Assembly (NCBI RefSeq): GCF_018449635.1 | Contig: NZ_JAAVUV010000001.1 | Location: 558,001-622,000 of the forward strand | Reading direction: 5' to 3' | DNA: 64,000 nucleotides | Source: Caballeronia sp. dw_276 | Lineage (GTDB): Bacteria; Pseudomonadota; Gammaproteobacteria; Burkholderiales; Burkholderiaceae | Shown here: one piece after another, positions 1 through 64,000 of the stretch | Layout: each line of letters begins with the position of its first letter | Numbering within the stretch: the first letter of the stretch is position 1 | Notes under the pieces: model-generated | Told to the model about the DNA's origin: nothing | What the model saw: the letters and a program-made list of their open reading frames with translations, nothing else | Databases searched by the model: none | Translations under genes and position numbers: made by a program

Positions 1-741
<741 letters not shown>

Positions 742-762
742 GGTTCACGAAAGTTTCATGAC

Positions 763-791
763 AGCCGGCGCTTTATGCGCCGGCTTTTTTT
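763..791 (+). terminator. Intrinsic terminator after the hydantoinase gene
   Basis: A perfect 9-bp stem (AGCCGGCGC / GCGCCGGCT) with a 5-base loop is followed by a run of T. It separates the hydantoinase gene from the catalase gene. Confidence 0.9.
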
Positions 792-964
792 CGCCTTGCG
801 CGTTAGCACGAATGTAAATAAACCCGAGGCAGAACGTCACTTTGCGACCAACCGCCGCTGTTGCTAAACTCATAGATGGTAATTACCGAATTGCAAGGAT
901 GTTGCCGGTCACGACTGCAAAGCGCAACGTCCTGTAAGTCCCCACAAAACCAGAAGGAGCACTG

Positions 965-2431
965 ATGGCGAACAATACCTTGACGACCGCGTCCGGCGCG
1001 CCCGTTGGCGACAACCAGAACTCGCAGACTGTGGGTCCGCGTGGACCCATTACGCTGCAGGACTTCTGGCTGATCGAGAAGCTGGCGCACTTCGACCGCG
1101 AAGTGATTCCTGAACGCCGCGTGCACGCGAAGGGATCGGGCGCATTCGGCACGCTGAAAATCACGCACGACGTCAAGAAGTACAGCAAGGCGAAAGTCTT
1201 CGACACCATCGGCAAAGAGACGAAGGCGTTCCTGCGCTTCTCGACCGTGGCAGGCGAACGCGGCGCGGCTGATGCCGAGCGCGACGTTCGTGGCTTCTCG
1301 CTGAGGTTCTATACCGAAGAGGGAAACTGGGACATCGTTGGCAACAATACCCCGGTGTTTTTCATCCGCGATCCGCTGAAATTCCCCGACTTCATCCATA
1401 CGCAGAAACGCGATCCGCGCACCAATATGCGCAGCGCCGCAAACATTTGGGACTTCTGGTCGCAGACGCCCGAGTCGCTGCATCAGGTCACCATTCTCAT
1501 GAGCGACCGCGGCATTCCGAAGAACTACCGGCAGATGCACGGCTTTGGTTCGCACACGTTCTCGTTCATCAACGACCAGAACCAACGTCATTACGTGAAG
1601 TTCCACTTCAAGTCTCTGCAAGGCATCGAGAACATCACGAATGCCGAAGCGAAGAAAATCATTGGTGAAGACCGCGAGAGCGCGCAGCGCGATCTCTACG
1701 ATGAAATCGAAAAAGGCAACTTCCCGAAGTGGCGCTTTTGCATTCAGGTCATGACAGAAGACCAGGCACGCAATCATCACGAGAATCCGTTCGACATTAC
1801 GAAAACGTGGTCGCAGAAGGAGTTCCCGCTGATCGACGTTGGCGTGCTCGAGCTGAACAAGAATCCGGAAAATTATTTCGCCGATGTGGAGCAGGCCGCA
1901 TTCACGCCGGCTAATGTTGTTCCGGGTATCGGCTTCTCGCCCGACCGTTTGCTGCAGGGCCGCTTGTTCTCTTACGGCGATACACATCGCTACCGTCTTG
2001 GCATCAATCACCATCAGATTCCGGTGAACGCGCCGCTCAATCCAAAGCACGCGCCGTATCATCGCGATGGCGCAACGCGTACGGATGGCAATCTGGGCGG
2101 CACGGCGAATTACGAGCCGAATCGTTTTGGCGTGTTCCCGCAGGACCCGTCCGTGAACGAACCGCCGCTGGCCGTGGAAGGCGATATCGAGCGCTACAAC
2201 CATCGTGAAGACGATGATTACTACAGCCATGCGCGCGCGTTGTTCAACCTGTTCAATGCGGATGAAAAGCAGCGTCTGTTTAATAACATCGGCGAGGCTA
2301 TTGCCGGGGTTCCGCAGCAGATCGTCGAGCGCCAGCTGGCGTTGTTCGACAAGGTCGATCCGGCGTACGGTGCAGGTGTTCGCCATGCACTCGGAAAGTC
2401 GGCGCCAGTGTCGGAAACGGCGTTGCCTTGA
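965..2431 (+). CDS. katA: Monofunctional haem catalase
   Basis: It converts hydrogen peroxide to water and oxygen in the cytoplasm. The 488-residue length is normal for small-subunit clade catalases. The distal-side histidine lies in [12 protein letters not shown] (H54), the distal asparagine in [13 protein letters not shown] (N127/N128), and the haem-ligand tyrosine in [14 protein letters not shown] (Y337). The start is an ATG preceded by AGAAGGAG. The gene is monocistronic, closed by a terminator at 2458-2490. The 170 bases between the previous terminator and the start must hold its promoter; no clear OxyR site could be read. A long open frame on the opposite strand is a shadow of this gene. 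Confidence 0.96.
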
Positions 2432-2457
2432 TTTGATTGGCAAGACATGAGAGAAAC

Positions 2458-2490
2458 GAAGGCCCCGCTAACGCGGGGCCTTCGTCTTTT
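2458..2490. terminator. Bidirectional terminator between katA and the Nit1C-type operon
   Basis: An 11-bp perfect stem (GAAGGCCCCGC / GCGGGGCCTTC) around a TAAC loop, followed by a T-rich tract on the plus strand. It lies between convergent genes and can serve both. Confidence 0.88.
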
Positions 2491-3765
2491 TCAAACCGTG
2501 ATTTCGTCGCGTGCTTTGGCTTCTTGATACGCGCTGACTTTATTCACAACATGCTCGGCGTCGCGCGCAACGCCGGAAAAGCGTCCTGAGCCCCAGGTAT
2601 GCAACCATGGCAGGCCGACAAAATAGATGCCATCGACGGGCGTCACGCCGCGCGTGTGCGCAGGGTAGCCACGGCCGTTGAAGATAGGTGCGTCGAGCCA
2701 GCTGAAGTCGGGCGTAAAGCCGATACACCACACAATCGAACCTATGCCGCTCGCCTCCAGATCCAGCGAAGTGCGTTCCCCGGCGGGCGCCCACACAGGT
2801 TCGTAGCGCGATCCCGGCGGCGCATCAATGCCGTTCTTCTCGATGAACGCATCGATGCCCGCGTTGATGCCGTTGAACGTCTTGTCGGCGCTATCCAGAT
2901 TTTCGATGAGGTTCGGCGCGAAATGCAGCATGCCATCGCGCAGGTCCTGAAGCCGTCCATACAACTCCATGCCTTCGGCGGCGAACTTGCGCAGATCGAT
3001 ATCGCGTCCGCCATCGCGCCCGGTCACATAGTGATTGGTGTTGTCGCGCACGCCTTCACGCAACGGATGCTGCTCGACGGGCATGTCGTAATACTTCATG
3101 TCGGCAAGCCAGTCGACCACGTCGCGGCCTCGGTAGAAACGCGCGCAACGCGGCGCTTCGCCCACCGCGAGAATGACCTTTCGTCCTGCAAGATGCAGGT
3201 CCTCGGCGATTTGCGCGCCCGATTGCCCCGACCCGACCACGAGCACCGCGCCTTCGGGCAACGCTTCCGGATTCCGATATTCCGACGACTGTATTTGGGC
3301 GATGGAACGCGGCAGGCGCTCGGCCATGCGCGGCACGATCGGCGTGTGATAGCCGCCCGATGCAATCACGATCTGGTCCGCTGTGAACGCTCCCTGAGTG
3401 GTCGAGACGCTGAACCCGCTTTCGACGTTCCGCACGACGCGCTGGACCTCCGCATGTTCGATTACAGGCGCATCGACGGTCTTGATGAAGCCGTCCAGGT
3501 ACGCAATGATTTCGTCCTTTCTCATGAATCCGTGAGGATCGTCACCCGCGTATGGATAGCCCGGCAGCGCGCATTGCCAGTTCGGCGTCACGAGGCAGAA
3601 CGCATCCCATCGCTGGGATCGCCATGTATGCGTGACTGTGTTCTTCTCCAGCACGAGATGATCGATACCTGCTTGCTTGAGGTAGTAGCTCGCGGACAAA
3701 CCTGCCTGTCCTCCGCCCACTACGATCACGCTGTAATGCGTCGTGTCCGCTGAAACGTGCGACAT
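2491..3765 (-). CDS. nitH: MSMEG_0569-family flavin-dependent oxidoreductase (NitH-like)
   Basis: The protein is a two-dinucleotide-binding flavoprotein of 424 residues related to class B flavin monooxygenases. An N-terminal FAD-binding GGGQAG motif lies at about residues 17-22 and a second GSGQSG motif for NAD(P)H near residue 176. The LEKNTVTHTWRSQRWDAF segment is typical of the group in which the family is usually annotated as MSMEG_0569-type. It is the last gene of the operon and lies 29 bases after the glycosyltransferase fusion gene. The equivalent gene in the Pseudomonas fluorescens Nit1C cluster is described as part of a set needed for cyanide utilisation; the substrate of the oxygenase itself is not known. 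The operon shares a terminator with katA. Confidence 0.85.
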   Translation of the reverse strand: MSHVSADTTHYSVIVVGGGQAGLSASYYLKQAGIDHLVLEKNTVTHTWRSQRWDAFCLVTPNWQCALPGYPYAGDDPHGFMRKDEIIAYLDGFIKTVDAPVIEHAEVQRVVRNVESGFSVSTTQGAFTADQIVIASGGYHTPIVPRMAERLPRSIAQIQSSEYRNPEALPEGAVLVVGSGQSGAQIAEDLHLAGRKVILAVGEAPRCARFYRGRDVVDWLADMKYYDMPVEQHPLREGVRDNTNHYVTGRDGGRDIDLRKFAAEGMELYGRLQDLRDGMLHFAPNLIENLDSADKTFNGINAGIDAFIEKNGIDAPPGSRYEPVWAPAGERTSLDLEASGIGSIVWCIGFTPDFSWLDAPIFNGRGYPAHTRGVTPVDGIYFVGLPWLHTWGSGRFSGVARDAEHVVNKVSAYQEAKARDEITV

Positions 3766-3794
3766 GATGCGTCCTCACTGAAAGATGGCAACGC

Positions 3795-5228
3795 TCAGAC
3801 GAGCGCGATGACCCTGACCCGGGCGTCGGGCTCGTCCATGAAACGTTCGGCATCGACTTCGATTTTCGCGAGCTGATCCATCGCGGCCGAGCACGCAAAG
3901 CCGTATTTCTCGCGCACGCGTTCGGATGCGATGTTCAATGCTTCGCGGGCGCGCGAAACGAAGTCGTCGACGGGATAGGTCTCGCCCGGCGTGAAAAAAT
4001 CGCTGACGACTTGCGATGGTGAATAGCAATTGTCTTCGCGGTTATCGGGCCACTGGATTCGGAAGTGCATGACCGGCATGGCGGGTTCCTGGAATGTTTT
4101 GAGCGTGCGGCTTGAGAGTAAGCTGCTGTAAATGTCGAGGTGTCTTTTCGCCGATGCCCGCCAGCTCATTTGTGCGAGCAACGCGGGCACGGCGTTGTTG
4201 AAATCGGTTATGTGACGGCCGCTGATGACTTGTTCTAGCGCATCGGCAATCGATTCGCTGTCGGTTGGCGTCGCCCAGCAACATGTAGCGTCATCGAGAT
4301 ACTCGGTGAACGGCGCAATGTTCGACGCCACCACCGGCGTACCGCTCGCAAGCGCTTCGAGTACGACAAGTCCGAAGCCTTCACGCAGCGATACCATGGC
4401 GAGGACATCGGCACGGCGAAAAAGTGCGGGCATGCTGGCGTCATCGATTGGTCCGGTGACGGTTACTGCATCCGTCAGGTTCAGGGCGGCAACGCGTTGC
4501 ATGAAGGCATGCGCGTACGCGTTGTGATCGAGCAGGCTTGCACCTCCCGCAATCACGAGGCGTGCCTGTGGGTGGCGTTGGAACAATTGGGCGAATGCTT
4601 CAAGCAAAGCGACGGTGTTCTTGCGCGCTTCAATGCCGCCGACCGCCAGCACAACCGGTGATCCGTCAATGCATAGAGCTCCATCTTGAAGCGTTCGATG
4701 TGTCGAATAGCGCATCAGGTCGACACCGTTAGTCACCGTGATCGCATTTACTCCGTGTGTCTCGCGCATCGCGCGACTCCACATATCGCTAACGCATAGC
4801 ACTCGATCCGCGTCACGCCACGCACGCATTTGCCAGGCGGCGAGACGGGGGTTGTCGAAGTGATCCAGATGGTGAACCGTGCGAACGAAGCGGGTTATTT
4901 CGCCTTCTTCCTTCAGTTCCGCCAGCGCGTTTCCGCTAATGCCGTCCTGTGCATGGAGCACGTCGAAACTGCCTGGATCGCAGGCTTTCAAACTTGCCTT
5001 CAAGGCGCGAATGCGTGCCTCCACCATCGCCACCGTGTGCTGTTGCGTGCCTTCGATGGTCGCAAGGATCACGCGGCACGGAGGCTCGCGAAAGAGCGAT
5101 TCGCCGGGAGCAGCGGGCGCGAAGATCGTGACGTCGTGACCTTCGTCCACCAATGCAGCGGCAAGTTCGAGCGCATGCACCACGCCGCCGCGCGGATTGA
5201 CCGAGTGCGTGGTGAGGGCGATGCGCAT
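3795..5228 (-). CDS. GT4-type glycosyltransferase (MSMEG_0565 family) fused to an MSMEG_0570-type domain
   Basis: The start is the ATG at 5228, which overlaps the stop of the preceding gene as TGATG; an upstream in-frame methionine at 5276 lies inside that gene. Residues 1 to about 375 form a GT-B glycosyltransferase (MRIALTTHSVNPRGGVVHAL at the N-terminus and the EGFGLVVLEALASGTPVV nucleotide-sugar signature). From residue 384 the sequence becomes a complete small protein of the MSMEG_0570 type, usually encoded separately (about 94 residues, starting MPVMHFRIQWPDN). There is no stop codon between the two, so the product is 477 residues. The internal ATG at 4079 has an AGGA seven bases upstream, so the small domain could also be made alone. 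Acceptor and sugar donor are unknown. Confidence 0.8.
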   Translation of the reverse strand: MRIALTTHSVNPRGGVVHALELAAALVDEGHDVTIFAPAAPGESLFREPPCRVILATIEGTQQHTVAMVEARIRALKASLKACDPGSFDVLHAQDGISGNALAELKEEGEITRFVRTVHHLDHFDNPRLAAWQMRAWRDADRVLCVSDMWSRAMRETHGVNAITVTNGVDLMRYSTHRTLQDGALCIDGSPVVLAVGGIEARKNTVALLEAFAQLFQRHPQARLVIAGGASLLDHNAYAHAFMQRVAALNLTDAVTVTGPIDDASMPALFRRADVLAMVSLREGFGLVVLEALASGTPVVASNIAPFTEYLDDATCCWATPTDSESIADALEQVISGRHITDFNNAVPALLAQMSWRASAKRHLDIYSSLLSSRTLKTFQEPAMPVMHFRIQWPDNREDNCYSPSQVVSDFFTPGETYPVDDFVSRAREALNIASERVREKYGFACSAAMDQLAKIEVDAERFMDEPDARVRVIALV

Positions 5229-6196
5229 CAGGTTACGCTCCCTGATGTTATGAACGCGTCGATTCCGAAGTTCCAAAGTTCACCGTGGTTGTCGCCATCT
5301 TGAAGGCTGACCTTGCGCGAACCATCGACGGTGCCAATTACATCGCAAGCAAGACCGCGTTCAAGGAACAGTTGCCTGACCTGTTCCACGTTCTCTTCAC
5401 GCACGGACATCACGAAGCCGAAGCTGGGAAACGCAGTGAGCCATCGCAAACGGTCAACGTCAGGCGGCGATGGCAAACGTGAAAGGTCGATATTTGCGCC
5501 CGCCCGCGAGCATTCGAGCAGCATCAACGCAGTACCCAGGGCGCCAGCCATGCTGATGTCTTTGGCTGCAGTGCAAAGACCGGTTTCGGCGAGCATCGGC
5601 AGGAGCTCGAGATCAGCGCGCAAGCGTTCAGCGGGCGCACCCACCGAAGCATTCCAGAACGGATAAGGATTTTCGAAGCGCCCACGCAGATCGACGGCCA
5701 TCATCAAACGATCGCCCGGCCTTGCATCGAAGCTGGACAACAATTTTTTCGCGCGTCCAATAATCGATACCGCCAGTTGTGCCTGATCGCTGCGCGTGTT
5801 GCTGTGGCCGCCGACAATCGGTACGTCATACGCCGACGATGCTGCTGCCATGCCCGCCAACACCTCTTCAGCGCGCTGTAAGCCGTCGCTCCAGAGTGCA
5901 TCGACTACGGCGACGGGGCGGCCGCCCATCGCATAGATGTCGCTGACGTTGACCATCACGCTGCTGTAGCCCGCAAACCACGGCATGTCGCGTACGAAGT
6001 CGCTGACCATGCCTTCGATGGCGAACAACAGGTAACCGTCGCCATCAGGGATGGCTGCGCAGTCATCGCCGTTGGCGACGTTTTCAGCCGAGGCGGGCGC
6101 ATGTCGCGCGAGCGAAGACATCACGCCTGCAATGTCCGTCTTATGGCGGAAGCCGCGCGTTTCCTTCAACGCGGCGATGAGGTCGGCCACGTTCAT
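5228..6196 (-). CDS. nitF: AIR synthase-related protein, Sll0787 family (NitF-like)
   Basis: This is a 322-residue member of the PurM/ThiL/SelD ATP-binding superfamily. The N-terminal half holds the acidic GDDCAAI stretch near residue 43 and VNVSDIYAMGGRPVAVV near 83, equivalent to the metal-ATP binding elements of ThiL and HypE; GGHSN near 130 is the second conserved loop. The family is found almost only in Nit1C-type clusters and its reaction is unknown; the fold suggests ATP-dependent phosphorylation or activation. The start codon overlaps the stop of the acetyltransferase gene by 4 bases (ATGA), and its own stop overlaps the next start by one base, which indicates translational coupling. 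Confidence 0.83.
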   Translation of the reverse strand: MNVADLIAALKETRGFRHKTDIAGVMSSLARHAPASAENVANGDDCAAIPDGDGYLLFAIEGMVSDFVRDMPWFAGYSSVMVNVSDIYAMGGRPVAVVDALWSDGLQRAEEVLAGMAAASSAYDVPIVGGHSNTRSDQAQLAVSIIGRAKKLLSSFDARPGDRLMMAVDLRGRFENPYPFWNASVGAPAERLRADLELLPMLAETGLCTAAKDISMAGALGTALMLLECSRAGANIDLSRLPSPPDVDRLRWLTAFPSFGFVMSVREENVEQVRQLFLERGLACDVIGTVDGSRKVSLQDGDNHGELWNFGIDAFITSGSVT

Positions 6197-6753
6197 GCCG
6201 CGCTCCGCGCCGACGAATATTGCGTCACGAAGCCGCTATGCGGCGTGGCGCATGGCGGATAAAAATCAAGGTCGGCCCGCATCAGATGATGCGGCCTTCC
6301 ATGCATGAGTTCCTCCGACAACGTGGTCCAGTGCAGCGCATGAAACAAGGGGGCATTCTGGCTTTGCACATGTGCGAGAAATTCCTTGCAGCCAAGCGCG
6401 TGTGCACTGCTTACAGCAAGTCTGATCAGCGTTGCGCCAATTTTCCCGTGACGCCGGAACGCCGCATGAACTGCGAGCCTTGAACCCGTCCACACGCCCG
6501 GTTCGTCCTCGTGAATGCGCACGGTGCCGACCACCTGCTCGTGCATTCCACCAATGCAACTCACCGCCACCAGCAGTTGCGCGCGGTCATCGATTTCATC
6601 GCGGTCATCGCCGACGAAGATTCCCTGTTCGATGCAGAACACCGCGCGCCGCAGCTTGTACGCTTCGTCCGCTTCCCACGGCAGCGTGGTCCACTTGATC
6701 GTGTAGCTTGCAGGCGTATAGAGGCGGGCGAGGTCTTCGGTATCGGCGAGCAT
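6193..6753 (-). CDS. nitE: GNAT-family N-acyltransferase, MSMEG_0567/Sll0786 type (NitE-like)
   Basis: The 186-residue protein has the GNAT fold: LRRAVFCIEQGIF near residue 34 matches the alpha1-beta2 region of this subfamily, and SRLAVHAAFRRHGKIGATLI near 90-109 is the acyl-CoA pyrophosphate-binding motif A (R-x-x-G-x-G-like, here RRHGKIG). Proteins of this type are named nitrogen starvation acetyltransferases because of their conserved cluster context in cyanobacteria and actinobacteria. The gene starts three bases after the radical SAM stop codon and overlaps the next gene by four bases. The acceptor is unknown. Confidence 0.82.
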   Translation of the reverse strand: MLADTEDLARLYTPASYTIKWTTLPWEADEAYKLRRAVFCIEQGIFVGDDRDEIDDRAQLLVAVSCIGGMHEQVVGTVRIHEDEPGVWTGSRLAVHAAFRRHGKIGATLIRLAVSSAHALGCKEFLAHVQSQNAPLFHALHWTTLSEELMHGRPHHLMRADLDFYPPCATPHSGFVTQYSSARSAA

Positions 6754-6756
6754 GGT

Positions 6757-7881
6757 TCAGACCTCGTAGGAAGACAGTGACGAACACGCGCCGCATTTGC
6801 CGCATCCCGCCTTGATATCGCCGGAACGCATCCCACCTGCGGAGACCATTGCACCGAGCGGTTGCAGCACGGACTTCATGAATTCGGGCGAGGGCGCCGG
6901 ATGATCTTCAAGCGGCGTGCCGCTGATCGGCACGAACGGGACCACGAACGGATAGACGCCGATGTCCACGAGTTCACGCGAGATCGAAAGAATCGCTTCA
7001 GCCGTATCTCCCAGTCCCGCGAGAATGTAGGTGCTGACCTGTCCGCGTCCGAACACGGCGACGGCCGCCTTGAACGACTCCATGTATCGCGAGATCGGCA
7101 CGCTCGCCTTGCCGGGCATGATCTGTTCGCGCAGCGCGGGCGTCACCACTTCGAGATGCATCCCCAACGTATCGATACCGCTTGCACGCATGCGCTCGAA
7201 CCACTTGTCGTCGTCGGGTGGTTCGCATTGCGCTTGTATGGGCAGGTCGACGGCTGCCTTGATTGCGAATGCACTCTCGCACAAGATCTGCGCGCCGCGG
7301 TCTTTTGTCGGCGGCGTACCTGTGGTGAGGACCATGTGCTTGACGCCATCGAGCAGGACCGCCGCGCGCGCGACTTCCGCTAGTTGCTCGGGCGTCTTGC
7401 GCGCGATCGTCCGGCCTGCCGCAAGCGACTGACCGATCGCGCAGAACTTGCAGGTCTTCTTGCGGCTCTCGTATCGAATGCAGGTTTGCAGCACTGTCGT
7501 CGCGAGCACGTCGGACCCGTGTAACGTCGCAATGTGCGAGTACGGTACGCCGTCGAAGGTTTGCATCGCGTAAAAGCGTGGCGCCTTCGGGAAGCTGATA
7601 TTTGCTATCGGGATCGAGCCACGCAGCAACGCGCTGCTGCCGCTCGCATCGGGAGCGGACGCCACGAACGGCGAATTCCACGCCGTGTTCGTGTGCACCG
7701 GAACCATGATGGTCACGCCGTCGATGGTCACCGCTTTATGATCCGACGGTCCTGCGCCGCCACGGCGGCTCGCCACGCTCACGCCCGCGCCGGGATCCGC
7801 GAGACGCAAGCCCGTCGATTGCAGTTCAGTCATCAATTGCCGGCTCGTGGCCGACATTGTCTCGCTCGCGTTCGCGTTCAA
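6757..7881 (-). CDS. nitD: Radical SAM protein, MSMEG_0568 family (NitD-like)
   Basis: The protein of 374 residues has a biotin-synthase-like radical SAM layout but with widely spaced cluster cysteines: C134, C144 and C147 give CX9CX2C in place of CX3CX2C. A second cysteine group near the C-terminus (C360, C363, C366) could hold an auxiliary iron-sulfur cluster. The [12 protein letters not shown]-like segment near residue 40 is characteristic of the family. The start is ambiguous: a TTG at 7881 has GGGGA eight bases upstream, while an ATG at 7857 begins [12 protein letters not shown] and fits family N-termini better. Either way the gene overlaps the nitrilase end by 32-56 bases. The reaction is not established. 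Confidence 0.84.
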
Positions 7882-8851
7882 GATGCTTTTCCCCGGTTGA
7901 AGGTGAGAAGGGGTTCATGGGCGCCGACGTGACTGCGGGGCGGTCGTTGATCGCAAGGCTCAACAGTTCCGGCCGTGCGTAGTGGCCAACTGAATCCATC
8001 ATGCGTTTGCGTTTGGTGATCAAGGACATGTCGAGGTCCGCGATCACCAGACCTTCTCCTTCGCGCAACGGCGGCGCGAGGTGCTGGCCTTCCGGCGAGA
8101 TGATCGCGGTGTTGCAGCCGCCACGAAGCGCCTTCTGCAAGCCGGGCTCCTTCGTGATGGATTCGATCTGTGATTCGGTCAGCCATCCCGTGGAATTGAC
8201 CACGAAACAGCCGGATTCCAGCGCGTGATGCCGGATCGTCACCTCGATCTGTTCGCCGAAGATGGGACCCACGAGCGAGCCGGGAAACTGGCTGCAATGG
8301 ATCTCTTCGTGTTGCGTCATCAGCGCGTATCGGGCGAGCGGGTTGTAATGCTCCCAGCAAGCCAGCGCGCCCACTTTTCCGATGCTCGTTTGCGCCACTT
8401 TCAACCCCGACGCATCGCCCATGCCCCAGATCATTCGCTCATGAAACGTCGGCGTGATCTTGCGGCGCTTGAGAAGCAGCTCACCGGTGGTATCGAAGAT
8501 GAGTTGTGCGTTGTACAAACTGCCGTGATCACGTTCGTTCACGCCGAGGACGACGACCATGCCGTGACGGCGCGCCCGTTCCGAAACCGCATCCGTCACC
8601 GGGCCGGGCACGACGACGGCTTCATCGTAGAGGCGCATGTGTTCTGCACCCGATGCAACCGGCGCCCGTACAAACGAAAAGTACGGGTAGTAGGGCAGGA
8701 AGGTCTCGGGAAACACGATTAGCTGCACGCCTTGGCGCGCGGCGTCGTCGATTGTCGCGAGGACCTTGTCGAGCGTTCCACCGGGCCGTTCGAGGTCCGG
8801 CGAAATCTGGACCGCGGCGGCACGGACGATTCTCTTGTCGGGCATGGTCAT
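7826..8851 (-). CDS. nitC: Nitrilase, Nit1 / Sll0784 family (NitC-like)
   Basis: A carbon-nitrogen hydrolase of 341 residues with the complete catalytic set: glutamate 49 in [14 protein letters not shown], lysine 131 in [12 protein letters not shown], and cysteine 165 in [15 protein letters not shown]. The CWEHYNPL context is that of true nitrilases, which hydrolyse R-CN to acid and ammonia. In Pseudomonas fluorescens the homologous gene belongs to the Nit1C cluster linked to growth on cyanide. Here it is the second gene, 25 bases after the NitB-like gene. The last 20 residues are charged and overlap the radical SAM start, so they are probably not part of the conserved fold. Confidence 0.92.
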
Positions 8852-8876
8852 TCCGTGGTCGATGGAGTCGGCGTGC

Positions 8877-9359
8877 TCAGACGGTCCACGTGTTGATGAT
8901 CAACGCGCCGTCTTTCCGATGCAGCAACTGGATATCAAGCACGTCGAGCGGGCTGATCGGCTTGATGCCCTCGATCAGCGACGCTTCGCCCTGTCCATAA
9001 AGCGCCTGCAATGCAAAGCGGCATGCGTAGACCTTGCCGCCTTCTTCCATGAACTTCTGGATCTGCTTGTTGAAGTTCAGGTGACCAGGGAATGCTTCGT
9101 CGCCGAGCGTGGGGAAACCGCGTTGCAGTCCGAGCGTCACGCCGGGACCGTAGAGCAGCACCGACGTCTCGAAGCCTTTGCGCAACAGCCGCGTGGCCTG
9201 CAGCAGGTTCACGAAGCCGATCGAGCCTTCGAACGCGACCGTATGAAACGTCACCAGCGCCTTCTCGCCCGGGGCGGCCTTGACGTCCTCAAAGACCTTC
9301 TCTTCATAGTCGACAAGATAATCGCCTTTCTTGTGCATCGGGATATTGACGGCAGGCAT
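8877..9359 (-). CDS. nitB: MSMEG_0572/Sll0783-family nitrogen starvation response protein (NitB-like)
   Basis: This is the first gene of the operon, encoding a 160-residue cytoplasmic protein with a DsrE-like fold pattern ([20 protein letters not shown] near the N-terminus, and [13 protein letters not shown] with the single conserved cysteine). Its role is unknown, but it accompanies the nitrilase in nearly all known clusters of this type. The start at 9359 is chosen because GGAG lies seven to eight bases upstream; a methionine four codons earlier would overlap that ribosome-binding site. A consensus sigma-54 promoter lies about 100 bases upstream. Confidence 0.83.
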
Positions 9360-9454
9360 TCTAATCTCCATTAAATAGACGATTTAATACATCGATAATC
9401 CTGGGCATCCGGTTTTTTAATGGGATGCCGACATGCTGCTTGCAAACTCAATAA

Positions 9455-9470
9455 TGCAACCGTCGTGCCA
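9455..9470 (-). promoter_or_regulatory. Sigma-54 (-24/-12) promoter of the Nit1C-type operon
   Basis: Read on the minus strand, the sequence is TGGCACG, four bases, TTGCA, which matches the RpoN consensus exactly with correct GG-to-GC spacing. It lies about 97 bases before the start codon of the NitB-like gene. This predicts nitrogen-type, activator-dependent control of the whole seven-gene operon. Confidence 0.82.
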
Positions 9471-9500
9471 TTGAATCGCTGCGTCAATGCGATCAACACC

Positions 9501-9720
9501 CGATCATTCAAACGATCAGCACTTGAGACGCTCGTAAATTTTTTTCGAACAGACCGTCAAAGCCTTGTCCAGTCTGAATTTGGCGTTGAGCCGGCATCGG
9601 GGACGCACCAACTGTGCGTGGTTTTGTTGGTGCAACGGCTCGTTGCTGGTGCAATAAACACTCAATACGTGCATTAATAGACGGCTGAAGCAATCTCCAT
9701 ACGATCATTCGATGCGATCA
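9501..9720. promoter_or_regulatory. Two copies of a CGATCATTC-N3/4-CGATCA element in the divergent region
   Basis: One copy is at 9501-9518 and the other at 9702-9720, each made of CGATCATTC, a 3- or 4-base spacer and CGATCA. One is near the sigma-54 promoter and one directly before the MocR-type gene. MocR regulators bind repeated half sites, so these are plausible operators for both directions. Confidence 0.45.
9605..9633. promoter_or_regulatory. Possible upstream activator site (inverted repeat)
   Basis: Perfect 8-base inverted repeats GCACCAAC and GTTGGTGC are separated by 13 bases; a third near-copy, GCTGGTGC, follows at 9645-9652. The site lies roughly 150-170 bases upstream of the sigma-54 promoter, the usual distance for an enhancer-binding protein, and its half sites resemble the NtrC half site GCACC. 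The activator is not identified. Confidence 0.5.
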
Positions 9721-9782
9721 ATTTGTTTTATTCGAAGATATCGTGCTATCGTTTTTTAACGCGTTTTAATCAGAGATCGTTC

Positions 9783-11174
9783 ATGACCAGTCTTACTCAT
9801 CACTGGATCAGAAAACTTACGGAAAGCCGCAAGCCGGCATATTTGCTGATTCCGGAGTTAATCGAAGAAGATCTGGCGAGCGGACGCTTGCGTCCGCGAG
9901 ACCGGCTGCCCGGTTTGCGCGATCTCGCCGATGAACTCCAGCTCAACTACACGACCGTTGCGCGCGCCTATGCCGAAGCGCGCAAACGAGGTCTGCTCGA
10001 CTCGCGCGCGGGCAGCGGAACGTTCGTGCGCGGCCGGACCGCGACGTTGCCGTTATCGGGCGGCAGCAGTGTCGAGATGACCATGAACATGCCGCCCGAA
10101 CCTGCCGAGCTGGCCGCACGATTGCGCGACTCAGCGGCGCGGCTGTTCGCGGCAACCGATCCTTATCGCTTGTTGCGGTATCAGGATTTTGGCGGGACGC
10201 CCGACGATCGCGCAGCCGGAACAAAGTGGCTCAAGCGCCGTTTCCACGATTGCGACGAAGACAAGGTGCTCGTATGTCCGGGCATTCATAGCGCGCTCGT
10301 GGCGCTGGTGTCGCAGCTCGCGCGGCCGGGTGGCACCATCTGCCTCGATACGTTGGCGTATCCCGGCATCAAGGCGATCGCTGCACAACTCGGCGTGCGG
10401 TTGCAGGCGCTCGCACGCGACGACGATGGTCCGCTCGCGCATGCGTTCGAAGCGCTCTGCAAAAGCGACAAACCGAGCGCGTTCTATTGCAACCCGACCA
10501 TTCAGAATCCGAGCACGGTCACGCTTTCGTCGAAGCGCCGCGAGGCGCTGGCGGACGTTGCATTGAGATACAGCGTGCCGATCATCGAAGACGATGCATA
10601 CGGCATGCTGCCCGTGAACGCGCCCGACGCGATGGTTTCGTTCGCGCCGGATCTGACCTACTACGTGACGGGTTTTTCGAAGAGCTTCGGCGCAGGGCTT
10701 CGGGTTGCATACATTCGCGCGCCTTCCGCACGGCGGGCACAACACCTTGCCGGTGCATTGCGCGCTACAACGGTAATGGCAAGTCCATTCACCATGTTGC
10801 TCGCGACCCAATGGGTCGAGGACGGCACCGCCGCTCTGATGCTCGATGCCATTCGGACCGAGTCCGCTGCACGGCAGGCAATTGCAGCGCGTGTGTTATC
10901 GAAGTGGACGTTCGATGCCGATCCCGCCGGCTTTCATTTCTGGATGCCGATCGATCCCGTATGCGGATGGCAAGCGTCCGAGCTTGCCTTGCAGTTGCGT
11001 TCGCAGGGTATAGGAGCGGTATCGGCGACGGCGTTCGCGACCGATGGCAATCCGCCCGAAGCCATCCGCGTTTGTCTTGGCGGACCGAAAAATCTGGAAG
11101 AATGCGAAGACGCGCTGAGGTTGATCGCGGATACGGTCGAACATCCACATCACCTGCATTTGCCCGTCATGTGA
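9783..11174 (+). CDS. MocR-type transcriptional regulator (GntR HTH plus aminotransferase domain)
   Basis: This 463-residue protein has a winged helix-turn-helix of the GntR type in residues 1-80 (RDRLPGLRDLADELQLNYTTVARAYAEARKRGLL) joined to a fold-type I aminotransferase domain. The PLP lysine is in the GFSKSFGAGLRVAY motif and the NPTIQNPS and EDDAYG motifs that contact the cofactor are present. Such proteins sense PLP or an amino compound and usually regulate a neighbouring divergent operon. Here the divergent operon is the nitrilase cluster. The start at 9783 follows AGAG; an in-frame TTG at 9723 lies within a likely operator. Known Nit1C clusters have a sigma-54 activator gene next to them, so this regulator is a notable replacement or addition. 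Confidence 0.88.
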   Translation: MTSLTHHWIRKLTESRKPAYLLIPELIEEDLASGRLRPRDRLPGLRDLADELQLNYTTVARAYAEARKRGLLDSRAGSGTFVRGRTATLPLSGGSSVEMTMNMPPEPAELAARLRDSAARLFAATDPYRLLRYQDFGGTPDDRAAGTKWLKRRFHDCDEDKVLVCPGIHSALVALVSQLARPGGTICLDTLAYPGIKAIAAQLGVRLQALARDDDGPLAHAFEALCKSDKPSAFYCNPTIQNPSTVTLSSKRREALADVALRYSVPIIEDDAYGMLPVNAPDAMVSFAPDLTYYVTGFSKSFGAGLRVAYIRAPSARRAQHLAGALRATTVMASPFTMLLATQWVEDGTAALMLDAIRTESAARQAIAARVLSKWTFDADPAGFHFWMPIDPVCGWQASELALQLRSQGIGAVSATAFATDGNPPEAIRVCLGGPKNLEECEDALRLIADTVEHPHHLHLPVM

Positions 11175-11249
11175 TGTTGCGCGAAGCGTGTCAAGCAGAC
11201 GTAACGCCCGCTTGTTACGATGCAGCCTTTCGTCCCGACAGTTCGCCCC

Positions 11250-12011
11250 ATGTGGAACCTCTCGTTCTTTCGCTTGACGATGGCCGCGCTTGCGGCTGTG
11301 TTCCTGACAACGGCGTGCGCCGGCAATCCCAATGCGTTATGGCAGATCGTTCACAACTCGTGCGAACCGGCCGCGCGTGGAGCGGACGTGCCGCAAAAAT
11401 GTATCGATGTCGATGCCGCTCAAGGCTATGCGGTGCTCAAGGATCTCAACGGTATCGCCCAGTATTTGCTGATCCCGACAAAACGCATTGGCGGGATCGA
11501 AAGTCCTGAGCTGCTAGCGGCGGATTCACCGAACTACTGGCGTGCCGCGTGGGAAGCCCGGCGTTTCGTGAACGCGAAACTCGGCGAGGAATTGCCTCGT
11601 GACGAAGTTTCGCTCGCGATCAATTCGACCAGGGGGCGTTCGCAGAATCAGTTGCATATCCATATCGATTGCCTCGCGCCCGATGTCGTGAACGCATTGC
11701 GCGAACAAGCGCCGAAGATCGGCACGCAATGGACTGCGTTCCCGACGCGGCTGCGCGGACATGTGTACAGGATCATGCGTATCGATGACCCAACGCTCGA
11801 TTCCGTCGATCCGTTCAAGTTGCTCGCGGTGGATGTAGAAAAGGAGGGCGAAAGCATGGCGGACCAGACGCTGCTGCTGACCGGCACGACCACGCCCGAT
11901 GGCAGGCCCGCGTTTTTCCTGCTCAACGATCATGTGCGTTTCACGCAAGGCGACTTTGCATCGTCCGAAGAGTTGCAGGACCACAGTTGCGCGATTGCAC
12001 GCAAACGCTAG
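11250..12011 (+). CDS. cdh: CDP-diacylglycerol pyrophosphatase
   Basis: It hydrolyses CDP-diacylglycerol to CMP and phosphatidate at the membrane. The motif NQLHIHIDC (HxHxD, a HIT-like arrangement) is the catalytic signature of the family, and the length of 253 residues is typical. The N-terminus MWNLSFFRLTMAALAAVFLTTAC has a hydrophobic core and a terminal cysteine, which suggests a signal anchor or a loose lipobox. An in-frame ATG ten codons earlier (11220) is possible; neither start has a clear ribosome-binding site. It stands alone between the MocR regulator and the racemase. Confidence 0.86.
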   Translation: MWNLSFFRLTMAALAAVFLTTACAGNPNALWQIVHNSCEPAARGADVPQKCIDVDAAQGYAVLKDLNGIAQYLLIPTKRIGGIESPELLAADSPNYWRAAWEARRFVNAKLGEELPRDEVSLAINSTRGRSQNQLHIHIDCLAPDVVNALREQAPKIGTQWTAFPTRLRGHVYRIMRIDDPTLDSVDPFKLLAVDVEKEGESMADQTLLLTGTTTPDGRPAFFLLNDHVRFTQGDFASSEELQDHSCAIARKR

Positions 12012-12072
12012 CCGCGCGCTGCGCTTCGTTGCACTATGTCGGTTCGACTAACCAGAACGGCAGGGCAGCAGC

Positions 12073-12780
12073 ATGACCACGATGAGAACCATCGGCATGA
12101 TTGGCGGTATGAGTTGGGAATCGACGGCCGAGTATTATCGATTGATCAATCAGGATGTCCGCACGCGGCTTGGCGGACTGAACTCGGCGCAAGTGTTATT
12201 GCATAGCGTGAATTTCGCGCCCATCGAGCGCCTGCAACGCGACGGGCAATGGAACATCGCCGGCATCCGGCTCAGCGAGGCCGCGCGTCATCTGGAAGCG
12301 GGCGGTGCACATTGCATCGTGCTTTGCACGAACACCATGCACCTCGTCGCGCCGCAGATCGCCGCTTCGGTGTCGGTGCCGTTTTTGCATATCGTGGACC
12401 CAACGGGCATCGAGGCGAAGAGGGGCGGGATCCGAAAAGTCGGGTTCATCGGCACGGCGTTTTCAATGCGCGAAAGTTTCTTCCGCGACCGGCTGGAAGA
12501 ACGGCACGGGATTTCCACCATTGTTCCTGAAGCTGCCGAGCAGGCGGTCATTCACGACATCATCTATCGCGAGTTATGCCTGGGCGTTGTGAAGGAGGAA
12601 TCTCGCAATTTGTATCGCGATGTCATTCACGGATTGGCTGCGCGCGGCGCTGAAGCAATCGTACTGGGATGCACGGAAATCATGCTGCTGGTGAAAGCAG
12701 AAGACAGCCCCGTGCCTCTGCTCGATACCACTACGCTGCACGCTCGCGCTGCCGTGGACTTTTCGCTGGCGCAATCCTGA
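12073..12780 (+). CDS. Aspartate/glutamate racemase family protein
   Basis: The protein of 235 residues belongs to the PLP-independent two-cysteine racemase family. MIGGMSWESTAEYYRLIN at the N-terminus is the substrate-binding loop, and the two catalytic cysteines are C85 (VLCTNTMH) and C200 (LGCTEI). The closest well-known relative by pattern is E. coli YgeA, a broad-specificity amino acid racemase. It acts in the cytoplasm. The gene is separate from its neighbours and convergent with the small gene that follows. Confidence 0.88.
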   Translation: MTTMRTIGMIGGMSWESTAEYYRLINQDVRTRLGGLNSAQVLLHSVNFAPIERLQRDGQWNIAGIRLSEAARHLEAGGAHCIVLCTNTMHLVAPQIAASVSVPFLHIVDPTGIEAKRGGIRKVGFIGTAFSMRESFFRDRLEERHGISTIVPEAAEQAVIHDIIYRELCLGVVKEESRNLYRDVIHGLAARGAEAIVLGCTEIMLLVKAEDSPVPLLDTTTLHARAAVDFSLAQS

Positions 12781-12782
12781 AT

Positions 12783-13121
12783 TCAGTGCTCGCGCCTGTG
12801 CGTGAACATTCGCGGGCGCACGGCCTCGATCACGGCTTCGGGCAAGACCTGATGCAATGTACGCACGGTGAAATCGAGGTCTTCCATCGCTACGTCGAAT
12901 ACGAGCCGGAGGTCGTCGTGATCGCGCGATGCCTGGCTGACGTACACGCCCAGCGGTGAATGAAACAGGCGGCGAATGCGTTCTCGCGCTGCTTCATCCT
13001 GCTTGCTGCGAAGCACGGCCGACAGATGAACGCGTGAAACACACGGCGACGCAACGCTTTCCCGCTCCGCCGATTTTCCGCTGGTTGCCGAGCCGACGAT
13101 TCTTTCGAGTACAAGGTTCAT
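12783..13121 (-). CDS. Conserved-looking small protein of unknown function
   Basis: The protein of 112 residues starts MNLVLERIVGSA, with GGAG eleven bases before the ATG; an earlier in-frame start at 13172 lacks such support. It has no signal peptide or membrane segment. The central part alternates hydrophobic strands and charged helices (RVHLSAVLRSKQDEAARERIRRLF ... LRLVFDVAMEDLDFTVRTLHQV), which resembles a single ferredoxin-like or ACT-like unit. This is only a fold guess. It lies upstream of nothing on its own strand and ends three bases past the racemase stop. I do not recognise the family. Confidence 0.55.
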   Translation of the reverse strand: MNLVLERIVGSATSGKSAERESVASPCVSRVHLSAVLRSKQDEAARERIRRLFHSPLGVYVSQASRDHDDLRLVFDVAMEDLDFTVRTLHQVLPEAVIEAVRPRMFTHRREH

Positions 13122-13228
13122 GATGCTGCAAGCTCCTCTGTTCGGGATGACTTGCAGCGTATCTTTTTGCACGTAAACGGCGCGTTAAAATTTTCGACGC
13201 CGCCATATAAATCGCTTAGGTTGTTTGT

Positions 13229-14509
13229 TCAGTCGATGCCGTGAAAGACGGCATCGTCCGGACCAATGTAGGCAGGCGCCTTCCACGCGGCGTCGCGCAT
13301 GGAATGCTGGACTTGCCGCTCCACGCCCAGCAGCACCGCGAAAATCGCCATGCGCACGGGGATGCCGTTATCTGTTTGCCGGAAAATGGCGAGCCTGGGA
13401 TCGTGGTTGAGGTCGGTGCTCAGGTCGTTGGCGCCGGGGCGGCCGTCACGTGGCAGCGGATGCATGATCAACGTGTCGGGACCACACACGCTCTCGACCA
13501 GCGCCTGGTTGATCTGAAAGTCCGGCGTATAACCTTCGATGGACTCATCGGCGAAACGCTCTTTTTGAATGCGGGTTGCGTACACCACGTCCGCGCCTTT
13601 CAAGCCGGCGTGCAGGTCGCTGGTCTGCTCGACGACATGGTCGCCGCGCGTGATCTGATCGAGGATGGACGCAGGCATTTCAAGCGATGCCGGCGAGATC
13701 AACGTGAATTTCAGCCCGCGATACAGCGCCAGCAACTTCGCCAGCGAATGGACCGTGCGACCGTACTTGAGGTCGCCGACCATTGCGATATGCGAGCCAT
13801 CGACAATCTTGCCCACCCGTGAAAATTCGCGCTGGACGGTATAGAGGTCGAGCAGCGCCTGACTCGGATGCTCGCCGGGGCCGTCGCCCGCGTTGATCAC
13901 CGGAACGTTGGTGGCGCGAGCGAATTCTGCAACCGATCCTTTCTCGGGATGGCGTACGACGAGCGCGTCCGCATAACCGCTGATCACGCGGCTGGTGTCG
14001 TAGATGGACTCGCCTTTTGCCATGGAAGAAAACGTGAAGCCGGTCGTGTCGCAAACCGAACCGCCCAGCCGGCAGAACGCCGCGCCGAAACTCACGCGCG
14101 TTCGGGTGCTGGCTTCGAAGAAAAGGTTGGCAAGTACCGCACCTTCCAGGACGCGCGTGATTTTTTGGCGGCGCGAGATGGGTTGCATGGTGTCCGCTAC
14201 CTGGAATAACGCTTCAACCGAGTCACGCGAAAACTGATCGACTGAAAGCAGGTGCGGGCGGCCTTCATGCAATATGGAAGGCGACTGTACGCGTTGCGTA
14301 TATTCGTCGCCGGCGGGCGTCCGTTCCAGGATCTCCATCACATAGCGGCTCGCAATCTCGGGCATTGCACGGGATTCCGCGGATTCATCGGGAAGGAGCC
14401 AGGTGTCGAGCGCGCGTCGCGCTACGCCAATCCTGTTCGCGAACGCATCACGCGTCATGTTCAGCCGTCGCATGGCATCGCGAAGAAGGGTTTGCTGTTG
14501 GAGATGCAT
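13229..14509 (-). CDS. pyrB: Aspartate carbamoyltransferase with an N-terminal helix-turn-helix-like extension
   Basis: It condenses carbamoyl phosphate and aspartate in pyrimidine synthesis. The catalytic motifs are complete: FFEASTRTRVSFG (carbamoyl phosphate loop), AKGES (80s-loop lysine), GEHPSQALLDLYT, and HPLPRDGR near the C-terminus. At 426 residues it is over 100 longer than the E. coli catalytic chain. Residues 1-60 (MRRLNMTRDAFANRIGVARRALDTWLLP) look like a Cro/CI-type helix-turn-helix unit, and the C-terminus carries an extra 20 residues. No pyrI or dihydroorotase gene is adjacent. It may be a second, regulated or moonlighting form. The start follows GGAGCG in the region before 14509. 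Confidence 0.88.
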   Translation of the reverse strand: MHLQQQTLLRDAMRRLNMTRDAFANRIGVARRALDTWLLPDESAESRAMPEIASRYVMEILERTPAGDEYTQRVQSPSILHEGRPHLLSVDQFSRDSVEALFQVADTMQPISRRQKITRVLEGAVLANLFFEASTRTRVSFGAAFCRLGGSVCDTTGFTFSSMAKGESIYDTSRVISGYADALVVRHPEKGSVAEFARATNVPVINAGDGPGEHPSQALLDLYTVQREFSRVGKIVDGSHIAMVGDLKYGRTVHSLAKLLALYRGLKFTLISPASLEMPASILDQITRGDHVVEQTSDLHAGLKGADVVYATRIQKERFADESIEGYTPDFQINQALVESVCGPDTLIMHPLPRDGRPGANDLSTDLNHDPRLAIFRQTDNGIPVRMAIFAVLLGVERQVQHSMRDAAWKAPAYIGPDDAVFHGID

Positions 14510-14551
14510 GTCGGACGCTCCAGAGATAATGTACGCGCTGCGTATATTAAA

Positions 14552-14971
14552 TCACTCGCCGAAAAGGTGCAATACGACCTCGCGTCTATGCGAAATGCTG
14601 CGGTGTTCGAATATGTAGATGCCTTGCCAGGTGCCGAGGACCATGCGGCCGCCGCTGACGGGAATTGAAAGCTGGACTTGGGTCAGCGCGGTGCGCAGAT
14701 GTGCGGGCATGTCGTCGGGACCTTCCGCGTCGTGGACATAGCGACCCGGCGCTTCCGGCGCAATCGTCTCGAAGAATTGTTCGAGATCAGTGCGAACGTC
14801 GGGATCGGCATTTTCCTGTATCAGCAATGACGCCGACGTATGCCGGAGAAACACGGTAAGCAGCCCGGTTTGGATGCCTTGCTGGTCGATCCAGCCGCGG
14901 ATGTCGCGGGTGATTTCGTGCAGACCGCGCGTGCGCGTGGTCACGCTCAAATGATGGAGCGCCTGTTTCAT
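14552..14971 (-). CDS. yjbQ: YjbQ / UPF0047 family protein
   Basis: A 139-residue cytoplasmic protein of the YjbQ family, whose E. coli member has weak secondary thiamine-phosphate synthase activity. The conserved segments are FLRHTSASLLIQENADPDVRTDLEQFF and GTWQGIYIFEHR. The histidine-rich site and full length match the family. The start follows GGAGA nine bases upstream. It is 42 bases before the aspartate carbamoyltransferase start on the same strand, so the two may be cotranscribed. Confidence 0.9.
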   Translation of the reverse strand: MKQALHHLSVTTRTRGLHEITRDIRGWIDQQGIQTGLLTVFLRHTSASLLIQENADPDVRTDLEQFFETIAPEAPGRYVHDAEGPDDMPAHLRTALTQVQLSIPVSGGRMVLGTWQGIYIFEHRSISHRREVVLHLFGE

Positions 14972-15073
14972 GCCGATGTCTCCAGAGGAAAGTGGGCGAC
15001 GGGAGAAAGTCGTCGCGCTAGCCTCCGGAGTTTAGCGGCTCGTGCAAAGTAGCACAGGCGGGGCTGCTCATGC

Positions 15074-15394
15074 TTAATGACCGAAGTAGATCGATTGCGT
15101 TACTTGACTCGGTGCAAAGTCTGCGCGCGAGCCCGATGCCGCCATGCTGCCAGTATTCGATCCATACGACGTTGCCGCGACGCCTTGTTGAGCCCAAACC
15201 TTTTGTTCGGCGGCCTGGATGTCCTGCGGGTAATTGACGTCTTCACCGCCCGGGCTATAGCCGGCCTTTTCAAGCTGGACGAGTTCCGCTTTGACCTGAG
15301 CGCGTGTCACGGGACCGTTGCTTTGAGCAAACGCGAAAGCCGGTGCTGCCAATGCCGACGAAAGAACCAATGCAGAGATAAGGAATTTTTTCAT
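15074..15394 (-). CDS. DUF4148 family small exported protein
   Basis: A 106-residue protein with a Sec signal peptide (MKKFLISALVLSSALAAPAFAFA) followed by the DUF4148 core TRAQVKAELVQLEKAGYSP...NYPQDIQAAEQ. Its function is unknown; families of these proteins are numerous in Burkholderiaceae and are often stress-induced. The start follows GAGG. A second family member lies 97 bases upstream and a third at 41.7 kb. Confidence 0.88.
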   Translation of the reverse strand: MKKFLISALVLSSALAAPAFAFAQSNGPVTRAQVKAELVQLEKAGYSPGGEDVNYPQDIQAAEQKVWAQQGVAATSYGSNTGSMAASGSRADFAPSQVTQSIYFGH

Positions 15395-15491
15395 GATGAC
15401 CTCAATAAAGTTAGTGATCCGATGTATTTAGCCAGTTGCTACGGTTGTTGCTCGTACTGCGTTCAAGGATTCAGTAGCGAAATGCGCTTCT

Positions 15492-15761
15492 TTAGTTTGC
15501 TTCGCTGGTGCTCGCCGGCGTCGTGGTGTTCGCTACTGCATTGTTCGCCTGCTCTTCTGCAAGACGCGTTTGTTGTTCTTCAAGTTGATGCGCGAAGATC
15601 GGATTGACGTCGGGGTAAGAGGTATCCGTCACGAAATCGCGGCCATCTTTCTGCGCTTGAACCAGTTCCTGATAGACCTCTGCGCGAGTCTTTGTTTGTG
15701 CAAATGCATTCGCTGAAGCGATCGTCGCAATGGCGACGACGGCAATGGCTAGAACTTTCAT
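15492..15761 (-). CDS. DUF4148 family small exported protein
   Basis: An 89-residue protein with a signal peptide (MKVLAIAVVAIATIASANAFA) and a short DUF4148-type core TRAEVYQELVQAQKDGRDF. The glutamine- and alanine-rich tail (EEQQTRLAEEQANNAV) probably forms a helix. AGGAGA is placed correctly before the ATG. It is in tandem with the previous gene, but too far apart to show a shared transcript. Confidence 0.85.
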   Translation of the reverse strand: MKVLAIAVVAIATIASANAFAQTKTRAEVYQELVQAQKDGRDFVTDTSYPDVNPIFAHQLEEQQTRLAEEQANNAVANTTTPASTSEAN

Positions 15762-15881
15762 TTTGCTTCTCCTGAAAAGTTGTGTTTTGTTGCTGTGTGC
15801 AATGGAGAGAACCCGGGAAAGGGCAGGGATATTCCCCGGAAAGCCGATTATTTTTTCAGCGAAGAAAATTTGGATCTGAAT

Positions 15882-15907
15882 GGAATAAGCCGTTATGGAT
15901 TGTGTTT
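15882..15907 (+). promoter_or_regulatory. ECF-type promoter motif, copy 1
   Basis: GGAATAA, 13 bases, GTGTTT. The same motif with the same spacing recurs at 15979 and 16789, all in the neighbourhood of the ECF sigma factor gene. Spacing and form fit ECF -35/-10 elements. Confidence 0.5.
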
Positions 15908-15978
15908 ACGCGCTCAGGGACGCTTTCATTTTCCGCCCGGCGGGTATTTCGGTGCGACGCTTTAAACAATGTGCAGAC

Positions 15979-16004
15979 GGAATAAACTGCCCATAACCGT
16001 GTTT
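15979..16004 (+). promoter_or_regulatory. ECF-type promoter motif, copy 2, before the anti-sigma-like gene
   Basis: GGAATAA, 13 bases, GTGTTT, ending 34 bases before the start codon at 16038. This is the best placed promoter for the first anti-sigma-like gene. Confidence 0.62.
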
Positions 16005-16037
16005 GCCCCTATACCGACGGCAATTTTTCAATCGATC

Positions 16038-16754
16038 ATGTCCATAGCAAAACCACCTTCGGAATTCCGGCTCTCCGAGTCTGATGTCCAGGCTTACGCC
16101 GACGGCATGCTCGATCCGAAACGCACCGCCAGCGTCCAAAGCTATTTGAAAGACCGGCCGGATGAGGCGCAGCGCGTGGCGTTCTACGGGCGCATCAACC
16201 AGCAGATGCAAAACGCTTTTCATGACCCCGCCGACGAAGCGCCCTCACCCAGATTGGCTCCGCGTGTGCCGAAACGGCGAATCATGAATGGTTTGATCGC
16301 CACCGCAGCCGCGCTGGCGCTCGTCGCAGGCGGGCTTTTCGCATTCGACATCTCCGATTCCACGCTCGATAATGCGTCGATGATGGCGCTCGAACAGGCG
16401 GTCGCGGCGCAGGACAGGGCGACCGGTGCGAGTGCTTATGTAAGCTCGACGAAGGCTTTGGCGGATGCGCCGAACCTGTACGTCGTGGGATTTCATCCGG
16501 TGGCGCGCCGTGAAATGTCGTTGGGGCCGTTTACATCGGCGACTGAATATGTGTATCGGAACGCGATGGGTGAGGCGGCGGTGCTGCTCGTCGCTCCGGG
16601 GATCATGACGAAGCCGCAGCCGCAATGGAAAGCAAATCGGGTAGGCGAAACGCGTTTGCTGGCGTGGACTTCGGGCGGTAAGCGCTATGTGCTTGCGGGT
16701 CGAGCGAACACTCGCGGACTGATGCGCGCCGCGGACCTGATGACGGGCAATTGA
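16038..16754 (+). CDS. Anti-sigma-factor-like membrane protein
   Basis: A protein of 238 residues. The N-terminal 60 residues (LSESDVQAYADGMLDPKRTASVQSYLKDRP) match the soluble sigma-binding helix bundle of anti-sigma factors without the zinc HxxxCxxC motif. A single membrane segment follows at about 82-102 (GLIATAAALALVAGGLFAF), and the remainder is predicted periplasmic. It is a diverged relative of the second anti-sigma gene at 17397. The start at 16038 is preferred because the upstream in-frame start lies inside an ECF promoter motif. It probably senses or modulates the same ECF system. Confidence 0.7.
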   Translation: MSIAKPPSEFRLSESDVQAYADGMLDPKRTASVQSYLKDRPDEAQRVAFYGRINQQMQNAFHDPADEAPSPRLAPRVPKRRIMNGLIATAAALALVAGGLFAFDISDSTLDNASMMALEQAVAAQDRATGASAYVSSTKALADAPNLYVVGFHPVARREMSLGPFTSATEYVYRNAMGEAAVLLVAPGIMTKPQPQWKANRVGETRLLAWTSGGKRYVLAGRANTRGLMRAADLMTGN

Positions 16755-16788
16755 ACCTTGTGTTTGAAATAAAAACCGCCGGGTGTCG

Positions 16789-16814
16789 GGAATAACCTGC
16801 GAACCACGGTGTTA
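16789..16814 (+). promoter_or_regulatory. ECF-type promoter motif, copy 3, before the ECF sigma gene
   Basis: GGAATAA, 13 bases, GTGTTA, 67 bases upstream of the sigma factor start. It suggests that the sigma factor drives its own operon. Confidence 0.65.
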
Positions 16815-16881
16815 GCCCATCATTCGCAGCGGCGTTTTCAGGTTCAGCGCCTGCACAAGCTTACAAAATGAGGGAAGGCCG

Positions 16882-17400
16882 ATGGGCGTCCGTGACGAGT
16901 TGATGGAACATGTGCCGCGATTACGCCGCTATGCGCGAGCGCTGATCAACAATCGCGATCTCGCGGACGATCTGGTCCAGGACACGCTTGAACGCGCGCT
17001 CCGGCATACGGAAAAATTCCAGACCGGCACGGATATGCGCGCGTGGCTTTTCACGATCATGCACAACGTCTTCGCCAATCAGGCACGTCGGGCAGGCGTA
17101 AAAGCGGTACACATTTCCGTCGATGACGAGAACATCTCCGAACGTGAATTCTCGGTCGCCGGTACGCAAACACAGTCGCTCGAAGTGCGCGATCTCGACT
17201 TTGCGTTGCAGCGCTTACCGCTCGACCAGCGTCAGGTCGTGCTGCTCGTCGGACTCGAAGAAATGAGCTATGCGGATGTCGCGCAAGCGCTGGAAATTCC
17301 GATCGGGACCGTCATGTCGCGGTTATCGCGCGGACGTGAGAGGTTGCGCGCGCTGATGGCAGGCGCCCAACCCGGCGCTAAATTACAGGTGGTGCGATGA
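16882..17400 (+). CDS. ECF RNA polymerase sigma factor
   Basis: The protein of 172 residues contains sigma region 2 (about residues 8-75, with DLADDLVQDTLERAL and MRAWLFTIMHNVF) and region 4 (about 108-160, with LPLDQRQVVLLVGLEEMSYADVAQALEIPIGTVMSRLSRGRERL). There is no C-terminal extension. GAGGGAAGG precedes the ATG. Its stop overlaps the start of the anti-sigma gene as ATGA, so the pair is translationally coupled. The downstream catalase-like and cytochrome b561 genes suggest an oxidative-stress or envelope redox signal. Confidence 0.93.
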   Translation: MGVRDELMEHVPRLRRYARALINNRDLADDLVQDTLERALRHTEKFQTGTDMRAWLFTIMHNVFANQARRAGVKAVHISVDDENISEREFSVAGTQTQSLEVRDLDFALQRLPLDQRQVVLLVGLEEMSYADVAQALEIPIGTVMSRLSRGRERLRALMAGAQPGAKLQVVR

Positions 17401-18251
17401 GCGAACAACAAACACCCATTACCGAAGACGAGATCCACGCGTATGTGGACGGGTCGCTGGCGGAACATCGTCGCGAAGAGATCGATCGGTTGCTGGAACA
17501 CGACGAAGGTCTCGCGACCAAGATCAGCGATTATTTCTCGCTGAACAGCATGTTCCACGATCGCTACGACCGCGTGTTGAGCGAGCCCGTGCCGCAACGT
17601 CTGTTGCCGCCTGAGCGCCGTCGCTGGCGCGATGCCGCCAACTGGCCGCAGTTCGCCGGCATGGCCGCGGCGCTTGTCATAGGCGTGGGCATTGGCGTAG
17701 GCGGGATGATGAGCAACGTCGGCGGCCACGCGCTGATGCCCGGCAGCGGCGGCGACGGACACGTGCAACGTGCGAGCTTTACGCCTGGCGAATCATTCGC
17801 TCGCCAGTCCGCCGTGGCGCATGTCATGTACGCGCCCGAAGTGATGCGGCCGGTTGAAGTAGGCGCGGATCGCGAGCAGGAACTGGTGACGTGGGTATCG
17901 AAGCGGCTTGGTACGGACGTTCGTCCGCCAATTCTTACGCGCGTCGGCTTCGAGCTGATGGGCGGCCGTCTGCTGCCCGGCGACGATGGTCCGGTCGCGC
18001 AGTTCATGTATCACGACGCAAAGGGCGAACGCATCACGTTGTGCATCTCGCATAGAAAGATCAGCTCGGATACCACCGCGTTCAAGCTGTATCAGGATGG
18101 TTCGGTGAACGTGTTCTACTGGATCGACGGTGATTTCGGTTACGCGGTTTCTGGAGCAATTGATCGCAAGGTATTGCTCGAACTGTCCCACGACGTGTAC
18201 TCGCAATTGACGCAAATGGGCGACGTCAAACCGCAGACATCCACGCAATAA
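17397..18251 (+). CDS. Anti-sigma factor, single-pass membrane protein
   Basis: The protein of 284 residues has an N-terminal anti-sigma helix bundle (ITEDEIHAYVDGSLAEHRREEIDRLL) lacking the zinc-binding cysteines, one membrane segment near residues 85-105 (FAGMAAALVIGVGIGVGGMM), and a large C-terminal periplasmic domain with GFELMGGRLLPGDDGPVAQFMYHD and CISHRK. The periplasmic part contains only one cysteine. It sequesters the coupled ECF sigma factor until a signal releases it. It overlaps the sigma gene by four bases. Confidence 0.88.
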   Translation: MSEQQTPITEDEIHAYVDGSLAEHRREEIDRLLEHDEGLATKISDYFSLNSMFHDRYDRVLSEPVPQRLLPPERRRWRDAANWPQFAGMAAALVIGVGIGVGGMMSNVGGHALMPGSGGDGHVQRASFTPGESFARQSAVAHVMYAPEVMRPVEVGADREQELVTWVSKRLGTDVRPPILTRVGFELMGGRLLPGDDGPVAQFMYHDAKGERITLCISHRKISSDTTAFKLYQDGSVNVFYWIDGDFGYAVSGAIDRKVLLELSHDVYSQLTQMGDVKPQTSTQ

Positions 18252-18262
18252 AAAATCTGCCA

Positions 18263-18293
18263 TATGGCGCCGACGTAATAAGCCGGCGCCATA
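18263..18293. repeat. Perfect 10-bp inverted repeat between the anti-sigma and catalase-like genes
   Basis: TATGGCGCCG and CGGCGCCATA are separated by 11 bases. No T tract follows, so it is not a normal intrinsic terminator. It could set the relative expression of the two halves of the operon by RNA stability, or be a protein site. Confidence 0.5.
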
Positions 18294-18344
18294 GTCGAAC
18301 GCAAGAGCAACCCTGATTAATCAGGATATCGAATTAAAAAGACC

Positions 18345-19442
18345 ATGAATAAAAATCCTCTATCTCCGGATCGGTATCGCTCGCGGCAACCGGTTCCGTT
18401 ATTCCGGCTTGCGGTCATAGGGGCAGTCGTAGCTGCAATGGGTGGCGCTTTTGTCTATGCGTCCGGCTTTGCCGCGCCTCAACGCCTGACGCCGCAACGC
18501 ATAGTCAATACGTTCGAAGCGAACGCGGGCGTTCATCCGGGATTTCGCCGCAATCATGCAAAGGGCGTATGCGTGCAGGGGTATTTCGAGGGTAACGGAC
18601 AGGCCTCCGATATTTCTAGCGCGAGCGTCTTCAAGACAGTCCGTACCCCGGTTGTCGGCCGCTTTGCGATTCCCGGCAGCACTCCGTCAGCGGCTGATGC
18701 GAGCGTGCCGGTGCGCAGTCTCGCGCTGGATTTCAGGTTGCCAGACGGTCAGCAATGGCGCACCGGCATGAACAACACGCCGGTGTTTGTCGTCAATACG
18801 CCGCAGGCTTTTTTTGCACAACTGGTCGCGTCGCAACCAGACCCCGCGACCGGCAAGCCCGATCCCGCAAAGCTCAAGACCTTCTTCGCCGCGCATCCGG
18901 AGACCCAGCCGTTTCTTGCGTGGATTAAGGATCATCCCGCGTCATCGAGCTTCGGAAACGCCGCGTACTACGGTATCAACGCGTTTCGCGCTGTCGATGC
19001 AAACGGCAAGACACATTTCATCCGTTGGTCCGTGGTGCCCGAGACGCCATACGCACCCGTGACCGCCGAGCAAAAGGGCACGCATGATTTCCTCGATACC
19101 GAGTTGCGCGATCGCCTCGCAAATGGTCCGCTGCGCTGGCATCTCGTACTGACCGTCGCCAAGCCGGGTGACGTGACCAACGACGCGACCCAGGCGTGGC
19201 CCGACGACCGGCCGCATATAGATGCGGGCACGCTGGTTATCGAGCGCGAAACGCCACAGGCCGATGGCGATTGCCGCGATATCAACTACGATCCGACCAT
19301 TCTTCCTGCCGGCCTCAAGCCGTCCGACGATCCGCTGCTGGCCGCCCGCTCTTCGGCTTATGCCGTCTCTTATAATCGCCGCACGCATGAAGAAGCGCAT
19401 GGGTCGGCATCCGCTCAGGCATCGACACGGAATATTCAATGA
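18345..19442 (+). CDS. Membrane-anchored catalase-related haem peroxidase (SrpA-like)
   Basis: The protein of 365 residues is a minimal catalase-fold enzyme carrying an N-terminal membrane segment (LFRLAVIGAVVAAMGGAFVYASG, residues 19-41) that would place the domain in the periplasm. The distal histidine is in RRNHAKGVCVQGYF, the distal asparagine in MNNTPVFVVNTP, and the haem-ligand tyrosine probably in SSAYAVSYNRR. Minimal catalases of this type favour peroxidatic reactions over catalatic ones. It overlaps the cytochrome b561 gene by four bases (ATGA), suggesting that the cytochrome supplies electrons from the quinone pool. Confidence 0.88.
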   Translation: MNKNPLSPDRYRSRQPVPLFRLAVIGAVVAAMGGAFVYASGFAAPQRLTPQRIVNTFEANAGVHPGFRRNHAKGVCVQGYFEGNGQASDISSASVFKTVRTPVVGRFAIPGSTPSAADASVPVRSLALDFRLPDGQQWRTGMNNTPVFVVNTPQAFFAQLVASQPDPATGKPDPAKLKTFFAAHPETQPFLAWIKDHPASSSFGNAAYYGINAFRAVDANGKTHFIRWSVVPETPYAPVTAEQKGTHDFLDTELRDRLANGPLRWHLVLTVAKPGDVTNDATQAWPDDRPHIDAGTLVIERETPQADGDCRDINYDPTILPAGLKPSDDPLLAARSSAYAVSYNRRTHEEAHGSASAQASTRNIQ

Positions 19443-19978
19443 GCGTCGCACATAAACATTTCAGCCCCGCCGCCCGGTTTCTTCACTGGCTGATGGCGCC
19501 GCTCGTCATAGCGATGTTGTTCATCGGCGTGGGGATGGTGGCCACATTGTCGTCATGGCACCAGACGTTGCTTGCGATTCACAAGCCGCTTGGCATCGTA
19601 ATTCTCGTACTGGTGATCGTGCGGTTGATCGTTCGATTAACGCGTCGCACGCCGCCTTTGCCCGATGACATGCCGCACTGGCAGCAATACATCGCCCATC
19701 TTTCGCACTGGGTTTTCTACGCGTTGCTCTTCGCGATGCCTCTGGTCGGCTGGTCGATGCTTTCGGCCGGAGGGTTTCCTATCCACCTGTTCGGATCGGT
19801 TTATCTGCCGCCGATCGCACCGCAAGGCGTGCGCCTCTACGCATTCTTGCGTTCAGCGCATACGGTCCTTGCCTTGCTGCTGTTCGCGACTTTTCTCGCG
19901 CATCTCGGCGCGGCCATGTTCCATGGCCTGATCAAACGCGACGGCGTGTTTTCGAGCATGGCGAGAGGCCGCGACTGA
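19439..19978 (+). CDS. Cytochrome b561
   Basis: A membrane protein of 179 residues with four hydrophobic helices and histidines at the expected helix positions (ARFLHWLMAP, LAIHKPLGIV, AHLSHWVFYALL, LRSAHTVLALLLFATFLAHLGAAMFH) for two b haems. It oxidises quinol and passes electrons to a periplasmic acceptor. Translational coupling to the catalase-like gene identifies that protein as the likely partner. It is the last gene of the ECF operon. Confidence 0.92.
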   Translation: MSVAHKHFSPAARFLHWLMAPLVIAMLFIGVGMVATLSSWHQTLLAIHKPLGIVILVLVIVRLIVRLTRRTPPLPDDMPHWQQYIAHLSHWVFYALLFAMPLVGWSMLSAGGFPIHLFGSVYLPPIAPQGVRLYAFLRSAHTVLALLLFATFLAHLGAAMFHGLIKRDGVFSSMARGRD

Positions 19979-19998
19979 ACGCGGCATCGTAGAAAAGG

Positions 19999-21054
19999 TT
20001 AAGCCGCTTGCTCAATCGGCGTGACTTCGAGCTCGAGTTTCTGCGCGCCGCGCAGCACGGTGACGTTCACGACCCGGTCGATCCGCGTTACATCCAGCGT
20101 CCGCTGCAAGCTGTCGACGCTGTCCACAGGCAATGCGTCGATAGCAACGATCCGGTCGCCGGTGCGTAGTCCGCCGATTGCTGCGGGACTCGTTTTCACC
20201 ACTTCCATAACATGCACGCCGCTCGCCGATGGCAAGCCAAAGTAGCGCTGCACGCGCCGCGAGATGGGCGACGACGTACCCGCCACGCCTATATACGCGC
20301 GCCGCACGCGCCCATGCGCGAAAAGCTGCATGATGACCCACTTGGCGGTATCAATAGCCGTGGCGAACGAGATCGCCTGCGCGCCCGCGATGATCGCCGT
20401 GTTCACGCCGATCACCTGCCCAGCCGAGTTGATCAGCGGACCGCCTGAGTTGCCGGGGTTCAGCGCTGCATCGGTCTGAATCACGTCGTAGATCATGCGC
20501 CCCGAATTGGATCGCAACGAACGCCCGAGCGCAGAGACAACGCCGGTCGTAACCGTCTGCACGAGGCCAAGCGGATTGCCTACCGCGATTGCAATTTGTC
20601 CCACGCGAAGCTTTCCCGACTCACCGAGTTCCACGTGCGGCAAAGCTTCGGCCGAGCCGATACGCAGTACGGCGAGGTCGCTGTCGGGATCGTCGCCGAC
20701 GAGATCGGCGTCGAATGTGCCACCGTCCGCGAGCGTCACGCGGATATGCGTGGCGCCGTGCACGACGTGGCTATTAGTCAGCAGATAACCATCGGGCGTA
20801 AAGATAAATCCAGATCCGGTTCCACCTTGCCCGCCGCGCGGATGCGCGCCACGCGGATTACGCCCGTTGGCGCCGCCCGGCACGCGCCGTTCGACTGAAA
20901 TAAAGGCAACCGCTTGCTGCACTCGCTCGAGCGCGCCGACGACCGTGCGCGAATAGGCGTCGAGCAGTGCTTCGTCACCGAGAGGAGTCGAGAGGGTGGC
21001 GGCCTCGGCAGCGCCGCGCGAAAGATCTTCGATGAATTTGGGACGGCTTCCCAT
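19999..21054 (-). CDS. S1C serine protease, HtrA/DegP family with one PDZ domain
   Basis: The protein of 351 residues has a trypsin-like domain with the full triad H96 (TNSHVVHG), D126 (DPDSDLAVL) and S203 (NPGNSGGPL), then one PDZ domain at about 255-345 (GVHVMEVVKTSPAAIGGLRTGDRIVAID). The N-terminus (MGSRPKFIEDLSRGAAEAATLS) has no hydrophobic core, so the enzyme should stay in the cytoplasm, unlike DegP and DegS. GGAG lies nine bases before the ATG. It is convergent with the cytochrome b561 gene. Its targets are unknown. Confidence 0.9.
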   Translation of the reverse strand: MGSRPKFIEDLSRGAAEAATLSTPLGDEALLDAYSRTVVGALERVQQAVAFISVERRVPGGANGRNPRGAHPRGGQGGTGSGFIFTPDGYLLTNSHVVHGATHIRVTLADGGTFDADLVGDDPDSDLAVLRIGSAEALPHVELGESGKLRVGQIAIAVGNPLGLVQTVTTGVVSALGRSLRSNSGRMIYDVIQTDAALNPGNSGGPLINSAGQVIGVNTAIIAGAQAISFATAIDTAKWVIMQLFAHGRVRRAYIGVAGTSSPISRRVQRYFGLPSASGVHVMEVVKTSPAAIGGLRTGDRIVAIDALPVDSVDSLQRTLDVTRIDRVVNVTVLRGAQKLELEVTPIEQAA

Positions 21055-21247
21055 GATCGTGCTCCGGATAAATGGAATATGAGATGCGGGATAACGCCGC
21101 TGATTTCAAGCGGCGTCCAGACACCCTCGCTTAAGCAATCCGTCAGCATTTTCAATGCAATCGATATCAGGAATGATCGTTTAGTCGCGCGCGCGTGCGT
21201 TGCTAACATGATCGACTGGTTTCTTTTCCTGCTCCATTCCCATTTCC

Positions 21248-22288
21248 ATGAAAATCCTTAACCGCCTTGTCGCTGGCTTTGCGATGGCGCTGCTGGCTTC
21301 CACTGCCATCAACGCGGTTGCACAGACGCCATCGGGAACCCCGATCAAATTGCGCGTTGGATTTCAGAAATCCTCCACGCTGATTGCGATTCTCAAGGCG
21401 CGAGGAACCCTGGAAAAGGCGGTCGAGCCGCTGAACGTGCGCATAGAGTGGAGCGAGTTTGCGAGCGGTTTGCCGCTTACGGAAGCGCTTAATGCGGACG
21501 CCGTGGATATTAGTGCCGATGTTGCAGATACGGTTCCGGTCTTTGCTCAAGCCGCAAATGCGAACTTCGTTTATGTCGCGCAGGAAACTCCGTCGCCTTC
21601 GGCGCAGGCAGTGATTGTTCATCGCGATGCACCCATTCATTCCCTCGCCGATCTGAAAGGCAAGCGCATCGCTGTTACCAAGGCCGCTGGCGTCCACTAT
21701 CTCTTGCTGGCCGCGCTCGCCCGCGCGAAATTGACGCCCGCCGACGTCAAGATCAGCTATCTCGCACCCGCCGATGCGCGCGCAGCTTTCGAGCGCAATG
21801 ACGTGGACGCATGGTTTGCGTGGGACCCTTACGTGGCATCGGTGGAGCTTGATCCGGGCGCACGCGTCCTGATTCGTGGCGACGGCCTCGCGTCCTATCA
21901 GCGTTATTACCTGGCATCGGCGCCGTTCGCGCAGAAGTATCCGCAGATCGTCGATATCGTCTTCAAGCAACTGGTTGAAGCAGGTGTCTGGACCAAGGCG
22001 CATCCTCAAGACGCGGCGAAGATCCTCGCGCCGGTGTGGGGACTCGACCAGGCGACCGTCGAGCGCGCGAATTCGCGCCGGACGTACGCGGTCCGCGCGG
22101 TCGTGGCGAAGAATTTCGGTGAGCAGCAAGCCATATCGGACAGCTTCTATCAGGCGAAGCTCTTGCCCAAGCCCATCGATACCGCCAGCGCTCTAGTATG
22201 GGACTTTGCATCGCGTAAAGCTGTCACGGCAAGCACCGCAAGCTCCGCGAATACCGTCGCCGCTGAGGGTGTCGCCAAACAACCTTAG
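21248..22288 (+). CDS. ssuA: Aliphatic sulfonate ABC transporter substrate-binding protein, first paralogue
   Basis: A periplasmic binding protein of 346 residues with a signal peptide (MKILNRLVAGFAMALLASTAINAVA). The domain pattern LRVGFQKSSTLIAILKARGTLEK ... VEWSEFASGLPLTEALNADAVDISADVADTVPVFAQAA is that of SsuA. The C-terminus has an alanine/serine-rich tail of 25 residues not usual in the family. A terminator-like hairpin separates it from a second ssuA gene, so its level may differ from the rest of the operon. No good ribosome-binding site is visible before the ATG. Confidence 0.9.
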   Translation: MKILNRLVAGFAMALLASTAINAVAQTPSGTPIKLRVGFQKSSTLIAILKARGTLEKAVEPLNVRIEWSEFASGLPLTEALNADAVDISADVADTVPVFAQAANANFVYVAQETPSPSAQAVIVHRDAPIHSLADLKGKRIAVTKAAGVHYLLLAALARAKLTPADVKISYLAPADARAAFERNDVDAWFAWDPYVASVELDPGARVLIRGDGLASYQRYYLASAPFAQKYPQIVDIVFKQLVEAGVWTKAHPQDAAKILAPVWGLDQATVERANSRRTYAVRAVVAKNFGEQQAISDSFYQAKLLPKPIDTASALVWDFASRKAVTASTASSANTVAAEGVAKQP

Positions 22289-22320
22289 CCAATTACCGAT
22301 CATCAAACCTGATTTGCCGA

Positions 22321-22345
22321 ACCGCCCGCTGTCGCCGGCGGTTTT
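22321..22345 (+). terminator. Weak terminator or attenuator between the two ssuA genes
   Basis: A CCGCC/GGCGG-based stem followed by TTTTG lies in the 107-base gap after the first ssuA gene. It is short and probably partial. Confidence 0.5.
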
Positions 22346-22395
22346 GCTTCACATGAACGTGCTTTATTCATCGAACCAGTCCGGGACGCATCCAC

Positions 22396-23400
22396 ATGCC
22401 TGACCACGAATCGCCTGCTATTCCATCGCGCCGTAGCGCATTGCTCAAACTCGCGGCGATTGGCGCGGGCGCAACCAGCGCCCTGACCGGCGGCGCGGCC
22501 TTGCTAAGCAGCCAGCCGGCGCGCGCCGAGGGCTCGGAGAAGGTGTTTCGTATCGGCTATCAGAAGTACGGCAATTTCGTCGTTCTGAAAGCCCGCGGCA
22601 CGCTCGACAAGCGTCTCGCCGCGCAAGGCGTGACAGTGCAATGGCTTGAATTTCCGGCCGGCCCGCAATTGCTGGAAGGCCTCAATGCAGGCGCTGTGGA
22701 TGCGGGTACCGTTGGCGAAACGCCGCCGATCTTTGCGCAGGCGGCGGGCGTTGATTTCGTCTACGTAGGCAACGAGCCGCCCGCGCCGCAAGGCGAGGCT
22801 ATTGTCGTGCAGCAGGCATCGCCAATTCGCTCCGTAGCGGACCTGCGCGGCAAGAAAGTGGCTTTGAACAAGGGTTCGAACGTCCATTACCTTCTTGTTG
22901 AAGCGTTGAAGAACGCCAAGCTTTCTTACGGGGATATCCAGCCGGTCTACCTCGCTCCGGCCGACACCCGTGCAGCGTTCGTGCAAGGCAGCGTTGATGC
23001 CTGGGTGATCTGGGATCCGTATCTCGCCGCAGTGGAACGTCAGGCAAACGCGTGCGTGATTGCCGATGGTACGAACCTCGTGCGCAATACGCAGTATTAC
23101 CTCGCAACGCGCAAGTTCGCGACAGCCCAGCCGCTTCTAGTGCGTGCGCTGCTGGAGGAACTGGATCACGTCGATCAATGGGGGCGCGACAACGTACCCG
23201 ATGTCGCAAAGCTCTTGTCCCCCTTGGTCGGACTCGATGCACCCACGCTCGAACGCGCGCTGAAACGCGCGGCATATGGCGTGCAGCCGATCACGCCGGA
23301 GACGATCGCGTATCAACAGCAAATAGCGGACGTTTTTACCGACCTCAAGCTGATTCCCAAGAAGTTGACGGTCGCCGATGCGCGCTGGAACGTCGGCTGA
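22396..23400 (+). CDS. ssuA: Aliphatic sulfonate ABC transporter substrate-binding protein, second paralogue
   Basis: A binding protein of 334 residues clearly paralogous to the preceding one (FRIGYQKYGNFVVLKARGTLDK ... VQWLEFPAGPQLLEGLNAGAVDAGTVGETPPIFAQAAG). The N-terminus, SRRSALLKLAAIGAGATSALTGGAALLSSQPARA, contains a twin-arginine pair and a long hydrophobic stretch, so export by Tat or Sec is possible. It is followed 129 bases later by ssuD and belongs to the same operon. Confidence 0.91.
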   Translation: MPDHESPAIPSRRSALLKLAAIGAGATSALTGGAALLSSQPARAEGSEKVFRIGYQKYGNFVVLKARGTLDKRLAAQGVTVQWLEFPAGPQLLEGLNAGAVDAGTVGETPPIFAQAAGVDFVYVGNEPPAPQGEAIVVQQASPIRSVADLRGKKVALNKGSNVHYLLVEALKNAKLSYGDIQPVYLAPADTRAAFVQGSVDAWVIWDPYLAAVERQANACVIADGTNLVRNTQYYLATRKFATAQPLLVRALLEELDHVDQWGRDNVPDVAKLLSPLVGLDAPTLERALKRAAYGVQPITPETIAYQQQIADVFTDLKLIPKKLTVADARWNVG

Positions 23401-23529
23401 GACGCATAAGCAGAATTGGCGAGAACCTTAGCTCAAATAAATCGTTCATGGGAAAAGTGCGCGTCGATAAGATGATTTATCGGAACGGGCGCTAAAGCTC
23501 GACTCAACTTGCAAGGCAGGAGCACGACA

Positions 23530-24678
23530 ATGAATGTTTTCTGGTTCATTCCAACCCACGGCGACAGCCGTTACCTCGGCACCACGCAAGGAGCTCGCGC
23601 AGCGGATTACGACTACTTCCGCCAGATCGCGGTCGCTGCCGACACGCTCGGCTATGAAGGCGTCCTGCTGCCGACGGGCCGTTCCTGCGAAGACGCATGG
23701 GTTGTCGCTTCGAGCCTGATTCCCGCGACCAAGCGCCTCAAGTTTCTGGTGGCGATCCGCCCGGGCTTGAGTTCTCCGGGGTTGTCGGCACGCATGGCTT
23801 CGACGTTCGACCGCTTGTCGAATGGACGTCTGCTGATCAATGTCGTGACGGGTGGCGACCCGGTCGAACTGGCCGGCGATGGTGTGTTCAACGACCACGA
23901 CACGCGCTATGAAGTCACCGACGAATTCCTGAGCATCTGGCGCGGTCTGCTCGAGTCGTCGCATGAAGGCGGTTCCATCGACTACGAAGGCAAGCATCTC
24001 ACGTCGAAAGGCGGCAAGGTGCTTTATCCGCCGGTGCAAAAGGCGCATCCGCCGCTGTGGTTCGGCGGTTCATCGCCCGCTGCGCACGAGATCGCAGCTG
24101 ATCATATCGATACCTATCTGACCTGGGGTGAGCCGCCCGCCGAAGTCGAAAAGAAGATCAGCGACATCCGTCGCCGTGCCGCCGATAAAGGCCGCAAGAT
24201 CAAGTTCGGCATTCGCTTGCACGTGATCGTGCGCGAGACGGAAGAGGAAGCGTGGGCGGACGCGGACAAGCTCATCAGCAAGCTCGACGACGAAACCATC
24301 CAGCGTGCACAGGCATCGTTCGCAAAGATGGATTCGGAAGGCCAGCGGCGCATGGCTGCATTGCATGGCGGCCAGCGCGACAAGCTCGAAGTCTATCCGC
24401 ATCTATGGGCCGGTGTCGGCCTGGTGCGTGGTGGCGCGGGTACGGCGCTTGTCGGCAACCCGGAGCAGGTCGCGGGCTTGATGAAGGAATATGCGGCGCT
24501 CGGTATCGACACGTTCATCTTGTCGGGCTATCCGCATCTGGAAGAGTCGTATCGATTTGCGGAACTCGTGTTCCCGCTGCTGCCGCGCAATCAGAAAGAG
24601 CGCGCATCAGGTCCGTTGTCGGGACCGTTTGGCGAGATCGTGGGTACGTCTTATTTGCCGCGTGCATCGCAAAGCTGA
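23530..24678 (+). CDS. ssuD: FMNH2-dependent alkanesulfonate monooxygenase
   Basis: The enzyme releases sulfite from alkanesulfonates using reduced FMN and oxygen in the cytoplasm. It is a TIM-barrel luciferase-fold protein of 382 residues. [30 protein letters not shown] and [26 protein letters not shown] are the family signatures, and the C-terminal [21 protein letters not shown] is intact. GGAG precedes the ATG at 23530; an in-frame start seven codons earlier lies inside that site. A possible FMN reductase partner lies at 29.4-30.0 kb, outside the operon. Confidence 0.96.
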
Positions 24679-24692
24679 AACGGGGAAGCAGA

Positions 24693-25484
24693 ATGAACGG
24701 ATCATTTCTTCGACGCGTGGGCGTGCAGGCAGCACCCTGGCTCGTGCCCATCCTGATCCTGCTTGCATGGGAGCTTGCGGCGCGAACGGGCGGCCTGTCG
24801 TCGCGTGTCCTGCCTGAGCCGCTCGCAGTCGTAAAGGCCGCGTGGGAGCTGATCCAGTCCGGCGACATGTGGGCGAACGTGAAGGTCAGCGCATGGCGTG
24901 CGTTGACCGGCTTTGCTATCGGCGGCGGGATCGGTTTTGTGCTCGGGCTGGGTACAGGCCTCTTCAAACCGGCCGAAGTCGCGCTCGATTCGACCGTGCA
25001 GATGATCCGCAACATCCCGGCGCTGGCCATGATTCCGCTGGTGATCCTGTGGTTCGGCATCGGCGAGGAAGCAAAGTTGTTCCTCGTTGCGCTCGGCGTG
25101 TTTTTCCCGGTTTATACGAATACGTATCACGGTATTCGTTCTGTCGATGCCGACCTGATCGAAATGGCCCGCAGTTACGGCCTTTCCGGCTTTGCGTTGT
25201 ATCGCGACGTGATATTGCCGGGCGCACTGCCGTCCATTCTCGTGGGCGTGCGGTTTGCCTTCGGCCTCATGTGGGTGATGCTGATCGTGGCGGAAACGAT
25301 TTCGGCGCAATCGGGTATTGGCTATATGACAATGAACGCCCGCGAATTCCTGCAGACCGATGTGGTCGTGGTCGGCATCCTGCTCTACGCGCTGCTCGGC
25401 AAGCTTGCCGACATGCTCGCCAAGTCCATCGAACGCGCCACGCTGCGCTGGCATCCTGCGTATCAGAAGGGAGCAAAATCGTGA
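24693..25484 (+). CDS. ssuC: Aliphatic sulfonate ABC transporter permease
   Basis: An inner-membrane permease of 263 residues with about six hydrophobic helices and the BPD_transp_1 domain, including the EAA-type loop ([35 protein letters not shown]). The start is ATG at 24693 with GGGGA upstream. Its stop overlaps the GTG start of ssuB. It transports the sulfonates delivered by the SsuA proteins. Confidence 0.94.
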
Positions 25485-26311
25485 CATCAGTTCTTTCATC
25501 GGGCAACGTTGCGTTTGCCAACGACGAACCGCGTGTCATCACGCGTGAACGTACGCCGACACCTCCCTCGCCGCGCTCGAATCCAACCGATATGGCTGTC
25601 GCGCTTCAGGGCGTCGACAAACACTTCGGCGCTCGCAAGGTCCTTTCCAATTTTGATTTCGCTATCGAGCGCGGCAGTTTTGTATCGATAGTCGGACGCA
25701 GCGGTTGCGGCAAGTCCACGCTATTGCGCCTGATCGCGGGGCTTGAAAAAGCGACGGGCGGTGTCGTGCGTCGTAACGCTGCTGAAGGTTCAAGCGAATT
25801 GCAGACACGCATCATGTTCCAGGACGCGCGTCTGTTGCCGTGGAAAAGCGTGCTGCAAAACGTGATGCTCGGCTTGCCGAAATCGTCGCGTGAGGATGCC
25901 CGCGCAACGCTTGCCGAAGTGGGCTTGAGCGCGCGCGAAGGCGATTGGCCTGCGCAACTATCGGGCGGTCAGCGTCAGCGGGTGGCGCTGGCGCGCGCGC
26001 TCGTGCATCGGCCGGATTTGTTGTTGCTGGACGAACCGCTGGGCGCACTCGACGCGCTGACGCGCATCGAAATGCATGCGTTGATCGAGCGCCTGTGGCG
26101 CGAGCATGGCTTCACGGCTCTTCTGGTCACGCACGACGTTCAGGAAGCGGTGGCGCTGGGCGAGCGCATCGTTCTGATCGAGGACGGCAAGATTTCCTTC
26201 GATGCCGCCATCTCGCTCGCACGTCCGCGTTCGCGCACGGCGGAAGGTTTCGCCGAACTGGAGGAGCAGGTTCTGTCACGCGTGCTGAAGCATGGCGCGC
26301 AGGTCAGCTAG
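25481..26311 (+). CDS. ssuB: Aliphatic sulfonate ABC transporter ATP-binding protein
   Basis: The ATPase of 276 residues starts at a GTG overlapping the ssuC stop (GTGA). It has Walker [10 protein letters not shown], the signature [15 protein letters not shown], Walker [13 protein letters not shown] and the switch histidine in [11 protein letters not shown]. An N-terminal extension of about 37 residues rich in proline and threonine precedes the ABC domain. It energises SsuC. Confidence 0.95.
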
Positions 26312-26381
26312 ACCCCTTGCTCATCAAAATTTGCCGATGTCGACCGGCCCCGGCATGACTCATTCAAACAGGGAGCATCAC

Positions 26382-26597
26382 ATGGGCATTACAGCAATCA
26401 ACGTACGTAACCAGTTCAAAGGCCACATCAAGGAAATCATCCGCGGCTCGGTGGTGTCCGAGGTCGATGTGGAAACCCCGCACGGCATTGTGACCTCGGT
26501 GATCACAACGCGTTCGGTCGATGAGCTCGAACTGAAGGTTGGCAGCGAAGTCATCGCGTTCGTCAAGTCGACTGAAGTTTCGATTGCGCGGCTTTAA
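26382..26597 (+). CDS. ssuF: Molybdopterin-binding TOBE-domain protein, SsuF-like
   Basis: A protein of 71 residues made of one TOBE (Mop) domain (NVRNQFKGHIKEIIRGSVVSEVDV ... SVDELELKVGSEVIAFVKSTEVSIARL). Such Mop proteins bind molybdate and occur at the end of some ssu operons, where they are called SsuF; their exact role there is unclear. GGGAG precedes the ATG at 26382. The operon ends at the terminator immediately downstream. Confidence 0.88.
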   Translation: MGITAINVRNQFKGHIKEIIRGSVVSEVDVETPHGIVTSVITTRSVDELELKVGSEVIAFVKSTEVSIARL

Positions 26598-26614
26598 AAT
26601 CGAGCGGCTCGAAT

Positions 26615-26650
26615 GCAAAAGGGGCGAACCGAGGTTCGCCCCTTTTGCGT
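26615..26650. terminator. Strong bidirectional terminator after ssuF
   Basis: A 16-bp perfect stem from GCAAAAGGGGCGAACC and its complement around two bases, with A and T runs inside the ends. It closes the ssu operon and the convergent orphan metQ. Confidence 0.92.
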
Positions 26651-26666
26651 TTAACGCTTATTCAGT

Positions 26667-27470
26667 TCAGAAAGCCGGAATGATCGAGCCTTTGAACTGC
26701 GTATCGATGTAGTTCTTCACATCCTTCGACTCATAAGCCGAGACCAGCTTTTTGACCCAGGGTGCATTGCGATCTTTCTCGCGCACGGCAATCAGATTCG
26801 CATACGGACCTTTGAGGTCTTCAATCGCGATTGCGTCCTTGGTCGGCGACAAGCCGGCTTTCACCGCGTAGTCCGTGTTGATGGATGCAGCGGTGAGGTC
26901 GTCCAGCGAACGCGGCAACTGAGCCGAGTCGAGTTCGACCAGCTTGATGCCCTTCGGATTTTCAACCACGTCCAGCGGCGTTGCGTTCACGCCATCCTTT
27001 CCAACGCCGGCCTTCAGCTTGATCACGCCGTTCTTCTGCAGCAGCAACAGCGCGCGATTCCCGTTCGACGGGTCGTTCTGAATGCCGACCTTGGCGCCTT
27101 GCGGCAGATCCTTCAGCGACTTGATTTTCTTCGAGTAGAAGCCCATTGGCGCGACGTACGTCAGGCCAACATTGACGATCTTGTAGCCGCGCTGCTTGAT
27201 CTGGCTGTCGAGGAACGGCTGGTGCTGGAAGCCGTTCGCATCCAGGTCGCCTGCGTCGAGTGCAGCATTGGGCTGGATGTAATCGTTGAATTCGATCACC
27301 TTGATCTTGAGGCCTTCGCGTGCTGCGACCTTCGATACTTCGGTCCAGATCTGCGCGTCAGGACCACTCATGGTGCCAATGCGCAACGGCGCGTCTTCAG
27401 CGTGTGCGGTTCCGAAGACGGCGCCAAGCGCGGCAAAGGCGACGCTTGCAATGATAGTTCTACGATGCAT
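26667..27470 (-). CDS. MetQ/NlpA-family substrate-binding protein (orphan)
   Basis: A periplasmic binding protein of 267 residues with a Sec signal (MHRRTIIASVAFAALGAVFGTAHA) but no lipobox cysteine, so it is probably soluble. It has the family pattern IKVIEFNDYIQPNAALDAGDLDANGFQHQPFLD and is a paralogue of MetQ at 32.0 kb. No permease or ATPase is next to it; it may deliver ligand to the MetNI complex encoded 3.7 kb away. Methionine or another amino acid is the likely ligand. Confidence 0.9.
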   Translation of the reverse strand: MHRRTIIASVAFAALGAVFGTAHAEDAPLRIGTMSGPDAQIWTEVSKVAAREGLKIKVIEFNDYIQPNAALDAGDLDANGFQHQPFLDSQIKQRGYKIVNVGLTYVAPMGFYSKKIKSLKDLPQGAKVGIQNDPSNGNRALLLLQKNGVIKLKAGVGKDGVNATPLDVVENPKGIKLVELDSAQLPRSLDDLTAASINTDYAVKAGLSPTKDAIAIEDLKGPYANLIAVREKDRNAPWVKKLVSAYESKDVKNYIDTQFKGSIIPAF

Positions 27471-27616
27471 GTTGAAACTCTTTCTGGTTAGCAGGGCCGC
27501 ATCGTCTCACGACTTGCGCATTGATGGAACGAATCTGTTTTCATGTGGTTATGCAAATTCGAAAGGTTGCGTAAAGGCTCGCCCTAGGCTCGCCCCAGGC
27601 TTGCCATGGGCTCGCT

Positions 27617-27832
27617 TCACGCACGCGGCAGGCGCCGGTTATCGATCCACATGCGCGCCCAGCGCGCCGCATAGGCCACGGCGAGATCGGATTCGAAGAA
27701 GTAGTCAAGCGCGTCGAATACATACGCGCGTTTTTGCAGCGACACTTCGTCCTGAATGACCAGGTTTGCTGCGAACAGACCGCTGGGAAGCGGCTGCGCG
27801 GCGGGAGCGACTTCATAGCCCTTGTAATGCAT
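27617..27832 (-). CDS. Small conserved-looking protein of unknown function
   Basis: A 71-residue protein starting MHYKGYEVAPAAQPL, with no signal or membrane segment. The beta-rich N-terminal half (KGYEVAPAAQPLPSGLFAANLVIQ) followed by a helix (ALDYFFESDLAVAYAARWARMWID) resembles small proteins common in betaproteobacteria and related to the CV_2116 type. An in-frame start at 27871 would add 13 residues. The function is unknown. Confidence 0.6.
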   Translation of the reverse strand: MHYKGYEVAPAAQPLPSGLFAANLVIQDEVSLQKRAYVFDALDYFFESDLAVAYAARWARMWIDNRRLPRA

Positions 27833-28119
27833 GCTTGTTTGACCTCCGGTCTTCAATGCAATGGAACGCATGAGGCCAGATTAACCAGCGCCGCTTGCCA
27901 AGGGAAACAAGCAATTCGCAGAAGCAATGCCGCACGTGGAGGGAATAGGAAAGAAGCAAATGTTGTGAAGGTCTTGCGCGCGATTCCGACCTTAGCTACC
28001 GAATGATCGGCAGATATAGAAATGAATAAAAGATGGTATCCGCCTGATTAACTTTCGCCTACCTTATAACGGCGGTGGTTGTAATGCGACGCACCGGCCA
28101 GCGTTCAAGGAGAACAGCG

Positions 28120-28335
28120 ATGTCCGAACAGAAAGCCATTTTCAGGAGTTGGGGCAGTGAAGTGCTGCGTCAATGGCGCGCCCGGCGATTTGCTGCTGCG
28201 AGCCAGGCGAGAGAAACAGCGCGCGAGCCGTACCATCTCGAACGGATCGCCTCATGTGCGTGCAGTGGTTATTTTCATATGGGGTATGTGGTGGACTCTT
28301 TCGTATTCACCCCGGAGCTGCCGTTCAAGGAATGA
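28120..28335 (+). CDS. Possible small protein, unknown
   Basis: This 71-codon frame starts at an ATG with a good AAGGAGA six bases upstream, which is the main support. The product (MSEQKAIFRSWGSEVLRQWR...) is basic at its N-terminus and matches nothing I recognise. It lies in the otherwise empty stretch before the LysR gene. The codon use is less biased than that of neighbouring genes in the second half, so the true end might differ or the frame may not be functional. Confidence 0.4.
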   Translation: MSEQKAIFRSWGSEVLRQWRARRFAAASQARETAREPYHLERIASCACSGYFHMGYVVDSFVFTPELPFKE

Positions 28336-28399
28336 CGCAATCGGCCCGCATTTTGAATGATGATCAGACATTTCAGTGTCTTGACTGGAACGCGTTTCA

Positions 28400-29320
28400 A
28401 TGAAGTTAGATGACATCGAGGCATTCGTCGCAGTCGTGCGCTGCCAGTCGCTCACGCTTGCCTCCGAGTGGCTTGAAACAACCCAGCCCGCGGTTACACG
28501 CCGCATCCAGAGTCTGGAGGAAGCGCTCGGCGTCGAATTGCTGGACCGCAAGACCAAACCGCTGAAACCGACACCCACGGGGCGCGCGCTCTATGAGCAG
28601 TGCCGCGTGATCGTCCGAGAGTTCGGCGTGCTGCGCGGACTGGTTGCGAGCAACGCCCCGCTTGCCGGGCTACTCCGTATTGGCGTGGTTCAGACAGTCG
28701 CGGAGCTGGCGCTGGTCGACGCGTTGCGCGAACTCAAACGCGCGCATCCCGATCTGAAGCCGCGTGTCTCGACCGGCTGGGGCGGCCAGTTACTGCAACA
28801 AGCAGAAGAGGGCGCATTCGATGCCGCCATCATGCTGCTTCCTTCGAACCAGCATTTCGCGGCGCCGCTTTCGGCGCGGTCGCTGGGTCGTATCGATGTG
28901 GTGATCGTCGCCGGAAAAGGCGTGTTGAAGCCGCGCGTGCACCGGCTGAAGGATTTGCATCAGCATGGCTGGGTGCTCAATCCGGATGGCTGCGGATTCC
29001 GCGCCGGCCTGCAAAGGACACTTGCCGCGCAGGGTTTGCCGCTGAAGATCAACCTGGAAACGCTCGGCTCCGAACTGCAGCTCGGACTTGTTGCGGATGG
29101 TATTGGCCTTGGACTCGTCCCGTTGCCGTTGCTGGATGCGAGCGATCATGCGCCTCGACTCGAGGTCGTGAAGGTCGGCGATTTCGATCCGGCCGTGGAT
29201 GCATGGCTCGTTCAGCCGCATGCGCCAGGTAAGCTGCAGGTCGCCATCGACGCACTCGCTTCAAGCATCCAGCAGAGTTTCGATGCGACCCGCATCACGC
29301 GCACACGGTTTGTCGCCTGA
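28400..29320 (+). CDS. LysR-type transcriptional regulator
   Basis: A regulator of 306 residues with an N-terminal winged helix-turn-helix (MKLDDIEAFVAVVRCQSLTLASEWLETTQPAVTRRIQSLEEALGVELLDR) and a substrate-binding effector domain from about residue 90. It is convergent with the FMN reductase gene, so its target is not obvious. The neighbouring ssu and met genes make a role in sulfur metabolism possible, but this is only a guess from position. Confidence 0.92.
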   Translation: MKLDDIEAFVAVVRCQSLTLASEWLETTQPAVTRRIQSLEEALGVELLDRKTKPLKPTPTGRALYEQCRVIVREFGVLRGLVASNAPLAGLLRIGVVQTVAELALVDALRELKRAHPDLKPRVSTGWGGQLLQQAEEGAFDAAIMLLPSNQHFAAPLSARSLGRIDVVIVAGKGVLKPRVHRLKDLHQHGWVLNPDGCGFRAGLQRTLAAQGLPLKINLETLGSELQLGLVADGIGLGLVPLPLLDASDHAPRLEVVKVGDFDPAVDAWLVQPHAPGKLQVAIDALASSIQQSFDATRITRTRFVA

Positions 29321-29330
29321 TTCTCTAAAC

Positions 29331-29368
29331 GCAAAACGCCTGGCAGATAAACTGACCAGGCGTTTTGC
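29331..29368. terminator. Bidirectional terminator between LysR and FMN reductase genes
   Basis: A perfect 13-bp stem (GCAAAACGCCTGG and its complement) with a 12-base loop between convergent genes. Confidence 0.88.
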
Positions 29369-29391
29369 TTCATTCCAGATGCGCTGCAAAC

Positions 29392-30006
29392 TCAACGCGC
29401 GGTATCGAGCTCCGCGATCGCTTCGCGTGCATTGAACGCCAGCGCAAATTGCGCGGCCTGGCGGCCAACCGTCGCGAGTTGCTCGGCGACTTTCGGGTCG
29501 GAGCAGGTATCGATGGATTCAAAGCGCGTTTCCAGCGAGTTCACGGCAGCGCCATACGGCGTCGGCCAGCCGCGCAGCGCGTGCACTATGGAACGCAGGG
29601 ACGTCAGCACCGCGCCGCCGCCTTGCCATCCATAAGCCGTTACCACGCAGCCAACGGCACGGCCGTCGAGGTAGGGACGCTTGTCGTCGCGCAGTTCTTC
29701 CAGCGTGTCCAGCGCGTTCTTGACGAGCCCCGATACGCCGCCGTGGTACCCGGGCGTCCCGATGATCACCGCGTCCGCTTCGCGAACCGCTTCGATCAGT
29801 TCGATCTGCGCCTCGCTGCGTTCCTTGTGCTCGGGCGCGTAATGCGGGAGGCTGTGCAGGAACGTGCCGCCGAAAAGACGCGTGCGTGCGCCCTCGGCTT
29901 CGGCACCGAGCAAAGCAATACGAAGGGCGCGTTCAGTCGATGAAGCCGCGCGGGTCGTGCCGCCAATGCCAACCACGAGCGGGCGGCGAAATTCGAAGCT
30001 CTTCAA
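29392..30006 (-). CDS. NAD(P)H-dependent FMN reductase
   Basis: A flavodoxin-like protein of 204 residues. GIGGTTRAASSTERALRIAL near the N-terminus binds the FMN phosphate, and IGTPGYHGGVSGLVKNALD is the central flavin-binding loop of the SsuE/ArsH/MsuE group. It starts at a TTG with GGGAG eight bases upstream. It could supply FMNH2 to SsuD, 5 kb away, which has no reductase in its own operon. Specificity cannot be fixed from sequence. Confidence 0.86.
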   Translation of the reverse strand: MKSFEFRRPLVVGIGGTTRAASSTERALRIALLGAEAEGARTRLFGGTFLHSLPHYAPEHKERSEAQIELIEAVREADAVIIGTPGYHGGVSGLVKNALDTLEELRDDKRPYLDGRAVGCVVTAYGWQGGGAVLTSLRSIVHALRGWPTPYGAAVNSLETRFESIDTCSDPKVAEQLATVGRQAAQFALAFNAREAIAELDTAR

Positions 30007-30290
30007 CGAAATACTCCCAGGAGTGCGGTGGGACTGCGTCGACTGGAAGCAAACGCAGCGGATTATTAAAACATCTTAACTACGGATTTTCCCTGATGGA
30101 ACCGAGCTTTGCTTGAATCGATATGCGTTTTACGTATTTCGGCGCACATATCCACCCCGGAAAGCCCCGCCACAAGGCGTTCAGATGCTTAAGTAATTAG
30201 GGCTTCGCAATAGATTATTAAGGCGATCGCGCCGGTTACGTTAAACTTTCGCCTCTCTAGAACCAGGGATAAACGGCGGCCGGCTTGCCC

Positions 30291-30329
30291 GAGCGATGTT
30301 GCTCAACGGGGAGTTCGTCGCTTTTTTTT
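30291..30329 (+). promoter_or_regulatory. Terminator-like hairpin directly before metN (possible attenuator)
   Basis: A 7-bp stem (AGCGATG / CGTCGCT), with an inner 3-bp CTC/GAG stem, is followed by eight T, and the metN start codon follows only six bases later. No other ribosome-binding site is visible; the GGGGAG inside the hairpin is the only candidate. The arrangement would allow transcriptional attenuation or translational masking. The 285 bases upstream of it hold no recognisable riboswitch. Confidence 0.5.
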
Positions 30330-30335
30330 GTTTAC

Positions 30336-31367
30336 ATGATCGAAATTCGCAATCTGTCGCAGCGTTTCGCGGGCCCACGAGGCTGGATCGAAGCGTTGCA
30401 CAACGTCAATCTGACGATACCGCCGGGTGAAGTGTTCGGCATCATCGGGCGCAGCGGCGCCGGCAAGAGCACGCTGGTGCGCACCATCAACCTGCTGACG
30501 CGGCCGAGTGAAGGCAGCGTGATCGTGGACGGCCACGATCTCACCACGCTCTCCGCCGCGCAGTTGCGCACCGCGCGGCGTGACATCGGCATGATCTTCC
30601 AGCACTTCAACTTGCTGTCGTCGCGCACGGTGTTCGATAACGTCGCGCTGCCGCTTGAACTTGCCGGCATGAAGCGCGGCGAGATCGAGGCGACCGTGTT
30701 GCCCTTGCTGGACCTCGTCGGCCTGACGACACAGAAGGACCGTTATCCGGCGCAGATCAGCGGCGGCCAGAAGCAACGCGTGGGCATTGCCCGGGCGCTT
30801 GCCAGCAAACCCAAAGTGCTGCTCTCGGATGAAGCCACCTCCGCGCTCGACCCGGAAACAACACGCTCGATCCTCGATCTGCTGCGCAAGATCAACAAGG
30901 AACTCGGCCTCACTATCGTCCTGATCACGCACCAGATGGACGTGATCAAGCAAGTCTGTGATCGCGTCGCCGTGCTCGATGCCGGCCGCGTGGTGGAAGA
31001 AGGCAACGTGGTCGATGTCTTCATGCAGCCGCATCACGAAGTCACGCGCGCGTTGATTGGCGATGTCATCGCGCACGAGTTGCCGCCCGCGTTGAAAGCG
31101 CGCGTGGCCGAGCGTCTGAAAACCGGCGGTCATTTGCTTCGGCTCGCGTTCACGGGTTCAGGCGTCGATCAACCGATCCTCTCCGAGACCATCCGCCGCT
31201 TCGAGCTCGATTTCAATATCCTGCACGGACAGATCGATGAGATCCAGGGGCAAGCCTTCGGCTCGCTGGCCGTGCTCGCGGCCGGGAAGCCGGCGAACGT
31301 CGCCGAGGCGATTGCGTACTTGCGTGAACAAGGTGTCGTGGTTGAGGAGATGTCCCATGTTGAGTGA
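30336..31367 (+). CDS. metN: Methionine ABC transporter ATP-binding protein
   Basis: The ATPase of 343 residues has Walker [10 protein letters not shown], the signature [15 protein letters not shown], Walker [13 protein letters not shown], and the C-terminal NIL (ferredoxin-like) methionine-sensing domain from about residue 265 ([38 protein letters not shown]). The start at 30336 gives the usual [12 protein letters not shown]-terminus. It drives import of D- and L-methionine and overlaps metI by 11 bases. Confidence 0.96.
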
Positions 31368-32010
31368 AATGTTCGATATGTTCGTCCAGTCGTTCTGGGA
31401 AACGCTTGTGATGGTGGGCATTTCCGGATTGGTGGGCGCAGCGTTGGGCTTGCCGCTTGGCGTGCTGCTTTATCTCACCGACCGTGACGGTGTGCTGCGC
31501 AATCTCGGCGTGAATCGCGTGATGGGCGGCATTGTGAATGCAGTGCGCTCGACACCGTTTATCATTCTGCTGGTCGCCGTGATTCCGTTCACGCGGCTGG
31601 TGGTCGGATCGTCCATCGGCACCATGGCGGCCGTTGTTCCGCTGACCATCGCGGCTGCGCCGTTCGTTGCACGCTTGGTTGAAACCGCACTGCGCGAAGT
31701 CGATCGCGGCCTGATCGAAGCGGCGCAAGCCATGGGCGCAACCACGAGCCAGATCGTGTTCAAGGTGCTGCTGCCGGAATCGTTGCCGGGCGTGGTCGCG
31801 GGTTTGACCATCACGTTCGTGTCACTGGTTGGTTATTCGGCAATGGCCGGCGCGATTGGCGGTGGCGGTCTCGGGGATCTGGGGATTCGCTATGGTTATC
31901 AGCGCTTCTTGCCGGAAGTGATGCTGACGGTGGTCGTGATCCTGATCGTATTCGTGCAGATGGTTCAGTCGTTCGGCGACTGGCTGGTACGTCGTCTCAG
32001 TCATAAATAA
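31357..32010 (+). CDS. metI: Methionine ABC transporter permease
   Basis: An inner-membrane permease of 217 residues with five hydrophobic helices and the coupling loop [25 protein letters not shown]. The start ATG at 31357 ([17 protein letters not shown]) follows GGAG and overlaps the metN end. It forms the MetNI core complex. Confidence 0.95.
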
Positions 32011-32037
32011 ATTTCCATAAAAAGCTCAGGGGTAGTC

Positions 32038-32832
32038 ATGCAACGTCGATTTGTTTTCAAACTGGCCGCCGTGATCGGCGCAGCGGCACTGTTCGCCAAC
32101 GTCGCTCTGGCGGACGAAACCATCAAGGTCGGCGTAACCGGCGGCCCGCACGCGCAGGTCATGGAAGTGGTCAAGCAAGTGGCGGCAAAGAATGGCTTGA
32201 ACATCAAGGTCGTGGAGTTCGCGGACTACGTTCAGCCGAATGCGGCACTGGCCTCTGGCGATCTCGATGCCAACAGCTATCAGCACGCACCGTATCTCGA
32301 TGCACAGGTCAAGGACCGCGGCTACAAGATCATCAAGGTCGCTGACACGGTCACGTTCCCGATGGGCATCTATTCGAAGAAGTTCAAGTCGCTGGCGGCG
32401 TTGCCCGTGGGCGCGCGCATCGCGGTGCCGAACGATCCGACCAACGGCGGCCGCGCGTTGTTGCTGCTGCAAAAGAACGGCTTGCTGAAATTGCGCGCGG
32501 ACGCGGGCCTGAAGGCAACGCCGCTCGATATTGTCGAAAATCCGAAGAAGCTGAAAATCGTCGAGCTCGATGCCGCGCAGATCCCGCGTTCGCTCGCCGA
32601 CGTGGACGCCGCCGCGATCAACACGAACTTCGCGATGGAAGCGGGCCTTAAGCCGAAGCAGGATGCAATCGCGATTGAAGATCCGAACGGCCCGTATTCG
32701 AACATCATCGCCATTCGCGCCGCCGATAAGGACAAACCTTGGGTGGCGAAGCTCGTCGCCGCGTATCACTCGGCGGAGGTCAAGCAGTTTATCGAAGGGA
32801 AATATGCTGGTGCGGTGATCGCCGCCTGGTAA
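32038..32832 (+). CDS. metQ: Methionine-binding protein
   Basis: A binding protein of 264 residues with a signal peptide (MQRRFVFKLAAVIGAAALFANVALA) but no lipobox cysteine, so it appears to be soluble or anchored by an uncleaved signal. The family pattern VVEFADYVQPNAALASGDLDANSYQHAPYLD is clear. AGGGG precedes the ATG. It completes the metNIQ operon. Confidence 0.95.
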   Translation: MQRRFVFKLAAVIGAAALFANVALADETIKVGVTGGPHAQVMEVVKQVAAKNGLNIKVVEFADYVQPNAALASGDLDANSYQHAPYLDAQVKDRGYKIIKVADTVTFPMGIYSKKFKSLAALPVGARIAVPNDPTNGGRALLLLQKNGLLKLRADAGLKATPLDIVENPKKLKIVELDAAQIPRSLADVDAAAINTNFAMEAGLKPKQDAIAIEDPNGPYSNIIAIRAADKDKPWVAKLVAAYHSAEVKQFIEGKYAGAVIAAW

Positions 32833-32853
32833 CGTAACTTCGTAGCGGAAATG

Positions 32854-32890
32854 AGCGCGCTCTTCCCGAAAGGGACAGGGCGCGTTTTTC
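32854..32890 (+). terminator. Terminator after metQ
   Basis: An imperfect GC-rich stem (CGCGCTCTTCCC against GGGACAGGGCGCG) with a GAAA loop, followed by TTTTT. Confidence 0.78.
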
Positions 32891-33041
32891 TTGGGCTTCA
32901 GACAACTGATTTCATGCTTCGAGGGTAAACGCCAAGGATTTTCCAGACCATCAGAAAGCAGGCAGAAGGCTTCTGTTTCATATACTGGCCGCACATTAAA
33001 AGAAGATATCGGTTCAGTATTGAAGAAGGAGACGATTCAAG

Positions 33042-33334
33042 ATGAAGTTGTTACGCCGCTTGTTCACGCCAGCTTGCATGCTCGCCGCGCTGCTGTGCGT
33101 CGCGACACCCGCGCACGCGGAAAAGCTGACGCTGATGGCCGGTGGCACTTCGAAGATCGTCTATCTGCCGTTGGTGCTTGCATCGCAACTCGGCTATTTC
33201 AGGGACGAAGGTCTCGAATTCGAAATCCTGTCGCAAGCGGCTGGCGTCGATACCGCCACGGAGTTGCTGGCGGGCGCGATCCAGGGACTTACACAAACGA
33301 GTTCGTGGATCGTTTAAAGCTTGGTGCGAAGTAA
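33042..33334 (+). pseudogene. Remnant of an NMT1/SsuA-like ABC substrate-binding protein with an internal deletion
   Basis: The N-terminus is intact: AAGGAG before the ATG, a signal peptide (MKLLRRLFTPACMLAALLCVATPAHA), and a binding-protein start (EKLTLMAGGTSKIVYLPLVLASQLGYFRDEGLEFEILSQAAGVDTATELLAGAIQG). After residue 82 it stops within nine codons. In another frame the same DNA reads TYTNEFVDRLKLGAK then stop, which fits the extreme C-terminus of this family. About 230-250 middle residues are missing, so the gene is dead. Confidence 0.78.
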
Positions 33335-33348
33335 TTCCGGAGACAAGA

Positions 33349-33825
33349 ATGAAAGCGATAGGTATAGAACAGTATGGCGGTCCCGAAGTCCTGATTCATA
33401 AGGATATCGAAGTACCTGAGCCGAAAGAAGGCGAGGTACTCTTCAAGGTCAGATGCGCCGGCATCAACTTCATGGATATCCATACACGACAGGGCAAGTA
33501 CAAGGCATCGCGGACCTATCCGGTGCGGCTTCCCTGCACGCTTGGCATGGAAGGTTCCGGCGATGTGGCGAAACTGGGCGCCGGGGTTACGTCGTTTGAA
33601 TTGGGGACCGCGTGGCGTGGTGCATTTCCTGGGGTGCATATGCCGAGTACGCGGTCGTTCCTGCCGCCCGTCTTGCACGCGTTCCAGATTCAATTGGCTA
33701 TGACCTGGCTGCTGCGGCGGTCTTTCAGGGTTCGACCGCGTATTACTTGATTGACGACGTCGGGCAGATCAAAGCGGGCAGCACATGCCTTGTTCACGCG
33801 GCATCGGGTGGTATCGGCCAGGTGC
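33349..33825 (+). pseudogene. Broken zinc-independent quinone oxidoreductase gene (frameshift and 3' truncation)
   Basis: It starts at an ATG with GGAG upstream and reads MKAIGIEQYGGPEVLIHKD as in NAD(P)H quinone oxidoreductases. At the G run 33603-33606 one base is missing: ELG is followed by nonsense, while the next frame continues with DRVAWCISWGAYAEYAVVP and on to HAASGGIGQ. There the gene stops, before the rest of the Rossmann domain. Roughly half of a 320-residue protein remains. Confidence 0.82.
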
Positions 33826-33915
33826 GAAATTGCAAGGGCGTATCGGGCGCATATTCGTCTGGACGATGGTCCCGATGGCAAGGGGCTGTTGGTGTTTATC
33901 GAGTTTTCAGTCTGA
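33826..33915 (+). pseudogene. C-terminal tail of a sensor histidine kinase
   Basis: Directly after the quinone oxidoreductase fragment, a different frame reads EIARAYRAHIRLDDGPDGKG followed by LLVFIEFSV and a stop. This matches the last strand-helix-strand of a histidine kinase ATPase domain. The fragment is only 29 residues long, so the assignment is by pattern. Confidence 0.5.
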
Positions 33916-33922
33916 AGGCAGG

Positions 33923-33959
33923 GCAAAAAAAACGCGCGGACCTTCCGGCCCGCGCGTTT
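33923..33959 (-). terminator. Terminator of zwf
   Basis: A stem with AAACGCGCG and CGCGCGTTT arms; on the minus strand it is followed by a nine-base T run. It lies 24 bases after the zwf stop. Confidence 0.85.
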
Positions 33960-33983
33960 GTTCTTTAGCTAACAAACAGCCCT

Positions 33984-35459
33984 TTAGCTTTCTTCAGCCC
34001 AAGCCATGTTTTCCCGCGCCATCAATGCCGACGATGCAGCCGGACCAAAGGTGCCCGCCGTGTAAGTACGCGGACGGTCGTTCAGTTCTTTCCAGCCATC
34101 GAGAATTGGTTCGACCCAAGCCCATGCAGCTTCGAGTTCGTCACGGCGCATGAAGTGCGTAAGGCGGCCACGCATCACATCGATCAGCAAACGTTCGTAC
34201 GCTTCCGCGCGACGTTCAGTGAACGCCTGTTGCAAGTCGAGGTTCAGGTTGACCGGCAACATGTGCATGCCGCTGCCTGGCTCCTTCGCAAGCATTTGCA
34301 ACTGGATCGATTCTTCGGGCTGCAACTGGATGATCAGACGGTTGCCATAGTTACGCGGGCCGCTTGGAATGATCGAGAACGGCAGGTCTGCGAATTCGAT
34401 CACGATCTCCGATTGCTTCTTCTGCAGCCGCTTACCCGTGCGCAGGAAGAAGGGCACGTTCGCCCAGCGCCAGTTGTTGATGTGCGCGCGAATGGCCACG
34501 AAAGTTTCCGCGCGGCTGTCTGCCGGCACATTGTCTTCTTCCATGTAACCCTTGACCGGCTCGCCACCAATCGCGCCCGGGCTGTACTGGCCGCGCACGG
34601 TATCGCGGGCGATATCGGCGACCGTCATCTTGCGCAGTGAGCGCAGCACTTTGAGTTTTTCATCGCGCACGGCGTCGGGATCGAGTGACACAGGCGGCTC
34701 CATTGCCACGATGCACAACAGTTGCAGCAAATGGTTCTGCACCATGTCGCGCAACGCGCCGGTCTGGTCGTAGAAGCCGGCGCGGCTGCCCACGCCTACC
34801 GTTTCGGCTACCGTAATCTGCACGCTCTTGATGTACGGCGCTTGCCACAATGGTCCGAAGATCGCATTGCCAAAGCGCAGCACCATCAGGTTCTGCACCG
34901 TTTCCTTGCCGAGATAATGGTCGATACGATAAATCTGCCCTTCGGCGAAATGGCGTCCCACTGACGAATTGATCGCCTGTGCCGACGCGAGATCATGTCC
35001 CAAGGGTTTTTCGAGCACAACGCGCGAATTTGCATCGACGAGATCGGACGCCGCAAGGTTGTCGCAGATGGTCGTGAAGAGCTCCGGTGACGTTGCCAGG
35101 TAAAACACGCGGCACACGTCCTTGCGCGCTACTTCAGCAAGGTTCAGATAGTCGCCCGGCTGATCGATGTTGATACGCACATATTCGAAGAGGCTGAGGA
35201 ATGAATCCCACGATTGCGCGTCGAGCGCTTTTGCATCGACGAACGGTTTCGATTGTTCCTGCACGAACTGTACGTACTGCTCGCGCGACCAGTCGCGGCG
35301 GCCAATGGCGATGATGCGCGTTTGCGGGGGCAGGTTGTCGTGCAGGTGCGCCATATACAGCGCGGGCAGAAGCTTGCGTGCGGAGAGATCGCCAGCGCCG
35401 CCGAAGATGATCATGTCGACTGGAAGGTCGGGCGCAGCAGAAGGAGTCTGAGTGGTCAT
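33984..35459 (-). CDS. zwf: Glucose-6-phosphate 1-dehydrogenase
   Basis: It oxidises glucose 6-phosphate to 6-phosphogluconolactone with NAD(P)+. The 491-residue protein has the nucleotide-binding loop FGGAGDLSARKLLPAL, here GGAGDL in place of the usual GASGDL, and the active site RIDHYLGKE. The start at 35459 gives MTTQTPSAAPDLPVDMIIF; an upstream in-frame codon at 35492 lacks support. No Entner-Doudoroff or lactonase gene is adjacent, so this is a stand-alone gene and may be one of several zwf copies. Confidence 0.96.
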   Translation of the reverse strand: MTTQTPSAAPDLPVDMIIFGGAGDLSARKLLPALYMAHLHDNLPPQTRIIAIGRRDWSREQYVQFVQEQSKPFVDAKALDAQSWDSFLSLFEYVRINIDQPGDYLNLAEVARKDVCRVFYLATSPELFTTICDNLAASDLVDANSRVVLEKPLGHDLASAQAINSSVGRHFAEGQIYRIDHYLGKETVQNLMVLRFGNAIFGPLWQAPYIKSVQITVAETVGVGSRAGFYDQTGALRDMVQNHLLQLLCIVAMEPPVSLDPDAVRDEKLKVLRSLRKMTVADIARDTVRGQYSPGAIGGEPVKGYMEEDNVPADSRAETFVAIRAHINNWRWANVPFFLRTGKRLQKKQSEIVIEFADLPFSIIPSGPRNYGNRLIIQLQPEESIQLQMLAKEPGSGMHMLPVNLNLDLQQAFTERRAEAYERLLIDVMRGRLTHFMRRDELEAAWAWVEPILDGWKELNDRPRTYTAGTFGPAASSALMARENMAWAEES

Positions 35460-35809
35460 GGTGCGTAAGGAATCGCAGGTTGATGCAGTCAAATTTGCGC
35501 TCCGTAAGAGCGGCCTTTTACGACGCTAAGTATGTCGTTATACCAGTTACTCCCGGATCAGGCTTGTCCGGGAGTTCCGAGGGCGCTGAACAGCCTGGTA
35601 GTGGCATTGACTTGATTGTTCTAAGCGCCCCGCGCCTGCAAGTCGATGCGTTCACCGTATCTTGCTGGATGAATATTGCATGAATACGAGCGATAAAGCG
35701 TCCAGGCGGTCGGGATAAGCACTTCGGATTTGTTGGCGCAGACAAGTGTAAGTAGACGGCCGGCGCTTGGCAACCTGCGCCGGATCTGCGCGGACCCGTT
35801 GGGGAGCGT
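35460..35809. other. Intergenic stretch of 350 bases with one perfect hairpin
   Basis: No convincing gene is present between zwf and the HAD gene. The only clear element is a 9-bp perfect inverted repeat, ACTCCCGGA (35549-35557) and TCCGGGAGT (35567-35575), without a T run on either strand. The stretch should contain the zwf promoter. Confidence 0.55.
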
Positions 35810-36517
35810 CTACATCCAGCCGTTGTGTTTGAAAACATCCAGCACTTTGTCTAGCGTAGGAACGGTTGCATCGGGAACGTAGTCCGGCAACATCGTGCGG
35901 CCGGTTCCCCGATCGATCCATATGCAACGGAAACCGATTTCACGCGCGGCCGCATGGTCCAGATGCGGGCTCGCGCAGATATGAACGACGTCGTCCTTGC
36001 TGACCCCCAGCGCGCGATAGGCATGATTGAAGATCACAGGCGACGGCTTGTAGGCGCCGGCCTGTTGCGCCGTAATGACGCGGTCGATGCACCCATCCAG
36101 CTGCGCCACATTGCCGGCAATGATGTCGTCGTCCGTATTGGAGACGATGCACAAGTTAAAGCCCGCATTCTTCAACGCCCGGAGTGTGGGGACCACTTCC
36201 GGAAAAGGCGGCATGGCCGAGATGCTGCCCGTCAGCACTTCGATATCCGACTCCTGTGCCGGCAATCCCAGCTCGTTCATGGCCAGTTGCAATCCATCGC
36301 TCGCTACTTCACGAAACGAACGATGCGGCGCAACTTGCTCGAGCCGATGCTCATGCCGGTCATACACTTCAATCAGTTCATCCACGTCTGTTCCGGTTTC
36401 GCCATGTTTTGCGAGGATCGTTGAAACTGCGGCGCGCAGGCCTTCGTCCCATTGAATCAAGGTGCCGTAACAATCGAAAGTCAGCCATGTCGGCCGCGAA
36501 GTTTGCTTGAGGTTCAT
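35810..36517 (-). CDS. HAD-superfamily hydrolase, haloacid dehalogenase type II-like
   Basis: The protein of 235 residues has HAD motif I in LTFDCYGTLIQWD (nucleophile aspartate), motif II in CIVSNTDDD, motif III lysine in AGAYKPSPVIF, and motif IV in VVHICASPHLDHAAAREIG. It resembles (S)-2-haloacid dehalogenases but could be a small-molecule phosphatase. It is 15 bases downstream of the class III PLP enzyme and probably in its operon, where a phosphatase or phosphate-handling role would make sense. Confidence 0.88.
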   Translation of the reverse strand: MNLKQTSRPTWLTFDCYGTLIQWDEGLRAAVSTILAKHGETGTDVDELIEVYDRHEHRLEQVAPHRSFREVASDGLQLAMNELGLPAQESDIEVLTGSISAMPPFPEVVPTLRALKNAGFNLCIVSNTDDDIIAGNVAQLDGCIDRVITAQQAGAYKPSPVIFNHAYRALGVSKDDVVHICASPHLDHAAAREIGFRCIWIDRGTGRTMLPDYVPDATVPTLDKVLDVFKHNGWM

Positions 36518-36532
36518 GGTTAGGTCCGTGGT

Positions 36533-37888
36533 TCAGGAAATCGACTTGAACACTGCTTCGAGTTCGGTAAGCAAGCGCGTTGCGTCAGATTCGGAAAATA
36601 CCAGAGGCGGACGGATCTTGAGGATGTTGGCATTGAAACCAGTCGCTGAAATAAGCACGCGCCGTTTGCGCAAGCCGTTCACCAGCGCTGCGGCTGTACT
36701 CGCATCGGTTTCTTTGGTGCCGCGATCCCTGACCATTTCCACACCAATGTACAAACCTGCACCGCGCACGTCGCCGATTTGTTCATATTTGCCTGCGAGT
36801 TCGTTCAGGCCCGCACGGAGAAAACGTCCGACACGTTCCGCATTTTCGAGCAGGTTTTCATCGCGGATAACATTCAATGTTGCTTGCGCCGCCGCGATGG
36901 CCACCGAGTTGCCGCCAAAGGTATTGAAGTAACGCATGTCCGATCCAAAGCGTTCCACGAGTTCCGGTGCGACCGCAATGCCCGCGACAGGGAAACCGTT
37001 TCCCATCGGCTTGCCCATGGAAACAATATCGGGCTGCACGCCGTGGCGCTGATAACCCCAAAGCGCGTCGCCCGTGCGGCCGAAGCCCGACTGAACTTCG
37101 TCCGCAATTAACACGCCGCCCGCGCGATGCACGACGTCGGCGACGGGCTTGAGCAGATCCGTTGGACGCGAATAAATGCCATCGGACGAGAAAATGGAAT
37201 CTGCGATAAACGCCGCCAGTCCTTCGCCTCTGCGTTTGAGGTCATCTATTTGCGCCTGTACCTGGTCGGCAAACCAGCGGCCCATGTTTTCTTGCGTAAT
37301 GCGATAGGAGTCCGGTGCGGGAACGCGCCTGACCCAGGTCCCTAGCGGCGATGCATCGCCTAGCGAAGGGGAAAAGCCTGCAGTCAGATCCGAATTCCCA
37401 TGATAAGCCTCGGACGTGATGATGATGCCTTGCTTGCCCGTGTAATGCTTGGCGATCCGCAGCGACAGATCATTTGCTTCCGAGCCAGTACACGTGAACA
37501 TGGCATGTCCGTTTTCTGCCAGCCGGCCGCCAAAAGTACCCAGCAATTGCTCTGCGTAGTCGAGAATGCCATCCTGGATATAGCGCGTATGCGTGCAGAG
37601 CGTTTGCATCTGCCGGTGGACCGCATCTATCACGCGAGGATGCGCATGTCCGACCGATACCACGTTGTTATAGGCATCGAGGTATTCGTGACCGTCTTTG
37701 TCATAGAGCAATACGCCTTTTCCGCGGCTTACCTGAACCGGGTTGTCATAAAAGAGCCGATAAGCGGGGCCGAGCAGACGTGTGCGGCGTTCTACGGCGT
37801 TCCGGGTTGAATTGTCGAGATGATCGAGTTGTTCCGGGTTGAACGCGTTGACCATTTTGCCGCGGCGGATTTTGGTGGGCGTAGTCAT
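36533..37888 (-). CDS. Class III PLP-dependent aminotransferase/phospho-lyase
   Basis: The enzyme of 451 residues belongs to the subgroup containing ethanolamine-phosphate phospho-lyase and 5-phosphohydroxy-lysine phospho-lyase. Markers are YLDAYNNVVSVGHAHPRVIDAV, the cofactor segment FTCTGSEANDLSLRIAKHYTG, DEVQSGFGRTG and the PLP lysine in SMGKPMGNGFPVAG. The start at 37888 is chosen because AAGGA lies seven bases upstream; an in-frame ATG at 37915 would overlap the kinase gene. The adjacent APH-type kinase would phosphorylate the hydroxyl that this enzyme then eliminates with ammonia. Plain omega-transamination cannot be excluded. Confidence 0.86.
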   Translation of the reverse strand: MTTPTKIRRGKMVNAFNPEQLDHLDNSTRNAVERRTRLLGPAYRLFYDNPVQVSRGKGVLLYDKDGHEYLDAYNNVVSVGHAHPRVIDAVHRQMQTLCTHTRYIQDGILDYAEQLLGTFGGRLAENGHAMFTCTGSEANDLSLRIAKHYTGKQGIIITSEAYHGNSDLTAGFSPSLGDASPLGTWVRRVPAPDSYRITQENMGRWFADQVQAQIDDLKRRGEGLAAFIADSIFSSDGIYSRPTDLLKPVADVVHRAGGVLIADEVQSGFGRTGDALWGYQRHGVQPDIVSMGKPMGNGFPVAGIAVAPELVERFGSDMRYFNTFGGNSVAIAAAQATLNVIRDENLLENAERVGRFLRAGLNELAGKYEQIGDVRGAGLYIGVEMVRDRGTKETDASTAAALVNGLRKRRVLISATGFNANILKIRPPLVFSESDATRLLTELEAVFKSIS

Positions 37889-37904
37889 GGATATGTCCTT
37901 CAAG

Positions 37905-38984
37905 TTATCGGGCACGAGAGAGCAGGGTCGATGAAACCGTATCGACGGAACGCTGCAGGAACCAGTCGAGCTGGGCCCAACCCTGCTCGGTATTTCGCAA
38001 GATGTAGGTCTTGTTCTGCGGGAAAAGGCGTGCGCGCCAAAGCGTGATCAATGCGCGCGCGATCACACGGCCCATGGTGAGATGCGGAATAAGCGCAAGC
38101 TCTTCTTCAGAGAGATCGGCTACGCCAAGGTATCCGTTCAATACATCGCGGCCACGCGCGAAGATATCTTCATCGCGCTGCGCGCAAATGTGGCGCGGCA
38201 ATTGATTGAGCAGCGCGGTAGACACGTCGATTGCAATCGCGGTCCGCACCGCATCGCCGAAGTCGATGACGCCAGTCACGAATTCAGGCCGGGCGTGTTC
38301 CACCACAATGTTCGACTTGCTGAAGTCGTTATGCAGCACCTGACGTCTTAGCAATTTAATCCGTGATTCAAGCGAGACAAACCGCTTTAAAGCAGCGTTG
38401 AGCTTGATTCTTTGTGCGTTGTCTTCAACATGTGAGAGCAGGGGTCCGAGCGTCGCGAGATGCGTCACGTCCCAAGCCAGGACGCGCGAGTCCGCCGGAT
38501 GAGAGAAGTTTTCTGTCGCATGACGCAAACGTCCGAGGATCGCTCCAATACGCTCGCGTTCCAGCGCAGACGAATCGGTGCTGTCTAACGGAACGCCATC
38601 CAGATACGACATAAGGCGCGTTTGACGCAGCTGGCCCGCTGCATCGCGAATTTGAAATTGCACTTGTCCATCACGATTAGGAATCAGCCGTGGAACCGGC
38701 AAGTCGGGATCAGCCGCTTCTATGTGCTGAAGCAACTTCACTTGAAGTGAAATCTCGGCACCATCCTCCGATGGATTGGCAATCTTCAGGATGTACTTGT
38801 TGCCATCGGTGCATTCCACGCGAAACGTATCGTCTTTTTCGGTCGCGAGTCTTGTCAACCGGCCATCGATAGAGAACTGGCCGCGAAGATGTTCGAGTGC
38901 TTCCGGATGCTGCATACCGATATAGGTTGCCGCGAGTCCTCCTTCGTGCGAGGTGCGCCGGACTTCAGGTGTCAAGGGAGTCAT
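37905..38984 (-). CDS. APH-type small-molecule kinase, hydroxylysine kinase-like
   Basis: The kinase of 359 residues has an N-lobe with the ATP-anchoring segment NKYILKIANPSEDGAEISLQVKLLQHI, then the catalytic loop VLHNDFSKSNIVV (HxDxxxxN) and the metal aspartate in GVIDFGDAVRTAIAID. The pattern is closer to hydroxylysine kinase (HYKK/AGPHD1) than to antibiotic phosphotransferases. It precedes the PLP phospho-lyase gene by 16 bases and is divergent from a MocR regulator. A resistance function is unlikely in this setting. Confidence 0.84.
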   Translation of the reverse strand: MTPLTPEVRRTSHEGGLAATYIGMQHPEALEHLRGQFSIDGRLTRLATEKDDTFRVECTDGNKYILKIANPSEDGAEISLQVKLLQHIEAADPDLPVPRLIPNRDGQVQFQIRDAAGQLRQTRLMSYLDGVPLDSTDSSALERERIGAILGRLRHATENFSHPADSRVLAWDVTHLATLGPLLSHVEDNAQRIKLNAALKRFVSLESRIKLLRRQVLHNDFSKSNIVVEHARPEFVTGVIDFGDAVRTAIAIDVSTALLNQLPRHICAQRDEDIFARGRDVLNGYLGVADLSEEELALIPHLTMGRVIARALITLWRARLFPQNKTYILRNTEQGWAQLDWFLQRSVDTVSSTLLSRAR

Positions 38985-39033
38985 AGGTTGGCTGACGAGG
39001 TGTATCGCCTAGGGCGTGCTTGGAAGCTTGTCA

Positions 39034-39067
39034 ATGTACGTGCAACGACCTATACACATACATGTAC
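39034..39067. promoter_or_regulatory. ATGTAC direct repeats in the kinase/MocR divergent region
   Basis: ATGTAC occurs at 39034-39039 and 39062-39067, flanking a TATACACATAC stretch, in the only non-coding gap between the divergent genes. Paired half sites of this kind fit MocR-type operators. Confidence 0.4.
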
Positions 39068-39120
39068 ACTTTGATTGGCGAATCACTAACTGTGCAGGCC
39101 TGCAGGGCACTACACTTTCA

Positions 39121-40551
39121 ATGACAGACTTGATCATGAAACCCGTGCTGACCCTCGATCCAAACGCGGACGAATCGCTTGTGCAGCAGATCGTTGCCGC
39201 ATTAGGCGAGCAAGTGGAAACCAGGCAATGGCGTGCAGGCGGCCGTGTGCCCAGCATTCGGGTGTTTGCCGAGACGCATGGTGTATCGACATTTACCGTG
39301 GTCGAGGCGTATGACAGGCTGGTCGCGCAAGGCGTATTTTTGGCCAGGCGTGGATCGGGTTTTTATGTGGCCGAACAAGCCGCCAAGGCTGAAGGTAAAG
39401 CGCCGGTTTATCAGCTCGATGAAGCGTTTACCAACGGCTGGTCACTAAGGAATGTGTTTGAGCAAACCGAAGGAACCATTCATGCAGGGTCTGGATGGCT
39501 CCCGGAAACATGGTTCGATACGGAAGGTCTGGCGCGTGCTTTGCGGCAGGCAGCGGTCAATCCGGGCAAGTTGCTTGCCTACGGTCATGCTAAGGGATAC
39601 ACGCCGTTAAGGGAACAGATTGCAAGGCAACTCGCGGAGCGCGAGATCGATGTAACCGCCGACGGCGTTCTGACTACGCTTGGTGCGAATCAGGCGCTGG
39701 ATCTCGTGATCAGAAGGCTGACGCAACCCGGCGATACCGTGCTTGTCGATGAACCTTGCTATAGCGATCTGCTTGTTGCCCTGCGTCTTCGCGGCGTCAA
39801 GGTCGCCGGTATTCCCGTGACGCCCACCGGACCTGATGTCGCTTTGCTTGCGCAGGCGTTCGAAAATCACCGGCCGAAGGTGTTTTTCACCAATACGCGC
39901 TTGCACAATCCCACGGGTGCAAGCTATAGCGCGGCGACGGCGTTCAAGGTGCTCAAGCTTGCCGAGACGCATGCCTGCATCGTGGTAGAAGACGATGTAT
40001 GCGCTGATCTGGTTGTGGGAAATCCGCTGACGCTCGCTTCCATGGATCAGCTGAAACGGGTTATTTATATCGGCAGTTTTTCGAAGACTATTGGCGCCGG
40101 GCTGCGAGTGGGATTCGTTGCCGCTGAGCCGTCAATTCTCGAGGGCCTGCTGTATCACAAGCTCGTTTCCGGCATGTCGACACCTACCGTTACCGAGCAT
40201 TTGACGCACACCGTTCTGTTGGAAGGACACTTCAGAAAACAGGTCGAACAATTGCGTGATCGGCTTGCGAATGCGCAGGACAAGACCTGCCGTCGCCTGG
40301 AAACAGCAGGTTTTGAGATTTTTTGCGAGCCGCGTTCAGGCATGTTCGCCTGGGCGCGCGTCAAGCAAGGACAAGTCGATACCGCGAAGCTTTCCGAGCT
40401 AGCAGCCAGAGACAATATTCTTCTCGCGCCCGGGCAGATTTTCTATTCTTCTGGCACGCCGAATTCGTGGTTGCGTTTCAACGTTGCGCACTGCAATTAC
40501 GACCGGCTGTTCGCTTTCCTTGAGACATCGGTTCCGGCATGTCTGGTTTAG
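39121..40551 (+). CDS. MocR-type transcriptional regulator (GntR HTH plus aminotransferase domain)
   Basis: The protein has a GntR winged helix (WRAGGRVPSIRVFAETHGVSTFTVVEAYDRLVAQGVFLARRGSGFYV) and a full fold-type I aminotransferase domain with DEPCYSDLLVALRLRG, NPTGASYS, EDDVCADL and the PLP lysine in GSFSKTIGAGLRVGF. It is 476 residues if started at 39121; starting at 39136 would remove five. It is divergent from the kinase/phospho-lyase operon and is its likely regulator, sensing an amino compound through PLP. Confidence 0.9.
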   Translation: MTDLIMKPVLTLDPNADESLVQQIVAALGEQVETRQWRAGGRVPSIRVFAETHGVSTFTVVEAYDRLVAQGVFLARRGSGFYVAEQAAKAEGKAPVYQLDEAFTNGWSLRNVFEQTEGTIHAGSGWLPETWFDTEGLARALRQAAVNPGKLLAYGHAKGYTPLREQIARQLAEREIDVTADGVLTTLGANQALDLVIRRLTQPGDTVLVDEPCYSDLLVALRLRGVKVAGIPVTPTGPDVALLAQAFENHRPKVFFTNTRLHNPTGASYSAATAFKVLKLAETHACIVVEDDVCADLVVGNPLTLASMDQLKRVIYIGSFSKTIGAGLRVGFVAAEPSILEGLLYHKLVSGMSTPTVTEHLTHTVLLEGHFRKQVEQLRDRLANAQDKTCRRLETAGFEIFCEPRSGMFAWARVKQGQVDTAKLSELAARDNILLAPGQIFYSSGTPNSWLRFNVAHCNYDRLFAFLETSVPACLV

Positions 40552-40565
40552 CGACTCTGGAAATT

Positions 40566-40609
40566 TGCCAAGCCCGTACTCTGTCCGTGTCAGGGCTTGG
40601 CATTTTTTT
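40566..40609 (+). terminator. Terminator after the second MocR gene
   Basis: A perfect 10-bp stem (TGCCAAGCCC / GGGCTTGGCA) with a 17-base loop and seven T. Confidence 0.92.
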
Positions 40610-41647
40610 CTAAGCGACCAGATAACCGTCAAGCGCATCAAGAAGAGGGCCCGGCACTTCTTCGGGAATCAGGTGACCACTGGGAAGCGCGAAGCCTGTA
40701 ACGTTTTCGGCTTCGTTGCGCCATAACGCAAGCACGTCGAACGTCTGCCCCACGGTGCCCTTGCCGCCCCAGAGCGCCAGCAGCGGCGGAGTAGCCTTGC
40801 CCTTGAAAGCGGCCGCGTTTTCCCGGTCGATAGTAACGGTTGCCCGATAGTCTTCACACACTGCATGAATGCAATCCGGATGCGCATAACACCGGAAGTA
40901 CTCGGCGAACGCTTCCGGTGTGACAGCGCCGGGCGTCTTGCTCTGAACATCGAGGTGCGCCCGCAAATATAGCTCCGGTTCTGCACCGACCATACGCTCG
41001 GGAAGCGGGGCTGCCTGGATGTGGAAGAACCACCAGAAATATTTGGTCGCGAATGATTCGTTGGTGTGCGAATACATTTCGTCGGCGGGAGCAATGTCGA
41101 GCGTCACCGCGCGTTGGATAGTCTCGGGGTAATACATCATCATTGCGTGGAGGACGCGACCGCCGCGATCGTGGCCGACTGCCTGGAACTTGTCATGTCC
41201 CAACGTCTTCATGACCTCGATGAGATCCAGGCCCATCATTTTCTTTGAATAATTGACGTGGTTCACGCCGCCTTCGGGTTTGCTCGAGTCGCCGTAGCCG
41301 CGCAGATCGACCAGTACCACCGTGTACTTCTGCGCAAGTTGCGTTGCGACCTTGTGCCATTCCATGTGCGTTGCCGGATGGCCGTGGATCAGCAGCAAAG
41401 GCGGCCCTTCACCGCCTACAAGTGTATTGATGGTTGCACCTGACGTTTTGATAAAGCGTTGTTTGAATCCCGGGAAAAACCGGTTGTTTGCTGCTCGTGC
41501 CGCGACCGACAAAGCCACGCCGGAGGGCGGCGCGGTCGCGGAGCCGGACGCTGCGAATGTATTGCCGGCCAGTCCAATGCCAAACGCGCCTACAGTCGCA
41601 AGGCCGGCTGTCAAGATGTTGCGCCTTTGCTTATTTTCGATTTTCAT
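40610..41647 (-). CDS. Tat-exported alpha/beta hydrolase, haloacetate dehalogenase-like
   Basis: The protein of 345 residues begins MKIENKQRRNILTAGLATVGAFGIGLAGNTFA, a twin-arginine signal peptide. The alpha/beta fold has the oxyanion segment IHGHPATHMEWH, the nucleophile aspartate in VGHDRGGRVLHAM, and the final histidine in PSGHLIPEEVP. An aspartate nucleophile and RGGR context fit haloacetate dehalogenases and epoxide hydrolases. The start is the ATG at 41647; an in-frame TTG five codons earlier is less likely. The true periplasmic substrate is unknown. Confidence 0.87.
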   Translation of the reverse strand: MKIENKQRRNILTAGLATVGAFGIGLAGNTFAASGSATAPPSGVALSVAARAANNRFFPGFKQRFIKTSGATINTLVGGEGPPLLLIHGHPATHMEWHKVATQLAQKYTVVLVDLRGYGDSSKPEGGVNHVNYSKKMMGLDLIEVMKTLGHDKFQAVGHDRGGRVLHAMMMYYPETIQRAVTLDIAPADEMYSHTNESFATKYFWWFFHIQAAPLPERMVGAEPELYLRAHLDVQSKTPGAVTPEAFAEYFRCYAHPDCIHAVCEDYRATVTIDRENAAAFKGKATPPLLALWGGKGTVGQTFDVLALWRNEAENVTGFALPSGHLIPEEVPGPLLDALDGYLVA

Positions 41648-41726
41648 TTTAATGCTGCTCAAAGCGAAAGTTATTTAAGTTCCAAGATGCGAGTTCATTT
41701 GCGCTTGCGGATCCAGGAATCGTGAT

Positions 41727-42014
41727 TCAGTTCGCAGCAGAAACGTCCGCTGAAACCACGTGCTGCGAGGCGCTCTTTTCAGCGAGGCGTTTTTCAGCTG
41801 CTTGAAGATCGCTTGGATAATGGTCGTCGTCAGCTGTAGCGTCGTATCCAACCGATTCGAGGTCGGCCAGTTCTTTCTGGACTTGGGCCCGTGTAACGCC
41901 GGCACCTGATGCTGGCCGGGATTGCTGGGCTTGAACCGACGTGGCAGCTACCCCGCTAAAAGCCATTGCAAGCGCAAAGGTTCGACACGCCTTGGCAAGC
42001 GTTTTAATAGACAT
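41727..42014 (-). CDS. DUF4148 family small exported protein
   Basis: A 95-residue protein with a signal peptide (MSIKTLAKACRTFALAMAFSGVAATSVQA) and the DUF4148 core VTRAQVQKELADLESVGYDATADDDHYPSDLQAAEKRL. The start at 42014 has AAGGAT upstream; a second methionine three codons earlier overlaps it. It lies divergent to the two-component system, 260 bases away, and may belong to its regulon. Confidence 0.87.
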   Translation of the reverse strand: MSIKTLAKACRTFALAMAFSGVAATSVQAQQSRPASGAGVTRAQVQKELADLESVGYDATADDDHYPSDLQAAEKRLAEKSASQHVVSADVSAAN

Positions 42015-42275
42015 GATTCCCATCCTTTATAAACCGATCGTACCGTCGTGGAAATAGTGAATCCGCGCCAGGTAGTCGAGTGGATTAAACAATTTCTTGC
42101 TCCGGGAATAATGCTACTGCTGAAGTCGTTTACAAGGATCCGTCAAATATTAAAACTTGTTAATCTACGGATTTTGTTTGTAAGGTCAACGCTGCAGTTT
42201 GTTTATTTAATCGTCAGTATAGTCATTGTTCGTTAAGATGCGGAATGCTTACTGAGTCGATATCGAGTAAATAAA

Positions 42276-42977
42276 TTGGCTGATAAAACAGATGCGCAGC
42301 GTCGAATTCTGGTTGTCGAGGACGATCACGGCACGGCAGCGGATATTGCCCGGACACTGCGTGGACATGCGTTTGAAGTGGATCTCGCGACGACCGGCGG
42401 CGAGGCGTTACGCAAGGCCTTGGGCGGAGCTTACGACGCCATGACGCTCGACCGCATGCTGCCTGACGCCGATGGAATCATGGTCGTGCGCATCCTGCGA
42501 GAAAACGCCATGGACCTCCCTGTGCTGATGATCAGCGCACTCTCTGATATTGATGAGAAGGTGCGGGGTCTGCGCGCGGGAGGCGACGACTATCTCACCA
42601 AGCCCTATCATCCGGACGAGTTGGTGGTGCGTCTGGAAGTGATGATTCGCCGCAAGGATTCGACACAGGCCGCCAATAACGCGACGTTGAAAGTCGGCAC
42701 GCTTGAAGTCGATCGAATGCGTCAGTCGGTCAGGCGATCGGGCACACTGATTGAACTCAGTCAGGCGGAATACCGGCTGCTGGTCTACATGATGGAACAG
42801 AGCCATTCGGTACTAAGCCGGCCGATGATTTTCGAGGCGGTGTGGGGATACCGCTTCGATCCCGGCACGAATCTGATCGAGGTGCATATCGCCCGCTTGC
42901 GAAAAAAGATTGATACCGAAGGCGAGGAGCCGTTGTTTCATACCATTCGCAACAGAGGTTATCGCCTTGGAGCATGA
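42276..42977 (+). CDS. OmpR-family response regulator
   Basis: A regulator of 233 residues with a receiver domain (VVEDD acidic pocket near residue 15, phospho-acceptor aspartate in YDAMTLDRMLPDADG, and lysine in DYLTKPYHPDELV) and a winged-helix output domain (ELSQAEYRLLVYMMEQSHSVLSRPMI...IEVHIARLRKKID...IRNRGYRL). No ATG is available at the N-terminus; the start is the TTG at 42276. The following kinase gene begins one base after its stop. Confidence 0.92.
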   Translation: MADKTDAQRRILVVEDDHGTAADIARTLRGHAFEVDLATTGGEALRKALGGAYDAMTLDRMLPDADGIMVVRILRENAMDLPVLMISALSDIDEKVRGLRAGGDDYLTKPYHPDELVVRLEVMIRRKDSTQAANNATLKVGTLEVDRMRQSVRRSGTLIELSQAEYRLLVYMMEQSHSVLSRPMIFEAVWGYRFDPGTNLIEVHIARLRKKIDTEGEEPLFHTIRNRGYRLGA

Positions 42978-42978
42978 C

Positions 42979-44340
42979 ATGTGGCCGCTCGGTTCGTCCT
43001 GGTTTCGGTCTTCGGTGGTCAGGCTGCTCGTCTCGTACCTGTTGCTGTTTGTCATTTCCACATCCTTGCTCTTCGGGCTGGTCTACTTGCGTTCGTCTCA
43101 GGCGATGTTCGTTCAGGCCGATTCCATTCTGCTTTGGGAGGCGCGCTATTTTGATTCGTTCAAGGACGCTGAGCTTGCAAGGCAGATCGATTATCGAATT
43201 ACGCATCAGCGGTTGGGGAATTTTTATGGGCTGTTTAACGCAAGTGGCTTTCGACTTGCGGGCAACATTGCAGTGCTTCCTCGGAAAGCCGAGGACGAAC
43301 ACCAGACGCGCAGTTTCAACGAAGTACTTTCAGTGGACGGCCGCCTTGACCGGCCGCTTTCGCGCATGCTGGTTGAGCGGTATGCCGATGGTGGTCGCCT
43401 TGTCATCGCGCGCGATTTGAGTGACGTCATGCAATTGCGGCGCACGATAATGAATACGCTTCTGTGGGGCGATCTATTTGCGCTCGTGCTTTGTATCGGT
43501 GGAGGGATGGCCCTTTCCATTCGGCAGGTGAGGCGGGTTCGGCGCGTGGTCGAGGTTGCCGGGCAGATTTCGAACGGCGATCTTGGCAAGCGTTTTCCTG
43601 ATCGGAATCGCGATGAAATCGACGTGTTATCGCGCGTGATAAACCAGATGCTGGGCCGCATCGAAAGCCTGATGGGCGAGGTCAAGAGTGCATGCGACAA
43701 CATCGCTCACGATCTACGTTCGCCGCTTAGCCGTGCGCGTCTTGCAATGGCACGAGCCGCCGATGCAGCGCCGGGCGAAACACAGGAATTTGTCGATCAG
43801 GCTATCGCCGAAACCGATATCACGCTCGCACGTTTCAGCGCGCTCTTGCGGATATCCGAGATCGAAGCGCGCGGGCGGCGGGATGGCTTCAAAATGATCG
43901 ACCTGAAAGTGGTGATCGATCAAGTGCTCGAAGTGCTTGAGCCATTGCTGGAAGAGCAGCAGATCGCGATTGAGCGCGAACTTGCCGATACCGCCATCGT
44001 GAACGGCGACGGTGAACTGCTGTTCGAAGCGGTTTATAACCTGCTCGACAATGCCATCAAGTTTTCGCGGCCCGGAGACGTCATCGAGTTAAGCTTAAGT
44101 ACCACGCCGCAAGCTTACACACTGTCGGTGCGCGATCACGGTGTCGGAATTCCGGAAAGCGAACTGGGCATGATTGGCCAGCGGTTTTATCGTGGCGCTT
44201 CGGTCGCTGCCATTCCAGGTTCCGGACTTGGCATGAGTCTGGTGATCGCCGTCTCGCGTCTTCACGGCTTCACAATACATGTCTCGCGTGAAGCGCCGGG
44301 AACATGTGTGCGTATGGAATGCTGGCCGCACGGCGCGTGA
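42979..44340 (+). CDS. Sensor histidine kinase
   Basis: The kinase of 453 residues has two membrane helices (about 14-36 and 155-175) around a periplasmic sensor loop of 115 residues, a HAMP linker, the dimerisation histidine in CDNIAHDLRSPLSRAR, the N box in VYNLLDNAIKFS and the G boxes in VRDHGVGIPESELGMIG and GSGLGMSLV. GGAG precedes the ATG at 42979. It pairs with the upstream OmpR-type regulator. The signal is unknown; the nearby divergent DUF4148 gene is a candidate target. Confidence 0.92.
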   Translation: MWPLGSSWFRSSVVRLLVSYLLLFVISTSLLFGLVYLRSSQAMFVQADSILLWEARYFDSFKDAELARQIDYRITHQRLGNFYGLFNASGFRLAGNIAVLPRKAEDEHQTRSFNEVLSVDGRLDRPLSRMLVERYADGGRLVIARDLSDVMQLRRTIMNTLLWGDLFALVLCIGGGMALSIRQVRRVRRVVEVAGQISNGDLGKRFPDRNRDEIDVLSRVINQMLGRIESLMGEVKSACDNIAHDLRSPLSRARLAMARAADAAPGETQEFVDQAIAETDITLARFSALLRISEIEARGRRDGFKMIDLKVVIDQVLEVLEPLLEEQQIAIERELADTAIVNGDGELLFEAVYNLLDNAIKFSRPGDVIELSLSTTPQAYTLSVRDHGVGIPESELGMIGQRFYRGASVAAIPGSGLGMSLVIAVSRLHGFTIHVSREAPGTCVRMECWPHGA

Positions 44341-44341
44341 A

Positions 44342-45142
44342 TCAGTACTGTGCGGTTCGTCGCGGAAGTGTTAACGCGGCGTCAGTGGGCGTCATACCTT
44401 CCCGCGAAATCAGATAGTCGACGCGGGAAACTTCCTCGTTACCAATGCGCGTCCGACGCAACTCCTCAACGGCCTCATGCGGCAACATTGAAAGCAGGTT
44501 TTTGCTCACAATAAGCGTCGCGTCATCGGTTTGACCAAGCAGTTTCAGCGGATCTTCAAGTTCTCGTATGGCATGCTTTTCGTGGAGAAACTGCGGTCGC
44601 CACAACGGCGTCACAATCCATCGCCGGTTCCGGACCGCTGCTTCGAATGCGCCCACGCAGTCATCGAGTGTTCCGTTGCGGAACTCGTATCCGTGTTCGC
44701 CAAGTCTGTATTGCTGGATGATCTCCTTTGAGAACCGGCTGATACCCGCGCCCGGCCCTATGCCTTGAATCAGTTTGGTCATCTGCGATGCAACCTCAGG
44801 CTTGCGCAGGTCGTGGATGCTGCGCACTGCATCTGCAGGAATGTAATCGGGCGCGCCCCACAATGCATATGGCCTATATAACACGCTGAGCTTTTCAAAC
44901 CGATCCGCAATAGCTTCAAAGTAGACGCCATGACTGCTGGGCAACCACGCGCTGCATAACATGTCGGCTGCGCCACTCTCGAGCAACTCGAATGCCTGCT
45001 CATGCGGCGCAAACGTCTCGTGGACCGTGATGTCGTGGCGCATCAGGACAGCTTGAGCGATAGCCGACGCTGCCCGATGAAACGACAGGTCGATTGTGAC
45101 GAGCTTGATTTTGGTAGACGATTTCACGGGCGATGTTCTCAA
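44342..45142 (-). CDS. OpuAC-type glycine betaine-binding domain protein without signal peptide
   Basis: The protein of 266 residues is a ProX/OpuAC binding domain (VTIDLSFHRAASAIAQAVLMRHDITV; SAWLPSSHGVYFEAI; GIGPGAGISRFSKEIIQQY; WIVTPLWRPQFLHEKHAIREL). It starts MRTSPVKSSTKIKLVTIDLSF with no hydrophobic signal, so it should stay in the cytoplasm. No transporter gene is near. It may be an intracellular sensor or storage protein for a quaternary amine. It is divergent from a LysR gene and convergent with the histidine kinase. Confidence 0.82.
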   Translation of the reverse strand: MRTSPVKSSTKIKLVTIDLSFHRAASAIAQAVLMRHDITVHETFAPHEQAFELLESGAADMLCSAWLPSSHGVYFEAIADRFEKLSVLYRPYALWGAPDYIPADAVRSIHDLRKPEVASQMTKLIQGIGPGAGISRFSKEIIQQYRLGEHGYEFRNGTLDDCVGAFEAAVRNRRWIVTPLWRPQFLHEKHAIRELEDPLKLLGQTDDATLIVSKNLLSMLPHEAVEELRRTRIGNEEVSRVDYLISREGMTPTDAALTLPRRTAQY

Positions 45143-45217
45143 GGTGATTCACTTGATGTCTGGAATTCGCATTCTCGGCAGCTATGGCTTGGGAAAACAG
45201 CCGCGCGAGCCGATAAC

Positions 45218-45240
45218 ATTTTCGTCATAATCACGAAAAT
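45218..45240. promoter_or_regulatory. Perfect inverted repeat in the OpuAC/LysR divergent region
   Basis: ATTTTCGT and ACGAAAAT flank seven bases, about 55 bases before the LysR start. The size and place fit a LysR operator controlling both divergent genes. Confidence 0.55.
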
Positions 45241-45294
45241 TGCCTTGAAGGTCTTGAGCGGCATAACCGCGTCCCTCTTAATCTCTTAGAGCCC

Positions 45295-46242
45295 ATGATC
45301 AAACTCGAAGACCTGCTTATCTTCGTGACCGCCGCGGATAGCGGCAGCTTGTCGGCCGCGGCGCGCCAACTGAACCTGACGCCATCGGTCGCAAGCGTCG
45401 GCCTCAAGCGGCTGGAAACGGAGCTGGGCGTGCGGCTGCTCGCCCGCTCTACACGAAGCCTGCGGTTGACCCCGGACGGCGAGCGATATCTTCAATACGC
45501 GCGCAATGTCATGGGCGAGGTGGAAGCAGGGCGGCACGCTGTGGCTCGCGGGCGCAAGGCTATTGGCGGGACGGTATCGATGTCGATTCCGTCGGATCTG
45601 GGCCGCCACGTACTCGCACCGTGGCTCGATGAATTTCAGGTCAAGCATCCTGACGTCACGCTGCAGGTTCGCATCGGCGATCGCGTGACCAATATGTTCA
45701 GCAACCCGGTTGACCTTGCAGTCCGTTATGGAACGCCCGAAGATTCGACGCTGATTGCTTTGCCGTTAGCGCCCGAAAACCGGCGTGTATTGTGTGCGTC
45801 GCCGGAATATTTGCTGAGGCACGATTACCCGCTCGTCCCTGACGATCTGCTCAAACATAATTGTCTGCGCTTTTCTTTAAGCGATACCGTTCACGACCAT
45901 TGGACTTTTTATACCAATGGCGAACCCGTCGCGGTAAATGTTCGAGGTAATCGCAGCAGTGACGACGGAGAAATGGTTCGCCGATGGGCAGTCGCAGGAC
46001 ACGGTCTTGCGTATAAATCCAGAATCGATGTGCTTGCGGATCTGCGCAGCGGCGCGCTTCAGGCCTTGTTGACGGAGCTGGAAGGAGAGAGCGCGCCGCT
46101 CAGTCTTGTCTGCGCGCATCGGCTGATGCTTTCTCCCACGATCAACGCGTTGCGTGACTTCTTGCAGCAGCGGATCACGCTTTACCTGGCAGGACCCGCC
46201 GGAAGCAACGTCGTTAAATCACTGCCGCAAGTCCCAGTGTAA
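45295..46242 (+). CDS. LysR-type transcriptional regulator
   Basis: A regulator of 315 residues with the N-terminal helix-turn-helix MIKLEDLLIFVTAADSGSLSAAARQLNLTPSVASVGLKRLE and a CrgA/DmlR-like effector domain (VSMSIPSDLGRHVLAPWLDEFQVKHPDVTLQVRIGD...DLAVRYG). Its 3' end overlaps the convergent gntP-like gene by 29 bases. It is divergent from the OpuAC-like gene and is likely to regulate that gene. Confidence 0.92.
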   Translation: MIKLEDLLIFVTAADSGSLSAAARQLNLTPSVASVGLKRLETELGVRLLARSTRSLRLTPDGERYLQYARNVMGEVEAGRHAVARGRKAIGGTVSMSIPSDLGRHVLAPWLDEFQVKHPDVTLQVRIGDRVTNMFSNPVDLAVRYGTPEDSTLIALPLAPENRRVLCASPEYLLRHDYPLVPDDLLKHNCLRFSLSDTVHDHWTFYTNGEPVAVNVRGNRSSDDGEMVRRWAVAGHGLAYKSRIDVLADLRSGALQALLTELEGESAPLSLVCAHRLMLSPTINALRDFLQQRITLYLAGPAGSNVVKSLPQVPV

Positions 46243-47584
46243 AGGCCAGCGCGGTCACCGAAATGATCGTTTCGCAAACGGTCCATGTCTTGAACGTCTG
46301 CGTCACCGTCATGCCGAAGTATTCCTTGACCAGCCAGAAGCCGCCGTCGTTGACATGCGAAAGGATCAGCGAACCCGCGCCCGTGGCAAGCACCAGCAAT
46401 TCTGGGCGTACGCCGGTCGCCGTCGATGCAGCCGCTGCCGCAATGGGCGCAATGATGCCCGCCGCGGTTGCCATGGCCACGGTTGCAGAACCGGTTGCAA
46501 CGCGAATTAACGCGGCCACGAGCCATGCAAGGATCAGCAGCGGGACGTGAGCGCCGGTGGCGACATCCACAATCGCCTTGGAGGCGCCGCTGTCAATCAG
46601 GATACGGCCGAAACCCGCACCCGCTCCCACCACGAGCGTGATGCTCGCCGTAGGCGCCAGACACTCGTTCGTGAACTTGAGAATGGAGTCGCGATCGAAG
46701 CCGCGCGCGGAGCCGAATGTATAAAAGCTCAACAGCACTGCAAGCAATAATGCCATGTCGGGGTGGCCGATCAGACGCAAGACGTTGTTCATCGTCGACT
46801 TGGGCGGCGTGATCAGATCGGCCCAACTACCGATCAGCATCAGCAATACCGGCAACAGCACAGTCAAAAGGGTGATGCCGAAGCCTGGCAGCTTTTGCGT
46901 TGCGCGTGCCGCGTCCTGTTCGATGAACTGTTTCGCCATCGGATTCACGCCCTCCAGCACCACGAACCTGGCAATCAATTTGGAAAACAAGGGCCCGGCG
47001 ATGATAGCCGTGGGAATGCCGACTATCAGCGCATAAAAAATCGTGTGCCCGATGTCCGCGTTGTACGCAGTGACCGCAAGCAGCGCGGCCGGGTGTGGTG
47101 GAATCAGGCCGTGGACGACCGAGAGGCCCGCGACCATTGGAATGCCGACGCGGATCATCGACGTGCCCGTGCGTTGTGCGACGTTGAACGCGATCGGAAT
47201 CAATAACACGAAGCCGACTTCAAAGAACACCGGCAAGCCGACCAGAAACGCAATGCACATCATTGCCCAATGGACGTTCTTTGGACCGAACAAATCTATC
47301 AGCGTGCGTGCAATGCGCTCAGCCCCACCGGACTCGGCCATCATCTTGCCGAGCATCGTGCCCAGGCCGACGACGATTGCAATGTGCCCGAGCGTGCCGC
47401 CCACCCCGGTCTCGAACGACTTGAGGATGGATGTCATCGGCATGCCGACAGCGAGCGCAAGCGCGACCGAAACCACCATCAGCGTAATAAACGGATTGAG
47501 CTTGAAACGCGCAATCAGCACGACAAGCGCGATGATCGCGATCAACGCGTAGACGAGTAACAGACTTCCCTGGACAGTCGCCAT
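46214..47584 (-). CDS. GntP-family gluconate/organic acid:H+ symporter
   Basis: A membrane protein of 456 residues with about 12-14 hydrophobic helices. FFEVGFVLLIPIAFNVAQRTG, PHPAALLAVTAYNADIGHTI and SHVNDGGFWLVKEYFGMT are typical of the GntP family, which imports gluconate and related sugar or hydroxy acids. GGAG precedes the ATG. It is the last gene in the order PLP enzyme, porin, transporter, so the substrate is likely an amino-sugar acid or hydroxy amino acid. Confidence 0.93.
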   Translation of the reverse strand: MATVQGSLLLVYALIAIIALVVLIARFKLNPFITLMVVSVALALAVGMPMTSILKSFETGVGGTLGHIAIVVGLGTMLGKMMAESGGAERIARTLIDLFGPKNVHWAMMCIAFLVGLPVFFEVGFVLLIPIAFNVAQRTGTSMIRVGIPMVAGLSVVHGLIPPHPAALLAVTAYNADIGHTIFYALIVGIPTAIIAGPLFSKLIARFVVLEGVNPMAKQFIEQDAARATQKLPGFGITLLTVLLPVLLMLIGSWADLITPPKSTMNNVLRLIGHPDMALLLAVLLSFYTFGSARGFDRDSILKFTNECLAPTASITLVVGAGAGFGRILIDSGASKAIVDVATGAHVPLLILAWLVAALIRVATGSATVAMATAAGIIAPIAAAAASTATGVRPELLVLATGAGSLILSHVNDGGFWLVKEYFGMTVTQTFKTWTVCETIISVTALAFTLGLAAVI

Positions 47585-47650
47585 GGAGGCTCCAAGATAT
47601 CGATCGGAGAAAAGCCGGACCGTGCAGAGCGCATGGCCCGGCGTGATGGA

Positions 47651-48766
47651 TTAGAACTTGTGGCGGATGCCCGCAACTGCAACGATCTGCCCGTTGTTGC
47701 TCGACGGATTCGTGACGCCTTCAACCCACGCCTTGGCGCCCGACGAACGCTGGTAGATGCCGTTCACATACAGGTCGGTGGTCTTCGACAGAAAATATTC
47801 GCCGCCCAGAGCCAGCTGGTTGTAGTGGGCGTTGGCTGCCGTAGCCGAGCTGCTGTTTTGACTCGTATAGATATATCCGAGCGAGAGCAACGTAGCCGGC
47901 GTGAATTGATAGCGCACGCTTGCTTCATAGTTTGCGAAGCGCAGGCTGCCGCCGGTCAGAAGATCGAAGTGTGAATTCGTATAAAGCAACGCGAGCGTCG
48001 CGGGTCCGAACGCATATGCACCGCCCGCGCCCCACACCTGGTTGCGCGCGACGTTGCTGATGATCGATGAGCTCGTGCTGTAGTAGTTGTCCGACGGTGC
48101 CGCGCCCGCCGTGTTCGATGCAGGGCGGTTGACCAGCGAGTAGGCAGCATCGAGACGCACAGGACCCGCGGCGTAATCGGCGCCTACGCTCCAGGCCCGG
48201 TTGTTTGCAAAGTCGCCGGCGGTATTCGAGAACGCGTACATGGCGTTGGCCGTCAAACCGGCAATTGTCGGTGTGGTGTACTTGACTGCGTTGCTCGTGC
48301 GATACGTGTTGTTCAGGTCATCGTTGTCGTAGATGGCATTGCCATACTGGCTCAGTGCGCCCACGCCGTTGATCTGCAGGTTCGACAGATAATCCTGTGC
48401 GCTGTTGTACTGACGGCCGAGCGTGATCGTGCCTGCCTTGTCGTTGCTCAACGCCACCCATGCGCTGCGGCCGAACATGCGTCCACCCTGGCCCGACGCG
48501 CCCGACTCGAGGCTGAAACCGTTTTCGAGCTTGAACGACGCCTTGTTGCCGCCGCCGAGGTCTTCAGTGCCGAGCAGGCCCCAGCGTGACCCTTGCACGT
48601 TTCCTTGCGTCGCCTGGTAGGCGCTGCTGCCCTTTTGATTATTGGTGTAGGTGAAGCCTGCATCCACGATACCGTAGAGCGTCACACCACTTTGCGCGAA
48701 AGCGGCATGCGCGAAGCTTCCGGTCACGGCGACGGCAATCGCCGTGCGAAGAATCTGCTTGTGCAT
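47651..48766 (-). CDS. Gram-negative trimeric porin
   Basis: An outer-membrane protein of 371 residues with a signal peptide (MHKQILRTAIAVAVTGSFAHAAFA) followed by the usual betaproteobacterial porin start QSGVTLYGIVDAGFTYTNNQKG. Alternating strands and a C-terminal phenylalanine (AGIRHKF) support a 16-strand barrel. It should provide outer-membrane entry for the substrate of the flanking genes, with which it is probably cotranscribed. Confidence 0.94.
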   Translation of the reverse strand: MHKQILRTAIAVAVTGSFAHAAFAQSGVTLYGIVDAGFTYTNNQKGSSAYQATQGNVQGSRWGLLGTEDLGGGNKASFKLENGFSLESGASGQGGRMFGRSAWVALSNDKAGTITLGRQYNSAQDYLSNLQINGVGALSQYGNAIYDNDDLNNTYRTSNAVKYTTPTIAGLTANAMYAFSNTAGDFANNRAWSVGADYAAGPVRLDAAYSLVNRPASNTAGAAPSDNYYSTSSSIISNVARNQVWGAGGAYAFGPATLALLYTNSHFDLLTGGSLRFANYEASVRYQFTPATLLSLGYIYTSQNSSSATAANAHYNQLALGGEYFLSKTTDLYVNGIYQRSSGAKAWVEGVTNPSSNNGQIVAVAGIRHKF

Positions 48767-48934
48767 CTGGGTTTCCTCTGGTCGAAAGAAAGGCGCCCGC
48801 CGATGAATTTTTGTTGTCTTCGGAAGGCGTAAGGATTACTAAGCGTGCAAGGCGAAGCGTCGCCGGAAATCAATCCGGCGAAGCGGTCATACAAAGAAAT
48901 TCAAGCAAACTGGTTCGTGCGGAGAAAGCGAAGT

Positions 48935-50134
48935 TCAGTCCGGCCAGTTGCGCCGTCCCGAGAGACGCCGTGCGTCGCGTTGATAGAACGGCGTGATCAA
49001 CGGTTCCGGTGCGCGTTGTGCGCGCTCTAGCTCTGCAAGCAGGCGTTCAAGAACGGTAAGTTCCTGTCCCGGATGCAGATTGCACGGATCGATGAAAAAG
49101 AAATTCAGTTCGGCTTCGTGATCGCGGACGATCACGGGGATGCTGCCCGCCGGAGGGCGCGAAAGTGCATCGGCGAGATCCCATGCGCTGATGCGCGCTT
49201 CACGTGAGTCGATGGAAAGCTTCAGCCGGTCCAGCGGATTGCCGGTGGGATCGGCATCGATCTCAGCGCGTATGCCGGGACGACCAGCGAGACCAGCAAT
49301 CCACAGGTCGAGATAACCGCGTTCGCGCGCACGCACGGCGGCATGATCGCGCTGCTGCCATTGTTCGAGTGCGGCGATCGCGCCCGCGATGCCTTCCTTG
49401 CCGACTTTCATGCCCCGCCCGATGCCGCCATTCTGGAAATACGCGGCACTTACCAGGGTTTTCTTGCCGGCCACGATCCCGGCCGTCAAACCGCCGAGAA
49501 ACTTGTGCGCTGAATAAAGCACGAGATCGGCGCCGGCCGCAATGAAACGCGTGAGGTTGTATTCAGACGCGGCGTCGACGATAACCGGTACGCCCTTCGC
49601 ATGTGCTTCGGCGATAAACTCTTCGAGCCGGATCAACCCGAACTGCACTGTGTGATGCGATACGACGTATAACGCTGCCGTCGTGCGTTCGGTGATGGCC
49701 GACGCAAGTTGATAACCATGCGCCTCGGTGGCGGCGCCCACGGGCACCACACGTGCGCCTGCGAGGCGAATCGCCTGGTCGATGGGTGCGCCATAATTGA
49801 CGAGATGACCCGTCTGAATCACGACTTCATTTCGCAGGCCACTGGTATCCGGCAGACGCTCGATCAGGCCGACGTCGTCGCCGGTCATGGTCGCCGCAAT
49901 GCCAAGCGTGATCGCCGCCGAACAGGACGCGGTAACGTAGCCGCTCTCGCTGCCGCATGCCTTTGCGATTGCCGCCGATGCCTTGCGCTGCAAATCGTCG
50001 ATCTCAACGAATTGCGGCAAGATCGAAGCGACCGCGTCAATCACGGGCTGCGCCACGATGGACGCGCCGAGACTCGTCATCGTGCCGTTCACGTTGATGA
50101 CGGGGCGCAGACCCAAGCGAGAATAAAAGTCCAT
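48935..50134 (-). CDS. SelA-like PLP-dependent enzyme (putative ammonia-lyase)
   Basis: The enzyme of 399 residues belongs to the SelA/DgaE-like branch of fold-type I PLP proteins. LGLRPVINVNGTMTSLGASIV is the family start, GYVTASCSAAITLGIAATMTG the cofactor region and LYSAHKFLGGLTAGIVAG holds the PLP lysine. Relatives include D-glucosaminate-6-phosphate ammonia-lyase. AGGAG precedes the ATG. Neighbouring RidA, porin and GntP genes suit a catabolic ammonia-lyase forming an enamine from an imported amino acid or sugar acid. Cystathionine or selenocysteine chemistry is less likely. Confidence 0.83.
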   Translation of the reverse strand: MDFYSRLGLRPVINVNGTMTSLGASIVAQPVIDAVASILPQFVEIDDLQRKASAAIAKACGSESGYVTASCSAAITLGIAATMTGDDVGLIERLPDTSGLRNEVVIQTGHLVNYGAPIDQAIRLAGARVVPVGAATEAHGYQLASAITERTTAALYVVSHHTVQFGLIRLEEFIAEAHAKGVPVIVDAASEYNLTRFIAAGADLVLYSAHKFLGGLTAGIVAGKKTLVSAAYFQNGGIGRGMKVGKEGIAGAIAALEQWQQRDHAAVRARERGYLDLWIAGLAGRPGIRAEIDADPTGNPLDRLKLSIDSREARISAWDLADALSRPPAGSIPVIVRDHEAELNFFFIDPCNLHPGQELTVLERLLAELERAQRAPEPLITPFYQRDARRLSGRRNWPD

Positions 50135-50149
50135 CGTCTGACTCCTGAT

Positions 50150-50174
50150 GTTCCTTTATTGTGGAACATATGTT
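50150..50174. promoter_or_regulatory. Palindromic region between the SelA-like and IclR genes
   Basis: GTTCC (50150-50154) and GGAAC (50163-50167) form an inverted repeat, overlapping the palindrome AACATATGTT (50165-50174). It sits in the 113-base divergent gap and is a good candidate for the IclR operator. Confidence 0.55.
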
Positions 50175-50247
50175 GTAATTGTGTATTAGATTAGCATACG
50201 ATTCACCTGCGTCAACTAGACAAAAACAATCAGCCCTGAGGAGCGCA

Positions 50248-51072
50248 ATGACCCGCAAGCCCCGTGAACCCTCGCAGGAACCTGACGCTGCGGCGCCGCG
50301 CACGCGCACCAGCGCGATCGACCGGGCCGTGCAGATTCTCGACGCGTTGCAGGAAGCCAACCGGCCGACCACCGCATACGAAATCGCGCGCAGTGTCGGC
50401 GCGCCGCTGTCCACGGTGTACTCGATCATCAACGACCTCGTGGAAAAGAACCTGCTCGCGCGTACGCCTGAGGGCGCGATCTGGCTAGGGTCGCGCTTGT
50501 ATGGTTACGGCTTGAGCTATGCAAGCTCGCTCGATTACCTCGCAGTCGCGCATGAGGAGATGAACCGGCTTTCGGCGCAGGTCGGCGAGACGGTCCAGGT
50601 CTGCGGGCTCGAAGAGGGCATGATGGTCGTATTGCAAATGGCAGAGGGACCCGGCCATTTTCGCGTGACGTCGCGCGTGGGAAGTCGCGTGCCGCTTAAC
50701 TGGACTGCATCGGGTCGATTGCTTGTGGGACATCTGCCTGACGCGGAACGTGTTGCCTATTTTGCGCGGCATGCGAAGTCGTCGCCGACAGCGCGCGCCG
50801 AAACACGGCCAGATGTGCTCGCGCGCATGGCCCGTGAGGCGCTCGACGCACGCTTGTCCATCCAGATCGGCGAGTCCGATGCATCGGTTGCATGCCTTGC
50901 TGCGCCGGTACTCGATCAAGCCGGCGACTGTGTTTTCACCATATCGATCGTGATGCCCGAAGCGAAGGCCGTTCAGAGTACTGAGCAATTTGGCGATGAA
51001 TTGAAAGTTGTTGCCGCTCGTATCGAAACGCGCCTCGGCTGGCATCGGCGCACGCCTGAATTTCAGGTTTAA
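50248..51072 (+). CDS. IclR-family transcriptional regulator
   Basis: A regulator of 274 residues with an N-terminal winged helix (SAIDRAVQILDALQEANRPTTAYEIARSVGAPLSTVYSIINDLVEKNLL) and a C-terminal GAF-like effector domain (VQVCGLEEGMMVVLQMAEGP...SASVACLAAPVLDQAGDCV type pattern). GAGGAG precedes the ATG at 50248. It is divergent from the PLP enzyme operon and precedes RidA on its own strand, so it likely controls both. Confidence 0.92.
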   Translation: MTRKPREPSQEPDAAAPRTRTSAIDRAVQILDALQEANRPTTAYEIARSVGAPLSTVYSIINDLVEKNLLARTPEGAIWLGSRLYGYGLSYASSLDYLAVAHEEMNRLSAQVGETVQVCGLEEGMMVVLQMAEGPGHFRVTSRVGSRVPLNWTASGRLLVGHLPDAERVAYFARHAKSSPTARAETRPDVLARMAREALDARLSIQIGESDASVACLAAPVLDQAGDCVFTISIVMPEAKAVQSTEQFGDELKVVAARIETRLGWHRRTPEFQV

Positions 51073-51132
51073 GCACCGGTCCTACGGTCTTCCGCCCCTT
51101 GGCTTCTTAACCTGAAAGAGAACTGACGCAAC

Positions 51133-51612
51133 ATGGTATTTTCGACTGAGACGAACTGCTACGACCGACTGCGGACTCGCGGATTGAAACTTCAGGACGT
51201 GCCCGCGCCGATAGGCAACTTCACTCATTGCACGCGCGAAGGCAATCTGCTTTTCTTGTCGGGACAGGGACCGCTCGACGACACCGGCCGCTTGATGAAA
51301 GGCAAGGTCGGCGACGATGTCACGACCGACGAAGCGTACAAGCACGCCCAACTGGTGGGTCTCAATCTGCTGTCCGTGCTTCACGCCGAGCTTGGCGATC
51401 TGAACCGCGTGACGCGCATTGTGAAGTTGCTCGGCATGGTCAACGCAACGCCGGATTTCGCCGATCATCCGCGCGTGATCAACGGTTGCTCGGATCTTTT
51501 TATCGACGTATTCGGCGACGTTGGCCGGCATTCACGTTCAGCAGTCGGAGTCGGATCGTTGCCCGGCAATATTACGGTTGAAATTGAAGCGATCGTCGCG
51601 ATTCGGGATTAG
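51133..51612 (+). CDS. RidA (YjgF) family enamine/imine deaminase
   Basis: A protein of 159 residues with the RidA core (GNLLFLSGQGPLD, LNRVTRIVKLLGMVNATPDFADHPRVINGCSDLFIDVFGDVGRHSRSAVGVGSLPGNITVEIEAIVAI). The arginine in HSRSAVG is the catalytic position. Such proteins hydrolyse enamine/imine intermediates released by PLP enzymes, which matches the SelA-like enzyme encoded divergently. It may equally serve the downstream amide-hydrolysis cluster, as RutC does in pyrimidine breakdown. Confidence 0.9.
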   Translation: MVFSTETNCYDRLRTRGLKLQDVPAPIGNFTHCTREGNLLFLSGQGPLDDTGRLMKGKVGDDVTTDEAYKHAQLVGLNLLSVLHAELGDLNRVTRIVKLLGMVNATPDFADHPRVINGCSDLFIDVFGDVGRHSRSAVGVGSLPGNITVEIEAIVAIRD

Positions 51613-51616
51613 TTTG

Positions 51617-51639
51617 TGGCTTCCCTAAATGGGAAGCCA
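51617..51639. terminator. Hairpin after ridA
   Basis: Perfect 9-bp stem TGGCTTCCC / GGGAAGCCA with a 5-base loop, five bases after the ridA stop. No T run follows, so termination is uncertain. Confidence 0.5.
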
Positions 51640-51669
51640 TTCGATGCTTACTTTGCGGCTGAATGGCGG

Positions 51670-51840
51670 TTACTCAGCCATGGTCACACCCGAACCGCCC
51701 ATTTCCTCAGGAAGGTCCTTCATCTTGGGCAGACCGTCGTGCATTGGCAGCCTTGTTTCCTGATAGTGAACGTGCAGGCCCGCTTCGTACGGGAAGTCCG
51801 GAATGGTTGCGGCGTAAACGTCGGTCACACCCATGCCCGG
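51670..51840 (-). pseudogene. Inverted 3' fragment of an unidentified gene
   Basis: On the minus strand, the last 55 residues before a stop at 51670 read like a real protein end (GVTDVYAATIPDFPYEAGLHVHYQE ... DGLPKMKDLPEEMGGSGVTMAE, abridged), while upstream the frame runs into the antisense of the amidase gene. This marks a breakpoint near 51840. I do not recognise the family. Confidence 0.5.
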
Positions 51841-53016
51841 ATGTTCGATACGCTGTCGATCTTCGCGCATGACGTTGCCGATGCGTGGCACGTCCTGGCG
51901 CAAATGGCGAAATTCGACGCAAGCGACGCGTACTCGCGCAAGGTGCCCCCATTAGCCGCGGCATCCTGTGCGTTGCGTATTGGTGTACCCGAAGAGCTGG
52001 AGTTCTTCAACGATACAACCGCGCAGCAAGCCTTTGGCGCCGCGCTCGAGGCGTTATCGGCGGATCTCGCAACGAGCCCTGACGGCATCGATTTCGCACC
52101 GTTCAAACGCGTCTCGGCGTTGCTCTACGACGGCCCGTGGGTCGCGGAGCGGCGCGCCGCGCTCGGCGCATTCTTCGACACCAACTTCGCTGACATCGAT
52201 ACAACTGTGGCCGCCGTGATCGGCAAGGCCGATCGCTTCAGCGCGGTCGATGCCTTCAACGGGCAGTACGCGCTTGCGGAACTCAAGCGTGAATCCGAGC
52301 GATGTTTCGGGTCCATCGATGTATTGATCGTGCCCACCACGCCCACTCATCCGCTTATCGCAGATGTGCAGGCAAGTCCGATCGAGCGCAACAGCGAACT
52401 GGGTTACTACACCAACTTCGTGAATCTGCTGGACCTGTGCGCGTTGTCCGTGCCGTGCGTGCGCAGAAACGATGGATTGCCCGCCGGCGTGACGCTGATC
52501 GCGCCGAGCGGGTCGGATCATCGGCTGGCGGTTCTGGGTGCACGCATTCAAACGCTTTTCAATGGCACGGCCAACCCCGAGCTTCAGCCGTTGCCATTCC
52601 AGGAACCGACTGTCGCGCTCGCGGTGGTTGGCGCGCATCTGCGCGGGCAACCGCTCAACAAACAGTTGCTGGAAGCGGGCGCACGGTTCGTTGAGGCGAC
52701 CAGGACTTCGTCCGCGTACCAGTTATTCGCGCTCGCGAATACGTCACCGCCGAAGCCTGGTCTTGTACGCAACGCGGAACGTAGTGGCGCAGCTATCGCC
52801 GTCGAAGTCTGGGACGTGCCGGTGCGCACGTTCGGCAAGTTCGTGATGGACGTTCCTCCGCCGATGGGTATCGGCACGGTGGAGCTGGCCGACGGACGCT
52901 TCGTCAAAGGCTTCATATGCGAGCCCTGGGCGGTATTGGAGTTAAGCGGAGCGCAGGACATTACCTCTTTCGGCGGCTGGATTGCCTACCTCGACAGTCT
53001 TCAAACTAGAACCTAG
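51841..53016 (+). pseudogene. atzF: Allophanate hydrolase (amidase signature) lacking its N-terminal ~200 residues
   Basis: From DTLSIFAHDVADAWHVLAQM onward the sequence follows allophanate hydrolases, including the amidase C-terminal half (VDAFNGQYALAELKRESERCFGSIDVLIVPTTPTHPLIADV, abridged) and the separate C-terminal domain (GQPLNKQLLEAGARFVE ... PPPMGIGTVELADGRFVKGF). The part with the Ser-Ser-Lys amidase triad is missing and is replaced by an inverted foreign fragment, so hydrolase activity should be lost. The frame stays open from 51616 through the junction, and an ATG at 51841 could still start a truncated protein. Confidence 0.82.
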
Positions 53017-53052
53017 TAACCCACGACCCAACTTGAACAGGAATCGAACGAC

Positions 53053-54150
53053 ATGACCAGCCGCCGCACATTCATCAAAGACGCGAGCCTCCTGGCGCTT
53101 GCGACCATGGCGCCGTTCCAGTCGGTTTTCGCCGCCGGAAAAACAACCGTTGGCGTGATCTATGTCGGCGCGCGCGGAGACTATGGGTATAACCAGGCGC
53201 AGGCTGCGGCGGCCGCGATCATCAAAAAGCTGCCTAACGTGAAGGTCGTGGAAGAAGAGAACGTGCCGGAAACCATCGCGGTCCAGAAGACCATGGAAGC
53301 GATGATCGAACAGGACGGCGCAACGCTCATCTTCGCAACGTCGTTTGGTTACTTCGATCCGCATGTGCTGAAGATGGCGGCCAAATATCCGAACGTGCGC
53401 TTCGCGCATTGCGGCGGTTTATGGAAGGAGGGCAACCCGCCGAACATCGCGAGTTACTTTGGTTATATCGATGAATGCCAGTACTTGAATGGTGTTGTCG
53501 CCGGTCACATGAGCAAGAGCAAGAAGCTTGGCTTCGTCGCGGCCAAGCCTATCCCGCAAGTGCTGCGCAACATCAACGCGTTCACGCTCGGCGCACAGTC
53601 CGTCGATCCATCGATCACGACGCAAGTGATTTTCACCGGCGACTGGTCGATGCCCGTGAAGGAGGCGGAAGCGACGAACAGCCTGGTCGATCAGGGTTGC
53701 GACGTGATCACGTGTCACGTCGATGGTCCGAAGGTCGTTGTGGAAACTGCCGAAAAACGTGGCGCGATGAGTTGCGGTTACCACGCGAGCCAGGCTGCAC
53801 TTGCACCGAAGGGTTATCTCACGGGCGCGGAGTGGGACTGGGCGACGCCATACAAGCAACTCGTCGCCGATGCACAGGCTGGCAAGCCGCAGCCGAACGT
53901 GCTGCGTGGCGGCCTGAAGGACGGCTTCGTCAAGATGTCGCCGTACGGCACGAAGGTCACGCCTGATGCTAAGAAGGCTGCCGACACCATCAAGGCCAGC
54001 ATGATGGCCGGCACATTCGTGATCTTCAAAGGTCCGATAAAAGACAACAAGGGTGGCACCGCGATCGCTGCCGGCACGAGCCACCCGCAGACCGACTACA
54101 CGCTGGAAAGCATGAATTATCTGGTGTCCGGCGTCACGGGCCAGATCTGA
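53053..54150 (+). CDS. BMP-family ABC transporter substrate-binding protein
   Basis: A periplasmic binding protein of 365 residues with a Tat-like signal (MTSRRTFIKDASLLALATMAPFQSVFA). The BMP (PnrA-like) pattern is clear: VGVIYVGARGDYGYNQAQAAAAAIIKK, ATSFGYFDPHVLKMAAKYPNVRFAHCGG and SYFGYIDECQYLNGVVAGHMSK. BMP proteins bind nucleosides, purines and related heterocycles. It is the first gene of a transporter and amide hydrolase operon. Confidence 0.93.
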   Translation: MTSRRTFIKDASLLALATMAPFQSVFAAGKTTVGVIYVGARGDYGYNQAQAAAAAIIKKLPNVKVVEEENVPETIAVQKTMEAMIEQDGATLIFATSFGYFDPHVLKMAAKYPNVRFAHCGGLWKEGNPPNIASYFGYIDECQYLNGVVAGHMSKSKKLGFVAAKPIPQVLRNINAFTLGAQSVDPSITTQVIFTGDWSMPVKEAEATNSLVDQGCDVITCHVDGPKVVVETAEKRGAMSCGYHASQAALAPKGYLTGAEWDWATPYKQLVADAQAGKPQPNVLRGGLKDGFVKMSPYGTKVTPDAKKAADTIKASMMAGTFVIFKGPIKDNKGGTAIAAGTSHPQTDYTLESMNYLVSGVTGQI

Positions 54151-54177
54151 TGGCGTTGTCATTCTGAAGGAGCCGTG

Positions 54178-55293
54178 ATGCGTCCCAATGCTTCGACTGC
54201 CCGCGTTTTGCTCGCTGCGTTGCCGGCGATTCCGACAGTGCTCGCGCTCGCCGGAACCCTGGTGCTGTTTTCGTTGTTTCTGCTGGTGCAGGGGCAGCCG
54301 GTCCTGGATGCAATCGGCCTGATCGTGCAAGGCGCGTTCGGTTCGTCGTTCGCGTGGCAGAGCACCCTGCTGCGTGCGTCGCCTCTCATGCTGACCGCGC
54401 TATGCGTGGCATTGCCCGCGCAAGTGGGGCTGATCGTGATTGGCGGGGAAGGCGCGCTGGCGCTAGGCGGAATGTGCGCGGCCATGGTCCCGCAGATGCT
54501 GCCGGCGAATACGCCGTGGCTGATCGCGACGCCATTGTTGGCGCTTGCCGGCATGCTTGCAGGCGCGGCTTGGATCGGCGCAGTGGGCGCGTTGCGGCAA
54601 TGGCGCGGCGTGAATGAGACCATCAGCAGTTTGCTGATGGCGTATATCGCGATTGCGCTGTTCAAGTTTTTTGTCGAAGGGCCGTTGCGCGATCCTGCAA
54701 GCCTCAACAAGCCCTCCACGCTTCCCGTTCCCCAGTCGATGTCGATAGGGTCTTTGCCGGGCCTCGAAGTCCACTGGGGCCTCATGTGGGGCATTCTTGC
54801 GTGCATCGCGGCGTGGGTCTTCGTCAAGTACAGCACCAAAGGCTTTGCGATGCGCATTGTCGGCGGCAGTAATCGCGCGGCGCGGCTGGTCGGCTTGCCG
54901 GTGAACGTACTTGCGTTTGTTGCGTGCGCGCTTGGCGGCGCAGCGGCGGGACTCGCCGGTATGTTCGAGGTTGCGGCGGTGCAGGGCAGCGCGAATGCAT
55001 CGCTGCTCGCGGGTTACGGCTACGCCGGAATACTCGTAGCCTTCGCAGCACGCCAGAATCCGCTGGCGATCATTGTGTGCGCCGTGATGATTGGCGGCAT
55101 CGAAGCGAGCGGCAGTCTGTTGCAGCGCCGCCTCGACCTGCCCGATGCCACCACGCTCGTCCTTCAAGGTCTTCTGTTCGCAAACCTGCTCGCATGGGAA
55201 GCGCTGGGCGGCCGGATCGCAGCGTGGCGCGTGCAGTTGCAGGCCGCTGCGCTCGCCGACGTCAACCTGCCGATGGAGCACACCCATGCCTGA
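54178..55293 (+). CDS. ABC transporter permease (nucleoside/ureide type)
   Basis: A membrane protein of 371 residues with about nine hydrophobic helices of the BPD_transp_2 family. GEGALALGGMCAAMVPQM and RAARLVGLPVNVLAFVACALGGAAAGLAGMFEVAAVQG are typical. The start ATG at 54178 follows AGGAG. The stop overlaps the next permease start by eight bases. Confidence 0.92.
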   Translation: MRPNASTARVLLAALPAIPTVLALAGTLVLFSLFLLVQGQPVLDAIGLIVQGAFGSSFAWQSTLLRASPLMLTALCVALPAQVGLIVIGGEGALALGGMCAAMVPQMLPANTPWLIATPLLALAGMLAGAAWIGAVGALRQWRGVNETISSLLMAYIAIALFKFFVEGPLRDPASLNKPSTLPVPQSMSIGSLPGLEVHWGLMWGILACIAAWVFVKYSTKGFAMRIVGGSNRAARLVGLPVNVLAFVACALGGAAAGLAGMFEVAAVQGSANASLLAGYGYAGILVAFAARQNPLAIIVCAVMIGGIEASGSLLQRRLDLPDATTLVLQGLLFANLLAWEALGGRIAAWRVQLQAAALADVNLPMEHTHA

Positions 55294-56212
55294 TGTCCAT
55301 TCGCCCATCGTCATCTTGTTGCTGTCGCTCGTGGCCGGCGCGATCCGCGTGAGCACGCCGTATCTTTTCGTGAGCCTGGGCGAATGCCTGACCGAGAAGG
55401 GCGGTCGCGTAAATCTCGGCCTCGAGGGCATCCTGGTTTCCGGCGCGATGAGCGGTTACGCCGCGTCCTACATGACGGGCTCGCCGTGGGCCGGCGTGCT
55501 TGCGGCGGGTTGCGTCGGCTTGTTGCTTGGATGTCTGCACGGTCTCGTATGTTCGCTGCCCCGCGTCTCCGATATCGCGTTCGGCATCGCGTTGATGCTG
55601 CTTGGCACGGGACTCGCGTTTTATCTGGGCAAGCCGTTTATCGAACCGCAAGCGCCCGGTCTTCAGTCGTTCGATTTTGGCGCGTGGGCTAGCTCGCCTC
55701 AGTTGCACAACGCGCTGCATGTGAATCCGCTTTTTGTGATCGGCGTGGTGCTGGCGTTCGTGTTGCAATGGGGACTGCGCAGCACGCGCTGGGGCATGAC
55801 CTTGCGTCTCGTTGGCGATCACGCCGAGACCGCACGGGCGATGGGTTATCCGCTGACGCGGATTCGAATCATCGCGACTTCCGTGGGTGGTTTTTTTGCG
55901 GGCGTTGGTGGAGCGTATCTGTCGCTCGTTTATCCGGGAAGCTGGAACGAAGGATTGTCGAGCGGGCAAGGATTGATGGCGGTCGCGCTTGTCATCTTCG
56001 CGCGCTGGCAGCCTTTGCGATGCCTGTGGGCCGCCTTGCTTTTTGGCGCGGCCGGCGCGCTCGGGCCAGCACTGCAAGCCATCGGCGTGACGAGCGGATA
56101 TTACCTCTACAACGCCGCACCCTACGTGCTCACGCTCGCGATCATGATCATCAATTGCCGTCCCGATCGCACGCTTGCCGGCGCGCCGGGCGAGCTGAGC
56201 CTCACACGCTGA
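55286..56212 (+). CDS. ABC transporter permease (nucleoside/ureide type)
   Basis: The second BPD_transp_2 permease, 308 residues, begins [57 protein letters not shown] is the conserved first-loop motif and [22 protein letters not shown] the coupling region. It forms a heterodimeric channel with the preceding permease. Confidence 0.92.
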
Positions 56213-56237
56213 CTCATTTTTAAAGGCGCTTCCGACC

Positions 56238-56930
56238 ATGAACCGATTCATTGATGCCAGACCTTACCCATGGCCCTTCGATGGCAACCTGCGCCCCGAC
56301 AATACGGCGCTGATCGTGATCGACATGCAGACGGACTTCTGCGGACACGGCGGTTATGTCGACAAGATGGGTTACGACTTGTCGCTCACGCGCGCGCCTA
56401 TTGAACCTATAAAACGCGTGATGAACGTGATGCGCGAACAGGGGTTCACGATCATTCATACGCGTGAAGGGCATCGGCCGGATTTGTCGGACTTGCCTGC
56501 GAACAAGCGCTGGCGCAGCCGTCGCGCGGGAACGGATGGCGTTGGTATCGGCGACGATGGCCCTAGTGGCCGCATCCTGGTACGGGGTGAGCCGGGGTGG
56601 GAAATCATCGATGAACTTGCGCCTTTGGCGGGGGAAATTGTCATCGACAAACCCGGCAAGGGCTCGTTCTGCGCAACCGACCTCGAACTGATCTTGCGCA
56701 CGCGCGGCATCGTGAACCTGGTGCTGACCGGTATCACGACCGACGTCTGCGTCCACACGACCATGCGTGAGGCGAACGACCGCGGTTTCGAATGCACGGT
56801 GCTTGCCGACTGTTGCGGTGCGACCGACCGTAGCAACCACGATGCGGCGCTGCACATGATCACGATGCAAGGCGGCGTGTTCGGCACAGTCTCCGATTCA
56901 CAAGCGCTCCTGACCACGCTCGGCGGCTGA
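56238..56930 (+). CDS. Isochorismatase-fold cysteine hydrolase (biuret hydrolase/RutB-like)
   Basis: The hydrolase of 230 residues has the catalytic aspartate in [12 protein letters not shown], the lysine in [15 protein letters not shown] and the cysteine in [18 protein letters not shown]. Relatives act on biuret, ureidoacrylate or carbamoyl compounds, releasing ammonia and carbon dioxide. Its position inside an ABC transporter operon suggests that it acts on the imported compound. The exact substrate cannot be read from the sequence. Confidence 0.88.
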
Positions 56931-56932
56931 CC

Positions 56933-58543
56933 ATGCCCACCTCATCGCATGCGCTGGGTGTGGAGATACACAACGCCGGCAAATCGTTTGGCGCATTTCG
57001 CGCGCTGGACAACGTATCGATCAAGGTCCGCGCGGGCACGGTCCACGCGTTGCTTGGCGAGAACGGTGCGGGCAAGAGCACGCTTGTGAAGGGACTCGTG
57101 GGGTACGGCGTGCTCGATGAAGGACAAATTTCAGCCGGCAATCGCGAGGTTCACATTACCTCGCCGCGCGATGCTCAAGGCCTGGGTATCGGCATGGTGT
57201 ATCAGCATTTCACGCTGGCATCGGGCTTGTCGGTGGAAGAAAACTTGTTGCTCGCGCGTGGCCGTCTTCCATGGAAGATCGACTGGAAAACGGAACGTGC
57301 GGCGCTCGACATGTTCATGCGGGGCATGCCGTTTCGCCTTCCGCTCGACGCACCTGTGTCTGGCCTCGCGGCCGGCGAAAAGCAGAAGCTTGAAATTCTC
57401 AAGCAGCTGTATTTGAAGCAGCGTTTTCTTATTCTCGATGAACCCACTTCCGTTCTCACGCCACAGGAAGCCGATGAAGTGCTCGGCCTGATGCGCGATT
57501 TGACAACACGTGGCGAGCTGACCGTGCTGATGATCACGCACAAGTTCCGCGAAGTAATGGCCTACGCGGACGATGTGACCGTACTGCGCAAGGGTCGTCA
57601 GGTCGGTACGAGCGCTGTTTCTGAAACCAGCCGCGATGCGCTGGCCGCACTGATGATGGGCGCCGACGAAACGCGCGACACCGCTGTTATGGAAGCAGTC
57701 AATGCCGAACGCGTCGCCCGCAAACCGGTGAATGCTGCAGGGCAGATTCGCCTTGCGATCAGTATGCTTTCCGTCGACGATGATCGCGGCCATGCCGCAG
57801 TCAGGCATGCATCGCTTCAAGTACGCGCGGGAGAGATACTTGGCATCGCGGGGGTGTCGGGGAATGGGCAGAAGGAACTGGTCGAAGCGCTTGTCGGGCA
57901 ACGTCGCACCAAGGCCGGCAAGATGGAAATCGCCGGCAGCGCATATCGCGCGACCCGTGAAGAGATGCCGCAACGGCGTGTCTTTGCCATCCCTGAAGAG
58001 CCGCTCAAGAACGCGTGCGTGGCGAGCATGAGTGTCGCGCAAAACCTTGCGCTGCGAGACTTCGATCGCCCTCCGTTGCGTCGCGGCGGTTGGCGTCTCG
58101 ACCGCCACGCGATGCGTAATCGCGCCACGCAACTCATCGGCGAATTCAACGTACGGCCGCCGCTTCCAGAACGTGCTATCGGCACGCTTTCAGGCGGCAA
58201 CGTGCAGCGTGCAGTGCTTGCTCGAGAACTTGGTCAACCGGTGGATGTGCTGATCGTCGCGAACCCGGTTTTTGGTCTCGACTTTGCATCGGTGGCGGAT
58301 ATTCACGCACGCATCATGGCTGCGCGCGATGCCGGTGCGGCCGTCTTGCTGGTGAGCGAGGACCTTGACGAATTGCTGGAACTAGCGGACCGCATCACGG
58401 TGATTGCGGAGGGTGAACTCGTGTACGAGACATCCGCCGCGAATGCCGATCGCGCGACGCTCGGCCGCTACATGGCGGGACATGGTGATACCGTCACGCA
58501 TAACGCGCCCGCAACCGAACCTTTGAAGGAGGTCATTGAATGA
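56933..58543 (+). CDS. ABC transporter ATPase with two ABC domains (RbsA/BMP type)
   Basis: The protein of 536 residues contains two ATPase domains. The first has Walker A GENGAGKST and Walker B FLILDEPTSVL with the signature region VSGLAAGEKQKLEILKQL. The second has GVSGNGQKELVEAL and LSGGNVQRAVLAREL, where degenerate motifs are normal for the sugar/nucleoside family. It powers the two BPD_transp_2 permeases and overlaps the formamidase gene by four bases. Confidence 0.94.
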   Translation: MPTSSHALGVEIHNAGKSFGAFRALDNVSIKVRAGTVHALLGENGAGKSTLVKGLVGYGVLDEGQISAGNREVHITSPRDAQGLGIGMVYQHFTLASGLSVEENLLLARGRLPWKIDWKTERAALDMFMRGMPFRLPLDAPVSGLAAGEKQKLEILKQLYLKQRFLILDEPTSVLTPQEADEVLGLMRDLTTRGELTVLMITHKFREVMAYADDVTVLRKGRQVGTSAVSETSRDALAALMMGADETRDTAVMEAVNAERVARKPVNAAGQIRLAISMLSVDDDRGHAAVRHASLQVRAGEILGIAGVSGNGQKELVEALVGQRRTKAGKMEIAGSAYRATREEMPQRRVFAIPEEPLKNACVASMSVAQNLALRDFDRPPLRRGGWRLDRHAMRNRATQLIGEFNVRPPLPERAIGTLSGGNVQRAVLARELGQPVDVLIVANPVFGLDFASVADIHARIMAARDAGAAVLLVSEDLDELLELADRITVIAEGELVYETSAANADRATLGRYMAGHGDTVTHNAPATEPLKEVIE

Positions 58544-59544
58544 GCTCGAGTGGATTGGGCGGATTGAACAAGTCGCCGAACGGCATTGTGATTGGTCTCG
58601 TGCAATTGCAAAATCCAGACGTCTCCACGTCGGAAGAACTTGCAGCGCAGACGCAGAAAATCGTGACGATGGTCGGCAAGGCGCGACGCAATAATCCTTC
58701 CATGGACCTGGTCGTATTCCCCGAATATGCGCTACATGGTCTTTCCATGCGTACGGATGACGCCATCATGTGCACGCTCGATGGTCCCGAAGTGGCGGCG
58801 TTCAAGGCAGCATGTGTCGAGCACAAGATCTGGGGCTGCTTCTCGATCATGGAGCTCAACCCGGGCGGCAATCCTTACAACAGTGGATTGATCATCGACG
58901 ATACCGGCGCGGTGAAACTCTACTATCGGAAGCTGCATCCGTGGGTGCCGGTCGAGCCGTGGGAGCCTGGAAACATAGGCGTTCCGGTGTGCATCGGGCC
59001 GAAGGGCGCGGTGCTTTCGCTGATCATCTGTCACGACGGCATGTTTCCCGAAATGGCGCGCGAGGCCGCGTATAAGGGCGCGGAAATCATCTTGCGCACA
59101 GCGGGCTACACCGCGCCGATACGTCACGCATGGCGAATCACGAATCAATCCAACGCGTTTCAGAATCTCGCGCAAACGGCGAGCGTTTGTCTTTGCGGAA
59201 CAGATGGCAGTTTCGATTCGATGGGCGAGGGCATGTTCTGCGATTTCGATGGCACGGTGATGGTGGATGGCAGTCATCGGCCGGACGAAATCATCACGTG
59301 TGAAATGCGGCCCGACCTCGTTCGTGAAGCGCGCTTGAACTGGGGCGTCGAAAACAACATCTATCAGTTCGGGCATCGCGGGTATGTGGCCGTGAAAGGC
59401 GGAGCGCAGGATTGCCCGTACACGTTCATGCACGACATGGTGCGTGGTGAATATCGCTTGCCCTGGGAAGACGAGGTCAAGGTCACAGACGGCACATCTT
59501 GCGGTTTTGCGCCGCCCGGACGGACTTATAAAGGCAAGTCATGA
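58540..59544 (+). CDS. amiF: Formamidase / aliphatic amidase (nitrilase superfamily)
   Basis: The amidohydrolase of 334 residues has the catalytic glutamate in VVFPEYALHGLS, lysine in YYRKLHPWVPVEPWEPGN and cysteine in LIICHDGMFPEMAREAAYKGAEI. The long C-terminal segment and the WVPVEPWEPGN context are those of AmiE/AmiF enzymes, which hydrolyse formamide or short aliphatic amides to ammonia and acid. ATGA overlap links it to the ATPase gene. It overlaps the AtzH-like gene by four bases. Confidence 0.9.
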   Translation: MSSSGLGGLNKSPNGIVIGLVQLQNPDVSTSEELAAQTQKIVTMVGKARRNNPSMDLVVFPEYALHGLSMRTDDAIMCTLDGPEVAAFKAACVEHKIWGCFSIMELNPGGNPYNSGLIIDDTGAVKLYYRKLHPWVPVEPWEPGNIGVPVCIGPKGAVLSLIICHDGMFPEMAREAAYKGAEIILRTAGYTAPIRHAWRITNQSNAFQNLAQTASVCLCGTDGSFDSMGEGMFCDFDGTVMVDGSHRPDEIITCEMRPDLVREARLNWGVENNIYQFGHRGYVAVKGGAQDCPYTFMHDMVRGEYRLPWEDEVKVTDGTSCGFAPPGRTYKGKS

Positions 59545-59933
59545 CCGTCGAGATCAACCTGCCCGAAGTCACTGCCGAGGTGTGTGCGGCGTTTGTTAAA
59601 TACGAACGCGCGCTGGTTGCAAATGACATTGAAACCATGAATGCGCTGTTCTGGAATGCTCCAGAGACGGTGCGTTACGGCATTGCGGAAATCCAGCATG
59701 GCGGCGATGCCATCCGCCAGTGGCGCGAAACGTGCGCGCCGGTCCCGGCTTCGCGCATTTTGCACCGGACCATCGTCACGACGTTCGGCACGGACTTTGC
59801 AACCGTCAGTACCGAGTTCACAAGCGATGCGACGCCGTTGATCGGACGGCAGATGCAAAGCTGGGCGCGCATTGGCAATGATGGCAACTGGAAAATCGTC
59901 GCCGCGCACGTCAGTCTGATTCCCGAACCCTGA
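59541..59933 (+). CDS. AtzH-like protein (DUF3225, NTF2 fold)
   Basis: A 130-residue protein of the family that accompanies AtzE/AtzG amidases in cyanuric acid catabolism (TAEVCAAFVKYERALVANDIETMNALFWNAPETVRYGIAEIQHGGDAIRQWR, abridged; YGIAE and ARIGNDGNWKIVAAHVS are conserved). AtzH is described as an amidase acting on a dicarboxylated biuret intermediate. It overlaps the formamidase gene as ATGA. Its presence supports an imide, biuret or ureide substrate for the operon. Confidence 0.82.
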   Translation: MTVEINLPEVTAEVCAAFVKYERALVANDIETMNALFWNAPETVRYGIAEIQHGGDAIRQWRETCAPVPASRILHRTIVTTFGTDFATVSTEFTSDATPLIGRQMQSWARIGNDGNWKIVAAHVSLIPEP

Positions 59934-59966
59934 AACGCCGATAATAAGAAATAAATGGGAGCGCGA

Positions 59967-60698
59967 ATGCAGGAAGACATGATTGAAGCGGTTGTTGAAA
60001 CCGTCGAGCCAAATGCGGCGAATCCGCTTGCCGAACAGGTCTATCAGCGGTTGAAGAGCGATATCTTCAACTTCCGCTTGTTTCCCGGCGACCGTTTTTC
60101 GGAGAATGGTATCGCCCAGTATTACGGCGTCTCGCGCACGCCCATGCGCGACGGCCTGTTCCGCCTGCAACGCGAGGGATACCTCGAAGTCGGTTTCCGG
60201 CGCGGCTGGAAGGTTGCCACGATCGACTTCAATCAGATGGATCAGCTTTACGATCTGCGCATCGTGCTCGAGCTTGCCGCGCTCGAACGAATGACCGCCG
60301 GTGGCGACGCGGCGCGCGCAGCCATCGATTCGTTGAAGGCGACCTGGTGCGTGGAGCCGCAAGCGCGCGAATCCGACGCCGTGAAGATGTTCGGCATGGA
60401 CGAAGATTTTCATCGGCGAGTGGTGGCCGCTACCGGCAATGCTGAAATGGTCCGCGTGCATAACGACGTGACCGAGCGCATTCGCATTGTGCGCCGCCTC
60501 GATTTCCTCAAGCCGCACAGGACCAGCGCGACTTACGATGAACATTCAACCATGCTGCATCTGATCGAACGCAAACGCCTGACCGAGGCATCCATCTTGC
60601 TGCGAGCGCATATCACGCAGAGCAAGCTGGAAGTTCGGAAGATCACCGTCTCGATGCTCGATGCAGCCCGCGATGTAAAGCTGCCATTTGTGTCGTAG
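59967..60698 (+). CDS. GntR-family regulator with FCD domain
   Basis: A regulator of 243 residues with an N-terminal winged helix (NPLAEQVYQRLKSDIFNFRLFPGDRFSENGIAQYYGVSRTPMRDGLFRLQREGYLEV) and a C-terminal all-helical FCD domain. The start at 59967 has GGGAG five bases upstream; the ATG at 59955 would overlap this site. It is the last gene of the cluster and probably regulates the transporter/hydrolase operon. Confidence 0.9.
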   Translation: MQEDMIEAVVETVEPNAANPLAEQVYQRLKSDIFNFRLFPGDRFSENGIAQYYGVSRTPMRDGLFRLQREGYLEVGFRRGWKVATIDFNQMDQLYDLRIVLELAALERMTAGGDAARAAIDSLKATWCVEPQARESDAVKMFGMDEDFHRRVVAATGNAEMVRVHNDVTERIRIVRRLDFLKPHRTSATYDEHSTMLHLIERKRLTEASILLRAHITQSKLEVRKITVSMLDAARDVKLPFVS

Positions 60699-60734
60699 GT
60701 CAATCCGGCCGCCGGTTCCTGTCTGCCAAAAACA

Positions 60735-60750
60735 CTGTACGGGTGTACAG
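60735..60750. promoter_or_regulatory. LexA (SOS) box before the uvrA-like gene
   Basis: CTGT, eight bases (ACGGGTGT), ACAG matches the LexA consensus exactly. It is 121 bases before the start codon, so the gene should be DNA-damage inducible. Confidence 0.85.
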
Positions 60751-60835
60751 TATCGGATACATCCGCAGCTATCGCACCACAGCGCCCCGGATCGCGGCGG
60801 CTCCCGCAGGAGTCCAGCGCCGCCCGGAGGACCTG

Positions 60836-60856
60836 ATGGACGATCTAACTCATTGA
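60836..60856 (+). CDS. Six-codon leader ORF before uvrA
   Basis: ATG GAC GAT CTA ACT CAT TGA (MDDLTH) is preceded by GGAGG five bases upstream, a stronger ribosome-binding site than that of uvrA itself. Its stop is 15 bases before the uvrA TTG start. It may couple or regulate uvrA translation, or be accidental. Confidence 0.35.
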   Translation: MDDLTH

Positions 60857-60871
60857 ACCGGTTAGGAAAAA

Positions 60872-63800
60872 TTGGCATCCAACAACGCAATCCGCATTCG
60901 CGGCGCTCGCCAGCATAATCTCAAGAACATCGACCTGGACCTGTACACCGGCCAGATGACCGTGGTGACCGGTCCCTCCGGCTCGGGTAAATCGAGCCTC
61001 GTTTTCGACACGCTTTACGCCGAAGGCCAGCGGCGCTATGTCGAGACGTTCAGCGCCTACGCGCGGCAATTCCTCGACCGGATGGATCGTCCGCAGGTGG
61101 ATCGCGTGGATGGCGTTCCGCCGGCCATTGCTATCGACCAGACGAATCCGGTGCGCAGTTCGCGCTCGACCGTCGGCACGATGACCGAGCTGAACGATCA
61201 CCTGAAACTGTTCTACGCGCGCGCCGCCGAGCTCTTCGATAAAAAGACCTCGCATCAGGTCCGGCACGACACGCCGGAGACCATCTACGTCGAACTGCTC
61301 GAACGCACGAAGGCGAATGATCCGCGTATTGCGATCACGTTCCCGGTCGAGCTGCCCGAATCCGCGAGCGATGAAGAAGTCGCGCAATGGCTTTCCGCAA
61401 GCGGTTATACCCGCGTGCAGGCCAAGCGGCATCAGGACGGCCGTCAGATGCTCGATGTCGTCGCGGACCGGTTTCGTTTGCAGAACACGGAACGGTCGCG
61501 GGCGCTCGAGGCTATTGAAGGCGCGTTGTTGCGTGGTACGGGGCGCGTGAATGTCTATGTGTTGCCTGAGCCGGGCGCTGAAGATGGCGACAAACCAAAC
61601 GATGTCCCCACATGGCGCTTCTCAACGGGCCTTCATAGCCCGGAAAGCGATATCCGCTACGCCGATCCGCAACCCGCGTTGTTCTCGTTCAACTCGGCGT
61701 ACGGCGCGTGCGAAACATGCCGTGGTTTTGGCCGCGTGATTGGCGTGGATCTAGGCCTCGTGATCCCAGATGAACGCAAGACCCTGCGCGGCGGTGCGAT
61801 CAAGACGATGCAGACGCCAGCATGGCAAGAGAATCAGGACGATCTGCTGCGCTACGGCGCGAAGGCCGGCATTCGGCTTGGCGTGCCATGGAGCGACCTG
61901 ACGCAGAAGGAACGCGACTGGGTCATCAATGGTTCGCCCGACTGGACCGGCAAGTGGCAGAACCAGTGGTACGGCGTGCAGCGCTTCTTCGATTATCTGG
62001 AATCGAAGGCGTACAAGATGCATATTCGCGTGCTGCTGTCGAAATATCGCAGCTATACGAAGTGTCCGGTGTGCGAGGGCGCGCGGCTCAAGACCGAAGC
62101 GCTGCTGTGGCGTCTCGGCACGAAGGAACAAGCGGACGCGGTGTTGAACCCCGCCAATCGTTTCTTGCCTGCTGGCGTCGACTGGACGCGTGCTCAGCTC
62201 GAAGCGCTGCCCGGCCTTACGCTGCACGATCTGATGCTGATGCCGATTGAGCGGATTCGCCGGTTCTTTGATTCATTGACGTTGCCAAGCACGTTGCTCG
62301 ACGACGCGCTCAAGCTCTTGCACAACGAAGTCCGCACTCGCCTCAAATATCTCTGCGATGTCGGCCTCGGCTATCTCACGCTGGATCGCCAGAGCCGCAC
62401 GCTTTCGGGCGGCGAAGTGCAGCGGATCAACCTGACGACCGCACTCGGCACGTCGCTCGTGAACACGCTATTCGTACTCGATGAACCGAGCATCGGCTTG
62501 CATCCGCGTGACCTGAACCGCATTGTCGAGGCCATGCACAGGCTGCGCGATGCGGGCAATACGCTCGTTGTCGTCGAGCACGATCCGTCGGTCATGCTCG
62601 CGGCGGATCGTCTTATCGACATGGGTCCGGGTCCCGGCGAACGCGGCGGCTCGATTGTGTATGACGGATCGCCGAACGATATCGAACACAGCGATACGCT
62701 CACTGGCGCGTACCTCGGCGGCCGCAAGCACGTGGCGCACGCGTCGAACTGGCAGCGTCGCGCCGTCGATGCAAAGACGCCGCGACTCGTGCTCGAGGGC
62801 GCGACCCAGCACAATCTGCGCGATGTAACGGTCGAGATTCCGTTGCAGCGCCTGGTGTGCGTGACGGGGGTATCGGGCTCGGGTAAATCGACGCTGATTC
62901 AGGACGTGCTCGCGCCGGCCTTGCTGCGCCATTTCGGCAAGGCGACGGAAACGCCCGGCGCATTCCGCGCGCTGAAAGGCGCGGACGAACTGAGCGAAGT
63001 GATCTTCGTGGATCAATCGCCCATTGGACGCACGGCGCGTTCGAATCCGGCGAGTTACGTCGGCGCATTCGATGAAATCCGCAAGCTGTTTGCGAAGGCG
63101 CCGCTGGCGGCGCAACGCGGCTACAGCGCGGGCATGTTCAGCTTCAATTCCGGCGATGGCCGTTGCCCGACGTGCGGTGGTTCGGGCTTCGAACACGTGG
63201 AAATGCAGTTCCTGAGCGATGTCTATCTGCGTTGCCCGGATTGCGATGGCCGGCGGTATCGCGCGGAAATTCTCGATGTGCAGATCGAACGCGATGGCCG
63301 GTCGCTGAGCGTCGCCGATGTACTCGACCTCACCGTGAGCGAAGCCGTTGCATGTTTTGCGAAGGACAAGGAAGTGCTGCGCGTATTGCAGCCGATCGTG
63401 GATGTCGGTCTGGAATACGTGAAGCTCGGACAACCTGTTCCGACCTTGTCCGGGGGCGAAGCGCAGCGCCTCAAGTTGGCGGGTTTCCTCGCGGAAACGG
63501 CGCAGGCAAGCGGCAACAAGCCGGGTCGTCTGTTCATGTTCGACGAACCCACAACGGGTCTTCATTTCGACGATATCGCCAAGCTCATGCAAGCGCTTCG
63601 ACGCTTGCTGGAACGCGGCCATTCGCTGATCGTGATCGAGCACAATCTCGATGTGATTCGCGCCGCCGACTGGATCATCGATCTGGGTCCCGAAGGCGGA
63701 GATGCAGGCGGCCTGGTCGTTTGTGTCGGTACGCCCGAAGATGTTTCGGCATGCGAACAATCGCATACGGGCAAGGCTTTGCTCGACTACGAAGAAGCCA

Positions 63801-64000
63801 TGGCGCCGGGCGCCGCACAGAAGCGTGCATCGGGCGTGCCATTGCAACTCGCGGCGGAAGTCGCGGCGGCGCGTCGCGCGTTGCAGGGCGAGGACGTGGT
63901 GCGTATCGTTAATGCGCGCGAGCACAACTTGAAGTCGCTTGACGTCGATATTCCGCACGGCAAGTTCAACGTGATCACGGGTGTTTCGGGTTCGGGCAAA
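60872..64000 (+). CDS. uvrA: Tandem (double-length) UvrA excinuclease ATPase, 3' end outside the window
   Basis: UvrA recognises bulky DNA lesions for nucleotide excision. The TTG at 60872 follows AGGA; an in-frame stop lies nine bases earlier, so no longer start exists. The 1,043 visible residues contain Walker A GPSGSGKSS near residue 35, zinc-type CETCRG and CPVCEG, the signature LSGGEVQR with LFVLDEPSIGLH, a second Walker A GVSGSGKST near 668, CPTCGGSGF and CPDCDG, and LSGGEAQR with FDEPTTGLH. A normal UvrA of about 940 residues would end here, but the frame goes on into a new N-terminal half (RIVNAREHNLKSLDVDIP) with a third Walker A at the window edge. Confidence 0.92.
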   Translation, partial: MASNNAIRIRGARQHNLKNIDLDLYTGQMTVVTGPSGSGKSSLVFDTLYAEGQRRYVETFSAYARQFLDRMDRPQVDRVDGVPPAIAIDQTNPVRSSRSTVGTMTELNDHLKLFYARAAELFDKKTSHQVRHDTPETIYVELLERTKANDPRIAITFPVELPESASDEEVAQWLSASGYTRVQAKRHQDGRQMLDVVADRFRLQNTERSRALEAIEGALLRGTGRVNVYVLPEPGAEDGDKPNDVPTWRFSTGLHSPESDIRYADPQPALFSFNSAYGACETCRGFGRVIGVDLGLVIPDERKTLRGGAIKTMQTPAWQENQDDLLRYGAKAGIRLGVPWSDLTQKERDWVINGSPDWTGKWQNQWYGVQRFFDYLESKAYKMHIRVLLSKYRSYTKCPVCEGARLKTEALLWRLGTKEQADAVLNPANRFLPAGVDWTRAQLEALPGLTLHDLMLMPIERIRRFFDSLTLPSTLLDDALKLLHNEVRTRLKYLCDVGLGYLTLDRQSRTLSGGEVQRINLTTALGTSLVNTLFVLDEPSIGLHPRDLNRIVEAMHRLRDAGNTLVVVEHDPSVMLAADRLIDMGPGPGERGGSIVYDGSPNDIEHSDTLTGAYLGGRKHVAHASNWQRRAVDAKTPRLVLEGATQHNLRDVTVEIPLQRLVCVTGVSGSGKSTLIQDVLAPALLRHFGKATETPGAFRALKGADELSEVIFVDQSPIGRTARSNPASYVGAFDEIRKLFAKAPLAAQRGYSAGMFSFNSGDGRCPTCGGSGFEHVEMQFLSDVYLRCPDCDGRRYRAEILDVQIERDGRSLSVADVLDLTVSEAVACFAKDKEVLRVLQPIVDVGLEYVKLGQPVPTLSGGEAQRLKLAGFLAETAQASGNKPGRLFMFDEPTTGLHFDDIAKLMQALRRLLERGHSLIVIEHNLDVIRAADWIIDLGPEGGDAGGLVVCVGTPEDVSACEQSHTGKALLDYEEAMAPGAAQKRASGVPLQLAAEVAAARRALQGEDVVRIVNAREHNLKSLDVDIPHGKFNVITGVSGSGK

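Follow-up and report, generated by a model that had tools for sequence, protein, structure and literature searches.

A Nit1C operon with a conserved candidate sigma-54 promoter and a divergent MocR gene in Caballeronia: a proposed two-input control

Nit1C operon and divergent MocR gene

The window, a stretch of 64,000 nucleotides from Caballeronia sp. dw_276, contains on its minus strand, from 9371 to 2491, a complete Nit1C operon of seven ORFs, in which all eight canonical parts were recovered by NCBIfam profile search. Each ORF scored above the curated cut-off of its own Nit1C family, which bears out the Nit1C identity proposed in the original prediction. The first gene (8877 to 9371) takes the NitB position and encodes an MSMEG_0572/Sll0783 family protein (TIGR04044, 283.8 bits; cut-off, 109.85). 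It is followed by a Nit6803-family nitrilase in the NitC position (7826 to 8851; TIGR04048, 574.1 bits; CN_hydrolase; LACWEH motif from residue 163), an MSMEG_0568-family radical SAM protein with a TTG start (6757 to 7881; TIGR04043, 596.5 bits, and NF045502 variant_rSAM, 167.2 bits, both above cut-off), an MSMEG_0567/Sll0786 GNAT acetyltransferase (6193 to 6753; TIGR04045, 238.4 bits), and an sll0787-family AIR-synthase-like protein (5228 to 6196; TIGR04049, 480.7 bits). Eight parts are accommodated in seven ORFs because the next one (3795 to 5228) fuses an MSMEG_0565 glycosyltransferase (TIGR04047, 509.6 bits) with an MSMEG_0570 protein (TIGR04042, 134.5 bits) in one frame; the ATG at 5228 is its likely start, and the 0570 part has an internal ATG at 4079. 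An MSMEG_0569-family flavoprotein (2491 to 3765; TIGR04046, 695.2 bits) completes the operon.

The Nit1C set (0572, nitrilase, radical SAM, GNAT, AIRS-like, 0570, and 0569 flavoprotein) thus lies on one strand as a single cluster, the widest gap being 29 bases. Seven tightly coupled genes with overlaps of 1 to 56 bases had been predicted; the seven ORFs are present, but they overlap at three junctions only (56 bases, given the TTG start of the radical SAM gene, 4 bases, and 1 base), with gaps of 25, 3, and 29 bases at the others. A catalase gene at 965 to 2431 was considered as a member of the system and rejected, as it was not found in the 7 other loci examined. In the best reading, the operon would allow nitrogen to be obtained from cyanide or from nitriles derived from it. 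The operon is already known as Nit1C; what is new is its regulatory wiring.

Divergently oriented, on the plus strand at 9783 to 11174, lies a gene for a MocR-type regulator with a GntR helix-turn-helix and an aminotransferase fold (PF00392 and PF00155, both above cut-off) and the PLP lysine K300. Residues N237, D270, Y273, K300, and R307 of the PLP pocket were invariant across 7 MocR orthologues. Against the model of the EhuR/EnuR ectoine regulator (NF052286) the protein scored 377.7 bits, under the cut-off of 480, and a search of solved structures returned solely aminotransferases at an E value of 1e-10 or better (13 sequences). A domain search of this protein did not find the AAA+ sigma-54 interaction domain PF00158. 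The regulator next to the operon is thus a MocR protein and not a sigma-54 activator, as had been anticipated, and it keeps this company in relatives: 64 of the 65 nit-bearing genomes of the family have MocR next to the operon, as do 13 of 15 loci from the wider class and phylum. In the 65th family genome (G154), a MocR orthologue (63%) is encoded 4.4 kb from the operon, and the TGATYG repeats described below are kept.

Conserved box and tandem repeats upstream of the first gene

Upstream regions of relatives were selected for a MocR gene near the first gene (L076/G154 excepted), and none was removed for a missing box; 155 were entered and 19 were removed as identical around the box, which left 136 distinct regions and, after removal of similar sequences, a thinned set of 91. 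As relatives are not independent, the shuffle controls given below overstate significance. Within these limits, sequence comparison puts the conservation of the box, of the tandem repeat, and of the GCACC half sites over the 136 regions beyond chance.

An exact RpoN promoter had been predicted on the minus strand, and a perfect TGGCACG-N4-TTGCA match, TGGCACGACGGTTGCA, is indeed present at 9455 to 9470; it is the sole perfect one among 3 matches in the window at no more than one mismatch (0.74 expected). Conservation of this −24/−12 element in relatives, the check that had been suggested for it, was assessed and did not refute the claim: a box reaching at least 9 of 12 positions was found in 136/136 regions (4.0% of shuffles), TGGCAY-N6-TGC in 130/136 (0.35 per shuffled set), and among orthologues the element is conserved as GG-N10-GC within TGGCACG-N4-TTGCW. 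In other box counts the anchoring pattern was loose or the best box per region was taken, so that the frequencies there arise partly by construction; the count over the 136 regions has the 4.0% of shuffles as its control. These data support a putative sigma-54 promoter upstream of the operon that is conserved in relatives. Separately, the opposite strand also reached 9/12 in 54/136 regions, above shuffles, the source being a conserved TGGCCCG-N4-ATGCA stretch.

The best conserved upstream element is a tandem TGATYG repeat, which tracks with MocR and was absent from the original prediction. In the window this candidate operator (9487 to 9518, minus strand) has three TGATCG copies, with the extended form TTGATCGCAT, at 9490 to 9495, 9501 to 9506, and 9513 to 9518; counted upstream from the −24 box, they start at 25, 36, and 48 bp. 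On the same scale, TGATYG starts at exactly 25 bp in 123/136 regions and at exactly 36 bp in 121/136, and these two spacings were found in 80/91 and 78/91 regions of the thinned set. Variant registers (24/35/46 or 36/47) amount to a shift by one base or by one unit. TGATYG-N5-TGATYG occurs in 71/77 regions, against a mean of 0.08 over 50 shuffles. Within its own 6.79-Mb genome the candidate operator is unique at up to one mismatch, with 12 more places at two mismatches, and no TGATYG pair of the operator type was found in any of 21 glnK regions. A distal TGATCG pair seen at 9702 to 9720 (minus strand; copies at 9702 to 9707 and 9715 to 9720) lies near the mocR start and is a candidate autoregulatory site. 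MocR operators often consist of direct repeats.

MocR and the repeats also come and go together in other lineages. Four loci without MocR were seen, three of which have the box but no repeats upstream of it; two of these (G874 and Acinetobacter soli) have a NitA-type sigma-54 activator in the place of MocR, with PF00158 present in the G874 activator. In the Rhodococcus locus, which lacks MocR, neither box, repeats, nor a NitA-type activator was found. Among the 15 class and phylum loci, TTGWWYG half sites within 400 bp numbered 2 to 6 in each of the 13 that have MocR and none in the two that lack it, although sites spaced 9 to 13 bp apart were found in only 8/13. The repeats of the more distant loci are of the TTGAATG/TTGTATG form, and MocR is different there too. 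It is improbable that another regulator binds the repeats and that MocR is merely a conserved neighbor: G154 retains the repeats with MocR 4.4 kb away, which fits such a reading, but the orthologue is still present in that genome, loci without MocR have no repeats upstream of the box, repeat and protein change together in the more distant loci, and direct repeats are what a MocR protein would be expected to use.

The pairing of MocR with sigma-54 is not universal. By the criterion used, no box was found in the Agrobacterium and Acetobacter loci, which have a MocR-like gene, or in L137, which has MocR; sigma-54 is therefore not needed by MocR everywhere, and the notion that the two are always paired was rejected. 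The same three loci are the argument for a fortuitous −24/−12 match in an operon served by a sigma-70 promoter, a reading that we consider very improbable given a box in every one of the 136 regions, its fixed register with the repeats, and the report that NitA of the Pseudomonas cluster is a sigma-54-dependent regulator (PMC11049912, PMC5333837).

Half-site cluster and candidate activators

Further upstream, at 9605 to 9673 (no strand assigned), lies a cluster of GCACC/GGTGC half sites, a candidate enhancer. It includes the inverted repeat GCACCAAC/GTTGGTGC at 9605 to 9633, at a distance of 135 to 163 bp from the box as measured to its −24 end, in agreement with the GCACC-like inverted repeat that the original prediction placed about 150 bases upstream. 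An A/T tract at 9539 to 9547 (repeat family D3; no strand assigned) lies between candidate enhancer and operator and is partly conserved, the A/T columns between −73 and −68 carrying 0.62 to 0.73 bit. The 136 regions contain 294 half sites (62.5 in shuffles), with at least one in 134/136, and these fall at helically phased distances from the box; peaks were also found for GGTGC at 184 (15) and 160 to 161 (22) and for GCACC at 163 to 164 (14), which makes more than two preferred registers.

An NtrC-like site model of 15 bp was built from 13 glnK sites, two non-N7 half-site matches (both L116) being excluded; the glnK regions of the family (n = 21) have GCAC-N7-GTGC in 15 and a nearby sigma-54 box in 16. 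Scores of at least 6 bits were reached in 74/136 regions (8.3% of shuffles), and the lowest glnK score was reached by 1/136; the best site in the window scored 8.0 bits, compared to 14.2 to 21.2 bits for the glnK sites. The half sites are absent in 6/13 MocR-bearing class and phylum loci (L134 to L139) and single in L122, L124, L129, and L141. The part of the prediction that made this repeat an enhancer was partly supported: enrichment, phasing, and NtrC-like scores above shuffles speak for it, the strength of the window site (8.0 versus 14.2 bits) and the absence of half sites from those six loci against it. The cluster appears NtrC-like but weak, and NtrC as the settled activator was rejected because the glnK model gave intermediate scores only.

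A sigma-54 activator other than NtrC may instead use the enhancer, the cluster being its site or a further MocR site; we rate this as a possibility short of even odds. Pair spacings vary (GCAC-N21-GTGC in 26/77 regions, N9 in 15/77, and N7 in 9/77), scores fall below those of the glnK sites, and the genome encodes many AAA+ activators, none matching the NitA type over its full length, all of which would suit another activator. Near-consensus GCAC-N7-GTGC sites are nevertheless enriched, in the glnK regions of the family a sigma-54 box accompanies this half site, and the names of the Nit1C family models refer to nitrogen starvation. The genome was also searched for a dedicated NitA orthologue at another location, and this idea was rejected: the matches, none of full length, cover the AAA+ domain and the C-terminal portion (56% for the best one, over residues 317 to 553 of 648).

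Two-input model and known systems

We propose, with a probability of roughly 0.6, that the operon is transcribed from the sigma-54 promoter under two inputs, a MocR ligand sensor at the repeats and an ATPase encoded elsewhere, in all likelihood NtrC. The divergent MocR would be the operon's own ligand sensor, binding the TTGATYGCAT direct repeats, 11 bp apart, directly upstream of the −24 element, and probably also the second repeat pair near its own start. As this MocR lacks an AAA+ domain, opening of the sigma-54 complex must depend on the ATPase of an activator that is not linked to the operon, for which NtrC, acting from the GCACC cluster 130 to 200 bp upstream of the −24 box, is the most likely candidate. 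MocR may contact or shape the promoter complex; fixed spacing and helical phase suggest such contact, and we slightly favor a ligand-dependent coactivator over an antiactivator. A plausible ligand is a cyanide- or nitrile-modified PLP, in line with a proposal made for MpaR of P. aeruginosa (PMC10790758).

A serious contender, although we give it less than an even chance, is that MocR acts as a repressor or antiactivator beside the −24 box, blocking sigma-54 polymerase or the enhancer loop until released by cyanide- or nitrile-modified PLP. The operator is placed between half-site cluster and promoter, as such a role would have it, and in strain CECT5344 a MocR is reported to repress the cio/nit4 cluster, its mutant being described as constitutive (authors' unpublished data) and as growing better on 3-cyanoalanine (PMC8567248). 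Simple occlusion, however, requires neither an operator that stops before the −24 box nor rigid spacing, and MpaR is described as acting positively, with its motif 61 to 62 bp upstream of start sites (PMC10790758). Within the two-input model, we regard as doubtful the narrower version in which MocR would sense cyanide or nitrile directly: its PLP aldehyde would be captured in a cyanohydrin or nitrile adduct, and the protein in that state, placed directly upstream of the −24 element at a fixed helical phase, would license the sigma-54 promoter. If that were true, gating of a sigma-54 promoter by MocR would be a mode of control that, from one lineage to another, trades places with a NitA-type AAA+ activator at one and the same operon.

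The alternation of MocR and NitA-type regulators at one operon offers a natural experiment on sigma-54 promoters changing masters, and the wiring provides a direct handle on the signal that induces the operon and a test of the proposed role of PLP-cyanide adducts as cellular cyanide signals. In enteric bacteria, ArgR is a ligand-binding, non-AAA+ protein that modulates the NtrC/sigma-54 astC promoter; the logic is similar to that proposed here, while protein family and operator are unrelated.

The 2005 description of Nit1C reported that conserved upstream transcription factor sites were not identifiable and that there was no gene conservation outside the cluster between species (PMC1199592). 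Both points change for most proteobacterial loci examined, which have a conserved promoter, a fixed-spacing operator, and a regulator. The main text of a MocR regulon study (PMC5320631) makes no mention of nitril, cyanide, or radical SAM, and a literature search in which subscription literature was thinly covered did not turn up any account of Nit1C under MocR control or of a sigma-54 promoter bound by MocR.

MpaR, a MocR protein of P. aeruginosa, is reported to be required for cyanide-inducible ccoN4, and K314A to abolish reporter activity, a precedent that is not clean, since the amount of protein was also reduced in the MpaR point mutants (PMC10790758). That system resembles the present one in a MocR-type regulator tied to cyanide-responsive genes, a key lysine, and a motif that precedes the start site by about 60 bp; it differs in having a predicted −10/−35 promoter, a short palindrome, and respiratory genes, where direct repeats and Nit1C are found here (PMC10790758). 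In the cio/nit4 system of CECT5344, MocR likewise adjoins a cyanide-linked cluster containing a nitrilase, but nitrilase (Nit4) and cluster are different ones and MocR is reported as a repressor (PMC8567248). The Nit1C cluster of Pseudomonas is described as needed for growth with cyanide as nitrogen source (PMC11049912). The clusters of P. oleovorans/pseudoalcaligenes CECT5344 and P. fluorescens NCIMB 11764 share with the operon described here the same structural genes and a sigma-54 linkage, there by report, but have as divergent regulator NitA, of the Fis family and sigma-54 dependent, where MocR is found here (PMC11049912). The promoter described here further differs from theirs in its MocR-type repeats, and the operon in the presence of the glycosyltransferase.

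The Nit1C operon and its predicted sigma-54 promoter

The Nit1C operon of the window (9371-2491, minus strand) comprises seven open reading frames, in the order MSMEG_0572, Nit6803 nitrilase, MSMEG_0568 radical SAM protein, GNAT, sll0787 AIRS-like protein, a fusion of an MSMEG_0565 glycosyltransferase with MSMEG_0570, and MSMEG_0569 flavoprotein. In a profile search, each Nit1C part lay above its own curated NCBIfam cut-off. Tight coupling by overlaps of 1 to 56 bases, as originally predicted, holds at three junctions (56, 4, and 1 bases) but not at the others, which are gaps of 25, 3, and 29 bases. The glycosyltransferase and MSMEG_0570 protein share a single open frame (3795-5228) in this genome (6.79 Mb, 83 contigs) and one open frame in genome G013, and they are two separate matches in genome G018; the matching frame of 9 same-genus relatives contains one in-frame TAG, which lies opposite a CAG codon of the window in L155, the only locus compared letter by letter. 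The joined frame may be a real fusion or the product of a sequencing error. The radical SAM protein (6757-7881) has a Cx9Cx2C cluster motif in its translation and matches the NCBIfam model variant_rSAM. A catalase gene (965-2431), convergent with the operon end, was not found in the 7 other Nit1C loci examined. Extra Nit6803-like nitrilases (53 to 59% identity) occur in several same-genus genomes, with four matches in all in G015. At two other loci, L150 of genome G154 (7876-11511) and L257 (16063-18489), a methylmalonyl-CoA mutase-like gene and a neighboring protein (295 amino acids in L150; Pnap_2097 family in L257) adjoin Nit1C in two arrangements; together with a second Nit1C-type GNAT in L150, these may form an accessory module.

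A sigma-54 -24/-12 box, TGGCACGACGGTTGCA, lies at 9470-9455 (minus strand) as an exact match. The first Nit1C gene was carried by 65 of 299 family genomes. Upstream regions were taken from family genomes, relatives, and 80 named records (the best 80 of the MocR-alignment matches listed), leaving 136 distinct regions after removal of duplicates, and were searched for a GG-N10-GC box matching the consensus at 9 or more of 12 positions, no more than 180 bp from the first gene. Lack of conservation in relatives would have spoken against the promoter of the original prediction; such a box was present in 136/136 regions, compared with 4.0% of dinucleotide shuffles, a result that favors the promoter. 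TGGCAY-N6-TGC was found in 130 regions, versus 0.35 per shuffled set. On the opposite strand, 54/136 regions also reached 9/12, above chance, the excess coming from a conserved TGGCCCG-N4-ATGCA stretch. In many relatives this stretch, at the proximal repeat on the opposite strand, looks like a reversed sigma-54 box.

Repeats and half sites upstream of the box

A box-anchored alignment of 91 thinned regions contained two further information peaks, TTGATYG from -37 and TTGATYGCAT from -26, with background conservation only between and around them. The pair TGATYG-N5-TGATYG was present in 71/77 regions (0.08 in shuffles) and in none of 21 glnK upstream regions serving as control. TGATYG lay exactly 25 bp from the box in 123/136 regions and 36 bp from it in 121/136 (80/91 and 78/91, respectively, in the thinned set). 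Most exceptions were displaced by a single base (24/35) or a whole 11-bp unit (36/47); locus L084 had no TGATYG upstream, and L093 had none at the usual places. In the window, three proximal TGATCG-type copies (9490-9518, minus strand) form a candidate operator, and a second repeat pair (9702-9720, minus strand) lies beside the mocR start. A genome-wide search for the operator pattern, allowing at most one mismatch, matched this locus alone; allowing two mismatches added 12 further places.

The inverted repeat originally proposed as an enhancer lies within a GCACC/GGTGC half-site cluster; the 136 regions together contained 294 such half sites (62.5 in shuffles), with at least one in 134. GCACC preferred a distance of 171 to 173 or 181 to 183 bp from the box and GGTGC 128 to 130 or 139 to 140 bp, two registers that differ between lineages by roughly one helical turn; smaller peaks lay at 184 and 160 to 164 bp. 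Enrichment and phasing agree with the proposal, but the likeness to NtrC sites is weak. Among 21 family glnK regions, 16 had a sigma-54 box nearby and 15 had GCAC-N7-GTGC. An NtrC-type model built from 13 of these glnK sites scored at least 6 bits in 74/136 nit regions, compared with 8.3% of shuffles, and only 1/136 reached the score of the weakest glnK site; the best score in the window was 8.0. The half sites were, moreover, absent from 6 of 13 MocR-bearing class- and phylum-level loci. On this sequence evidence, NtrC control is plausible within the family, though not established.

Co-occurrence of MocR with the repeats

A MocR-type regulator gene (GntR plus aminotransferase fold, by domain match) starts at 9783 on the plus strand, divergent from the operon. 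MocR was directly divergent in 64/65 family loci; in the remaining one (G154), it lay 4.4 kb away with an insertion between. Among the best 80 named MocR relatives listed, 78 are read divergently from the first Nit1C gene. The two exceptions are L206, which is cut off by its contig end, and L230, which adjoins other Nit1C genes. In L036 (genome G249), where the promoter region is intact, the MocR match is divided between two frames (residues 1-170 and 169-362), which could mean that the regulator gene is disrupted or that the sequence contains an error.

Class- and phylum-wide draws gave 15 further loci over the cut-off, 13 of them with MocR. A box of at least 9/12 was present in 12 of these 13, doubtfully in L132, where the match overlaps a repeat; L137 had no box at 9/12. 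All 13 carried 2 to 6 TTGWWYG half sites in 400 bp, spaced 9 to 13 bp in 8 loci and often reading TTGAATG or TTGTATG in the more distant ones. Genomes G421 and G874, without MocR, had a box at 9/12 and zero TTGWWYG half sites in the 400 bp searched upstream. In MocR's stead, G874 has a PAS sigma-54 activator with an AAA+ domain and GAFTGA motif; the gene read beside the G421 operon encodes a PAS-GGDEF-EAL protein.

Plasmid records with the first Nit1C gene numbered 515 (374 from Klebsiella), and eight loci were read. Those of Klebsiella, Pantoea, Methylorubrum, and Paraburkholderia had MocR and the box, and the single Klebsiella locus read (L253) had a repeat 25 bp from the box, as in most regions. 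Agrobacterium and Acetobacter loci had a MocR-like gene (39% and 33%, respectively), and no box was found under the 9/12 criterion. MocR, box, and repeats were all absent from the Rhodococcus locus. The Acinetobacter soli locus had a box and a NitA-type activator match across several frames; it lacked MocR, as well as any repeats upstream of the box. Across family, class/phylum, and plasmid loci, therefore, the repeats accompany MocR, and the box is separable from MocR, since box without MocR and MocR without box both occur.

A putative cyanide or nitrile sensor and known systems

Opening of a sigma-54 complex needs an AAA+ domain, and MocR, which has none, cannot perform it; the sigma-54 activator must therefore be unlinked. 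No full-length NitA-type match was found in the genome of the window. Residues N237, D270, Y273, K300, and R307 of MocR, which we take to be the PLP-holding residues of fold-type I enzymes, were invariant across seven orthologues. From these residues and the precedents of MpaR and the CECT5344 MocR, we propose that MocR may sense cyanide or a nitrile through PLP and that, seated at the phased repeats, it would act on a sigma-54 promoter under nitrogen control. Because the phasing is rigid, a role as co-activator of the nit promoter is slightly favored. The main rival is that MocR represses this promoter, as PMC8567248 reports for a MocR of Pseudomonas strain CECT5344 at the cio/nit4 cluster.

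According to PMC10790758, cyanide-inducible ccoN4 of P. aeruginosa needs the MocR protein MpaR, whose motif lies about 61 to 62 bp upstream of the start. The K314A substitution in MpaR abolished reporter activity and also lowered protein levels; the authors of that paper proposed a PLP-cyanohydrin as the signal. In the first Nit1C description (PMC1199592), conserved upstream binding sites could not be identified. In the largely open-access literature searched, we found no account of MocR paired with Nit1C, nor any of a MocR protein acting at a sigma-54 promoter. The Nit1C operon itself is already known, as is NitA, which PMC11049912 and PMC5333837 describe as the sigma-54-dependent regulator of this operon in Pseudomonas.
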